Shown here piece by piece: positions 1-39,302 of a stretch of DNA of 39,302 bases. The first letter of the stretch is position 1. Every line of letters starts with the position of its first letter. The notes beneath the pieces were generated by a model. The model had not been told where the DNA came from. It was given only the letters and a program-made list of their open reading frames with translations, and made no database searches. The DNA comes from Chloroflexota bacterium (GTDB taxonomy: Bacteria; Chloroflexota; Anaerolineae; Anaerolineales; Anaerolineaceae), in contig JAJXZS010000040.1 of assembly GCA_021779955.1 (NCBI GenBank), positions 7,328 to 46,629 on the forward strand. The letters run 5' to 3'. The position numbers and the translations under genes are program-made.

Positions 1-768
1 CTCCTGTGTATCGATATCGGCAATACGAATATCAAGCTTGGACTGTACGAAGGCGATAAAATGATCACGCACTGGCGCATCTTCACAGATGTCAAGAAGC
101 TGGCTGACGAGTACGCTGTGATGATGCTTTCGCTGTTCGAAAGCGAGAATATGAACAAGGACGAGATCAAGGGGTGTGCCATCTCGTCTGTGGTGCCTGA
201 ACTGACCATTGCCTTTCGCGACATGGTCAGGCGCCATCTCAAGCTCGAGCCGCTGATCGTCAGCGCCGCGGCTGGGCGGGTGATGCACGTCAATGCCGAT
301 AACCCGTCCGAAGTCGGCGCGGACCTGATCGCGAACGCTGTTGGGGCGAGGGCGCTGTATGGGTCGCCTGTGATCGTCATCGGTTTCGGCACTGCGACCA
401 CATTTTCGGCGGTGGGGGCAGACGGGAATTTCGAAGGCGTGGCCATCGCGCCTGGTATCATCACCGGGGCCGAGAGCCTGATCAGCCATGGCGCAATGCT
501 TCCGCAGGTGGATTTGCACCGGCCGGAGCATGCCATCGGTAAGAACACGATCCTTTCGCTGCAAGCCGGAATTATTTTTGGCTTTGCCGGGCTGGTCGAA
601 GGATTGTGCGCGCGCATCCAGGAAGAGCTTGGGGGCAATGCCAAGGTGGTTGCGACCGGCGGCCTGGCGCGCTTGATCGCGCGCGAGGTTCATTGCATCG
701 ATGCATACGAGCCGGAGCTGACCCTCGAAGGCGTGAGGATCATTTATCAGAAAGTAAAAGGGGAATAA
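1..768 (+). CDS. coaX: Type III pantothenate kinase, 5' end outside window
   Basis: Phosphorylates pantothenate with ATP, the first step of coenzyme A synthesis, in the cytoplasm. The reading frame is open from base 1 and begins LLCIDIGNTNIKLGL, which contains the DIGNTN phosphate-binding motif normally found about five residues from the start of type III kinases; only one or a few codons are therefore missing on the left. The ATG at 61 is internal and is not the start. The second phosphate motif appears as GFGTATTFSAV and the late helix as GIIFGFAGLVEG. The remaining length (255 codons) fits the family. The DegV gene follows 96 bp downstream on the same strand. The ASKHA-fold family assignment is strong. 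No sequence upstream is available to judge regulation. Confidence 0.93.
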   Translation, partial: LLCIDIGNTNIKLGLYEGDKMITHWRIFTDVKKLADEYAVMMLSLFESENMNKDEIKGCAISSVVPELTIAFRDMVRRHLKLEPLIVSAAAGRVMHVNADNPSEVGADLIANAVGARALYGSPVIVIGFGTATTFSAVGADGNFEGVAIAPGIITGAESLISHGAMLPQVDLHRPEHAIGKNTILSLQAGIIFGFAGLVEGLCARIQEELGGNAKVVATGGLARLIAREVHCIDAYEPELTLEGVRIIYQKVKGE

Positions 769-864
769 TGGTCGGAAATATGTATTAAAATGCCCCTTAA
801 GACATATGGACAGGCTGCCCCGCTTCGGGTATGAATAATATTGAAACCATGCCAGGAGCGTAAA

Positions 865-1737
865 GTGCAGATTGTCACAGATAGCGGTACCAATGTCGGC
901 CTTGTGCCCGATGAAATGAAGCGTTTGAAGATCCACGTGGTGCCTTTGAGCGTCACGATAGCCGAAAAGACTTATCGCGAGGGAATCGACCTCGATGCGG
1001 GCCGGTTTTATCCGCTGCTGGATGCCAGCACAGAAATGCCGACGACGTCGCAGCCGCCGGCTGGCGAATTTGCTGCACTCTACCGCGAACTGGCGAAAAC
1101 GGATCCCGAAATACTCTCCATTCACATGTCATCAGGACTTTCAGGCACATACAACGCGGCATTGACCGGCGCTGCGATGGCGCCCGAGGCGCACGTCAGC
1201 GTGATCGATACGCACACCCTGGGAGCTCCGGCAGGCTGGCAGGTGGAAGCAGCCGCCAGGGCAGCCGCAGCGGGCTGGTCGCGCGACCGAATTCTGGACC
1301 TGGTCAAGAAAATCAGCGATGCAACCGAAACGTACTACACGTTGAAGGAATTGAAGTACCTCATCCACGGGGGCAGGATCAGCCACCTGAAGGGCCTGGT
1401 GGCGTCTTTGCTGAACATCAAGCCGCTTATCGGCGTGGAGAAGGAACACGGCACCTACATCCAGGCGGGGCAGTCGATGTCCTTCGCCAATGCCATCAAA
1501 GGCCTGGCTGATTTGATCAGCCGCAGATATCCCGCTGATACGGTCATGCGGATGCAGGTGGTGCATGCCGCAAACGTCGATGGAGCGCTGGCTCTGAAGG
1601 ATGAAGTAGGCAAGAGATTCAAAGCCATCTGGCTGCCTTTGAGCGAGCTTTCGCTTGTGCTTGGCGCGCACGTGGGCAGAAGCATGATCGGCATCGCGTT
1701 TGCGCCTGAAGAGGTGTTCAAGTCAGTACCGAAGTAA
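865..1737 (+). CDS. DegV family fatty-acid-binding protein
   Basis: DegV proteins bind a fatty acid and can hand it to fatty acid kinase FakA for phospholipid synthesis; they are cytoplasmic and about 280-300 residues long. The start chosen is GTG at 865, because AGGAG lies at 854-858 with a six-base spacer and the family begins with a beta strand ending VTDSG/VTDST, here VQIVTDSGTN. An upstream in-frame TTG at 841 would add eight residues and lacks that support. Family motifs visible are TSQPPAGEF (family TSQPS/TSQPP), SIHMSSGLSGTYNAA, and LKELKYLIHGGRIS, which matches the conserved L..L..GGRI block. The protein is 290 residues. A good intrinsic terminator follows directly. The bound lipid cannot be told from sequence. 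Confidence 0.93.
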   Translation: MQIVTDSGTNVGLVPDEMKRLKIHVVPLSVTIAEKTYREGIDLDAGRFYPLLDASTEMPTTSQPPAGEFAALYRELAKTDPEILSIHMSSGLSGTYNAALTGAAMAPEAHVSVIDTHTLGAPAGWQVEAAARAAAAGWSRDRILDLVKKISDATETYYTLKELKYLIHGGRISHLKGLVASLLNIKPLIGVEKEHGTYIQAGQSMSFANAIKGLADLISRRYPADTVMRMQVVHAANVDGALALKDEVGKRFKAIWLPLSELSLVLGAHVGRSMIGIAFAPEEVFKSVPK

Positions 1738-1756
1738 AAAACAACGAAATCTCAAT

Positions 1757-1791
1757 TCCCGATTTCTGTTTTTTTGAAATCGGGATTTTTT
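1757..1791 (+). terminator. Intrinsic terminator after degV-family gene
   Basis: Arms CCCGATTTC (1758-1766) and GAAATCGGG (1776-1784) pair perfectly, with flanking T-A pairs, and are followed by ATTTTTTG. It lies 20 bp after the DegV stop codon. Confidence 0.85.
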
Positions 1792-1806
1792 GTCGTGCGA
1801 TCTCAT

Positions 1807-1874
1807 GTAGGGGTGAAGCAGCGTGAAGAGGCCCGCGAGGTTGAAAAACGCCAAACAATCACGCAGCTTCACCC
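1807..1874 (+). repeat. Palindromic repeat family, copy 1
   Basis: A ~68-bp imperfect palindrome. It opens GTAGGGGTGAAGCAGCGTG and closes CAATCACGCAGCTTCACCC, so the ends GGGTGAAGC and GCTTCACCC are inverted repeats. The same beginning and end recur at seven other sites in this window. It does not code. It sits between two convergent genes, just after the DegV terminator. Confidence 0.8.
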
Positions 1875-1903
1875 TATCCACGGATATGATGCCCTACGTG
1901 TGG

Positions 1904-1963
1904 GCAAAGCAGTGGAATTGCTCGAAGGTTCAATTTCGGCGCGATGACTCTCCACTGCTTTGC
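1904..1963. repeat. 60-bp element with perfect 13-bp inverted ends
   Basis: GCAAAGCAGTGGA (1904-1916) and TCCACTGCTTTGC (1951-1963) are perfect inverted repeats around a 34-base centre. Its outline resembles the 68-bp palindromes nearby (AAGCA followed by GTGGA), but the sequence is different. It appears only once in the window. Confidence 0.65.
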
Positions 1964-1970
1964 TCTGTTC

Positions 1971-2009
1971 AAAAAATTATCCCGATGTCGGTGATTCGGC
2001 ATCGGGATA
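1971..2009 (-). terminator. Intrinsic terminator of the peroxiredoxin gene
   Basis: Read on the minus strand, TATCCCGATG (complement of 2000-2009) pairs with CATCGGGATA (complement of 1978-1987), followed by a T-run from the A-run at 1971-1976. It lies 20 bp after the stop codon at 2029. Confidence 0.85.
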
Positions 2010-2028
2010 AAAAGAGAGGGGGAGTTTG

Positions 2029-2784
2029 TCATTCTCTAATGTGTAGAATTTCTTTGATTTTATCGAGCTGCCAATCGACGAGGATGGCGCCGTCGATGTC
2101 GAAGGTTGGCGTGGTCTGGTTGCCGCCTGCCCAGGCGCGGACCTGTTCGTCAGCGCCGGGGGTCTCGATGATGTTCACTTCGGTGTATTTGATCTTGTGA
2201 TCGGCAAACCAGCGGCGGGCTTGCTTGCAATCGGGGCACCACGGCGTGCAATACATCACGATGCCGCCGTGAGGCAAAGGAACCGGCGCGGGTTTGGGCT
2301 CTTCGGGGCGATTGCGCACAGTCGGGTCGATCTCGCGGATTGCGGCGCGCAGCACTTCGTTGGAGGGCTGGTCATTGATATCATGGACATCCACATACCG
2401 GATGATGCCCTCGCGGTCGATCACGAAGATGGCGCGCTCGGTATATCCTTCCTCGCGCAGCACGCCGTACTTTTGAGCGACAGCGCCGTGCGGCCAGAAG
2501 TCGCTGAGCAGCGGATACTTGTGAATCCCGCCCAAATCGTCAGCCCACGCAACGAGGGTCGGAAGAGGATCAGTGCTGATACCCAGAACCTGGGTGTCCA
2601 ATCCCGTGAATTTGGTGTATTCCACCTCGTACAACGGGATCTGAGCCGTTCATATGGGCGTCCAGGCTTGAGGGAAGAACGCCAGGACGACGTTCGAGCC
2701 GCGCAGGTCGCTGAGCGTTACCGTCTTGCCGAGATGCGAGGGGAGCGTAAAGTCAGGTGCAGGGGTTCCAACAGAAAGGGCCAT
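2029..2784 (-). CDS. Selenocysteine peroxiredoxin-glutaredoxin fusion (TGA recoded)
   Basis: Predicted thiol/selenol peroxidase that reduces H2O2 or organic peroxides, with a built-in reductase domain. Translation from ATG at 2784 (AAGGAG ten bases upstream) runs 44 codons to TGA at 2650-2652, then stays open for 206 more codons to a real stop. The TGA falls exactly where peroxiredoxins keep the peroxidatic residue: PQAWTPI-TGA-TAQIPLY fits PxxxTxxC with Sec45. No Cys exists anywhere else in the peroxiredoxin domain (about 1-165), so the TGA residue is its only possible redox centre. The conserved Arg is likely that of [13 protein letters not shown] Pro-rich linker leads to a glutaredoxin-like domain (about 173-251) with C183-P-D-C186 and the cis-Pro segment TTPTFD. 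A SECIS-like hairpin follows the TGA. The alternative is a Cys-to-stop mutation. A possible -10 (TAGAAT) lies at 2807-2812. Confidence 0.85.
2601..2640 (-). promoter_or_regulatory. Candidate bacterial SECIS hairpin
   Basis: On the minus strand, nine bases after the TGA, ATCCCGT pairs with ACGGGAT (seven perfect pairs). Inside lies GGTG-GAATA-CACC, separated from the outer stem by internal loops of seven and six bases. The apical loop is about 29-33 bases from TGA, within the usual 16-37 range, and begins with G. An alternative inner pairing is TGTA/TACA. No folding program was run. Confidence 0.6.
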
Positions 2785-2876
2785 AATATCAATTCTCCTT
2801 GGAATCATTCTAGCAGAATCAAGACAAATAAGGTAGTATTATGAGAAAATTATAATGCTCGAGAGATGTAAAAAAC

Positions 2877-2905
2877 TTGAAGTTGGCCGCTCTGCGGGGT
2901 AAAAT
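2877..2905 (+). promoter_or_regulatory. Promoter of the M-box leader
   Basis: TTGAAG (2877-2882) and TAAAAT (2900-2905) are separated by 17 bases, close to the sigma-70-type consensus. Transcription would begin a few bases before the riboswitch core. It diverges from the peroxiredoxin gene. Confidence 0.65.
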
Positions 2906-2919
2906 GAATTCGAAAATTG

Positions 2920-3105
2920 AACCACGTTAGGTGAGGCGTCTGCAAACGAAAGAGGCCATCGCCCTGAAAAGTCGAAAGACTCCAAAGGGTAAAACAGGAA
3001 AAGCCGGATTAAGGCGAAACCCCAGATGGCTGGGAACAAAATCCCTAAGCGATGCAGTGCTAAAGCTCAACCAGAGTGGAAGTATCTGAGCAATCAGATA
3101 CGGGG
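2920..3105 (+). ncRNA. M-box (ykoK leader) magnesium riboswitch
   Basis: This leader senses Mg2+ and normally turns off Mg2+ transporter genes when Mg2+ is plentiful. The conserved blocks occur in order: GTTAGGTGAGGC at 2926, then a segment reading GTCGAAAGACTCC followed by AAAGGGTAAAACAGGAA, and finally GCAGTGCTAAAGCTC near 3053-3068 with CCAGAG after it. These match the M-box core closely. A promoter lies upstream and an intrinsic terminator follows, so the complete switch is present. No intact Mg2+ transporter follows, which is unusual. Other riboswitch classes do not share the combination of GTTAGGTGAGGC and GTGCTAAAGCTC. Confidence 0.88.
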
Positions 3106-3115
3106 TCAAGTTTTC

Positions 3116-3144
3116 CCTCCCTGGCTCACGCCAGGGAGGTTTTT
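3116..3144 (+). terminator. M-box expression-platform terminator
   Basis: CCTCCCTGGC (3116-3125), loop TCAC, GCCAGGGAGG (3130-3139), then TTTTT. A perfect ten-pair stem placed directly after the riboswitch, as expected of a transcriptional OFF switch. Confidence 0.88.
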
Positions 3145-3203
3145 GTTAACCCTGAATCACCCGGCGGCAGAGAGAGGAAGTGAGTGGACATGCAGACATA
3201 TGA

Positions 3204-3341
3204 TCGTATAGATCATTCGCCCTGCCTGCCAACTGCTGGCTGTACCTGGCGGGCATGCTCGTGGCGTACGAGCTGCTGACCCAAAGGCCAAGGATACTCC
3301 TCCTGGAGAATGGGCTTGGTTTTGCGGACCGGCAGTTATAG
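3204..3341 (+). pseudogene. Remnant resembling the C-terminus of an MgtA-type Mg2+ ATPase
   Basis: The frame 3204-3341 has no good start and includes WLYLAGMLVAYELLTQ, which resembles the last membrane helix of MgtA-type Mg2+ P-type ATPases (WLA..L.AY..LTQLVK, recalled from the family, not searched). It lies where the riboswitch-controlled gene should be. A plausible ribosome site (GAGAGGAAG) and an ATG occur at about 3170-3192 in another frame, suggesting that both gene ends survive after a large internal deletion. The stop TAG overlaps the first base pairs of the palindromic element at 3339. The match is short, so the identification is tentative; random open sequence is the alternative. Confidence 0.4.
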
Positions 3342-3408
3342 GGACGCCACACCATGGCGTCCGCAGATGATGAACGCGAATGAGCGTACGCGAAGGTTCG
3401 CGTCCCTA
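3339..3408. repeat. 70-bp element with inverted TAGGGACGC ends
   Basis: TAGGGACGC (3339-3347) and GCGTCCCTA (3400-3408) are perfect inverted repeats. Inside, GGCGTCC and ACGCGAA offer further pairing. It is non-coding and lies between the M-box remnant and the end of the convergent ABC-F gene. Confidence 0.6.
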
Positions 3409-3435
3409 CCCGAAACCGCATAGCCCTTCTTTTTG

Positions 3436-5091
3436 TTAATCAACCTCGCGCTGATTGTTTTCATAGTCAAATATCTCGCCGTCCTTGATCTCCCATATCC
3501 GAGTGGCGTAGCGCCGGATGAAGTAGCGGTCGTGCACAACGGTGAGGATGGAACCCTCGAATGCGGCGAGCGCCTGCTCGAAACGCGCCCTGGAGGGGAT
3601 ATCGAGGTGGTTGAGCGGTTCGTCGAGCAGGAGAAAGTTGCAGCCCTGCGCCACAAGGCAGGCAAGCGACAGGCGCGAGCGCTGACCGTACGAAAGCTGT
3701 CCAAGCGTTTGAAAGACATCGTCCGCGTTGAAGAGGTACTTGTGCAGAAAGGCTCGGGCTTCCGTCTCGGGCAGGGGAGACACCCTGCGCAGCGTGTCCA
3801 AAACCGTCAGAGCCGGGTCGAGGTCTTCCTGCTCCTGGGCCATGTACCCGGCGCGGACGCTCGACCCAAGCCGGCAGATGCCGGATTGGGCGGGGAGCAG
3901 ACCCGCAGCGGTGCGCAGGAGCGTGGTTTTGCCCGAGCCGTTTGGGCCGGTGAGCGCAACCCGCTCGCCAAAATGCAGGGTTTGTTCGATGCCCGAAAGG
4001 ACGGCACTCGAGCCGTAGCCGATGGTCAGGTCGTGGAGGGCGAGCACATCCCGGCTGCCGGGGTTGGACGCGCCGAATTCCATCTTCATTTGCCAGCCTG
4101 CGCGGGGCTTTTCGATGCGTTCTTCGTCGAGCAGCTTCTCCACCCTGGCTTCGACGGATTTGGCGCGCTTGACCGTTGCCAGTCCGCGGTTGGCGAAGAA
4201 CCCCCTGGCGAACTTGTCGCCCGTGTCCGCTTTGCCGCCCTTGCGGAAGGTGGCGATGCCGCGCAGGTGACGCGCTGCCGAAGCGAGACGCTGAATTTCC
4301 TCCTGCTGGTCGGCATATTCCTGCTGGCGGCGGGCAAGCTCGCCGGCTTTGGCTTCGAGATAGGCCGAATAATCGCCGGGGTAACTGCGAAGAGCGTGCG
4401 AAGCCGGGTCGAGCTCGAGGATTTGGGTGACCGTGCGGTCGAGGAAGACGCGGTCGTGAGAGACGACAAGCGCGGCGCATGGAGAGTGGATCAGCCAATC
4501 CTCGAGCCATTCGAGCATGTCGAAATCGAGGTGGTTGGTGGGCTCGTCCAGGAGCAGCAGGTCGGGCGGGGAAAGCAGCAGACCCGCCAGGGCAAGGCGC
4601 GTCTTTTGACCGCCGCTCAGCGCCGAAACCGGAAAAGAGGGTTCGAGCCCGCCAAGTCCGAGCGAAGCCAGGATGGGCTGGGCTCGCCCGGCGGCATCGA
4701 CGGCAGCGGATAGCCGCGTGAGGGTGGCATCATATTCGTGCTGCACTGAAATATCTTGCGGAGCCTCGGCAACCCGGGCGGAGAGGGTAGAGAGCGACGC
4801 TGACAGGGCATCCACATCCCCGGAGGCGAGTTGCGTGTAGCCAGCAATTGAAAGAGATACATCGAACTCGACCCCCTGGCGCAGGAAGCCCACCCGCAGA
4901 TCAGGCGGGCTGAAGGTCACCTTGCCGCCGTCTGCCGACTCGTCGCCGTGGATCAGGCGCAGCAGGGTGGTCTTGCTGCAGCCGTTCGGCCCGATCAGCC
5001 CGGCTTTTTCACCCGTATTGAGGTTGAAAGTGACGTCAGCGAAAAGGGGAGTCACCCCGTAGGATTTGGAAAGAACACGCACACTCAACAT
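3436..5091 (-). CDS. ABC-F family ATPase (ribosome-associated, possible antibiotic protection)
   Basis: Twin-ATPase soluble protein of the ABC-F class, which acts on the ribosome in translation or antibiotic protection and does not transport. Start ATG 5091 was chosen because the domain opens MLSVRVLSKSYG and GGAG lies ten bases upstream; longer starts run into the attenuator. Length is 551 residues. NBD1 has signature LSGGQKTR and LLLLDEPTNHLD; NBD2 has GPNGSGKT, LSYGQRSR and LLLDEPLNHLD; a charged linker lies between them. There are no membrane segments. Odd point: the NBD1 Walker A reads GPNGCSKT, with Ser39 where Gly is almost invariant. A leader peptide plus terminator upstream suggests induction by ribosome-targeting drugs. 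Which drug, if any, cannot be told. It is monocistronic and convergent with the M-box remnant. Confidence 0.9.
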   Translation of the reverse strand: MLSVRVLSKSYGVTPLFADVTFNLNTGEKAGLIGPNGCSKTTLLRLIHGDESADGGKVTFSPPDLRVGFLRQGVEFDVSLSIAGYTQLASGDVDALSASLSTLSARVAEAPQDISVQHEYDATLTRLSAAVDAAGRAQPILASLGLGGLEPSFPVSALSGGQKTRLALAGLLLSPPDLLLLDEPTNHLDFDMLEWLEDWLIHSPCAALVVSHDRVFLDRTVTQILELDPASHALRSYPGDYSAYLEAKAGELARRQQEYADQQEEIQRLASAARHLRGIATFRKGGKADTGDKFARGFFANRGLATVKRAKSVEARVEKLLDEERIEKPRAGWQMKMEFGASNPGSRDVLALHDLTIGYGSSAVLSGIEQTLHFGERVALTGPNGSGKTTLLRTAAGLLPAQSGICRLGSSVRAGYMAQEQEDLDPALTVLDTLRRVSPLPETEARAFLHKYLFNADDVFQTLGQLSYGQRSRLSLACLVAQGCNFLLLDEPLNHLDIPSRARFEQALAAFEGSILTVVHDRYFIRRYATRIWEIKDGEIFDYENNQREVD

Positions 5092-5110
5092 ACGAACAAA
5101 CTCCAGGATT

Positions 5111-5139
5111 AAAAAGAAAACCGGGGGCAGCGCCTCCGG
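5111..5139 (-). terminator. Attenuator terminator in the ABC-F leader
   Basis: On the minus strand, CCGGAGG pairs across a short loop with the C-rich arm ending CCCCCGG (one mismatch), followed by TTTTCTTTTT. It stands 20 bp before the ABC-F start codon, so it would stop transcription unless the hairpin is prevented. Confidence 0.7.
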
Positions 5140-5152
5140 AAAATATCCAAGC

Positions 5153-5176
5153 ACCAGTCCTAAGACCGGTTCCGAG
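5153..5176 (-). promoter_or_regulatory. Leader hairpin and candidate antiterminator strand
   Basis: ACCGGTC and GGACTGGT form a seven-pair stem with one G-T pair (complement of 5153-5170). Just upstream in the RNA, CTCGGAA (complement of 5170-5176) can pair with TTCCGGAG, the left arm of the terminator, leaving one bulged G. That would be a mutually exclusive antiterminator. This was read by eye only. Confidence 0.5.
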
Positions 5177-5202
5177 TGAGTCTACCCAAAAAGAGGGAAA
5201 TG

Positions 5203-5220
5203 TCAGTTGAGGTCACGCAT
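5203..5220 (-). CDS. Five-residue leader peptide MRDLN of the ABC-F gene
   Basis: ATG CGT GAC CTC AAC TGA on the minus strand, with AGGAG (complement of 5229-5233) placed eight bases before the ATG, an ideal ribosome site. It lies between a possible -10 and the hairpin/terminator pair. ABC-F and other resistance genes often use such tiny ORFs: drug-stalled ribosomes on the leader change RNA folding and allow read-through. The function is inferred from this layout; the peptide itself is too short to compare. Confidence 0.6.
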   Translation of the reverse strand: MRDLN

Positions 5221-5250
5221 CCGTTTTACTCCTGAAAATTCGACAAATCA

Positions 5251-5256
5251 ATTGTA
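5251..5256 (-). promoter_or_regulatory. Possible -10 element of the ABC-F leader
   Basis: TACAAT on the minus strand, about 30 bases before the leader ATG. No convincing -35 hexamer at 16-18 bases was seen, so this is weak. Confidence 0.35.
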
Positions 5257-5259
5257 ACC

Positions 5260-5550
5260 GAAAAGGGAGGGATATTTACCCAAGATTTGGCCCGGTTCAA
5301 AAAAGGGCTCTACAGAGCGGGAAGACAGGGATAATGTGACCTTCCGGTTCTTCACCAACTGACAATGTCGTGGCTCGCTGACTTCAGAAGATGTATCTCC
5401 ACGCTAGCCCTTGCTCCGATTTGGTGGACACTAGCAATGGGCAGCAAAGTCGAATTCAACTCTAATGATTATGAGATAGAAAATTCATCCAGTTCTGCAT
5501 GAATGCTTAAGTTGCTTGGGTTATATTCTTGCTATTTGCAGATTGGGTAC
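5260..5550. other. Intergenic stretch without recognised features
   Basis: About 290 bp between the ABC-F leader and the 3' end of the GH35 gene. I see no coding frame with a plausible start, no convincing hairpin terminator and no repeat shared with the rest of the window. It is AT-richer than the DNA to its left. Confidence 0.4.
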
Positions 5551-7629
5551 CTAGCCTGGCTCCTTCCAATAGGCTTTAACCGACCGCCCTTTTATTCTGA
5601 TACTAGATCTATTTTGCTTAATCTGCAGATTTTCTTCCGGCAAGAAGACATCCTTTATAGCTCCGAACTGGATATCGCTAAACTCGAGGTCGGTTAAGAT
5701 CTCTTCATTTGCAGTGTTGATGAAGAAGAATAGTCGGCCTTTCTCGTTTGTCTGCAACGTCGATTTAACGCGAGTGTCTTTTATGGTTACAGTTGACTTG
5801 ACGTTGCCTGCATTCAATAATTCTCTGAGCATTTCATAAGTCAACTCTTTATGATTAATCTCGATCAATTGTCCTTTACCGAGTTGCGTCGAAATCCACC
5901 CTCCTATAACCTGTTTTTCTTTGTTCATTATCGAATTCTTAAGGAGTTCTGACTTTGATCCGTCCCAATCGTTTTCGGGCAACTCAGGGAAGCACACCAA
6001 GGTTCCGCCTTCTACCACATATTCCAGGAGTATCTGTTGAGTCCTTAAGTCCATCAAGTGATTCATTGGAGCAAAAACCAATTGAAATCTTTGAATATCT
6101 TCCGGGTGAACATCTGGATCTATGAGACCTGGATTTATGTTTGCTTCGATCAGACGTGCAAACAAGTCATCAAAAACTTCGTAAGCCTGATCGAGAGGAT
6201 TTCCATCGACTTTTACATCCATTTCATTTGAGATGAATGCCATGCGCGCATATGTGTGATAAAACAAGACACCTACAGATTGATCCACATTTAGATCATA
6301 GAATGAAGGAACCTTTTGCATGATCTGAATCGTCGATATAACAGCATTAGCAGTTTTGGTAAGCAAGCCCTGTGAATCGATCGGCGAGTTCACCCAGTTG
6401 TCTCGATCCGCCAGCATGTAAAAGTTCATGCCTTTTAGCCCATATGCGAGGCACGTGAGGTAAAGATATTCATATTCTTTTGAATCAAGGTAAGAATCCG
6501 GACGATGTTCATCTCCATCAAAAGACCATATCCCGCACATGATCTCTGGTGACCAGGCCACCCGGTTGACCGCTCGAGAGTAATTGACTGCCTGGACCAC
6601 ATCCACAAAACCATTGATGTTCATTGGCATTTCTGGGTAATAATCAAAACCGCCCAAACCGCTGGATCTTTCAAGTGAATGCCAGTTATTGGGGGTGGCC
6701 AACTGGGGGTGCTGGTTAAAATTGATCGTAAATAAAACTTCATCAACTCCATTCTGCAAATGATAATTACGAATGGATGCCACATGGCTGGCGAGTAGGT
6801 CTTCTTTGAACTCCACCCAGTCCATATATTGAACTAACTGCTTATCCATCTTGATATTGAGTTTTCTGGGAGGGGTGACTTCGGCGAACTCTCTGAATTG
6901 CAGACCGTAACAATGGTTCAACCGCTCTATAGACCTGTACTTTTCTTTCATCCACCTTGAGTAAAGCCCACCCTTTTCGGCGATAGTTGGGTTGTAATCC
7001 GATTCGAACATGCGATCGTGGAACGTATAGCATGGCTCATTGTCCAATTGGATAAGAATTATCGGACCGTTAGGATAACAATAAGGCTTGATCACCTCGT
7101 CCACCGCTTTAAGCCATTCAGACACGTTAAATTGATAAGAGGGATGGAAGTAACTCGGAATTGGAGAATCGAATGGATATCGGTAACCGCTAACTGGTTG
7201 ATCATTTACATCAAGTACCTGCAAATCGGGCTGTTCCACCAGCCAATCCGGATAGCCTCCATTGACCTCTTCTCCACAAATCCATGGACCCGGTTTCATG
7301 GTCACATAGAGGTCCATTTTCTTGCACAAATCCAGGAACTTTGGCACATTCAAACGGGTATCGGTCAATCCAGTAAGATCGAATTGCCCCGGACTTTTAG
7401 AGAATCGGCGCCAGCTCAAGTAAGTTGATACAATCGGGAGACCGATGTTCTTGACCTGACGTAAGCAAAGCTCCCATGTTTCGGGATCCATTCGAAAGAA
7501 TTGAACCTCCCCACTCAATAACGGCACATTCTTTCCATGCAGGAAAAGCGTATTTCCGGAAATCATCTCCGGTCTCTTGGAAATTGGCGAATCTACAGAA
7601 AATGCTTTTAGGAAGTCAAACGCAGTCAT
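5551..7629 (-). CDS. GH35-like beta-galactosidase
   Basis: Predicted exo-acting retaining glycosidase of the GH35/GH42 clan removing terminal beta-galactosyl or related residues; no signal peptide, so cytoplasmic. The N-terminal barrel shows GEVQFFRMDPETW, VSTYLSW and KPGPWICGEEVNGGYPDW, all close to GH35 blocks. The acid/base is probably Glu198 in QLDNEP, and the nucleophile candidate is Glu362 in WSPEIMCGIW. The protein has 692 residues, with a glutamine-amidotransferase-like or trimer-type middle region around 470-600 (VGVLFYHTYARMAF, LVFAPMNHLMD) before a beta domain, which recalls GH42. Start ATG 7629 has AGGAGA just upstream. It is last in the operon after two permeases (18-bp gap), so it likely acts on the imported sugar. 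The exact substrate is unknown. Confidence 0.82.
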   Translation of the reverse strand: MTAFDFLKAFSVDSPISKRPEMISGNTLFLHGKNVPLLSGEVQFFRMDPETWELCLRQVKNIGLPIVSTYLSWRRFSKSPGQFDLTGLTDTRLNVPKFLDLCKKMDLYVTMKPGPWICGEEVNGGYPDWLVEQPDLQVLDVNDQPVSGYRYPFDSPIPSYFHPSYQFNVSEWLKAVDEVIKPYCYPNGPIILIQLDNEPCYTFHDRMFESDYNPTIAEKGGLYSRWMKEKYRSIERLNHCYGLQFREFAEVTPPRKLNIKMDKQLVQYMDWVEFKEDLLASHVASIRNYHLQNGVDEVLFTINFNQHPQLATPNNWHSLERSSGLGGFDYYPEMPMNINGFVDVVQAVNYSRAVNRVAWSPEIMCGIWSFDGDEHRPDSYLDSKEYEYLYLTCLAYGLKGMNFYMLADRDNWVNSPIDSQGLLTKTANAVISTIQIMQKVPSFYDLNVDQSVGVLFYHTYARMAFISNEMDVKVDGNPLDQAYEVFDDLFARLIEANINPGLIDPDVHPEDIQRFQLVFAPMNHLMDLRTQQILLEYVVEGGTLVCFPELPENDWDGSKSELLKNSIMNKEKQVIGGWISTQLGKGQLIEINHKELTYEMLRELLNAGNVKSTVTIKDTRVKSTLQTNEKGRLFFFINTANEEILTDLEFSDIQFGAIKDVFLPEENLQIKQNRSSIRIKGRSVKAYWKEPG

Positions 7630-7647
7630 TCTCTCCTCAACTTTCGA

Positions 7648-8469
7648 TCAAAAACCGGACCGCATGCCTTTGACCAGGAATTGTTGAAAAATCAGAGCCA
7701 GAAGAAAAGTTGGCAGGGTTAGGTAGATTCCCCCTGCCATCATGGCACCCCAATATATCTTGTAACCTGTTTGCATCTGCATTAAACCGACTGTTAGAGG
7801 CATTGCTTCGGGGACCGTTGAAAAGGACATTCCGAAAAGGAGATCGACCCAACCGGCAATGAAACTAAATAGCAGGACTGTAAATAAACCGGGTGCTGCG
7901 AGGGGAACGGATATTCGCCAGAAAACACTTACAGGGGACAGGCCATCGATCTCACCGGCTTCCTCAACTTCACGGGGAAGTTCATCAAAAAACGGTTTGA
8001 GCATCCAAACAACAAATGGCAAGTTCAATACCGCCACCCCTACAATGATACTATCCAGTTTGTTTAGGCGTCCTAACGTTTCCATTATGGAAAAAAGGGG
8101 CACAACTAGCGAGGAAGGAGTGATCATGCGCGTTAGTAGCAACCCACCCAATAAAATATTGCTACCCGTAAACTTATATCGAGAGAATCCATAAGCTGCC
8201 ATTGCTCCAATGACCAGACTTATGACAACGACACTTACCGAAATGATGACGCTATTGCGCGTCAATATTGCGAAATTGAATTTATCAAATAGATCTGAGA
8301 AATTTCTCGTGGTGAAGGTTTGAGGGATCCAGGTGGGAGGATCACTGTAAATTTCGTTTTCCGGCTTAAGAGAACTGGTGAGCATCCATGCCATGGGGAA
8401 AAAGGAAAAAAGAATGGCCACGATTAATACAACATAGATGACAATTCGGGCAGAACGTGATATCTTCAT
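7648..8469 (-). CDS. Sugar ABC transporter permease, MalG/CUT1 type
   Basis: One of two membrane subunits of a carbohydrate importer. The 273-residue protein has an N-terminal membrane helix (IVIYVVLIVAILFSFFPMAW) and about six helices in all. The EAA loop that contacts the ATPase reads EEAGEIDGLSPVSVFWRI. SLKPENEIYSDPP after the first helix is typical of MalG-like subunits. It overlaps the upstream permease by four bases (ATGA), showing tight co-translation. No ATPase gene is nearby; CUT1 systems often share an MsmX-like ATPase encoded elsewhere. Confidence 0.92.
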   Translation of the reverse strand: MKISRSARIVIYVVLIVAILFSFFPMAWMLTSSLKPENEIYSDPPTWIPQTFTTRNFSDLFDKFNFAILTRNSVIISVSVVVISLVIGAMAAYGFSRYKFTGSNILLGGLLLTRMITPSSLVVPLFSIMETLGRLNKLDSIIVGVAVLNLPFVVWMLKPFFDELPREVEEAGEIDGLSPVSVFWRISVPLAAPGLFTVLLFSFIAGWVDLLFGMSFSTVPEAMPLTVGLMQMQTGYKIYWGAMMAGGIYLTLPTFLLALIFQQFLVKGMRSGF

Positions 8470-9347
8470 GCCTTTCTCCTGACTAGAAGCAGTATCCCGC
8501 TAAGCAATAAGGAAATTAAGATTGCAGCCACTGCAAGGGTGGATGCCTGGCCAAATTGCAGATGATCAAATGCTGTTTTCCAAACTAATAAAGGAAAGAC
8601 TTGTGTGTCATTCCCCGGACCGCCCCCAGTGGTCATAAACACGATGTCAAATACTTTGGTAAAGGCGTCGACGGCACGAAAGGCAGTCGCAACTCCCAAA
8701 ACCGGCAAAATAGAGGGTAGGGTTAGAAAATAAAATTCTTGGAGTGTGTTTGCTCCATCAATTCTTGCTGCTTCGAATTGACCCGGGTCAATCGACAAAA
8801 TTCCAGCCAGGAAAAGAAATAGTATCATCGGGGTCATTTTCCAGGCGTCAGCCAAAATGATGGAAAGTAATGGGTATTCTGAGAACCATGCAATCTGCTG
8901 ATTCAAAATCGCATCGACGGGTCCAAATGAAGGTTGTAGAAGCATCTTCCAGGCAACTGCAGCGCTGATTGCAGGTGTGGCAAATGGGAGAATGAGAAAA
9001 CCGTTGACTACCGAACAAAAGATCTTGTCGATTAAGGTTTTTCCTTCTACTAGGAGTTTTGCCAATAGAACAGCTACCATTAACCCAAGAAAGACCTCAA
9101 GAGCCACGCTTAATATCGTGAATGCTATTGTTACCAGTAAAGAGTGGGAGACAATATCAGAAGTTATCAACCATTTGTAATTTTCCAATCCCACAAAAAC
9201 AGGCTGAAGTGACCGGAGCGGAGAATAATCGTAAAAGCTCATTCGGATCAAATAGCCAATCGGGTAAATTAGGAACGCAAAAACCACGAAGAACGATGGC
9301 AAAGTCAACACCAGGCCAGCCTTTATTCTTGCCTTATTCCGGCTCAT
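8466..9347 (-). CDS. Sugar ABC transporter permease, MalF/CUT1 type
   Basis: Partner membrane subunit of the importer, 293 residues, about six helices. The first helix is GLVLTLPSFFVVFAFLIYPI and the EAA loop is FEAARIDGANTLQEFYFLTL. The MalF-type segment MTTGGGPGNDT is present near residue 240. It lies 135 bp after the binding-protein gene, with a hairpin in the gap, and overlaps the next permease by four bases. The transported sugar cannot be told from the sequence; the linked GH35-like and GH3 enzymes suggest a beta-linked oligosaccharide. Confidence 0.92.
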   Translation of the reverse strand: MSRNKARIKAGLVLTLPSFFVVFAFLIYPIGYLIRMSFYDYSPLRSLQPVFVGLENYKWLITSDIVSHSLLVTIAFTILSVALEVFLGLMVAVLLAKLLVEGKTLIDKIFCSVVNGFLILPFATPAISAAVAWKMLLQPSFGPVDAILNQQIAWFSEYPLLSIILADAWKMTPMILFLFLAGILSIDPGQFEAARIDGANTLQEFYFLTLPSILPVLGVATAFRAVDAFTKVFDIVFMTTGGGPGNDTQVFPLLVWKTAFDHLQFGQASTLAVAAILISLLLSGILLLVRRKA

Positions 9348-9401
9348 AAAATTACTCCAAAACCAGAGAGTTGATCATTTTTCATTGCATTAAGTTGATG
9401 C

Positions 9402-9459
9402 AAAAATATTGAGCCATCTACTACATTTGAGTTGCTTTAGCTTTAGTGGATGGCTCAAT
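9402..9459 (-). terminator. Hairpin between binding protein and permease genes
   Basis: ATTGAGCCATC and GATGGCTCAAT (complements of 9449-9459 and 9408-9418) pair perfectly over 11 bases around a 30-base loop. TATTTTTGC follows. Such partial terminators commonly keep permease expression below that of the binding protein. Confidence 0.55.
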
Positions 9460-9482
9460 TACGTTCAGTCGAATAGATCGAA

Positions 9483-10832
9483 TTACTCGATGGCCTTACG
9501 CCCCGCGAACTTGACGTTTTGAAGCCAATCGGAAGCTTCTTGAGGAGTCATTTCTCCCTTGAAGATTTTCCAGATCGCTTCTGTTACGCCGCTATCAAGT
9601 TCACTCGGCCAGGTTGTGTGCTGGTAGGTCAGGTAAGGTACGGTCTTTTCGTACATATCGATTCCAACAAGAGCTTTACGTACCTCAGGATCATTAATGA
9701 GGTCCTGGCGAACAGGCATATTGCCGGTCGCAGTCATCATTTCTTTCTGGTATTGAGTTCCCAGCATCCAAGCAATGAATTGCCCTGCAGCATCTGGGTT
9801 GGGTGCAGCAGAAGGAATGACAGCTACCATTGCGCCGATGTGCGCACCTGGTTGTTTATCGCCGGTAACCGGAGCCATTGCGATTTTATCAGGCATTTCT
9901 TTTTGGAACGTTGTCCACTCATAGAACCAGTTCTGGTACATAAAGGCTTTTCCCTGGAGCATTTGAGTATCGCAGTCAAAAAAGCTCATTGTTTCCCAAC
10001 CCTTGGGGTTGTACGCAGCCATTCTGGTCATTGCATCCAAAGCGCGAACAAATTCGGGTGTATTTAAGGTAAGATCTCCGGTTTTCAGATCTCCGAAATT
10101 GCCGCCTGTACCGTACAAGAAATAGGTGTAGTCGAGAAATACAGACCAATCGACACCTCCCATGCAGAACCCAGCCATTTCAGGAGGGCGATTGAAGAAT
10201 TCGGCGACATCCCTTAACTCATCGTAGTTAGTAGGGACAGTCAAGTCGCGACCGTATTTAGCTTTAAATGCAGCTTGTTCCTTTGGATCTTCCAATAGAT
10301 CCTTGCGGTAAAAGAGCATTGGAAAGTTGTAGTATTGTGGAACTCCAATCAAAGCACCGTCTTTTGTGAAAAAGTCTGCATGCATTAGTTGAGCTTTATC
10401 TGCTGCCGGTATATATTTATCAAGGGGTAACACATGTGCTTTTTGTGTCACCCAGACCAGGTCGTCACCGCCACCGATCATAACGACATCATAAATGCCA
10501 GAGTCTTGAAGAAGCTCACGCACCTTACGTTCACCCCAAAGTGAGCGAGAGACTTGTTCAATGGATGCTGTAATACCGGTGGTTTTTTCAAATTCAGCGG
10601 CGCTGGCAATCAGTGAGTCCGTTTCGGGCCCTGAAACCGCCAACACGCGCACAACTTTGGCCGAGGTGTTCTTTTCAGGCGCTGCGGTTGTTTCAGCAGG
10701 CGCTGTGGTTCCGGCGGCTGCTGGGGCGGTGGTTTCGGCCTGGGTCGGCGCGGACGTCGGCTGCGCACAGGCGGAAAGCACAAAACTCGCCAGGATGACG
10801 AGGCTTACCAGAACAAACAGATTTCTCTTCAC
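9483..10832 (-). CDS. Sugar-binding lipoprotein of ABC importer
   Basis: Extracytoplasmic solute-binding protein, family 1, that delivers a sugar to the permeases. The signal peptide ends in lipobox LSAC (Cys22), followed by a Thr/Ala/Pro-rich tether to about residue 55, a style frequent in Chloroflexota. The mature part shows TTGITASIEQV, VWVTQKAHVLPLDKY, IGVPQYYNFPMLFYRKDLL and AAGQFIAWMLG, all usual for CUT1 binding proteins. Length is 449. It is first in the operon binding protein-permease-permease-GH35 and is divergent from the GH3/ROK pair. A perfect 15-base palindrome 46 bp before its start is a candidate operator. Confidence 0.93.
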   Translation of the reverse strand: MKRNLFVLVSLVILASFVLSACAQPTSAPTQAETTAPAAAGTTAPAETTAAPEKNTSAKVVRVLAVSGPETDSLIASAAEFEKTTGITASIEQVSRSLWGERKVRELLQDSGIYDVVMIGGGDDLVWVTQKAHVLPLDKYIPAADKAQLMHADFFTKDGALIGVPQYYNFPMLFYRKDLLEDPKEQAAFKAKYGRDLTVPTNYDELRDVAEFFNRPPEMAGFCMGGVDWSVFLDYTYFLYGTGGNFGDLKTGDLTLNTPEFVRALDAMTRMAAYNPKGWETMSFFDCDTQMLQGKAFMYQNWFYEWTTFQKEMPDKIAMAPVTGDKQPGAHIGAMVAVIPSAAPNPDAAGQFIAWMLGTQYQKEMMTATGNMPVRQDLINDPEVRKALVGIDMYEKTVPYLTYQHTTWPSELDSGVTEAIWKIFKGEMTPQEASDWLQNVKFAGRKAIE

Positions 10833-10877
10833 GGTCTTTTCTCCTTGGGTATGAATTTTAACTAGGTTTGGCTAAAA

Positions 10878-10892
10878 TAACTGTCACAGTTA
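10878..10892. promoter_or_regulatory. Candidate operator palindrome TAACTGTCACAGTTA
   Basis: A perfect seven-base inverted repeat with one central base, between the divergent binding-protein and GH3 genes and about 50 bp before the binding-protein start. The nearby ROK regulator is a likely ligand, but LacI-type control is equally possible. Confidence 0.5.
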
Positions 10893-10984
10893 ATGGTGTG
10901 ACTTTCTGCAACCGGCCGCAGGCAGGGGAGCAAGATTGCCTGGCAGCCAGGACTTACCGGAAGAAGAGCTTTATTTTTTGAAAC

Positions 10985-11012
10985 TTGACATCGATGTAGA
11001 AAGTGCTATAGT
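10985..11012 (+). promoter_or_regulatory. Promoter for the GH3/ROK genes
   Basis: TTGACA (10985-10990), 16 bases, TATAGT (11007-11012). The -35 is a perfect consensus. It would give a ~90-base leader before the GH3 start at 11109. Confidence 0.75.
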
Positions 11013-11017
11013 TAAAG

Positions 11018-11056
11018 AGGTTATTTCAACACTTATTTTATATCTAAAAATAACCT
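11018..11056 (+). promoter_or_regulatory. Inverted repeat at the GH3 transcription start
   Basis: AGGTTATTT (11018-11026) and AAATAACCT (11048-11056) are perfect inverted repeats immediately downstream of the promoter. This is a good position for a repressor site or a leader hairpin. Its sequence differs from the 10878 palindrome. Confidence 0.45.
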
Positions 11057-11108
11057 TTGTCAACCACCAATTCATCAAATTTCTTGTGCTTACGAAAGGT
11101 AATTTCTC

Positions 11109-13289
11109 ATGGTGTCCACTATCTCTTCCAAACCGCTCACCAGGTCCATTGATCCCAAACGCGAGGCATTTTGCGCAGATCTGCTTGCGAAAATGACGCT
11201 CGAGGAAAAAGTTGGGCAGATGGTGCAGGCAGACCTTTCGTGGCACGAAGACGTCAGACAGCTCACCCGTGAGGGGAGGATCAGTTCTTTATTCACCATC
11301 CGTGATCCAAAGGTCATCAATCTCTACCAGCACATTGCGGTGGACGAATCGCGATTGGGCATCCCTTTGATCATCGGCAACGACATCATCCACGGCTTCA
11401 GGAGCATCTTCCCGATCCCGCTGGCGTTGGCATGCACCTGGGATCCCGAGCTTGTTGAGCAGGTGGCGCGGGCATCGATCACCGAAGCCATGGCTTGCGG
11501 CACCACCTGGAATTTTGCTCCCATGGTCGATATCAGCCGCGACCCGCGTTGGGGAAGGGTTGCCGAGGGTTCAGGAGAAGATGCTTATTTGAGTTCGACT
11601 TTGGGGGCAGCCTGGATTCGCGGCTACCAGGAGGCAAGAGATGCAGACGGGCGGTCAGCCGCCGCTTGCGTGAAGCATTATGCCGCCTACGGCGCCTCAG
11701 AATCGGGCAAGGATTACAACTCGGTGGATATGTCGGAGCGGCGCCTGCGCGAGGAGTACCTGCCTCCGTACCGTGCTGCCGTGGAAGCGGGGGTACAAAC
11801 GCTGATGACCTCTTTCAACGACTTGAACGGCGTGCCTGCGAGCGCGAATTCCTTCCTTATTAAGCGAATTCTGCGCGAGGAATGGGGCTTCGAAGGTGTT
11901 GTGGTCAGTGACTACGATGCGATCGGAGAACTGGTGATGCACGGTTTTGCCCGCGACCACAAGGAAGCCACGCTGCGCAGCGTGCTTGCCGGCGTGGACA
12001 TGGACATGATGGGCAACGCCTATCATTTTCACCTGGCCGCCCTGGTCCGTGAAGGGAAAGTAGCCGAAACAGTATTGGATGAAGCGGTGCTGCGCATCCT
12101 TGGATTGAAATACGACCTGGGTCTTTTCGAGCACCCATTTGTCGACGAGGCAGACGCACATTCGGCGCTCTCCCTGCCCGAATCCCTCGATCTTGCCGCA
12201 AAAGCAGCCGCACAAAGCATTGTTCTGCTTAAGAACGAAGGCGGCATTCTGCCCCTGAACGCATCTGCAAAGACGGTTGCGCTGATCGGGCCGCTGGCGA
12301 AGGAACGCCAGAGCCTGCTCGGCTGCTGGTGTTTCGACGGGCGGGTTGAAGATGTGGAGACTTTGGCCGAGGTGCTCGAACGCGACCTTCCTGCGGATAC
12401 AAATTTGATTGTCGAGCAGGGCTGCGCCATCGATGGCGGTGATCTCGACCTCGCAGGCGCTTTGAAGGCAGCAGCCCTGGCCGATGTAGTGCTCCTTGCC
12501 CTGGGTGAATCCGACACGATGAGCGGCGAGGCGCACTCGCGGGCGCACCTGTGCCTGCCCGGGCGCCAGCAGGAACTGGCGGATGCCTTGGCTAAATGCG
12601 GCAAGCCCGTTGTGGCGCTGGTGTTTGCCGGCCGTCCCCTGGTGATGACGAAGCTGGTCGAAGAAACTCCGTCGGTGGTGATGGCCTGGCACGGAGGAAC
12701 CCGTGCAGCCCGGGGGGTGGCGGATGTGCTCACGGGAAAGGTCAACCCTTCTGGCAAGCTGAGCATTTCCTTCCCGCGCAGTGAAGGGCAAATTCCGGTC
12801 TATTACGCCCACAAGAACACAGGGCGTCCTGTCGAAACGAGCGGAACAGTGCAGTTCAATCAGGCTCATAAATCCTCCTATCTCGACGAGGAAAATGCGC
12901 CGTTGTTCCCCTTTGGCTTCGGGCTGAGTTATGCGCAATTCGACTATTCCGGGCTGAAAGTGTTGACGCCCCAGGTCAGGAAAAACGAGACATTGAGAAT
13001 TTCCGCGCGAGTCACCAATTCCGGCAAATGGCACGGTTCCGAGATCGTTCAGCTGTACGTGCGCGACCTGGTGGGCGTGGTCACCCGCCCGGTGAAAGAG
13101 CTGGTCGATTTCCGCAAGATCGCGCTGGCGCCAGGCGATAGTCAGACCGTTGAGTTCGAGCTGCCGGCAGGATGCCTTTCGTTCCTGGATGAGAACCATC
13201 ATCCGGTGCTCGAAGAGGGCGATTACAAGGTATGGATCGGGCCAAACTCGGCTGAAGGATTGGAAGGCCGGTTTGAACTCATCGATTAA
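11109..13289 (+). CDS. GH3 family beta-glucosidase/xylosidase, BglX-like
   Basis: Retaining exo-beta-glycosidase, 726 residues, no signal peptide. The order is GH3 N-terminal barrel, GH3 C-terminal alpha/beta sandwich and a fibronectin-III-like end. Barrel motifs are GNDIIHGFRSIFPIPL, FAPMVDISRDPRWGR, CVKHYAAYGA and EYLPPYRAAVEAG. The nucleophile is Asp in VVSDYDAIGEL. The sandwich domain has QSIVLLKNEGGILPL and LGESDTMSGEA; the latter resembles the acid/base region GE...SGEA. The end domain includes VQLYVRDLVGVVTRPVKEL. ATG 11109 follows AAAGG. It probably hydrolyses oligosaccharides brought in by the divergent transporter. Whether it prefers glucose, xylose or another sugar cannot be decided here. 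Confidence 0.94.
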   Translation: MVSTISSKPLTRSIDPKREAFCADLLAKMTLEEKVGQMVQADLSWHEDVRQLTREGRISSLFTIRDPKVINLYQHIAVDESRLGIPLIIGNDIIHGFRSIFPIPLALACTWDPELVEQVARASITEAMACGTTWNFAPMVDISRDPRWGRVAEGSGEDAYLSSTLGAAWIRGYQEARDADGRSAAACVKHYAAYGASESGKDYNSVDMSERRLREEYLPPYRAAVEAGVQTLMTSFNDLNGVPASANSFLIKRILREEWGFEGVVVSDYDAIGELVMHGFARDHKEATLRSVLAGVDMDMMGNAYHFHLAALVREGKVAETVLDEAVLRILGLKYDLGLFEHPFVDEADAHSALSLPESLDLAAKAAAQSIVLLKNEGGILPLNASAKTVALIGPLAKERQSLLGCWCFDGRVEDVETLAEVLERDLPADTNLIVEQGCAIDGGDLDLAGALKAAALADVVLLALGESDTMSGEAHSRAHLCLPGRQQELADALAKCGKPVVALVFAGRPLVMTKLVEETPSVVMAWHGGTRAARGVADVLTGKVNPSGKLSISFPRSEGQIPVYYAHKNTGRPVETSGTVQFNQAHKSSYLDEENAPLFPFGFGLSYAQFDYSGLKVLTPQVRKNETLRISARVTNSGKWHGSEIVQLYVRDLVGVVTRPVKELVDFRKIALAPGDSQTVEFELPAGCLSFLDENHHPVLEEGDYKVWIGPNSAEGLEGRFELID

Positions 13290-13300
13290 GGCCGCTCGGC

Positions 13301-13306
13301 TATAAT
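13301..13306 (+). promoter_or_regulatory. -10 element before the ROK gene
   Basis: A consensus TATAAT, 60 bp before the ROK start codon. No -35 hexamer at normal spacing was seen, so a weak or activator-dependent promoter is possible. Confidence 0.45.
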
Positions 13307-13365
13307 ACGATTAGGATCGACGGATCCGAGAGGGCCATGTTAGGAAGAGGATGCAATAGTAGAAG

Positions 13366-14625
13366 ATGAACTACAAAAAACCGACACCGCGCGACCTGCG
13401 CCGCGTCAACAGCGCTGAAATCCTGAGGAAAATCTATTTCGAGGGACCCATTTCGCGGCTCGAGGTGAGCCAGCAAATCGGGATCAGCCCTGCGACGGTG
13501 ACGAATGTTGTCAACGACCTGCTCGAAAAGAAAATCCTGGTGGAATCCGGCATCAAGCGCTCGGAGGGGGGGCGTCCGAGCACGCTGATGACCATCAATG
13601 CGGAATACGGCTTCTTCATCGGCGTGGAAGTCGGCGAAACGTTCATCCAGGTCGAGCTTTTCGACATCCTGTTCAACTCGATCGGAAAGACATTCCACCC
13701 TCTGGTCGATGCGCGGATCAACGTCAATCAAATCGTGCTCCTGATGACCGATGGCATCGAGGAAGTGCTCCAGAAGGCGGGAGTGGCCGAAAAAGAGGTC
13801 ATCGGGGCGGGGATCGGCTTCCCGGGGTTGGTGGATCCGGTCAAAGGCGTATCGATTTTTACACCCAACTGGGGCTGGCACAGCGTTTCGGTGACCAATT
13901 TGCTGCGCAAGCGTTTATCGATGCCCATGTATCTCGATAACGGAGCCAAGGCGATGGCGATCGGCGAGGCGTTGTTCGGCGCCGGAAGGGGCGTGAGCAA
14001 CATGGCCGTGCTCCTGGTGGGCACAGGCGTCGGCAGCGGCATTATTTCCGAGCGCGCTCTTTTCCGGGGCGCTGCGAACAACGCCGGTGAATTCGGGCAT
14101 ACCTCGCTCAACGCCGACGGCCCGTTATGCCGCTGCGGCAGCCACGGATGCGTCGAGGTCTACATCGGCGCAAACGGCATCATCGAGCGCTACAATAGCC
14201 AGGTGCCCGAAGGGCGCAAGTTAACCTCCGGCGATCAAATTGCCGCGATCCAATCCCTGATCGATGCGTCAGAGCGCGGGGATGCTGCAGCCGTGCGCAC
14301 GATCGACGAGACGATCCGCTACATGGGGGTGAGCATCGCCAACCTGATCAATGCCATCAACCCCGAATTGCTCCTCCTCGGCGGCTGGTCAGGGCTGCTA
14401 TTTGGTTCAAAATACCTGGCGCGCATTGAAGACGTGGTGTCGAAGTATGCACTCCAGCAGTCGCTTGCCAAAACAACAATCCGCCTGGCCCAATTGGGGG
14501 AGGGAGCGGTCGCCAAAGGCGCCGCGGGCCTTGTGCTCGAGCATTTCTTCGAAAATGCGGGCGAATCAGAAACGCTGATGGTGGGCGGCAGGGCGGTCGA
14601 AAAAGAAAAATCCAGGACGGTCTGA
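13366..14625 (+). CDS. ROK family transcriptional repressor (NagC/XylR type)
   Basis: Sugar-responsive DNA-binding protein of 419 residues. An N-terminal winged helix-turn-helix (about 12-62, with SRLEVSQQIGISPATVTNVVNDL) is fused to a ROK sugar-kinase-like domain. The zinc site is H245 with C255, C257 and C262 in CRCGSHGC. The glycine-rich segment VGTGVGSGI is intact. The kinase catalytic segment, usually NDA, reads DNGAKA, so the catalytic Asp is replaced by Gly193, which fits a pure regulator. It lies 76 bp after the GH3 gene and probably controls this glycoside locus, including its own operators near 10878 and 11018. The inducer is unknown. Confidence 0.92.
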   Translation: MNYKKPTPRDLRRVNSAEILRKIYFEGPISRLEVSQQIGISPATVTNVVNDLLEKKILVESGIKRSEGGRPSTLMTINAEYGFFIGVEVGETFIQVELFDILFNSIGKTFHPLVDARINVNQIVLLMTDGIEEVLQKAGVAEKEVIGAGIGFPGLVDPVKGVSIFTPNWGWHSVSVTNLLRKRLSMPMYLDNGAKAMAIGEALFGAGRGVSNMAVLLVGTGVGSGIISERALFRGAANNAGEFGHTSLNADGPLCRCGSHGCVEVYIGANGIIERYNSQVPEGRKLTSGDQIAAIQSLIDASERGDAAAVRTIDETIRYMGVSIANLINAINPELLLLGGWSGLLFGSKYLARIEDVVSKYALQQSLAKTTIRLAQLGEGAVAKGAAGLVLEHFFENAGESETLMVGGRAVEKEKSRTV

Positions 14626-14642
14626 TCCATCAGGCACGCGGC

Positions 14643-14710
14643 GTAGGGGAGAAGCATCGTGGAGACGCCGGGAACGCAGGCAGACGCCACCCAATCACGC
14701 AGCTTCACCC
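14643..14710 (+). repeat. Palindromic repeat family, copy 2
   Basis: 68 bp, opening GTAGGGGAGAAGCATCGTGG and closing CAATCACGCAGCTTCACCC, with internal GACGCC units. It is joined to copy 3 by the 19-base linker AAACATCCGACGCCGCGGC. Confidence 0.85.
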
Positions 14711-14729
14711 AAACATCCGACGCCGCGGC

Positions 14730-14797
14730 GTAGGGGAGAAGCATCGTGGAGACGCCTGAAACGCAGGCAGACGCCAAACAATCACGCAGCTTCGCCC
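14730..14797 (+). repeat. Palindromic repeat family, copy 3
   Basis: Nearly identical to copy 2 and in the same direction; it closes CAATCACGCAGCTTCGCCC. Copies 2 and 3 with their linker form a compound unit of about 155 bp that recurs as copies 4 and 5 on the far side of the next gene. Confidence 0.85.
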
Positions 14798-14908
14798 TCT
14801 ATCATGTACCGGCGCGAAGCTGTGGAATGGTTTTTTCGGTTTTCATTTAACTATAAGAATTCTGCTCTAGTATGGTTGTGAAGTTCGATTCCTCAGGAGG
14901 ATTATTCT

Positions 14909-15742
14909 GTGGATCAATTTGTTAATTATATTTGCTGGACATGCGGTACCCAATTTCCGGCATCGCTCAAACCTCCCGAACATTGCCCGATTTGTGAAGA
15001 TGAAAGGCAATATGTAGGACCCAATGGCCAACTTTGGACTACGATGGGCGAATTGCAGGAAAACCATCACAACAAGATCAAGATTCTGGAGCCAAACCTG
15101 ACCGGCGTCGGCATGGTGCCGGTTTTCTCGATCGGACAGCGGGCTTTATTGGTGCATACAGAGGCAGGCAATGTACTCTGGGATACCATCCCATTATTGG
15201 ACGAAATGACCATCACCACAGTCAACGCGTTGGGAGGGATCAGCGCTATTGCCATTTCGCATCCGCATTTCTATTCGAGCATGGTCGATTGGGCGCATGC
15301 CTTCGAAGCCCCCATTTACCTCCACGAAACGGACAAGGAATGGGTGATGCGCCCGGATCCATCCATCGTCTATTGGGGTGGGGATGCGCTTGCGCTGCCG
15401 GGCAACCTGACACTGATCCATGCGGGCGGGCATTTTCCAGGCGGAACCGTGATGCACTGGCCGGAGGGAGCGGAAGGCAAAGGGGTGCTGCTCACAGGCG
15501 ACATCATCAACGTGGCAGCCGATACGCGCTACGTCTCGTTCATGTACAGCTACCCGAACCTGATCCCGCTTTCGGCTCGAGACATCCGCCGGATCGTTGC
15601 GGCGGTGGAGCCCTATGACTTCGACCGCATCTATTCAGCCTGGTGGGATCGGGTGACCCGCGAAAATGGCAAAGAAGTGGTGAGGAATTCAGCGCAGCGT
15701 TATCTCGAAGCTATCGAATGCGAGAAAGAGCCGGCGGCGTAA
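14909..15742 (+). CDS. Rubredoxin-like zinc ribbon fused to metallo-beta-lactamase-fold protein
   Basis: Start is GTG 14909, supported by AGGAGG at 14895-14900. The first 40 residues carry CWTC and CPIC, a four-Cys metal knuckle of rubredoxin or zinc-ribbon type. The rest (about 60-275) is a metallo-beta-lactamase fold with SHPHFYSSMVDW in place of the usual HxHxDH, HAGGHFPGGTV and LLTGDIINV. The HxHxDH motif is therefore degenerate: the His pair is HPH and the DH is absent, though Asp follows four residues after the Ser pair. Metal binding may be altered. It is a 277-residue soluble protein of unknown substrate; a hydrolase or redox role are both possible. It stands alone between two copies of the compound repeat. 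Confidence 0.8.
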   Translation: MDQFVNYICWTCGTQFPASLKPPEHCPICEDERQYVGPNGQLWTTMGELQENHHNKIKILEPNLTGVGMVPVFSIGQRALLVHTEAGNVLWDTIPLLDEMTITTVNALGGISAIAISHPHFYSSMVDWAHAFEAPIYLHETDKEWVMRPDPSIVYWGGDALALPGNLTLIHAGGHFPGGTVMHWPEGAEGKGVLLTGDIINVAADTRYVSFMYSYPNLIPLSARDIRRIVAAVEPYDFDRIYSAWWDRVTRENGKEVVRNSAQRYLEAIECEKEPAA

Positions 15743-15765
15743 GGCTGCAAGGCTGAAGGGGTGAC

Positions 15766-15829
15766 GGGTGAAGCATTGTTGAGACGCCTCGAACGCAGGC
15801 AGACGCCACCCAATCACGCAGCTTCACCC
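15766..15829 (+). repeat. Palindromic repeat family, copy 4
   Basis: Begins GGGTGAAGCATTGTTGAGAC and ends CAATCACGCAGCTTCACCC. It lacks the first GTAG of the family. It is joined to copy 5 by a 19-base linker that differs from the 14711-14729 linker at one position. Confidence 0.85.
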
Positions 15830-15848
15830 AAACATCCGACGCCGTGGC

Positions 15849-15917
15849 GTAGGGGAGAAGCATCGTGGAGACGCCGGGAACGCAGGTAGACGCCAATCAA
15901 TCACGCAGCTTCACCCC
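15849..15917 (+). repeat. Palindromic repeat family, copy 5
   Basis: Begins GTAGGGGAGAAGCATCGTGG and ends ATCACGCAGCTTCACCCC. Just beyond it, CAGGGGTGAAG (15927-15937) is an inverted partner of the copy's own end and could form a hairpin followed by a T-run. Confidence 0.85.
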
Positions 15918-16119
15918 TGTATACGACAGGGGTGAAGGTGTGGGATTTTTTTGCCGGTTGCGAACTCTACCGCGTCTCTCTATTGCTTCATGCCTGCATT
16001 CGGAACCCAAACATGGAGGGAAATCTATACCTGATCACGCAAAGTGGTAAAATTCATCCATTAAGCAAATCGGTCAAGTCAGTCGTGAATTCTTTAACCT
16101 TGGGAAGGATCGGATAGAC

Positions 16120-17619
16120 ATGCAAAGGTATTATAGATGGTTGGTGGTCATATTGGTGATCTGGGCCATGGTAATCTACGTCGACCTGCCTAACAATCCC
16201 GGAATTCACATTCTGGGCATCAACAAGTCGCTGCAGACCCAGGAAGGGCTCGATTTGAGGGGCGGGATCAGCGCGCTGCTTGAGGTTGATTTGCCGGCCA
16301 ATGTTCCTGTGACCTCGCAAGAGATGCAGGACGTGATCGCAATTTTGCAGAGCCGCGCAAACGGCCTGGGCGTGAGCGAGGTGACATTCCAGACCTCTGG
16401 AACGCGCAGGATTGTGGCAGAATTCCCGGGCGCAACGGACACCGCCCAGGTGATCGCATCGCTCTCACAGGTGGGACAACTGGCATTCATCTCCACGGGT
16501 AGCACTTTTCTCGCGGCAGGCACGCCGGTCATCGTGGATTACAGCCAGATCCAGGCGCAGCAAGCCGGCACGGCCACTCCAGGCCCGACGACATCTGGCA
16601 CTGCCCCGGCAACCGAAACGCCAACAGACACTTCAACGCCGACGTTGACGGCAACCCCCACCGAAACGCAGACGCCCACCCCGGGACCTTCAGGCACTCC
16701 TTCAGCTTCGGGCACGCCTGCGCCTTCGGCAACATCCGGACCCCAGGGACCCTACCCTGCGGTCATCACTGGAGCTGCGCTATCTACCGTCAATGTCACC
16801 ACTGGCACGCTGGGCAGCTATGTGATCGATTTCACCCTCAAACCCGAGGATGCCCAAGTCTTCTACGATTTCACTTCGAGCCACATCGGACAATACCTGT
16901 GCATCGTTCTGGATAATGCGGTCATTTCCTGTCCGACCATCAATAACGCCATCTCCAATGGGTCGGGTCAGATCAGCGGCAATTTCACCGCGCAGACCGC
17001 AAACGACCTGGCGATCAACTTGCGCTACGGCGCGCTTCCCGTGCCGCTGAAGGTGGTGCAAACTCAGACCGTTGGTGCAACCCTTGGACAGGATTCGATC
17101 AATAAATCGATCCGCGCAGGGCTGATCGGTCTGGCGATGGTGATTATCCTGATGCTGGTCAACTATCGATTGCCCGGAATGATTGCCGACATCGCCCTGA
17201 TCCTGTATGCCATGACCACCTTCGCAGTTTACCGCATCATTCCCGTCACGCTGACTCTGCCGGGTATCGCGGGCTTCGTGCTGAGTCTCGGGGTGGCGGT
17301 GGACGCCAACATACTCATCTTCGAGCGCATGAAGGAGGAGATGCGGGCCGGTTACAACCTGCACCAGTCGATCGATCTGGGTTGGAGCCGGGCATGGCCG
17401 TCCATTCGCGACAGCAACATCTCGACGCTGATCACCTGCGTGATCTTGTTCTGGTTCGGGAGCACATTCGGGGCGACGATCGTGCAAGGCTTTGCACTGA
17501 CGCTCGGCCTGGGTGTGTTGGTGAGCCTCTTTACGGCTATCGTTGCAACGCGCACCTTCCTGCACATTGTGCTGGATAATCTCAAATTCGCCGAGCATCC
17601 CCGCTGGTTTGCGAAATAG
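16120..17619 (+). CDS. secD: Protein translocase subunit SecD
   Basis: Membrane subunit that, with SecF, uses the proton gradient to pull proteins through SecYEG. The 499-residue protein has an N-terminal helix (WLVVILVIWAMVIYV), LDLRGGISALLEVD (the SecD LGLDLRGG block), and a C-terminal group of five helices with GFVLSLGVAVDANILIFERM, the hallmark of SecD/F. Odd feature: about 65 residues (147-211) are nearly all Thr, Pro, Ala, Ser and Gly and are inserted in the first periplasmic region before the P1 base continues at AVITGAAL. Such TP-rich spacers are otherwise a lipoprotein trait. secF follows after nine bases. The ATG at 16120 follows GGGAAGGAT. Confidence 0.96.
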   Translation: MQRYYRWLVVILVIWAMVIYVDLPNNPGIHILGINKSLQTQEGLDLRGGISALLEVDLPANVPVTSQEMQDVIAILQSRANGLGVSEVTFQTSGTRRIVAEFPGATDTAQVIASLSQVGQLAFISTGSTFLAAGTPVIVDYSQIQAQQAGTATPGPTTSGTAPATETPTDTSTPTLTATPTETQTPTPGPSGTPSASGTPAPSATSGPQGPYPAVITGAALSTVNVTTGTLGSYVIDFTLKPEDAQVFYDFTSSHIGQYLCIVLDNAVISCPTINNAISNGSGQISGNFTAQTANDLAINLRYGALPVPLKVVQTQTVGATLGQDSINKSIRAGLIGLAMVIILMLVNYRLPGMIADIALILYAMTTFAVYRIIPVTLTLPGIAGFVLSLGVAVDANILIFERMKEEMRAGYNLHQSIDLGWSRAWPSIRDSNISTLITCVILFWFGSTFGATIVQGFALTLGLGVLVSLFTAIVATRTFLHIVLDNLKFAEHPRWFAK

Positions 17620-17628
17620 GAGTCGATC

Positions 17629-18549
17629 ATGAATCTTATTGGAAAGCGTTATCTCTATTTTGCGATTTCATTACTGGTCATCGTGCCCGGACTGCTGGGG
17701 CTGATTATCTGGGGCATACCGCTGGCGATCGACTTTACCGGCGGGAGTGTGCTGGACATCCAGTTCAACTCGGGTACCACGCCAGACCCCGCTGCCGTGG
17801 TGACCCTTTACGCCCAATATGGTTTCCCCGACACACAGGTGCAAACCTCGGGGACCAACCAATTGATCATCCAGTCCAAAGATATGACCATCGATCAGAA
17901 GAACACGATCGTCACCGCCATGCAGAAGCAGTTCAACAGCGGCACCACCGAGCTTGAGTTCTCTTCTGTCGGCCCGATTATCGGGCAGGAAGTGACGGCG
18001 CGGGCCGGCGAAGCGGTGGCAATCGCTGCGTTGGGTATCCTGGTCTATATCACCTTTGCCTTCCGCGGGGTGCCGCATGCTTTCAGGTACGGCACGGCAG
18101 CCATCATCGCCATGCTGCATGACGTCCTGGTGGTGGTGGGCATCGAAGCGCTGCTCGGGCATTTCCTCGGATGGGAAGCGGATTCACTGTTCCTGACCGC
18201 GCTGCTCACCGTGATCGGCTTTTCAGTGCACGATACGATCGTGGTGTTCGACCGGATTCGCGAGAATCAGAATATCTACCGCAAGGTGAGCTATGAGAAG
18301 ATCGTCAATCATTCCATGGTGCAGACGCTGGCGCGCTCGATCAACACGCAGTTGACCGTGATGCTCGTCCTGCTTGCGCTGGCATTGTTCGGCGGCGTGA
18401 CGATCCGTCACTTTGTGATCATCCTGCTGGTGGGTGTGTTGAGCGGAACGTATTCGTCCATTTTCAACGCTTCCCCGATCCTGGTGGTTTGGGAGAACAA
18501 AGAGTGGAGATGGTGGTTCAAGCCGAGCGCGCGTCCAAGCGAAGCCTGA
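17629..18549 (+). CDS. secF: Protein translocase subunit SecF
   Basis: Partner of SecD, 306 residues. Visible are the N-terminal helix, AIDFTGGSVLDIQF (the SecF FTGG block), the periplasmic domain, VGPIIGQEVTARAGEAVAIA before the second helix, and the conserved GFSVHDTIVVFDRIREN. The protein ends in a short basic tail. It starts at ATG 17629 with TAGGAG before it and was clearly translated with secD. No Thr/Pro insertion is present, unlike SecD. Confidence 0.96.
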   Translation: MNLIGKRYLYFAISLLVIVPGLLGLIIWGIPLAIDFTGGSVLDIQFNSGTTPDPAAVVTLYAQYGFPDTQVQTSGTNQLIIQSKDMTIDQKNTIVTAMQKQFNSGTTELEFSSVGPIIGQEVTARAGEAVAIAALGILVYITFAFRGVPHAFRYGTAAIIAMLHDVLVVVGIEALLGHFLGWEADSLFLTALLTVIGFSVHDTIVVFDRIRENQNIYRKVSYEKIVNHSMVQTLARSINTQLTVMLVLLALALFGGVTIRHFVIILLVGVLSGTYSSIFNASPILVVWENKEWRWWFKPSARPSEA

Positions 18550-18623
18550 AAAAATCGGCGAGAAACGGGAAGCGTGAGCCGAGAACCGTAGAAAACAGAA
18601 TTTAAAAATGATCCCGTTCATCA

Positions 18624-18652
18624 GTAGGGGCGCAGCGTCGCTGCGCCCCTAC
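18624..18652. repeat. Perfect 29-bp palindrome, possible secF terminator
   Basis: GTAGGGGCGCAGCG, one T, then CGCTGCGCCCCTAC: 14 perfect pairs around a single base, followed by CTTTTGC. It is of REP type and could end secDF transcription. Its arms start GTAGGGG, like the 68-bp family. Confidence 0.7.
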
Positions 18653-18738
18653 CTTTTGCTTACCCATTCCCGATGTCTGATCTTTAGAAATTGGGAAATT
18701 TATTTAATGTCGCCGGCTCACATCGCCATTTCCGTGGG

Positions 18739-18806
18739 TTAGGGGAGAAGCATTGGAGAGGCATCGCGCCGATAGCAAATTGCCATACAATTCCAAAGCT
18801 TCGCCC
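18739..18806 (+). repeat. Palindromic repeat family, diverged copy 6
   Basis: Begins TTAGGGGAGAAGCATTGGAG and ends AATTCCAAAGCTTCGCCCC. The centre differs strongly from copies 2-5, yet both ends still pair with each other, so base pairing rather than sequence appears to be kept. Confidence 0.65.
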
Positions 18807-18833
18807 CGATCTCGGCAACAATGATGTTGTTGG

Positions 18834-18902
18834 GGGGTGAAGCCGTGTGATTGTTCGGTATCTCTCTATATTCCACGAATCTCCACGCTGCTTCACCCCT
18901 AC
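18834..18902 (-). repeat. Palindromic repeat family, inverted copy 7
   Basis: In reverse orientation it reads GTAGGGGTGAAGCAGCGTGG ... CAATCACACGGCTTCACCC, which matches the family. It is the only clearly reversed copy and faces copy 6 across 27 bases, ending next to the stop codon of the Fpg-like gene. Confidence 0.75.
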
Positions 18903-18909
18903 ACGCCGA

Positions 18910-19746
18910 TTAGTTCATTGCCTGGTCTTTCGGGCAGAAGAACGACGCCCCGCCCAGGTAGGTGATCCGTTCGATGGGTGTTCCACACACAGGGCACGGC
19001 GTGCCGACCTTATCGTTCGAGAGGATGGGCACGTATTTGCCAGGCGCATCGAACAGATCGTGCTCTGTCGAGCGCCCGCCGGCCTCCGTCATGCTCTTTA
19101 GCGTGCCGCGCGCAGCCTGCCAGAGGTTGTGCCGCAGCTCGGAGGTGAGATTGGCGAGCGGAAACTTGGGATGCAGGCGGGCGTTGAAGAGAATATCATG
19201 CGTGCAGCCGTTGCCCGTGCCGGGCAGCCCGAACTGGCTGATGATGAAGTACTTGAGCGATGGAGATTCGATCAGTAGCGCAGAGTCGATACGGCGCTGA
19301 AAGTGCTCGAACGTAAAATCATCATCCAGCGGATCGGGGATCATGCGCGAGATGCGCGAATGTGCGGCAAGCTGGTCAGGATCGAGCAGAAGGATGGCGC
19401 CCCACATCTGCAGGGTGAGGGTAAGCGAGGTGCGGTCTTCGAATTCTACGAGTAGTTGGTGCTTTTGCGGCAGCGGGCTGCCTTCAGGGTGGTAGAGCAG
19501 GCGCCCGCCCATATCGCCAAGGACGAGCGAAAGCGTATTATCCAGGGTGAGAATGGCGTAGTTCCCCCGCGAGATTGTCGCGCTGATCTTGCGTCCGGCC
19601 AGCAGCCTCGGGTAGTCGTCTGCTGCGCGGTTGAGGAAGGCAAATTTGTGCGGGCTGGATAGAACCGTGACGCTGCCGATGGTTTTATCTGAAACAGTCG
19701 ATTGAAGCTGGCGTGAAATTGTGGCGATTTCTGGAAGTTCAAGCAT
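18910..19746 (-). CDS. Fpg/Nei-like DNA glycosylase homologue lacking the catalytic proline
   Basis: 278 residues with the Fpg/Nei fold. The N-terminus is MLELPEI, whereas active Fpg enzymes start MPELPEV and use Pro as nucleophile after Met removal; here Leu stands in that place, while the Glu after it is kept. The helix-two-turn-helix region is LPGTGNGCTHDILFNARLHP. The C-terminal zinc finger begins CPVC and ends FCPKDQ, so the last metal-binding Cys is replaced by Asp. Activity as a base-excision lyase is therefore doubtful; a binding or altered role is possible. It is the third gene of a minus-strand operon, nine bases after the kinase gene. The fold call is firm, the function is not. Confidence 0.8.
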   Translation of the reverse strand: MLELPEIATISRQLQSTVSDKTIGSVTVLSSPHKFAFLNRAADDYPRLLAGRKISATISRGNYAILTLDNTLSLVLGDMGGRLLYHPEGSPLPQKHQLLVEFEDRTSLTLTLQMWGAILLLDPDQLAAHSRISRMIPDPLDDDFTFEHFQRRIDSALLIESPSLKYFIISQFGLPGTGNGCTHDILFNARLHPKFPLANLTSELRHNLWQAARGTLKSMTEAGGRSTEHDLFDAPGKYVPILSNDKVGTPCPVCGTPIERITYLGGASFFCPKDQAMN

Positions 19747-19755
19747 GCGATGACC

Positions 19756-20691
19756 TCACGAACGGATTTGCTGCAATGCAGATTTCAAGAGCGCTTCTTC
19801 GCGGCGGAGCAACTCGCTGGCTGCAATGGACGGCAGTCCAAATTGCTGCCAGGGAGGATAGTACTGGATTGGACCCGGCAATACTTCGATTCCTGCAAGA
19901 ATATCCCAAAATGGGTCGTAAGTAAAGCGAATTCCGCCGATCTCCCGGCAGGCGGAAAGAAATCGATCGGCAGTTTCCACTCCATACATCCAGGTGAGAT
20001 TTTGCCGGCACCACGCAATATCGAAATCGGCAGGACCAAGACAGGCGTTTGGCCAATCCACGATGCCGGACAGTTGGCCGTTCTCGAACAGAAGGTTGGC
20101 AGGGTGATAGTCGCGGTGGATAAAGGCCGGCGTGAAATCAGGCAGGGGACGGCGGGCGACGTCGATGACGCGCTGCCAGAGATCGGGGTTGTGCGTCCAG
20201 TTGGGCACCTGCGCGTTCGCAGGGTTGACGTAAGGAGAATATTTCCAGCCAAATCCCGTTGCGGGTAGCGAGTGGATCTTCTGAAGAGGCTGCGCGATCT
20301 GGAGCAGCCACGCGTGCAGATCGTGCGGCTTCAAAATCACCCTGCCCGGCAGAGAGGTCATCAGCAGGGAAGGGACGGAGCAATACGCCCCGAACGGATC
20401 GACCGCAACCACGCGTGGCGCAGGAATGTCGGAATGAGCAAGCACGGCGAGTGCGCCTGCCTCGTGCACGACCACATCGGGTTCCTCTTTGAGCCAGTCA
20501 GGGTTGGTGTGGCAGCGCAGTACAAAAGGCAATTCGGATTCGGTAAGCGACACCTGGAAGAGCGTGGACGATGTCGAACCGCTCATTTCTTCGATGTGCA
20601 GGTTGCCAGGGTGGGCTGAAAGCACCTGGCCGAGCCAGTCGAACGCGGATGCGGGAAGTTCAAAAGAAGGATGAAGTAAGGCGAACATCAC
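19756..20691 (-). CDS. Aminoglycoside phosphotransferase (APH) family kinase
   Basis: 311-residue kinase-like protein that would transfer phosphate from ATP to a small hydroxylated compound. Catalytic segment FIHRDYHPANLLFEN has His192 and Asp194, and Asp212 in IVDWPNACLGP is the metal ligand. HEAGALAVL near residue 76 is the usual helix with a conserved Glu. The true substrate is unknown; most members of this family are not drug-resistance enzymes. It sits between the GyrI-like gene (24-bp gap) and the Fpg-like gene in one operon. Confidence 0.85.
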   Translation of the reverse strand: MMFALLHPSFELPASAFDWLGQVLSAHPGNLHIEEMSGSTSSTLFQVSLTESELPFVLRCHTNPDWLKEEPDVVVHEAGALAVLAHSDIPAPRVVAVDPFGAYCSVPSLLMTSLPGRVILKPHDLHAWLLQIAQPLQKIHSLPATGFGWKYSPYVNPANAQVPNWTHNPDLWQRVIDVARRPLPDFTPAFIHRDYHPANLLFENGQLSGIVDWPNACLGPADFDIAWCRQNLTWMYGVETADRFLSACREIGGIRFTYDPFWDILAGIEVLPGPIQYYPPWQQFGLPSIAASELLRREEALLKSALQQIRS

Positions 20692-20715
20692 TTTACCTTT
20701 ATCGTCCCGGACAAT

Positions 20716-21327
20716 TTATGCCTTTCGCACCGGCTGGCGCAGGATGGTTTTGTTCTTTTCAGGGGCAACCTTGCGTACGTCGCTCAGGTAGATTTCGTGA
20801 TGTTTGCCATTTGGCAGGTAACCCTGATCGTGAATGAAAGCGTGCATCCCGGCGATGACGGGCGCTTCATCTGCGTAAGGGCCGAAGTAGAGAATTTGCA
20901 CGCAATCGCCCTCATCGAGCAGCTCAAGCCGCGCCTGGCTGCCAAGGGGAGCTTTGCCCTTTGCAGTGCAATCGATAACGGCCGATTTCAGCATGGCAGG
21001 TGAGACGAAATCAGGCTGCAGGATTATCGCTGTCCAATCCCAATCATCCTTGCGCTCAAGGCTGAACTGGGTCATGTCCGGCATCCACCATAAGCTTTCC
21101 AGCCCCATCACGGTGAAATCGGGACCGCCGGATTTCTTGAGAGCGAATTTCAGCGTGTATGACAGCGAGTAGAGCGTCTGGATCGCGTCGATGTAGAGCC
21201 GCGAATTGGGATTGCCGTGTCCATCCACCATCAGGTAAGTCATGGCCGGCAGATGAACAAAGGAAAACTCGTGGCTCGAGGGCGAATAGAATGGCTTATA
21301 CTGTTTTCGCAGGTCGATCTTTTCCAT
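20716..21327 (-). CDS. GyrI-like small-molecule-binding protein
   Basis: 203 residues. The start MEKIDLRKQYKPFYSPS and the segments MTYLMVDGHGNPNS, IQTLYSLSYTLKFALKKSG and WWMPDM match a group of GyrI-like (SOUL/GyrI superfamily) proteins. These bind small, often lipophilic compounds and are found alone or fused to AraC- or MerR-type regulators. There is no signal peptide or DNA-binding domain. It is the first gene of the three-gene operon. The biological ligand is unknown. Confidence 0.82.
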   Translation of the reverse strand: MEKIDLRKQYKPFYSPSSHEFSFVHLPAMTYLMVDGHGNPNSRLYIDAIQTLYSLSYTLKFALKKSGGPDFTVMGLESLWWMPDMTQFSLERKDDWDWTAIILQPDFVSPAMLKSAVIDCTAKGKAPLGSQARLELLDEGDCVQILYFGPYADEAPVIAGMHAFIHDQGYLPNGKHHEIYLSDVRKVAPEKNKTILRQPVRKA

Positions 21328-21443
21328 CGAGTTCCCTCCCAGGGTGCGTCATGGAATGTATACCCATTATCCATCAAAAAGAGCGTGATGGAACAGCAAC
21401 TTGGGCGCAGCAATGTCATACAAATAAAGGAGAGAATTCAGGA

Positions 21444-21471
21444 TTGCATCCGAACGATTGCGGGATAAAAT
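21444..21471 (+). promoter_or_regulatory. Promoter of the thioesterase gene
   Basis: TTGCAT (21444-21449), 16 bases, TAAAAT (21466-21471), 35 bp before the start codon at 21507. Confidence 0.55.
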
Positions 21472-21506
21472 GAACGGGTACAAAATCAGTCCCTGGAGAT
21501 AACAAA

Positions 21507-21926
21507 ATGGGTTTTCCAATCTACACAAGCGTGCGCCTGGTCAAAGGCGAAGATCTGAACCATCATGGTACGCTTTACGCCGGAAGAACCGCGGAATGGT
21601 TCGTCGAGTCGGGGTTTATTGCAGCGGCTTCTGAGACCAAACCCGAAAATATCGTCTGCTTGAAGATTCACGGAATGACATTCACCCGGCCAATCCGCAA
21701 GGGCGAATTGGTCAGCTTCAAGAGCCGGATCGTCAAAGTGGGCAAAACCAAGATCATGAGCCTGATCGAGGTCTTTGTGCACGACAAGCTGGCCGTGCGC
21801 GGCTTCATCTCTTTTGTGCACGTGGATCTGGATGGAGTTCCCGTGCCGCACGGGCTTGAATTAGAGCCCGAGACCGACGAGGAAAAAGCGCTCTACGTAG
21901 AAGCGACAAAGTTGGAAGAGGAATAA
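21507..21926 (+). CDS. Hotdog-fold acyl-CoA thioesterase (YciA/BFIT-like)
   Basis: 139 residues, within the usual single-domain length. The active-site region LNHHGTLYAGRTAEWFVESGF matches the N.HGT..GG...W..E pattern of acyl-CoA thioesterases, although the second Gly of the usual GG is replaced (YAGR). IVCLKIHGMTFTRPIRKGELVSFKSRIV is the second conserved strand pair. Likely hydrolyses acyl-CoA in the cytoplasm, releasing a free acid and CoA. It is monocistronic with its own promoter and terminator. The acyl chain preference is unknown. Confidence 0.87.
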   Translation: MGFPIYTSVRLVKGEDLNHHGTLYAGRTAEWFVESGFIAAASETKPENIVCLKIHGMTFTRPIRKGELVSFKSRIVKVGKTKIMSLIEVFVHDKLAVRGFISFVHVDLDGVPVPHGLELEPETDEEKALYVEATKLEEE

Positions 21927-21946
21927 TCCAGTCTGTTTCGTAACCA

Positions 21947-21978
21947 AACTCCCTTTCTGATCAAGAAAGGGAGTTTTT
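21947..21978 (+). terminator. Intrinsic terminator of the thioesterase gene
   Basis: AACTCCCTTTCT (21947-21958) and AGAAAGGGAGTT (21964-21975) form a perfect 12-pair stem with a five-base loop and T-run. It may also slow transcription from the convergent gene. Confidence 0.9.
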
Positions 21979-22006
21979 GCTTATCCTGCGTGTAGGCATT
22001 CTTCTG

Positions 22007-22243
22007 CTAAGAATTGGCGTCGCTTTGCTTGACGGCTTCGAGCAGCGCGTTGGCCAGTTCAACCGCCTGTTCATGGGTGAGGTAGAGATGGCTCTCGTCG
22101 TGCTTGAAGACCTTTTCGTCTTCGGGGCAGCTTTCAGTGACCTCCATGCAAATGTTGTCTTCGAGGTCGCAATCGGAAGATTCGTAGAAGATGGAGACTT
22201 CGAGGGTATCATCCAGAAGGTAAATCGGTTTTTTGCGGCTCAT
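22007..22243 (-). CDS. Small acidic protein of unknown function, 78 residues
   Basis: I do not recognise it. The protein is strongly acidic, with ESSDCDLEDNICMEV and ESCPEDEKVF, and three cysteines (about 25, 32 and 39). The last half is predicted helix (THEQAVELANALLEAVKQ). The start codon at 22243 follows AGGAG and is close to the front of a 69-bp gap before the ferredoxin gene, so they may be transcribed together. The spaced cysteines could bind metal or be structural. It is likely real because it has a proper ribosome site and sensible codon usage. Confidence 0.65.
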   Translation of the reverse strand: MSRKKPIYLLDDTLEVSIFYESSDCDLEDNICMEVTESCPEDEKVFKHDESHLYLTHEQAVELANALLEAVKQSDANS

Positions 22244-22311
22244 TTGCTCCTCTCCTCATTTGGATTATAGGATAAATGAAGAGCGGATTCAATGGGGAAG
22301 AAGCCGCCTTT

Positions 22312-23220
22312 CTACTCCTCGCCCTCCAAAATCTTGCTCATCTCCAGCGGCACGCCCTTCTCTGGCGCAAGCACGAGCGAAATGGCGCCCTGCGGGCAGT
22401 GCGAGGTACACACGCCGCAGCCCATGCACTTCGCCGTGTCGACATGATTCAATTCATCCATCATTGTGATGGCGCCAAACTGGCAAAAATCGACACATTC
22501 CGCGCAGCCGATGCACAAATCCTCGTCCACTTGTGAGAGATAACCCGACGAAGCCAGCATGGGCGTACCGTGGAAGTGGGCATCCATGGCTCCGCAGCAG
22601 CAGGAGCAGCAGTTGCATATGGCGTAGAAGCGCTCGAACACAGCTTCCTTGAAGAAGGCGTGATGCACATGTCCGCGCTGCTCTTCGGCTTCGAGGATGG
22701 CGCAGGCTTCCGCGGGGGTAATGGCGCGGGACTTATCGGCATGGTATTGCAGCACAAAGCTGGCAAATGGCTCGCCGACGATGAGACACACATCCAGCGG
22801 GAGGCACGGATGTTCGCGGGCTGCGCGGCATGGACAATCCAGCACGGCGATATGGTCCGGATGCTCGAGGATCAGGCTGCGCGCCAGTTTGTACGGAATC
22901 ACGTGTTCGAGATCGGGCACGGCAATGTCGCGCTTGACGGTCACCAATTCACGCGCGGTCTGTAGCGGCACGACCTTGCCGTGGTAGGTATCTGCAAATT
23001 CGATCGCATCTGGGCTGCGCGGTTTCGCCGGAAACAGGCGGTTCCAGACGGGAAGAACGACGTTCAGGATCTTTGACAGCCAGGTGCTGCCGATGCCGGT
23101 TCCGATGTACAGGTAGGGGAAGCGCAAATAGACATAACCGTGAATCTTCTCTGCCAGCGGGAAGCCTGGAACCCGATTGGCTTCTTTCCAATAAGATCGT
23201 TTGGGAAATGATTCGGGCAT
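22312..23220 (-). CDS. Cys-rich 4Fe-4S ferredoxin-type protein
   Basis: 302 residues. Start ATG 23220 is chosen over upstream candidates because GGAGGAG lies three to four bases before it; an ATG 12 bases upstream has no such site. The C-terminal domain holds two 4Fe-4S motifs: C236, C239, C242, C246 and C265, C268, C271, C275, each followed by P or Q. Before it lies CNCCSCCCG (202-210), with seven cysteines packed together, and further back CPCRAAREHPC (129-139) and C145. These may form an additional metal site. No membrane helix is convincing, though a hydrophobic stretch (ILNVVLPVW) exists. Electron transfer in an anaerobic pathway is likely; the partner is unknown. Confidence 0.8.
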   Translation of the reverse strand: MPESFPKRSYWKEANRVPGFPLAEKIHGYVYLRFPYLYIGTGIGSTWLSKILNVVLPVWNRLFPAKPRSPDAIEFADTYHGKVVPLQTARELVTVKRDIAVPDLEHVIPYKLARSLILEHPDHIAVLDCPCRAAREHPCLPLDVCLIVGEPFASFVLQYHADKSRAITPAEACAILEAEEQRGHVHHAFFKEAVFERFYAICNCCSCCCGAMDAHFHGTPMLASSGYLSQVDEDLCIGCAECVDFCQFGAITMMDELNHVDTAKCMGCGVCTSHCPQGAISLVLAPEKGVPLEMSKILEGEE

Positions 23221-23284
23221 GCTCTCCTCCATACCGGTATGAATATGATTATGATACGGTATTTCGATCCATTTTTCCATCCAT

Positions 23285-23318
23285 AAAAAGGCGCTCATCC
23301 TATTTTGGATGAGCGCCT
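23285..23318 (-). terminator. Terminator of the asparaginase gene
   Basis: Reading on the minus strand, AGGCGCTCATCC (complement of 23307-23318) and GGATGAGCGCCT (complement of 23289-23300) pair over 12 bases, then TTTTT. It stands 19 bp after the stop codon. Confidence 0.9.
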
Positions 23319-23337
23319 GGGAGAGCATGGATTCAGG

Positions 23338-24372
23338 TTACTTCGCAGATCGAATTTCACCGATCTCGATATGGCGCCAGTTGTAGAGCGGGCGCGGAGC
23401 ATAAGGCGCAAGCTGCTTCATCTGTTCCGCGTCGAGCGCGCCCAATTTGCGCAGAATTTCGATGCAGGCGAGTGTCCGCGCGCGCGCACCGCCCTGATCG
23501 CCGTCAGAGATCTTCATGCAGATGCCCAGGGCGGGGGAGTTCTTGCCGTACGCGCCAGGCAGCAGCGCAATCGCCTGGTAACCCTCCCACCCGCCTTTGG
23601 AGAGGATCATTCCCTTGCCGGCAAGCATCAGGTCGGTATCGAAGGCGTTGGGTCCGGCAATCATGTCGGGGTTGGAGGTCATGGCGTGGAAAATGCGGCG
23701 CAGCGCAGAACGGCGCGGTTCAGGCAGGGCAGACGGATCCGCCAGTTGGGCAAATGCCCAAGCCGCAGCATGGAGTGGAATGGCAAAGACAGGCGCCGAG
23801 CAGCCGTCTGTGCCCAGGATGATCTGCTCTTTGGGCACGCCGGTCACCTGGCTGAAAGTGTCGAGGATAAGCTTCTGGGCGGGGTGCTGCGGGTTGAGGT
23901 AATCTTCCTTGGGAAACCCCATCAGCTTGCACAGGGCGAGCATGCCAGTGTGCTTGCCGGAGCAGTTGTGGCGGATGGGGGTAAAGGGTTCGCCGTTCTT
24001 GAGCATCCTTTCGGCAGTGGCCGGGTCTGTGGGGGGATGAATGCCGCACATCAGGTCGGATTCGGCGATGCCGATCTTCTTGTGGATGCCGGAGATGACC
24101 CTGACGTGCTCATCGGTGCCGTGATGCGAAGCGCACATCACTGCCAGTTCGCGCTCGGTGAGGTGAAACGCGTCCACCCCGCCGGCTTCGACGAATGCCA
24201 GCGCCTGGAAGGGTTTGGCCGAAGAACGCAGGAAGGTGACGATCTCGGGATCACCGGCGGATTGCACGACGCGGTTCTGTGCATCGACCACGGCATAAGC
24301 GCCGTAGTGGATACACTCGACGATGGGTCCGCGGGTGAGCTCGACGAGAGGAACATAATTGAAAGTTGTCAT
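23338..24372 (-). CDS. L-asparaginase, Rhizobium AnsA-like (Asparaginase II) family
   Basis: Hydrolyses L-asparagine to aspartate and ammonia. The start ATG 24372 (MTTFNYVPLVELTRG) fits the family and has AAAGGG six bases before it; an upstream frame extending to 24519 is non-coding leader. The protein is 344 residues. Characteristic blocks are LRSSAKPFQAL, CASHHGTDEH, RHNCSGKHTGMLALC, GTDGCSAPVF and DGDQGGARARTLAC. No signal peptide is present, so it acts in the cytoplasm. The gene is preceded by 235 bp with strong hairpins and followed by a clear terminator. Assignment to the PF06089-type family, not the bacterial type I/II asparaginases, is confident. Confidence 0.9.
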   Translation of the reverse strand: MTTFNYVPLVELTRGPIVECIHYGAYAVVDAQNRVVQSAGDPEIVTFLRSSAKPFQALAFVEAGGVDAFHLTERELAVMCASHHGTDEHVRVISGIHKKIGIAESDLMCGIHPPTDPATAERMLKNGEPFTPIRHNCSGKHTGMLALCKLMGFPKEDYLNPQHPAQKLILDTFSQVTGVPKEQIILGTDGCSAPVFAIPLHAAAWAFAQLADPSALPEPRRSALRRIFHAMTSNPDMIAGPNAFDTDLMLAGKGMILSKGGWEGYQAIALLPGAYGKNSPALGICMKISDGDQGGARARTLACIEILRKLGALDAEQMKQLAPYAPRPLYNWRHIEIGEIRSAK

Positions 24373-24607
24373 CAATAGCCCTTTGTGGGAGATAAACACG
24401 CGTGAATTGTACCACCGGAGGAAACCGGGATTGGAGAGGGGAGAATGGAAAGCTGTCAAATCTGCCGGTTTTCCGGCAGGGCGCTGCATCGCCCCGGGGA
24501 TCGCCCGGCTGACACCCAAACGCTTCTCGCAGGGTTCAGTCCCTCGGCGGCCTGCTAAAAATAGGGTAACTGCGCATAGCCAGCTTCTGACCTGTTATTT
24601 TGTTGGA
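24373..24607 (-). other. Structured leader of the asparaginase gene
   Basis: Non-coding on the minus strand between the aminotransferase stop and the asparaginase start. It contains, in order, GCAGG/CCTGC pairing, CCGGGCGATCCCCGG, GGGCGATGCAGCGCCC and CTGCCGGAAAACCGGCAG (seven perfect pairs), then an A/T-richer spacer and a possible TACAAT -10 about 40 bases before the start codon. I recognise no known riboswitch. The hairpins may instead be repeat remnants or a weak terminator. Confidence 0.4.
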
Positions 24608-26008
24608 CTATTGCACCATCGAGCGCGCAAACGCCAGGAATGCATCGACATCGGCAAAATTGCTGACCAGGCCAACCGAGATGCGCACGGCACCCGATGC
24701 CTTTCCGTCGATACACAGGCGGAATTCATCGTAAGTCAGGCGCTGCTCGTGGTTCGGGCGCGTGAAGCACGCAGTCAATTCGCTTGGCGTGATGCCCAGC
24801 GCCAGTTCGCCGGCGCCCGGGTTGCAGAAACAGCCCGTCCGCAGCGAAATGTTCACCCGGTTGGCGCGTTCTTCGATATAAGTATGGTCGATGACTGCGC
24901 CGCCTGCGTCGAAGAAATTCATCGCAATGGTTCCGCCGCGCCGCTCGGTATCGATGGGCCCGTAGATCTTGATCAACGGGCGGCCGTTGGCGTGCTTGAT
25001 CTCGAGGATATTTTCCAGCAGCCAGCCTGTCAGGCAGCGCACGCGTTCGTGAATGAGCTCCATCCCGATCGAGCGCAGGTGGTCGAGCCCTGTCTCCACA
25101 GCGGGGATGTTCAGGTAATCCAGAGTGCCGTCTTCGAATGCTGCCGGCGCATCTGCCAGGTAGTGCTTCTCTTCCTGCACCGAGACGACTGTGATCGTGC
25201 CGCCTGCGAACCAGGGCCGGCGCAATTTAGCCAACGCAGCGCGCCTGGCGATCAACGCCCCGACACCTGTGGGATAGCCGAACATCTTGTAAAAGGATAT
25301 GGGCACAAAATCCGGGTGAAAAACGCTCAGGTCGAGCTTGTTGGTGGGGGCAAATGCTGCGACATCGAGCAGCACATCCCAGCCGCGGGCGTGGGCGCGC
25401 TCGATCCAGTCAAGCGGATGCTGGACGGCGGAAAAATTGGATTGAGCAGGATAGGCGAAGAGCTTGTTCTTGCCGTGATCGACCTTATCGAGCATGGCGT
25501 CGATTCGCGAATCGTCTGCACGCATGCGCGGCGGCAAAACGGGCACATATGTCACCTCTGCTCCCTTTGCCAGCGCGAATTCACGAATGCCGTTGACCGA
25601 GTTGTGATTGTCATAGGTGAGCATGTAGTGGTCGCCAGGGTCGAAGGGGTAAGACTCGCCCACCAGCTTGAGCGCGCCGCTCGCGTTCGACGTGAAGATG
25701 ACCACATACTCCTCGGGCGAGGCGTTGAAGAAACGTAAGATCGACGCGCGGGTGCTTTCGATACGCTGGGTGGACGCCTGCGAGGTCGGATTGGATGAGT
25801 GCGGATTGCCAAAGACGCCATCGAGCAGCATTTTCTGCTCGGTCGCGATCTGCGAATCGGCATAGAGCCCGCCGCCTGTGTAATCGAGGTAGATCTGGCC
25901 CATGCGGTCGATACGCGAATACGATGTGCTGCGCAGATCGTCTATGGCAGCGGTGGAAGCGTAAGTTGGATAATGTGCAAGGAAGGTTTCGTATTGAGAA
26001 GTGGACAT
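24608..26008 (-). CDS. Class V aminotransferase-fold PLP protein, MOCOS-like
   Basis: PLP enzyme of the cysteine desulfurase/molybdenum-cofactor sulfurase branch. Start ATG 26008 (MSTSQYETF) is preferred over a longer frame; its 466 residues fit the N-terminal part of MOCOS. Visible are YLDYTGGGLYADSQ, GNPHSSNPTSQ, FTSNASGALKLV, LLDVAAFAPTN (PLP-binding Asp215) and the Schiff-base Lys241 in SFYKMFGYPTGVGALI. A conserved Cys region SLRTGCFCNPG, typical of MOCOS/NifS-like proteins, lies near 390-400. It lacks the C-terminal MOSC domain, so the acceptor may be different. It could mobilise sulfur from cysteine for a cofactor, but another substrate is possible. No clear ribosome site is seen. Gene stands alone, 235 bp before the asparaginase gene. 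Confidence 0.82.
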   Translation of the reverse strand: MSTSQYETFLAHYPTYASTAAIDDLRSTSYSRIDRMGQIYLDYTGGGLYADSQIATEQKMLLDGVFGNPHSSNPTSQASTQRIESTRASILRFFNASPEEYVVIFTSNASGALKLVGESYPFDPGDHYMLTYDNHNSVNGIREFALAKGAEVTYVPVLPPRMRADDSRIDAMLDKVDHGKNKLFAYPAQSNFSAVQHPLDWIERAHARGWDVLLDVAAFAPTNKLDLSVFHPDFVPISFYKMFGYPTGVGALIARRAALAKLRRPWFAGGTITVVSVQEEKHYLADAPAAFEDGTLDYLNIPAVETGLDHLRSIGMELIHERVRCLTGWLLENILEIKHANGRPLIKIYGPIDTERRGGTIAMNFFDAGGAVIDHTYIEERANRVNISLRTGCFCNPGAGELALGITPSELTACFTRPNHEQRLTYDEFRLCIDGKASGAVRISVGLVSNFADVDAFLAFARSMVQ

Positions 26009-26198
26009 GGCTTGATTAAACCACAAAATCAAGCATCAAACGCCCTGGCCTCCATCGACGTCGACCATTTCTTCACACTTCTTTCACACGCCGGAGATAC
26101 CATAATCATGGATTTGGATCATTTGGGTCTCTCTCCTCAAGTTCCTCCTCTTCGCCTGCGGTGGGGTGAAGGGGAGGAATGTTTTTAAGTCCCCGGCG

Positions 26199-26266
26199 GT
26201 AGGGGTGAAGCATCGTGGAGACGCCCTGAACGCCAAATAGCGCCGAACAATCACGAAGCTTCAACC
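26199..26266 (+). repeat. Palindromic repeat family, copy 8
   Basis: Begins GTAGGGGTGAAGCATCGTGG and ends CAATCACGAAGCTTCAACC. It abuts the 3' end of the GDPD gene, seven bases before its stop codon, so it could act as a terminator-like hairpin for the minus-strand operon. Confidence 0.8.
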
Positions 26267-26272
26267 GCTGTA

Positions 26273-27196
26273 CTACTCGTCCAGGATCTTTTGTACGACG
26301 GCCGTATCGTCGGTGATAATGCCCGTCGCGCCTGCTTCGATCAAATGACGGATATCGTTTTCGTCATTCACCGTCCAAACATAGACGTCGATCCCGGCAT
26401 CGCGCAAACTGCGCACGATTTCGAGATCTCCAATCGTCTTGATGCTGGGATTGAATCCCTGGGCAGCGTACTGGTTGACCAGGCTTATGGGATCATCCAC
26501 ATGTTTATCGACGAGAACTGCGGTGGCGATCTTGGGATTGGCTGCCTTCGAACGCGACAAATAATCATGATTGAACGAGGACACGATGACCCTGTCCACC
26601 ATGTCCAGTTTCTCGATGAGGGCGACCACTTTTTCCACAACATCCGCGTCGCCGGGCGTCCTGGAAAGGTCCTTGATCTCGACGTTGACTCTCCATTGGT
26701 TGTTTTTGGTGAGAACCAGCGCTTCCTCCAGCGTGGGGATCTGGAGCCCCTTCATTTTCTGCTGGTCTTCCACTGAAACCCGCCCGTTTTTGATCGTTCC
26801 AAAGGGGTCGGTCTCGATGAACCAGGATCCGAAGTCCAATTTCTTCAGTTCTTCGAGCGTGAATTGCCTGACATTCCAGGGCATCTGGTTTGGATAGACC
26901 GCCTTTGCGTTGGATGTTCGGGTCAGTGTATCGTCGTGAATCACCACCAACTGCCCGTCATAAGTCTCTGCCACATCCAGTTCCCACATGTCGGCGCCCA
27001 GCTCGAATGCCTTTTGCGCAGCCAGCAGGGTATTCTCGGGGGCGATCGAACGCGCGCCCCGGTGGGCGATCACGATGGGGAGGGGGTAACTTGAACCGGG
27101 TGTACTGGTATCTGACATGGGAGCAACTCCTGCCGGCTGACAAGCCGTAATGATCAAGAGACTGATAATAATAGCAAACAATCCTTTTTTGGTCAT
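26273..27196 (-). CDS. Glycerophosphodiester phosphodiesterase, lipoprotein
   Basis: Cleaves glycerophosphodiesters to sn-glycerol-3-phosphate and an alcohol, acting outside the membrane. The 307-residue protein starts with a signal peptide and lipobox IITAC (Cys19). The GDPD catalytic set is present: His45 in AHRGA, Glu72 and Asp74 in WELDVAETYDGQLVV, and His87 in IHDDTL. PENTL follows the first His as usual. It is the fourth gene of the ugpA-ugpE-ugpB-like operon, from which a hairpin terminator separates it, and supplies substrate for the importer. The short Ser/Thr/Pro tether is of the same style as the window's other lipoproteins. Confidence 0.92.
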   Translation of the reverse strand: MTKKGLFAIIISLLIITACQPAGVAPMSDTSTPGSSYPLPIVIAHRGARSIAPENTLLAAQKAFELGADMWELDVAETYDGQLVVIHDDTLTRTSNAKAVYPNQMPWNVRQFTLEELKKLDFGSWFIETDPFGTIKNGRVSVEDQQKMKGLQIPTLEEALVLTKNNQWRVNVEIKDLSRTPGDADVVEKVVALIEKLDMVDRVIVSSFNHDYLSRSKAANPKIATAVLVDKHVDDPISLVNQYAAQGFNPSIKTIGDLEIVRSLRDAGIDVYVWTVNDENDIRHLIEAGATGIITDDTAVVQKILDE

Positions 27197-27213
27197 AAAA
27201 TGCCACTTTCTAG

Positions 27214-27251
27214 AAAAAAAGTGGGAGCTTTACTTGCCACTCCCACTTTTT
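27214..27251 (-). terminator. Hairpin between ugpB-like and GDPD genes
   Basis: AAAAAGTGGGAG (27216-27227) and CTCCCACTTTTT (27240-27251) are perfect inverted repeats, flanked by A and T runs. On the minus strand it can end or reduce transcription before the GDPD gene, and it works in both directions. Confidence 0.75.
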
Positions 27252-27274
27252 CGTTCACTGATTTATCCGTTAGT

Positions 27275-28708
27275 CTATTGAGCGATTCCCATCGAAAGGT
27301 TGTATTCACCGATCGCCGATGTCACTGAGTCGGCTGCGGCGTTCAGCGCTTCTTCAGGAGTGGCTTTACCGGAAAGGATATCCTCGATCGTGCTTTCGAT
27401 CGTCGCACGGGCTTCGGGGAACACGCCGATCAACCCGCCGTTCGTCACGCGGTTGTTCGGGGCTGCATGCAGCTGTTCGATCGCCGTGGTGAAGGGTGGA
27501 TATTTTGCCATCCAGTCAACTGCGAGCTGTTCTTGATAGGCGGTCTTGCGAATGGGGAAATACCCGGACATGGTCTGCCAGTAAGCCTGCTCTGGAGCGG
27601 AAGCCATGAACTTGATATATTGCCATGCGCAGTCTTTCTCAGCCTGCGGGCGGTCTTTGATGATCCACAACGAGCCGCCGCCGATGATGGTGCCGAAATC
27701 GACCAGGGCCTGTTCGTTCGGGCGCGGCAGAAAAGCGGTGCCGATCTCGAATTTGCCGGCTGTGCTGTCCATCATTCCGCGTAAAACAGCGGTCGAATCG
27801 ATGAACATGGCAGTCTGACCGGCCAGGAATGCATTTCGCGTATCCACTGTTGCGCGGCCGTAGTTCGCCAGGATGCCCTCATCATACATGGACTTCCACC
27901 AGTTCATAACCGCGATGCCTTCAGGACTATTGAAGGTGGCTTCGGTTGCCGCAGAATCTCTGCCATTGCCGTTATTGACGTATTCGCCGCCGGAAACTGC
28001 AAGGAATTGTTCGAAGAACCATCCGTAGATGGCGAAAGCGCCGCCGTATACAGAAACGGAACCATCAGCATTCTTCTTGGTCAGCTTGCGGGCTGCTGCT
28101 GCAAATTCATCGAACGTCTTTGGAGGATTTGCGGGATCCAGTCCTGCTGCTGTGAACATGTCCTTGTTGTAATACAGGATGGGCGTCGAGGTATTGAACG
28201 GCATGGAATATTGCTTGCCATTCACCGTGTAGTATGCCAGCACGTTGGGTTCGAGATCCGACACATCATATTTCTCGGCATCGATGTAGTTTTGCACAGG
28301 CTCAGAAACGTCCAGGTCCACCATCAGGCGGGTGCCGATATCATAGAGCTGAATGACGGTGGGGGTATCTTTGCTCTGCAATCCGGCTTTCAACTTATTC
28401 AGGGAATCGTCGTAACTTCCCGCGTAAGTGTAGACGACATAGCAGCTATCCTGCGAGGCATTGAAATCGTTTGTCATTTGCGGGATGGCTTTGCCGCCAA
28501 TATCACCGGCCATGCTGTGCCAGAAATTGACTTTTGTGACCCCGGCTGTAGCTGGTGGGGGTGCCTGGGTGGGCTCAACAGCCGTGGGTGCCGACGTTGG
28601 AGCCGCCTGGGTGGCAGGTGGGGTGGTCGCTGCCGGCGTAGCGCATGATGATAGTACGAACGCTACGATCATCATTGCCGCCATTACCAAATACACTGAC
28701 TTCTTCAT
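27275..28708 (-). CDS. Glycerol-3-phosphate-type binding lipoprotein (UgpB-like)
   Basis: Extracytoplasmic binding protein of 477 residues; lipobox LSSC (Cys22) followed by an Ala/Pro/Thr tether to about residue 50. The mature part fits UgpB best: NFWHSMAGDIGG, FNASQDSCYVVYTYAGSYDDSLNKL, YDIGTRLMVDL and ILYYNKDMFTAAGLDPANPPKTFDE. UgpB uses an aromatic/acid pocket for the phosphate; I cannot verify those residues without alignment. The operon context with a GDPD supports glycerol-3-phosphate or glycerophosphodiesters as ligand. It is third after the two permease genes, an order ugpA-ugpE-ugpB, with the hairpin terminator behind it. Confidence 0.88.
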   Translation of the reverse strand: MKKSVYLVMAAMMIVAFVLSSCATPAATTPPATQAAPTSAPTAVEPTQAPPPATAGVTKVNFWHSMAGDIGGKAIPQMTNDFNASQDSCYVVYTYAGSYDDSLNKLKAGLQSKDTPTVIQLYDIGTRLMVDLDVSEPVQNYIDAEKYDVSDLEPNVLAYYTVNGKQYSMPFNTSTPILYYNKDMFTAAGLDPANPPKTFDEFAAAARKLTKKNADGSVSVYGGAFAIYGWFFEQFLAVSGGEYVNNGNGRDSAATEATFNSPEGIAVMNWWKSMYDEGILANYGRATVDTRNAFLAGQTAMFIDSTAVLRGMMDSTAGKFEIGTAFLPRPNEQALVDFGTIIGGGSLWIIKDRPQAEKDCAWQYIKFMASAPEQAYWQTMSGYFPIRKTAYQEQLAVDWMAKYPPFTTAIEQLHAAPNNRVTNGGLIGVFPEARATIESTIEDILSGKATPEEALNAAADSVTSAIGEYNLSMGIAQ

Positions 28709-28765
28709 GCTTCTCTCCTCCTGGGTGAATATGGATGGTTCTATTTGACTTGGATAAAATAAGAA

Positions 28766-29605
28766 TTATCCCTTAACTGCACCGGCGGTAAGACCGCGGA
28801 TGAGTTGGCGATTGCTGATGATGAATAACAGAAAAGTGGGAATCAAGATGATGACCACTCCCGCCATGACATTGTTGAACATGAACCTTTCCTGATCCTG
28901 CAGTAAGGAAATGCCGATCTGCACCGTCCGCATGTTCTCGTTGTTCGTGATCAATAACGGCCAGAGATATTGGTTGTATGTCTGCAGGAAACTGTAGACG
29001 GCGAGCGTGCCCAGCGCAGGACGGCCAAGGGGCAGCACGATTGTCCAGAGAAAGCGCAGGTGCCCACAGCCGTCCATCACGGCCGCGTCCCTCAATTCCA
29101 TGGGGATTTTGAGGAAGAATTGCCTCAACAGAAATGTGCCGAAACCGGTTGCCATGAAAGGTACTGCAAGGCCTTGAAAAGTGTCTGTCCAGCCGAGTTT
29201 CTTGATCAGCAGATAATTGGGGATGATCGTGGCTTCCCACGGGATCATCATGGTCGACAAAAAGACCAGGAAAAGGATGTTCTTGTACTTGAAATCGATG
29301 AACGCAAAAGCGTAAGCCGCGAGGCTCGCGGTGAGCAACTGCCCCAGCATCACCAGGCCCGATTGAATGACGCTGTTCAACATATAACGGCCCAATGGCG
29401 CTTGTTCCATTGCACGCTGGAAATTGGTCAGGTTGAATTGGCTCGGGAACAATTTCGGCGGAAACGAAGCCACCTCTGAGTCATTCAACAGGCTGATATT
29501 GATTGCCGACCAGACCGGAAAAAGCACCACGACCGCCGCCAGGATAAGAACAATGTACCAGAAGGCCGATTTGAGAAAGCTCATGGATTGAAAAGAAAGT
29601 TTCAT
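28766..29605 (-). CDS. ugpE: Permease of the glycerol-3-phosphate importer (UgpE-like)
   Basis: 279-residue CUT1-type permease with six helices: the first is SAFWYIVLILAAVVVLFPVWSA (residues 13-34, split around the Pro). EAA loop: DAAVMDGCGHLRFLWTIVLP. NDSEVASFPPKLFPSQFNL after the first helix is typical of UgpE/MalG. It begins in a four-base overlap with the upstream permease gene and ends 58 bp before ugpB. Role: forms the inner-membrane pore with the partner permease. Assignment to ugp rests on UgpB and GDPD as neighbours. Confidence 0.86.
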   Translation of the reverse strand: MKLSFQSMSFLKSAFWYIVLILAAVVVLFPVWSAINISLLNDSEVASFPPKLFPSQFNLTNFQRAMEQAPLGRYMLNSVIQSGLVMLGQLLTASLAAYAFAFIDFKYKNILFLVFLSTMMIPWEATIIPNYLLIKKLGWTDTFQGLAVPFMATGFGTFLLRQFFLKIPMELRDAAVMDGCGHLRFLWTIVLPLGRPALGTLAVYSFLQTYNQYLWPLLITNNENMRTVQIGISLLQDQERFMFNNVMAGVVIILIPTFLLFIISNRQLIRGLTAGAVKG

Positions 29606-30558
29606 TCGTAATGTACCTTTTTTTCAACAACCGTGAATTGGATGATGGTGAGTGAAAGCATGATGAAGAACAGGATCACCGCCTGGGCTGCGGCAAACCC
29701 GTACCTCCCATTGAAGTAAAACGCCTGATAAATGGAATAAACGATGACATCCGTCGAATTCGAAGGCCCGCCTTTGGTCAAAATATAGATTTGAGTAAAC
29801 GTCTGGAAAGCTGCCAGAATATCGATCACCACCAGGAAGAAAACGGTTGGGGATAATAACGGCAGTGTGATGGACTTGAATTTATTCCAGGCATTTGCGC
29901 CGTCGATCATCGCGCTTTCATACAGCTCTTCCGAAATCCCCTGCATACCCGCCAGCAGGATAACGGTATTGAGGCCCAATTGAAGCCACACAGAGCACAG
30001 CGAGATGGCCATGAGCGCCGTCTTGTCGCTGATCAGCCATGGGATGGCTTTGACGCCGATAAAACTGAGCAGGTAATTGAGGCTTCCTATGGTTGGATGG
30101 AACAGGTACATGAAGATCAGCGAAGCCGTGGCAGCCGATACGGCGATGGTGATGGAAAAGATCATGCGGAAAATGGCGATCCTTTTGAGCCGTAAATTGC
30201 CAAGCAAGGCCAGGATCATCGAAAAGACCAGCGTGGTGGGAACGGTATACAGCACAAATAATAGCGACCTGGTGATGCTATACGCAAAAGCCGGAGTCGC
30301 GATTAATTTCCGATAATTCTCAAGGCCGTAAAAGGCAACCGCTCTGCCGATCGGATCGGTGAGCTGGGTGCTGAGGATAAACGAGCGGACGAGGGGGACA
30401 AATACGAATGTAATAAAGATGATCAGAGCGGGAGACAGGAAGAGGAGCGCAGTAATAAATTTCTTCAGTTCTCTTTTTTGAACCCCCGAAAACCTTGGTT
30501 TCTTTTCGGGTGCAATACTTGCAGGAAATGTTTCCAGGATCTGAGATTGATTCGCCAT
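29602..30558 (-). CDS. ugpA: Permease of the glycerol-3-phosphate importer (UgpA-like)
   Basis: 318-residue CUT1-type permease, first gene of the operon. A charged N-terminal tail of about 30 residues precedes the first helix (FITALLFLSPALIIFITFVFVPL). EAA loop ESAMIDGANAWNKFKSITLP and TKGGPSNSTDV, both characteristic of UgpA/MalF, are clear. No gene for the ATPase UgpC is found here; like the sugar importer at 7648-10832, it may share a general CUT1 ATPase. The start is ATG 30558, within AT-rich leader sequence containing two hairpins. Confidence 0.86.
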   Translation of the reverse strand: MANQSQILETFPASIAPEKKPRFSGVQKRELKKFITALLFLSPALIIFITFVFVPLVRSFILSTQLTDPIGRAVAFYGLENYRKLIATPAFAYSITRSLLFVLYTVPTTLVFSMILALLGNLRLKRIAIFRMIFSITIAVSAATASLIFMYLFHPTIGSLNYLLSFIGVKAIPWLISDKTALMAISLCSVWLQLGLNTVILLAGMQGISEELYESAMIDGANAWNKFKSITLPLLSPTVFFLVVIDILAAFQTFTQIYILTKGGPSNSTDVIVYSIYQAFYFNGRYGFAAAQAVILFFIMLSLTIIQFTVVEKKVHYE

Positions 30559-30614
30559 GATTTCCCTTTTGAATCCAGGAATGACTAACCCTGACAGCTT
30601 GCCCGGTCCCCTGG

Positions 30615-30668
30615 TCAGTTGAGAACCACCAACTGATCCATCCTGTAGTCTCTATTACGATAGAGACT
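30615..30668 (-). promoter_or_regulatory. Two hairpins in the ugp leader
   Basis: TCAGTTG/CAACTGA (30615-30621 and 30630-30636, loop 8) and AGTCTCTAT/ATAGAGACT (30647-30655 and 30660-30668, tetraloop). Both are perfect and lie between the promoter at 30769-30796 and the ugpA-like start, so they could be operators or leader RNA structure; no known riboswitch was recognised. Confidence 0.5.
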
Positions 30669-30768
30669 GCGCCCCTGAAGTGCCGGGATTCATCTTTGGA
30701 ACTGAAGAAAAACCAGCCTATTGGTCGAGCGAATAAATTGGAAATGGGTGATTCACATGCGTAGTAAT

Positions 30769-30796
30769 AGTATAGCGATTTGTCTTTTCAATGCAA
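30769..30796 (-). promoter_or_regulatory. Promoter of the ugp operon
   Basis: On the minus strand TTGCAT, 16 bases, TATACT. The predicted transcript has about 200 bases before the ugpA-like start codon. Confidence 0.65.
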
Positions 30797-30840
30797 GCGG
30801 TAGGGGGTAACTTAAAAAGCTGTAAACTCGCTCACCAGGC

Positions 30841-31155
30841 TCACCCGGATGCACATGGGAAGACCGCGGATGGGAGCGCCCGCAAATACACCAGCCCGCT
30901 GGCATCCGTCATCTCGCCGTAGGGTGAGTAGGAGCACACCAGGGGGATGGCGCGGGTTGCATCCGTCACTTGCCGCACCGAACCCAACGCGTCGGTCAGG
31001 AAGTAGCCGGTCTCGGCATCATTCACCTGGGCCAGCCGGGCGTAGCCGTAGACGTAGTTATTCGTGCCGTCCGAAAGCACCTGGATGACGTGGGCAAAGA
31101 TAATATTCCGTTGGGAGGGATTCATTCTCCTGCTACTCAATGCAAGGGCAATCAC
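30841..31155 (-). pseudogene. RHS core fragment, orphan remnant
   Basis: The segment QVLSDGTNNYVYGYARLAQ to about 31096-30880 repeats the core of the RHS tail at 31797-32978 with scattered changes. Compared with that copy it lacks about 16 residues between two GE pairs (YSPYGE-MTDASG) and stops at VYLRA, before the RYYDPATGRF core end; the last residues PSAVFPCASG are unrelated. The first ~17 residues are also not RHS. There is no ribosome site, no signal peptide and no toxin end. It is a degraded duplicate of the core, as in orphan RHS ends left behind tip exchange. Confidence 0.75.
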
Positions 31156-31248
31156 ACGACTGTTTTTTGCGTATATTGCGAGCCTAATAAAGGGTTGAAT
31201 GAGTTCCTCTGGAAATGCTTTTAGTTATCCACACGCAATGCTGCGCTG

Positions 31249-31782
31249 TTAATCTATCGCCTTTTTCAACTCGGTGATCCTGGCTAGTGCTTCCGTATAG
31301 ATGTCCATGAAGGACTCATAGATATTCCGCGATCTTTCAAGTAGAGCCTGATAATCCTCAGTAAGCACCCATACTGAACCCTGCACAGTTCCGTTTGCAC
31401 CTCCGACAATAATTCGATTAATACGCCGTCGAAGCTTTTGCCAATCTTTCTTGCTCACAAGCGAAGTTATTTTTACATATCCAGCAAGCCAATTAATGAT
31501 TTCAGTGTCCAAAGAAATCATAGAATCTAATTGCTTCCTAGCCTTGCTATATAGATTTGCCAGATATTGGTCACTAATTTGGGCTTCCATCTCATCAAAA
31601 TTATCGGGGTATCCATTTCGACGAGGCATGAAATTTTGAAATAAATCACCAAAGCCTGAGTTATGAGAACTATGATACTTGTCTACAATGCCATGGTAGC
31701 CTTCTAGCACTTTCGCGATCCACTCGAGGAACGTTTTTTCATTGATTTCATAGCTTGTCGCGGCAAAGATCAATATGTGCAT
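31249..31782 (-). CDS. Unknown protein, possible immunity partner of the RHS tail
   Basis: 177 residues, no recognised family. Predominantly helical and rich in Lys, Ile and Asn, with a start codon 14 bp after the RHS tail's stop codon and on the same strand. Base composition is clearly AT-richer than the surrounding genes. The placement directly behind a variable RHS tail and before a duplicated core is the usual site of an immunity gene. No signal peptide or membrane helix is seen, which fits an inhibitor acting on a delivered cytoplasmic toxin. Alternatives are an accessory ORF or mobile DNA remnant. Confidence 0.6.
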   Translation of the reverse strand: MHILIFAATSYEINEKTFLEWIAKVLEGYHGIVDKYHSSHNSGFGDLFQNFMPRRNGYPDNFDEMEAQISDQYLANLYSKARKQLDSMISLDTEIINWLAGYVKITSLVSKKDWQKLRRRINRIIVGGANGTVQGSVWVLTEDYQALLERSRNIYESFMDIYTEALARITELKKAID

Positions 31783-31796
31783 GTAATTTCTCCCAT

Positions 31797-32978
31797 TTAT
31801 GATCCGGGGACAAAAGCTGCCATTCGGAGGCCTAGATTGATGAAATAGTATCCTGTTGGAACAGTAACCACATCATCGTAAATTCCCAGACCTAATGTAA
31901 TAACATCTTCAACAATCGTCACAACTATTATCGTACCTCCTACGGCGACCAAACCATAACCACAAGCTTCCTCAAAGGAGATTGCCGTAACAGGCTGAGT
32001 GACTCTTTGGCCCGGATTCCAATTTTGAGGCCTCACCAGTCTCTTATTTGGCACCAAGAATGGAAGAGAGGCGGCCGCAAGTGCATTCGGCTCAATCCAA
32101 TAAATCACAGTACCAGGACCTACATAATCTGCGACTAAATCGGCCATAGGGAATCCTGCTAAAGGCATTCGATATTTTGCCGGCCAATCAATTCCAGTCC
32201 CAAGATGGAATGGTGTTGAATTCCAATTATAAGCAATGCCAAAATAGTTATAGCCGGCAAGTTTACTAAAATCAGCAGCCAAAATCAAATCAGCTACATA
32301 GCCTGAAGCCTGAGGTGCTGCTTTTGATTGCAGAAAGAATGGCTCTATTTCATAAACATCTCCGGTCAAGGAATTGAACATGTCGGGATGCCTAAAAGGG
32401 GTACCGGGTATTGGGAATTCCAATTGTCTTGTGGGATTAAAGCCTAGCTTTCGTTCATAATAAGCTTCTATTGGCCAATGGTACATCGGTTCTGCCGCCC
32501 ACCACCGCCACATTCCGCTAGGATCAATGAAGTTGACAGGGTCAGCTCCGGCGTAGTTCCAGCGATTGAGCGAGGAAGGACTGTAATAATTCCCATGCCA
32601 GGTGTCTTTCGAAACGAACCGCCCCGTGGCCGGATCATAATATCTGGCGCGTAAATACACCAAGCCGCTGGCGTCCGTCATCTCGCCGGTGAAGCTGAAA
32701 TCGGTCTGAAAATCGCCAAGCGATTGGGTCGACTCGCCGTAGGGGGAGTAGGCGCGCACCAGGCTGATCGCGCCTGCGTCGTCGGTCACCTGGCGCACAG
32801 AGCCCAGCGCGTCGGTCAGGAAGTAGCCGGTCTCGGCGTCGTTCACCTGGGCCAGGCGGGTGTAGCCGTAGACGTAGGTATTCGTCCCGTCAGAGAGCAC
32901 CTGGGTCAGCCCGGCGTTCAGGTCGAGCGCGTATTGGGCCGTCACCCCGTTGACCGTGGATTGCAGGCGGTCACCCAA
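31797..32978 (-). pseudogene. 5'-truncated RHS protein, core end plus C-terminal domain
   Basis: 393 codons of an RHS protein that normally has a signal peptide and thousands of residues of YD repeats. Its first usable codon is a TTG with no ribosome site, four bases after the lipoprotein's stop codon, so the front is missing. The core end is clear: ARYYDPATGRFVSKDTW ... NRWNYAGADPVNFIDPSG, after which about 240 residues form a variable C-terminal domain with a hydrophobic segment near 350 (LVAVGGTIIVVTIVEDVITL). I recognise no toxin motif in it. It is probably not expressed as a full RHS protein. The gene after it may be its immunity partner. Confidence 0.7.
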
Positions 32979-32982
32979 TTAA

Positions 32983-34623
32983 TCACGGGTTAGCCTTTGG
33001 ATTCGGTAAAACCCAGTTATAGTTTTGGGCGATCCAGCCCTCCCCTTGCTCACTCTTGATCTTCCACCAGGTATATTGGCCATTCTCTACAGGTTGATCC
33101 AGTATGGTGAAGGTATCCCCGCTCTGCAATTTGCCGATTACGGATGCGTTGATCGAGGCTTCACTTCGAATATTCAGATTGTGACCTGAAGGCGATACGG
33201 TCAGCGTTGCGCCGTTTGAAATCTCTGGAAAGACCGTCAGCCAAAACAGGAATTTACCACCGTTACTGCCTTCCAAAGGTTGCCATTGCTTTTCCTTGAC
33301 CGAGTAGATAGCGATTCCACTGTTCGAGCTATCCACATTTTCGTCAAATGCGATTTCAGATCCATCGGGCGACCAGAAGGGGATTCCTTCGCGTATTTCT
33401 GACGAATTGGTAATTTGAGTGGTTGTGCCATCTGAGAGATTGAGTATGAAAATATCAGTTCCGGCACTATAGCCGTCGCGCCTGAAAACAATCTCTTTTC
33501 CGTCAGGGGACCAACTAAATGCATCCTCGTCTGCTTCAGGAGAGTTCGTCAGGTTTTTGATGTTGCCATTTAGATCTACGAGATAAATGTCTCCGCCGCT
33601 AGTTTGCCAATCGGCGTAAATATACGCCAGGTTGGTGCTGTCAGGATTCCACATTGGATCAATAGCGATACCTTTGGTACCTGTATGTGTGAGTTGTGTT
33701 ATGAAGGAATCTGCACAGGTTTCCAACTTGACAACGCATTTTTTACGCGCCACATATATATCTGTTACACCGGTATATCTACCACCCTCCAATCCGGCAT
33801 TGAATTTGTCGGAGGCATACGCTAACCACTGACCGTCCGGTGACCAAACAGGGGTTGTTTCAAGACCAGACCAGTCAGTGATTCGGGCGTAAGTATTCTT
33901 GGCGATATCTGCTACAAAAACGGATGGGAATCCTTGTAGGGGGTCATCATTTATGGCATATACAAGGTATTTTCCATCAGGTGACCAACTTCCACTATAA
34001 AAATCAATTATTTGGGGTTGCGGAATTTTCAATTTTACTTTTGAGAATATGTCGTACGTATAGAATAATCGGTCCTCCAGGTTCAAGTACGCAATGATCT
34101 GTCCGTTTGGAGAAGGTATCGTGTCTCTGCTGTCATTGTCAAGGTAAGTGATACTATGTCCTGAATCAGAAACGTAAACAGGCTGATCATAGAGATGCAT
34201 CAATTCCTGCGTTTCACCGGATGGCAGCACAATATAGGCTGCTCCTTCCTTCCAATACACAGGGTAAATCCCCGGGGTGATGGGTTTCTCACTTGGCGTT
34301 GACAGAAGAGCAGTTGCCATGGACGTTGCCGTGATGAATGTTTGGGTTGGGGCTTGAATCGTTGGCGTTGGTGATGCGGTTAGTGTGGGCGAGAATGTGA
34401 TCGAGAGCACACTCGCTTGGGTCGGTGCAGGCATTACCGAATCGGTTCTTCGCATGGGTGATTCCAAAGGGGTATCCTCAGTCGATGTCCCGTTGCAGCC
34501 TGCTAAGATGCCAGGCAAAAACAGCAGGCTTAACAGGATCCATACAATCGCGTATCGTAAGACAACTATGTCCCATTGAGATTTGTTTTTGAGTCTATGA
34601 TAAGAGAACAGGTTCACTTTCAT
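32983..34623 (-). CDS. Lipoprotein with TolB/PD40-type beta-propeller and SH3 domain
   Basis: 546 residues. A long n-region precedes the signal helix; lipobox LAGC (Cys43) anchors it outside the membrane. A Thr/Pro/Ser tether runs to about 115. Next come six or so PD40/WD40-type repeats with SWSPDGKYLVYA, VWSPDGQWLAYA, MWNPDSTNLAYI, SWSPDGKEIVF and FWSPDGSEIAF. The last ~70 residues form an SH3b domain (LNIRSEASINASVIGKLQSGD, WWKIK, GWIAQNYNWV). Start ATG 34623 has GGAGGGGGA just upstream. Such proteins bind cell-wall or secreted ligands; the exact role is unknown. Its 3' end adjoins the broken RHS gene, a likely rearrangement joint. Confidence 0.85.
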   Translation of the reverse strand: MKVNLFSYHRLKNKSQWDIVVLRYAIVWILLSLLFLPGILAGCNGTSTEDTPLESPMRRTDSVMPAPTQASVLSITFSPTLTASPTPTIQAPTQTFITATSMATALLSTPSEKPITPGIYPVYWKEGAAYIVLPSGETQELMHLYDQPVYVSDSGHSITYLDNDSRDTIPSPNGQIIAYLNLEDRLFYTYDIFSKVKLKIPQPQIIDFYSGSWSPDGKYLVYAINDDPLQGFPSVFVADIAKNTYARITDWSGLETTPVWSPDGQWLAYASDKFNAGLEGGRYTGVTDIYVARKKCVVKLETCADSFITQLTHTGTKGIAIDPMWNPDSTNLAYIYADWQTSGGDIYLVDLNGNIKNLTNSPEADEDAFSWSPDGKEIVFRRDGYSAGTDIFILNLSDGTTTQITNSSEIREGIPFWSPDGSEIAFDENVDSSNSGIAIYSVKEKQWQPLEGSNGGKFLFWLTVFPEISNGATLTVSPSGHNLNIRSEASINASVIGKLQSGDTFTILDQPVENGQYTWWKIKSEQGEGWIAQNYNWVLPNPKANP

Positions 34624-34758
34624 TTCCCCCTCCGTTACATTGATGGAAGTTTATTGAGTCACGCTTCTATTCTACAAAGATTTCAGCAAATGAACAGGCT
34701 CCAAAACAGGATGCAAAATCCGGCCAAAATCGCCGAATTCTTGATTCTGCCATTCCCC

Positions 34759-36015
34759 CTACCACTCTCCTTCCAGCTTCCCCTTCACATCCCCCAAAAA
34801 CGCATCCGCGGACGCCCCGTCCAGCACCCTGTGATCGAATACGAATGACAGATACACCATCGGGCGGATGGCGATCGCATCGTTGCCATGCTCGTCAGTC
34901 ACCACCACCGCGCGTTTTTGGACTGTTCCTGTCCCCAAAATCCCCACCTGCGGCTGGTTGATGATCGGCATGGCGAAGAGCGAGCCGCCTGTGCCGTGGT
35001 TCGTCAGTGTAAAAGTGCCCCCGCGCACCTCGTCAGGCTGCAGCTTCTTCGTCCGCGCCCGCTCGGCCAGGTCGTTGACAGCGCGCGCGATCCCCTCGAG
35101 CGAGAGCGACGAGGCGTCTTTGAGCACCGGCACGATCAGGCCGGCGTCTCCAAGCGAAACCGCCATGCCGATGTTGACCTGCTTGTGCAGCAGGATGCCC
35201 TGCTCGGTCCAGGACGAATTCGCCAGCGGGTGTTCGCGCAAGGCTGAAGCAATCGCTGCGATGAAGTAGGCCGTCAGCGTGAGGTGGATTCCCTCCGCGG
35301 CAAAGCGCTCCTGGTTCGCAGATTTGTGCGCCAGCACACGCGACAGGTCGGCTTCCATCACGCTGAGCACGTGCGCCGAGGTCTGCTTCGACGCGACCAT
35401 GCGTTCGGCGATCTGGCGGCGCACCGGGCTGAGCTGCACAATTTCTCCCTCGGTGATATCCGGCGCAGGCATTGCACGCGCTTGCGCTTGCACCTGCACC
35501 GCCTGTTCGGTCACAGGCGTCTGCGGCACCGGGCGCGGCGCAGCATAGGAAGACAACGCATCCAGCACGTCCTGTTTGGTCACCCTGCCGCCCAAACCCG
35601 ACCCGCGTATCTTGCCGATATCCAGGTGATTCTCGGCAGCCATCTTGCGCACCAAAGGCGAAATCCACGCAGCGGACGCTGCAGCTTCGTCCGCAGGCGC
35701 GGATTCAGCAGCTTGAGGGACTGGCGCAGGCGCGGCAGCGGGTATCTCCGGCTGCGCGGGCACCTTCACGCTCTCGCCTGGCGCGCCGATCTCTGCCAGC
35801 GCTTCACCCACATGCGCCACAGAGTTGGGCTGGACCAGGATCTTCAGCAGCGTGCCGTCGGCGGGCGAGGGGATCTCGGTGACGACCTTGTCCGTCTCCA
35901 CCTCGACCAGCGGCTCGAGTTCCTTGACCGTGTCGCCCTCGTTCTTCAGCCACTGCATCACCGTCACTTCATCCACGCCCTCGCCCATGCGGGGAGTGAG
36001 CAATTTTGTGGTCAT
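34759..36015 (-). CDS. Dihydrolipoamide acyltransferase (E2) of a 2-oxoacid dehydrogenase
   Basis: E2 core of a pyruvate/branched-chain-type complex, 418 residues. One lipoyl domain at 1-80 carries lipoyl-Lys43 in VETDKVVTE. An Ala/Pro hinge leads to the E3-binding domain (about 114-155, ISPLVRKMAAENHLDIGKI, then RVTKQDVL). The catalytic domain ends with FVFDHRVLDGASADAFL, with His395 and Asp399. It follows the fused E1 gene by nine bases on the minus strand. Substrate: 2-oxoisovalerate or pyruvate. No E3 gene is nearby; lipoamide dehydrogenase is probably shared. Confidence 0.92.
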   Translation of the reverse strand: MTTKLLTPRMGEGVDEVTVMQWLKNEGDTVKELEPLVEVETDKVVTEIPSPADGTLLKILVQPNSVAHVGEALAEIGAPGESVKVPAQPEIPAAAPAPVPQAAESAPADEAAASAAWISPLVRKMAAENHLDIGKIRGSGLGGRVTKQDVLDALSSYAAPRPVPQTPVTEQAVQVQAQARAMPAPDITEGEIVQLSPVRRQIAERMVASKQTSAHVLSVMEADLSRVLAHKSANQERFAAEGIHLTLTAYFIAAIASALREHPLANSSWTEQGILLHKQVNIGMAVSLGDAGLIVPVLKDASSLSLEGIARAVNDLAERARTKKLQPDEVRGGTFTLTNHGTGGSLFAMPIINQPQVGILGTGTVQKRAVVVTDEHGNDAIAIRPMVYLSFVFDHRVLDGASADAFLGDVKGKLEGEW

Positions 36016-36024
36016 CTTCGCCTC

Positions 36025-38442
36025 CTATCCCTTCAGATCCGGAAACGCCGAGGGTTTGGCCTCGTGCATCATCGCGTACGCCGCGTCGAAGACGCTCTCG
36101 GTGTTCGGCTTCGACCAGTAATCCCCATCCGATCCGTAAGCCGGGCGGTGCTGGGTGCCCGAAAGCGTGCGTGGTGGAGAATCGAGCCAGCGGTAGCCGT
36201 CCTGCTCCACCAGGCTCTGCTGCAGCATGTAGGCGGTGGTGCCGCCAGGCACATCCTCGTCCACGAAGAGCACCCGTGAGGTCTTTTGCAGAGAGCTGAT
36301 AATCGTACCCCTCAGGTCGAACGGCACCAGGGATTGGACGTCGATGATCTCGGGCTGGATGCCAACCCCGGCAAGCTTTTCAGCCGCTTCGAGCGCCACC
36401 CGCACGCAGGCGCCGTAGGTGACGATGGTCAGGTCGCTGCCCTCGCGCAGGATCTCAGGCACGCCCGGCGGGACGATGATCTCGCCGATGTTGTCGGGCA
36501 GGCGTTCCTTCAGGCGGTAGCCGTTGAGCACTTCAACCACCAGCCCCGGGTTGTCGGTCTTGAGCAGCATGTTGTAGAATCCTGCCGCCTGCGTCAGGTT
36601 GCGCGGCACCAGCACCAGCATCCCGCGTGTGAGATTGAGGATGCCCGCCATGGGCGAGCCGGAATGCCAGATGCCTTCCAGCCGGTGACCCCGCGTGCGA
36701 ATGATCACGGGCGCCTTCTGCCCGCCTGTCGTGCGCCAGTGCAGCGTCGAGACATCGTCAGAGATGATTTGCAGCGCATATAGCAGGTAGTCGAGGTATT
36801 GGATTTCGGCAAGGGGGCGCAGTCCGCGCAGCGCCATGCCGATCGCCTGCCCGATGATCGTGGCCTCGCGGATACCCGTATCGGTCACGCGGTAAGCCCC
36901 GTATTTCTGCTGCATGCCGCGGAAGCCCTGGTTGACGTCGCCAAGCTTGCCAACGTCTTCCCCGAAAGCGATAAAACGCGGTTCGCGGGCGAGGGCGGCG
37001 TCGAATGCGGCGTTGATCACCTCGAAGCCCATCAATGTGGGCGAGTTCTCTGTATATTTTGGTGGAACCGCCTCGATCTTGAACGGCGATTCTGCGGATT
37101 CAGAATACAAATGGTTCGTGAGGATCTTCTGCTCTTCTTTATCGAGAGCGTTGGCGAAGGCGACCACCTGTGCTCGCGCTGCAGAAGGCTCGGCCAGGGT
37201 GAGCACAGTGGCATTGTGCAGCGCGGAGAGGATGTCGCGTTTGAGCAGCGGGTCGGGCAGGGCGGAAAGCGCTGCCGCAGCCTGGCGGATTTCTGCTCCA
37301 TGGGAGCTTGAAGCGGCAAGGTTCTCGAGGAGGGGCAGCGCGACAATGCGGAGCTTCAAAATCGGCGCCTGGTACGCCTGATACGCCTTGCGCCGCGCAT
37401 CTTCGACCGTCTTCGTGTCCTCGATGTCCCAGGCATCCAGCTCGGCTTCCGTCGCCACCTGTTTCTCGACGAGCCACTTGCGGTACTGCTTGATGCAATC
37501 CCATTCGGCTTCCCAGGCCATGCGTTCGGGCGATTTGTAGCGCTCCTGCGAGCCCGAGGTCGAGTGGCCAAGCGGTTGAGTGGCTTCGGTGGCATGCACC
37601 AGCGCAGGGATGTGATGCTTGCGCGCGGTTTCCGCTGCCTCGGCGTAGATGGCAAGCAGGGCGGGGTAGTCCCAGGCGTGCACGGAATAGAGATCGTAGC
37701 CGCGGTCGCACTCCTCGGCGGGGCAGTCGATGCGCTTGAAGCCCTCGAGGATCGAGCGGATATTTTCCTTGACCATCTGGAACTGGTTGGGCACCGAAAT
37801 GCCGTAGCCGTCGTCGTAGATGGTGATGATCGCAGGCGCATGCAGCACCCCGATGGCGTTGACCGTTTCCCAGAACAGCCCTTCAGACGTTGATGCGTTG
37901 CCGATGGCCGCCCAGGTGACCTCGTTGCCGTTGTTCGAAAACTGCGGGTAAGCTTTGAGCGATTCCAGGTTGCGGTAGAGCACAGATGCGTACGCCAGCC
38001 CGACGGTGCGCGGCATCTGCGAGCCAGTCGGCGCCATGTCCGATGCGGAGTTGTACGCGGACACCTGGTCGCGCCACGAACCGTCGGCATCGAGCAGCCT
38101 CGACCCGTAATGGCCGTTCATGTTGCGCCCGCCGGTGTGCGGCTCGCGGGTGACGTCCTCGTCGGCATAGAGCTGGGCGAAGAATTGCTCGAGCATTAGC
38201 AGGCCGAGCGCCATCATGATGGTCTGGTCGCGATAATAGCCCGAGCGCCAATCGCCCTTGTTGAACGATCTGGCGATGGCCAGCTGGATCAGCTCCTTGC
38301 CGTCGCCGAAAATGCCGAATTTGGCCTTGCCGCTGAGCACTTCGCGCCGCCCGATGACCGAGGCTTGCCGCGAACGCACCGCCAGTCGATAATCCGCAAT
38401 CAATTGTTCTTTGGTAAGTGGAAGAGTGGTTGTCGTTTCCAT
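36025..38442 (-). CDS. Fused E1 alpha-beta of a 2-oxoacid dehydrogenase
   Basis: Thiamine-diphosphate E1 in which alpha and beta subunits form one chain, 805 residues. Start ATG 38442 is chosen because the family begins METTTTLPLTKEQL and GGGGAT lies upstream; a frame reaching 38625 contains only a hydrophobic leader. The alpha part has the modified TPP motif IGNASTSEGLFWETVNAIG (GN instead of GDG), as in Bacteroidetes-type fused E1. Beta part: LMGFEVINAAFDAALAREP, FGEDVGKLGDVNQGF and VLVPRNLTQAAGFYNMLL. The fusion joint is around 470-500. It lies immediately before the E2 gene. Branched-chain 2-oxoacids are the likelier substrate; pyruvate cannot be excluded. Confidence 0.92.
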   Translation of the reverse strand: METTTTLPLTKEQLIADYRLAVRSRQASVIGRREVLSGKAKFGIFGDGKELIQLAIARSFNKGDWRSGYYRDQTIMMALGLLMLEQFFAQLYADEDVTREPHTGGRNMNGHYGSRLLDADGSWRDQVSAYNSASDMAPTGSQMPRTVGLAYASVLYRNLESLKAYPQFSNNGNEVTWAAIGNASTSEGLFWETVNAIGVLHAPAIITIYDDGYGISVPNQFQMVKENIRSILEGFKRIDCPAEECDRGYDLYSVHAWDYPALLAIYAEAAETARKHHIPALVHATEATQPLGHSTSGSQERYKSPERMAWEAEWDCIKQYRKWLVEKQVATEAELDAWDIEDTKTVEDARRKAYQAYQAPILKLRIVALPLLENLAASSSHGAEIRQAAAALSALPDPLLKRDILSALHNATVLTLAEPSAARAQVVAFANALDKEEQKILTNHLYSESAESPFKIEAVPPKYTENSPTLMGFEVINAAFDAALAREPRFIAFGEDVGKLGDVNQGFRGMQQKYGAYRVTDTGIREATIIGQAIGMALRGLRPLAEIQYLDYLLYALQIISDDVSTLHWRTTGGQKAPVIIRTRGHRLEGIWHSGSPMAGILNLTRGMLVLVPRNLTQAAGFYNMLLKTDNPGLVVEVLNGYRLKERLPDNIGEIIVPPGVPEILREGSDLTIVTYGACVRVALEAAEKLAGVGIQPEIIDVQSLVPFDLRGTIISSLQKTSRVLFVDEDVPGGTTAYMLQQSLVEQDGYRWLDSPPRTLSGTQHRPAYGSDGDYWSKPNTESVFDAAYAMMHEAKPSAFPDLKG

Positions 38443-38472
38443 TTTATCCCCAATTAAGACTCCCTTGATCTC

Positions 38473-38478
38473 ATTATA
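38473..38478 (-). promoter_or_regulatory. -10 element of the E1-E2 operon
   Basis: A consensus TATAAT on the minus strand, 31 bases before the E1 start codon. The -35 is weak (CACTTT region), so confidence is moderate. Confidence 0.4.
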
Positions 38479-38649
38479 GCGATGGGAGATTAGAAAAGTG
38501 TAAAAAGGGGATGAAAGGAAAGACCAGGCAACGAGTAACCAGGTAACGGGCAATGAGTTTTCACAGAGTTGGTCGCCAGGGTATGCTGCAATGCTGTTCA
38601 TTTCAAACGGTGCCAGTATCGGCATTTCATAGAATTATGGATACAAAAT

Positions 38650-38677
38650 GAGGTTGCCTTCTCGTTCTGGCAACCTC
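38650..38677 (-). terminator. Terminator after the interrupted right-edge gene
   Basis: GAGGTTGCC and GGCAACCTC pair perfectly over nine bases with a ten-base loop; on the minus strand ATTTTGT follows. It lies 60 bp after the second stop codon of the right-edge gene. Confidence 0.7.
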
Positions 38678-38736
38678 AAGGGCGAACTGGTTCTTTTAAG
38701 TCACAAGTTGAAGACCTCGCCGATTCTAGGGACTGA

Positions 38737-39302
38737 TCATTGATGCCATTGTTCTGATGAAGTCTGATTGTTCATAACCCCCATTGATGAACAACTGTCA
38801 TTGCAGTCCAGAAGCGCCCCGGTGTTATAGGTATTCTCCCAATGAAGAAAGTGGTTACAATTCGCATAGCCATGAGCGGAGGATATTACGTTATCTCATC
38901 CAGAGGGCATTGAACTCACTCCATAGCTATAGACATCACTGCAACCGGCCTGTGAAACGACCCATGTATAGGATGATCCGGCGTAATTGGTATCCTTATA
39001 GTCGATTCCAATCACCGTTGATAAATTTGGCACCATGCCACTGGGATAAGCTTCAGGCTCCAGCATTTCATCCGTTACATCTTGCGGCCGCACTGTGGCG
39101 TCCAACTTAACCTGCCCGTCGGTTGCTGCTTCGATCGATTCGGCAAATGAATCGTAGCAGCCGCTTTCCAAAATCGTCGAAGCTTCGTTGGTGCCCGGCG
39201 TTACGGGCGAGAGTAATGCGTAACAGTGCATTCCATTGCTGGTTCCCCACGGAATCGCAGCAATCAGGGCAATTCCAATGGCGATCACCCCGAGCATTGC
39301 CA
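38737..39302 (-). pseudogene. Secreted I36/crystallin-like protein, split by an in-frame TGA; 5' end may lie outside
   Basis: From ATG 39297 (open further to the window edge) the frame encodes a membrane-type start LGVIAIGIALIAAIPWG, a signal peptide, then a Cys-rich extracellular domain with STVIGIDYKDTNYAGSSYTW and YSYGVSSMPSG. A TGA at 38896-38898 follows, but the frame continues for 52 codons, DNVISSAHGYANCNH ... CSSMGVMNNQTSS, to a stop at 38737. Family proteins read SMPSGW(N/D) there, so the TGA sits where Trp (TGG) belongs. A TGG-to-TGA change is the simplest reading. The tail's MNNQTSS is the usual last motif of these domains. The gene may be non-functional, or the first part may still be secreted. 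Confidence 0.7.

Follow-up and report, generated by a model that had tools for sequence, protein, structure and literature searches.

A predicted selenocysteine-containing peroxiredoxin-glutaredoxin fusion encoded in Anaerolineae genomes

Results

The window, a 39,302-nt stretch of DNA from a member of the Anaerolineaceae (class Anaerolineae, Chloroflexota), carries on its minus strand a frame of 251 codons plus stop (positions 2029–2784), which runs from an ATG at 2784–2782 to a TGA at 2031–2029 and contains one internal stop. This internal TGA (2650–2652, minus strand) is codon 45, lies in the context P38-QAW-T42-PI-U45 and is followed by 206 codons. Reading the frame confirmed the first-pass annotation, which had placed the sole in-frame stop at the peroxidatic codon of a PxxxTxxC motif (PQAWTPI-TGA) and had described the chain as intact for 206 codons beyond it. 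Its description of the peroxiredoxin domain as free of Cys also held: the only Cys residues in the 251-residue protein are C179, C183 and C186, all in the glutaredoxin part. TGA is an ordinary stop in the window, where it ends 6 of 24 listed ORFs. The mechanical ORF list gives the gene as a 201-aa ORF (2029–2634, minus strand) that starts at a TTG six codons downstream of the TGA, the headless product to be expected from a caller without Sec decoding; the forecast that automated annotation would begin at 2634 and lose the active site was therefore correct.

Pfam assigned residues 5–131 (2392–2772, minus strand) to the AhpC-TSA peroxiredoxin domain (135 bits, over the cut-off) and residues 175–232 (2089–2262, minus strand) to Glutaredoxin (PF00462, 49 bits against a gathering score of 22.9), in agreement with the C-terminal CPDC glutaredoxin domain proposed earlier. 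The glutaredoxin motif C179-TPW-C183-PD-C186 (2227–2250, minus strand), which includes the CxxC motif as CPDC, belongs to a CxxWCxxC pattern kept in 72 of 73 fusion rows (30 class loci and 43 from the 80 best loci in a scan of named-species genomes). P38, T42, residue 45 and the catalytic Arg, R117, were invariant (n = 39 aligned sequences); alignment A1 held 27 of the 30 class loci, and A2 the window protein with 38 of the 43 scan fusions. The AlphaFold2 model had a mean pLDDT of 94.4 and a pTM of 0.85. Both sequence and fold pointed to AhpE of Mycobacterium tuberculosis (Rv2238c) as the nearest relative: a sequence search of the PDB ranked it first (9.5e-30), and the top 12 matches of the fold search of the PDB were all AhpE entries. 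PxxxTxxC/U, the catalytic Arg and the AhpC-TSA fold, which characterize AhpE-like peroxiredoxins, were all found. The protein scored below the curated cut-offs of the PrxU equivalog NF040737 (61.5 against 270 bits) and of mycoredoxin TIGR02200 (49.4 against 89.5 bits), so membership of either model was rejected, and none of its 24 NCBIfam matches reached its own cut-off. The order of the domains, peroxiredoxin then glutaredoxin in one chain, is that of the peroxiredoxin-glutaredoxin hybrid peroxidase of Haemophilus influenzae (PDB 1nm3), which was fold match 49 by rank over 263 columns. Unlike the window protein, 1nm3 is a Cys enzyme; it is 18% identical, and its domain packing differs as far as an rmsd of 11.7 Å can tell. 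We take 1nm3 to belong to another peroxiredoxin subfamily, as its PDB title also suggests.

Homologues were collected from 396 sampled genomes of the class and from the named-species scan. Full-length matches with a TGA inside were found in 31 of the 396 class genomes, the window's own included (partial matches were outside the count), and the others were 50–66% identical to the window protein; this recurrence indicates that the combination of Sec peroxiredoxin and glutaredoxin is not a one-off. Loci were read for 30 of the 31, and all 30, again with the window's own, had TGA at the same aligned codon. The best 80 scan loci comprised 43 fusions (L050–L092), 39 with TGA and 4 with Cys (L051, L052, L053 and L067), a ratio that is no census because one of the two scan patterns spells Cys. 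Of the 73 rows together, 69 had TGA and 4 had Cys at the aligned codon, so that the homologue check returned TGA or Cys in every row; dropping four proteins identical between the sets left 69 distinct fusions (65 TGA, 4 Cys) for the tree and RNA counts. Under table 11 the gene is interrupted, as a pseudogene or a sequencing error would be: the TGA would then either end translation genuinely or be a miscalled Cys codon, leaving a relic frame downstream. We rejected this explanation, whose probability is practically negligible: 65 distinct fusions, drawn from many genomes, share a TGA at this codon (best 80 scan loci included), among them 30 of 30 class loci and 39 of the 43 scan fusions, the frame is conserved on both sides, and the RNA downstream is constrained (see below).

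The fusion was patchy within the host family, with a full-length match in one of ten other sampled genomes (G271). Among the best 80 scan loci, fusion records were labelled Chloroflexi or Anaerolineae except for two TGA fusions, L087 and L090, from MAGs labelled Acidobacteria and Actinobacteria, respectively, perhaps through transfer or misbinning; the L087 genome (G433) contains SelA and SelB. The same 80 loci also included 37 stand-alone AhpE-like peroxiredoxins (L093–L129), of which 27 (L093–L115 and L118–L121) have TGA at the same codon. These stand-alone TGA forms are in records labelled Acidobacteria, Bacillota, Deltaproteobacteria, Eremiobacterota and others, which indicates a wider distribution for the Sec form than for the fusion. 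In one of them, L113, the Sec peroxiredoxin frame is extended from position 66 by a long additional part, up to a further TGA that follows GG; this part is, we presume, reminiscent of the glycine/proline reductase selenoprotein B family, and L113 is possibly a different Sec fusion.

No conserved neighbourhood emerged around 44 loci, searched to a distance of about 2 kb at most, the largest cluster being an ABC-type ATPase at 7 loci. Beside the fusion gene, an M-box (magnesium) riboswitch lies on the plus strand at 2916–3139 (127.7 bits), with a terminator-like hairpin at 3116–3139. Downstream of it there are frame scraps alone (e.g. LAGMLVAYELLTQRPRILLLENGLGFADRQL), followed by a gene for an ABC-type ATPase in the opposite orientation, and the M-box therefore has the appearance of an orphan riboswitch whose target has decayed.

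The first-pass annotation had called for a search of the same genome for the Sec genes, and all four were found in the host assembly (G000, 2.83 Mb in 56 contigs). A tRNA-Sec with anticodon tca was located on contig C31 at 12269–12361 (73 bits against a gathering score of 47), and SelA matched with 550 bits. The main part of SelB matched with 324 bits and its C-terminal part was in another frame, a break that coincides with a run of ten N in the assembly. SelD (L018, G000:C27:21117–22049, 346 bits) contains one in-frame TGA in the motif KCAGU and is likely a second selenoprotein of this genome. Among the 39 TGA-fusion genomes from the best 80 scan loci, 30 had a strong tRNA-Sec (E under 1e-12) and a further 6 had SelA or SelB over the cut-off. 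The remaining 3 had no Sec gene over the cut-off: G426 had a SelB piece alone, below the cut-off, and no Sec gene match was found in G436, the genome of L090, or in G437. Of the 31 sampled class genomes with the fusion, 25 had a strong tRNA-Sec (E under 1e-11), but a tRNA-Sec match over the gathering score was found in 324 of all 396 class genomes, so that co-occurrence with the fusion alone says little. Between TGA and Cys fusions, a strong tRNA-Sec was present in 30 of 39 and 1 of 4 genomes, respectively (Fisher p 0.059; 43 genomes, best 80 scan loci), three of the four Cys rows representing one lineage.

Bacteria show some stop-codon readthrough, and codon 45 might accordingly be read as another amino acid (e.g. 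Trp), or as Cys, rather than as Sec. All four homologues without TGA among the best 80 scan loci have Cys at this position, the peroxiredoxin motif requires Cys or Sec, the genome holds the full Sec machinery, and TGA is a normal stop in the window. On these grounds we rejected this reading too, and regard it as extremely improbable.

The search for a SECIS element downstream of the TGA likewise gave a positive result. In the mRNA, a SECIS-like stem-loop (2601–2640, minus strand) consists of a 7-bp lower stem (2634–2640 paired with 2601–2607), a 4-bp upper stem and a 5-nt loop (2618–2622). The loop starts with G, 27 nt after the TGA, and the 54 nt downstream of the TGA fold at -18.2 kcal/mol. 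Its first two nucleotides are GA, against the usual GG or GU. As given in passages of PMC13188914, bSECIS elements have a loop of 3–9 nt, an upper stem of 4–16 bp, a G in the first two loop positions, 16–37 nt from the UGA, and an energy of at most -7.5 kcal/mol; the window stem-loop passed a strict filter of this kind.

We then compared the 54 nt after the TGA with synonymous-codon shuffles that keep the protein. Excess structure was evident in the 65 distinct TGA fusions (mean z -2.39, with 91% of them under -1) and in the 27 stand-alone TGA forms (mean z -1.89), whereas the 8 Cys homologues (4 fusions and 4 stand-alone forms) had none (mean z +0.59). For the window itself z was -2.43, and 1.25% of 2000 synonymous shuffles were as low. 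Lower-stem pairing reached 0.756 in the fusions; swapping the arms between sequences gave 0.687 (highest value in 2000 swaps, 0.714), and sliding them by up to 3 columns gave no more than 0.659. In the stand-alone forms this register was unsupported, with 0.434 before and 0.432 after the swap, and pairing was better two columns further on (0.661). Because arm swapping loses relatedness, the codon shuffles and the contrast with the Cys forms carry the weight here. Compensatory changes were also visible, e.g. ATGCCC with GGGCAT in L025. Applied to the minimum-energy fold, the strict filter was passed by 37 of 65 TGA fusions, 12 of 27 stand-alone TGA forms and 1 of 8 Cys homologues (L067), and was failed by 28 TGA fusions and 15 stand-alone TGA forms; synonymous controls passed at 0.16–0.18 (0.177 for the TGA fusions). 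These results indicate a stem-loop constrained beyond the protein sequence.

Taken together, the Sec genes, the SECIS-like stem-loop and the TGA/Cys homologues support the earlier proposal of Sec at codon 45, and we conclude, with a probability of about 0.95, that the gene at 2029–2784 encodes a Sec-containing peroxiredoxin-glutaredoxin fusion. A dual output might be imagined, in which the gene yields, besides the Sec protein, a separate fragment that contains the glutaredoxin and has a function of its own, arising from UGA termination or an internal start near 2634. Termination at UGA does compete with Sec insertion in general, and the TTG six codons after the TGA could serve as such a start, but an internal-start fragment would be without the peroxiredoxin catalytic helix, and we consider a dual output highly unlikely.

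The relation of the TGA fusions to the Cys fusions was assessed in a quick maximum-likelihood tree (active-site residue masked, SH-aLRT only, 13 of the 37 stand-alone loci included). The Cys fusions were nested among the TGA fusions in two places. L051–L053 grouped with the window protein, L050 and L054 (99% SH-aLRT); their genomes (G397–G399) gave no match for tRNA-Sec (E at most 3e-8), SelA (1e-30) or SelB (1e-45), and the z of their stem-loop region was +1.5 to +1.75. The simplest reading of these sequences is that this one lineage, a sister of the host's, probably lost the Sec trait, replaced Sec with Cys and let the stem-loop decay. L067 is a Cys form whose genome (G413) nevertheless has both tRNA-Sec and SelB, though without a SelA match. 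Its RNA also passes the SECIS filter, and L067 is perhaps a recent Sec-to-Cys change.

Most of the fusions have a second Cys in the peroxiredoxin part, 31 residues after the peroxidatic residue (66 of 73 rows, best 80 scan loci included). The window protein has Thr at +31, and six other rows also lack this Cys. Having no Cys at all before the glutaredoxin motif is unusual for the fusion family (5 of 73 rows, best 80 scan loci included). In the AlphaFold2 model the +31 position is near the start of helix 74–83, a placement that we presume to resemble that of the resolving Cys in Tpx-type peroxiredoxins. AhpE has Thr at the position aligned with the +31 Cys of the window protein's relatives.

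Discussion

The two halves of this protein have each been described before, as the first-pass annotation had stated and as passages of PMC13188914 and PMC8769201 bear out. Sec peroxiredoxins (TxxU) are treated as a standard selenoprotein family in the sections consulted of PMC13188914, PMC2398784, PMC1088965 and PMC1794560; like these proteins, which include PrxU of Eubacterium acidaminophilum, the window protein has Sec at the peroxidatic position of PxxxTxxU (passage of PMC13188914). It differs from PrxU in its low NF040737 score, and the TxxU accounts, in the sections consulted, mention no glutaredoxin fusion. The H. influenzae hybrid Prx5 (1nm3; pgdX) is described as peroxiredoxin-glutaredoxin in a passage of PMC8769201. 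According to the corresponding section of PMC2398784, Global Ocean Sampling data include selenoproteins of the peroxiredoxin family that are fused with further domains bearing conserved Cys; the partners given there are a PP2C-type phosphatase, secretin-like and unknown domains, not glutaredoxin. Within the excerpts matched by full-text searches of the PMC library, we found no report of a Sec peroxiredoxin-glutaredoxin fusion. Judged by its sequences, this is a real selenoprotein family and a new combination of known parts. Excerpts on this lineage report Sec in Anaerolineales for formate dehydrogenase (PMC4959059) and in the class mainly for that enzyme (PMC4959059, PMC5736913), and the retrieved text of the 2026 review PMC13188914 has 0 occurrences of "Chloroflex" or "Anaerolin".

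In the mechanism that we propose, SelA, SelB, SelC and SelD would insert Sec at UGA codon 45, directed by the stem-loop just downstream, to give an AhpE-like Sec peroxiredoxin that a linker connects with a dithiol glutaredoxin domain. As a selenolate, residue 45 would reduce H2O2 or an organic peroxide and become a selenenic acid, and the protein is very probably a peroxidase. One CPDC cysteine might attack the selenenic acid directly, or after a small thiol has made a mixed selenenylsulfide, and the other would resolve the bond. The oxidised CPDC might then be recharged by thioredoxin/thioredoxin reductase or by a small thiol; the host genome contains a thioredoxin reductase (402 bits), and its BshA matches, sought as a source of bacillithiol, were all under the cut-off. 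In most relatives the +31 Cys probably makes a selenenylsulfide with Sec first, the bond then being passed to the glutaredoxin. The lack of this Cys in the window protein suggests a one-Cys manner of working, as in AhpE, with the glutaredoxin or a small thiol used directly.

Reduction of Sec by the fused glutaredoxin domain, within the chain or across subunits, seems to us the likelier course on these predictions, although not by far. The alternative is that Sec is present and recycled by thioredoxin or a small thiol, the glutaredoxin domain serving other substrates such as glutathionylated or mixed-disulfide proteins. The +31 Cys of most rows could resolve Sec without any glutaredoxin, and similar TGA peroxiredoxins occur without a fused domain; the window protein, however, has no second peroxiredoxin Cys, and the fusion is kept in 69 distinct proteins (best 80 scan loci included) with a nearly invariant redox motif. 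In M. tuberculosis, moreover, a separate glutaredoxin-like protein reduces AhpE: passages of PMC4360819 describe its sulfenic acid as reduced by mycoredoxin-1 directly or via mycothiol. We consider the alternative unlikely, if worth keeping in mind. AhpE resembles the window protein in its one-Cys type and its glutaredoxin-like reductant, and differs in using Cys and a separate reductase where the window protein would use Sec and a fused glutaredoxin.

Reduction by the fused domain leads to a broader and tentative proposal, which we hold to be possible but somewhat doubtful: a self-contained selenium peroxidase, a one-Sec AhpE with its own glutaredoxin as dedicated resolving partner. The fused domain would have made the +31 Cys dispensable, allowing its loss several times, and loss of Sec would have been answered by a switch to Cys, as in the sister lineage. 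If this is true, peroxide attack, resolution and recharging would all take place in one chain.

The bacterial selenoproteome gains a fusion family whose members, because an ORF call without Sec decoding starts past the active site, are easily annotated as headless fragments. The family also lends itself to a natural comparison at a single active site, where one fused frame occurs with Sec or Cys and with the second Cys present or absent, so that the benefit of selenium to a peroxiredoxin becomes testable with real orthologues. A cultured relative, Ornatilinea apprima, has the TGA form (L075, among the best 80 scan loci).
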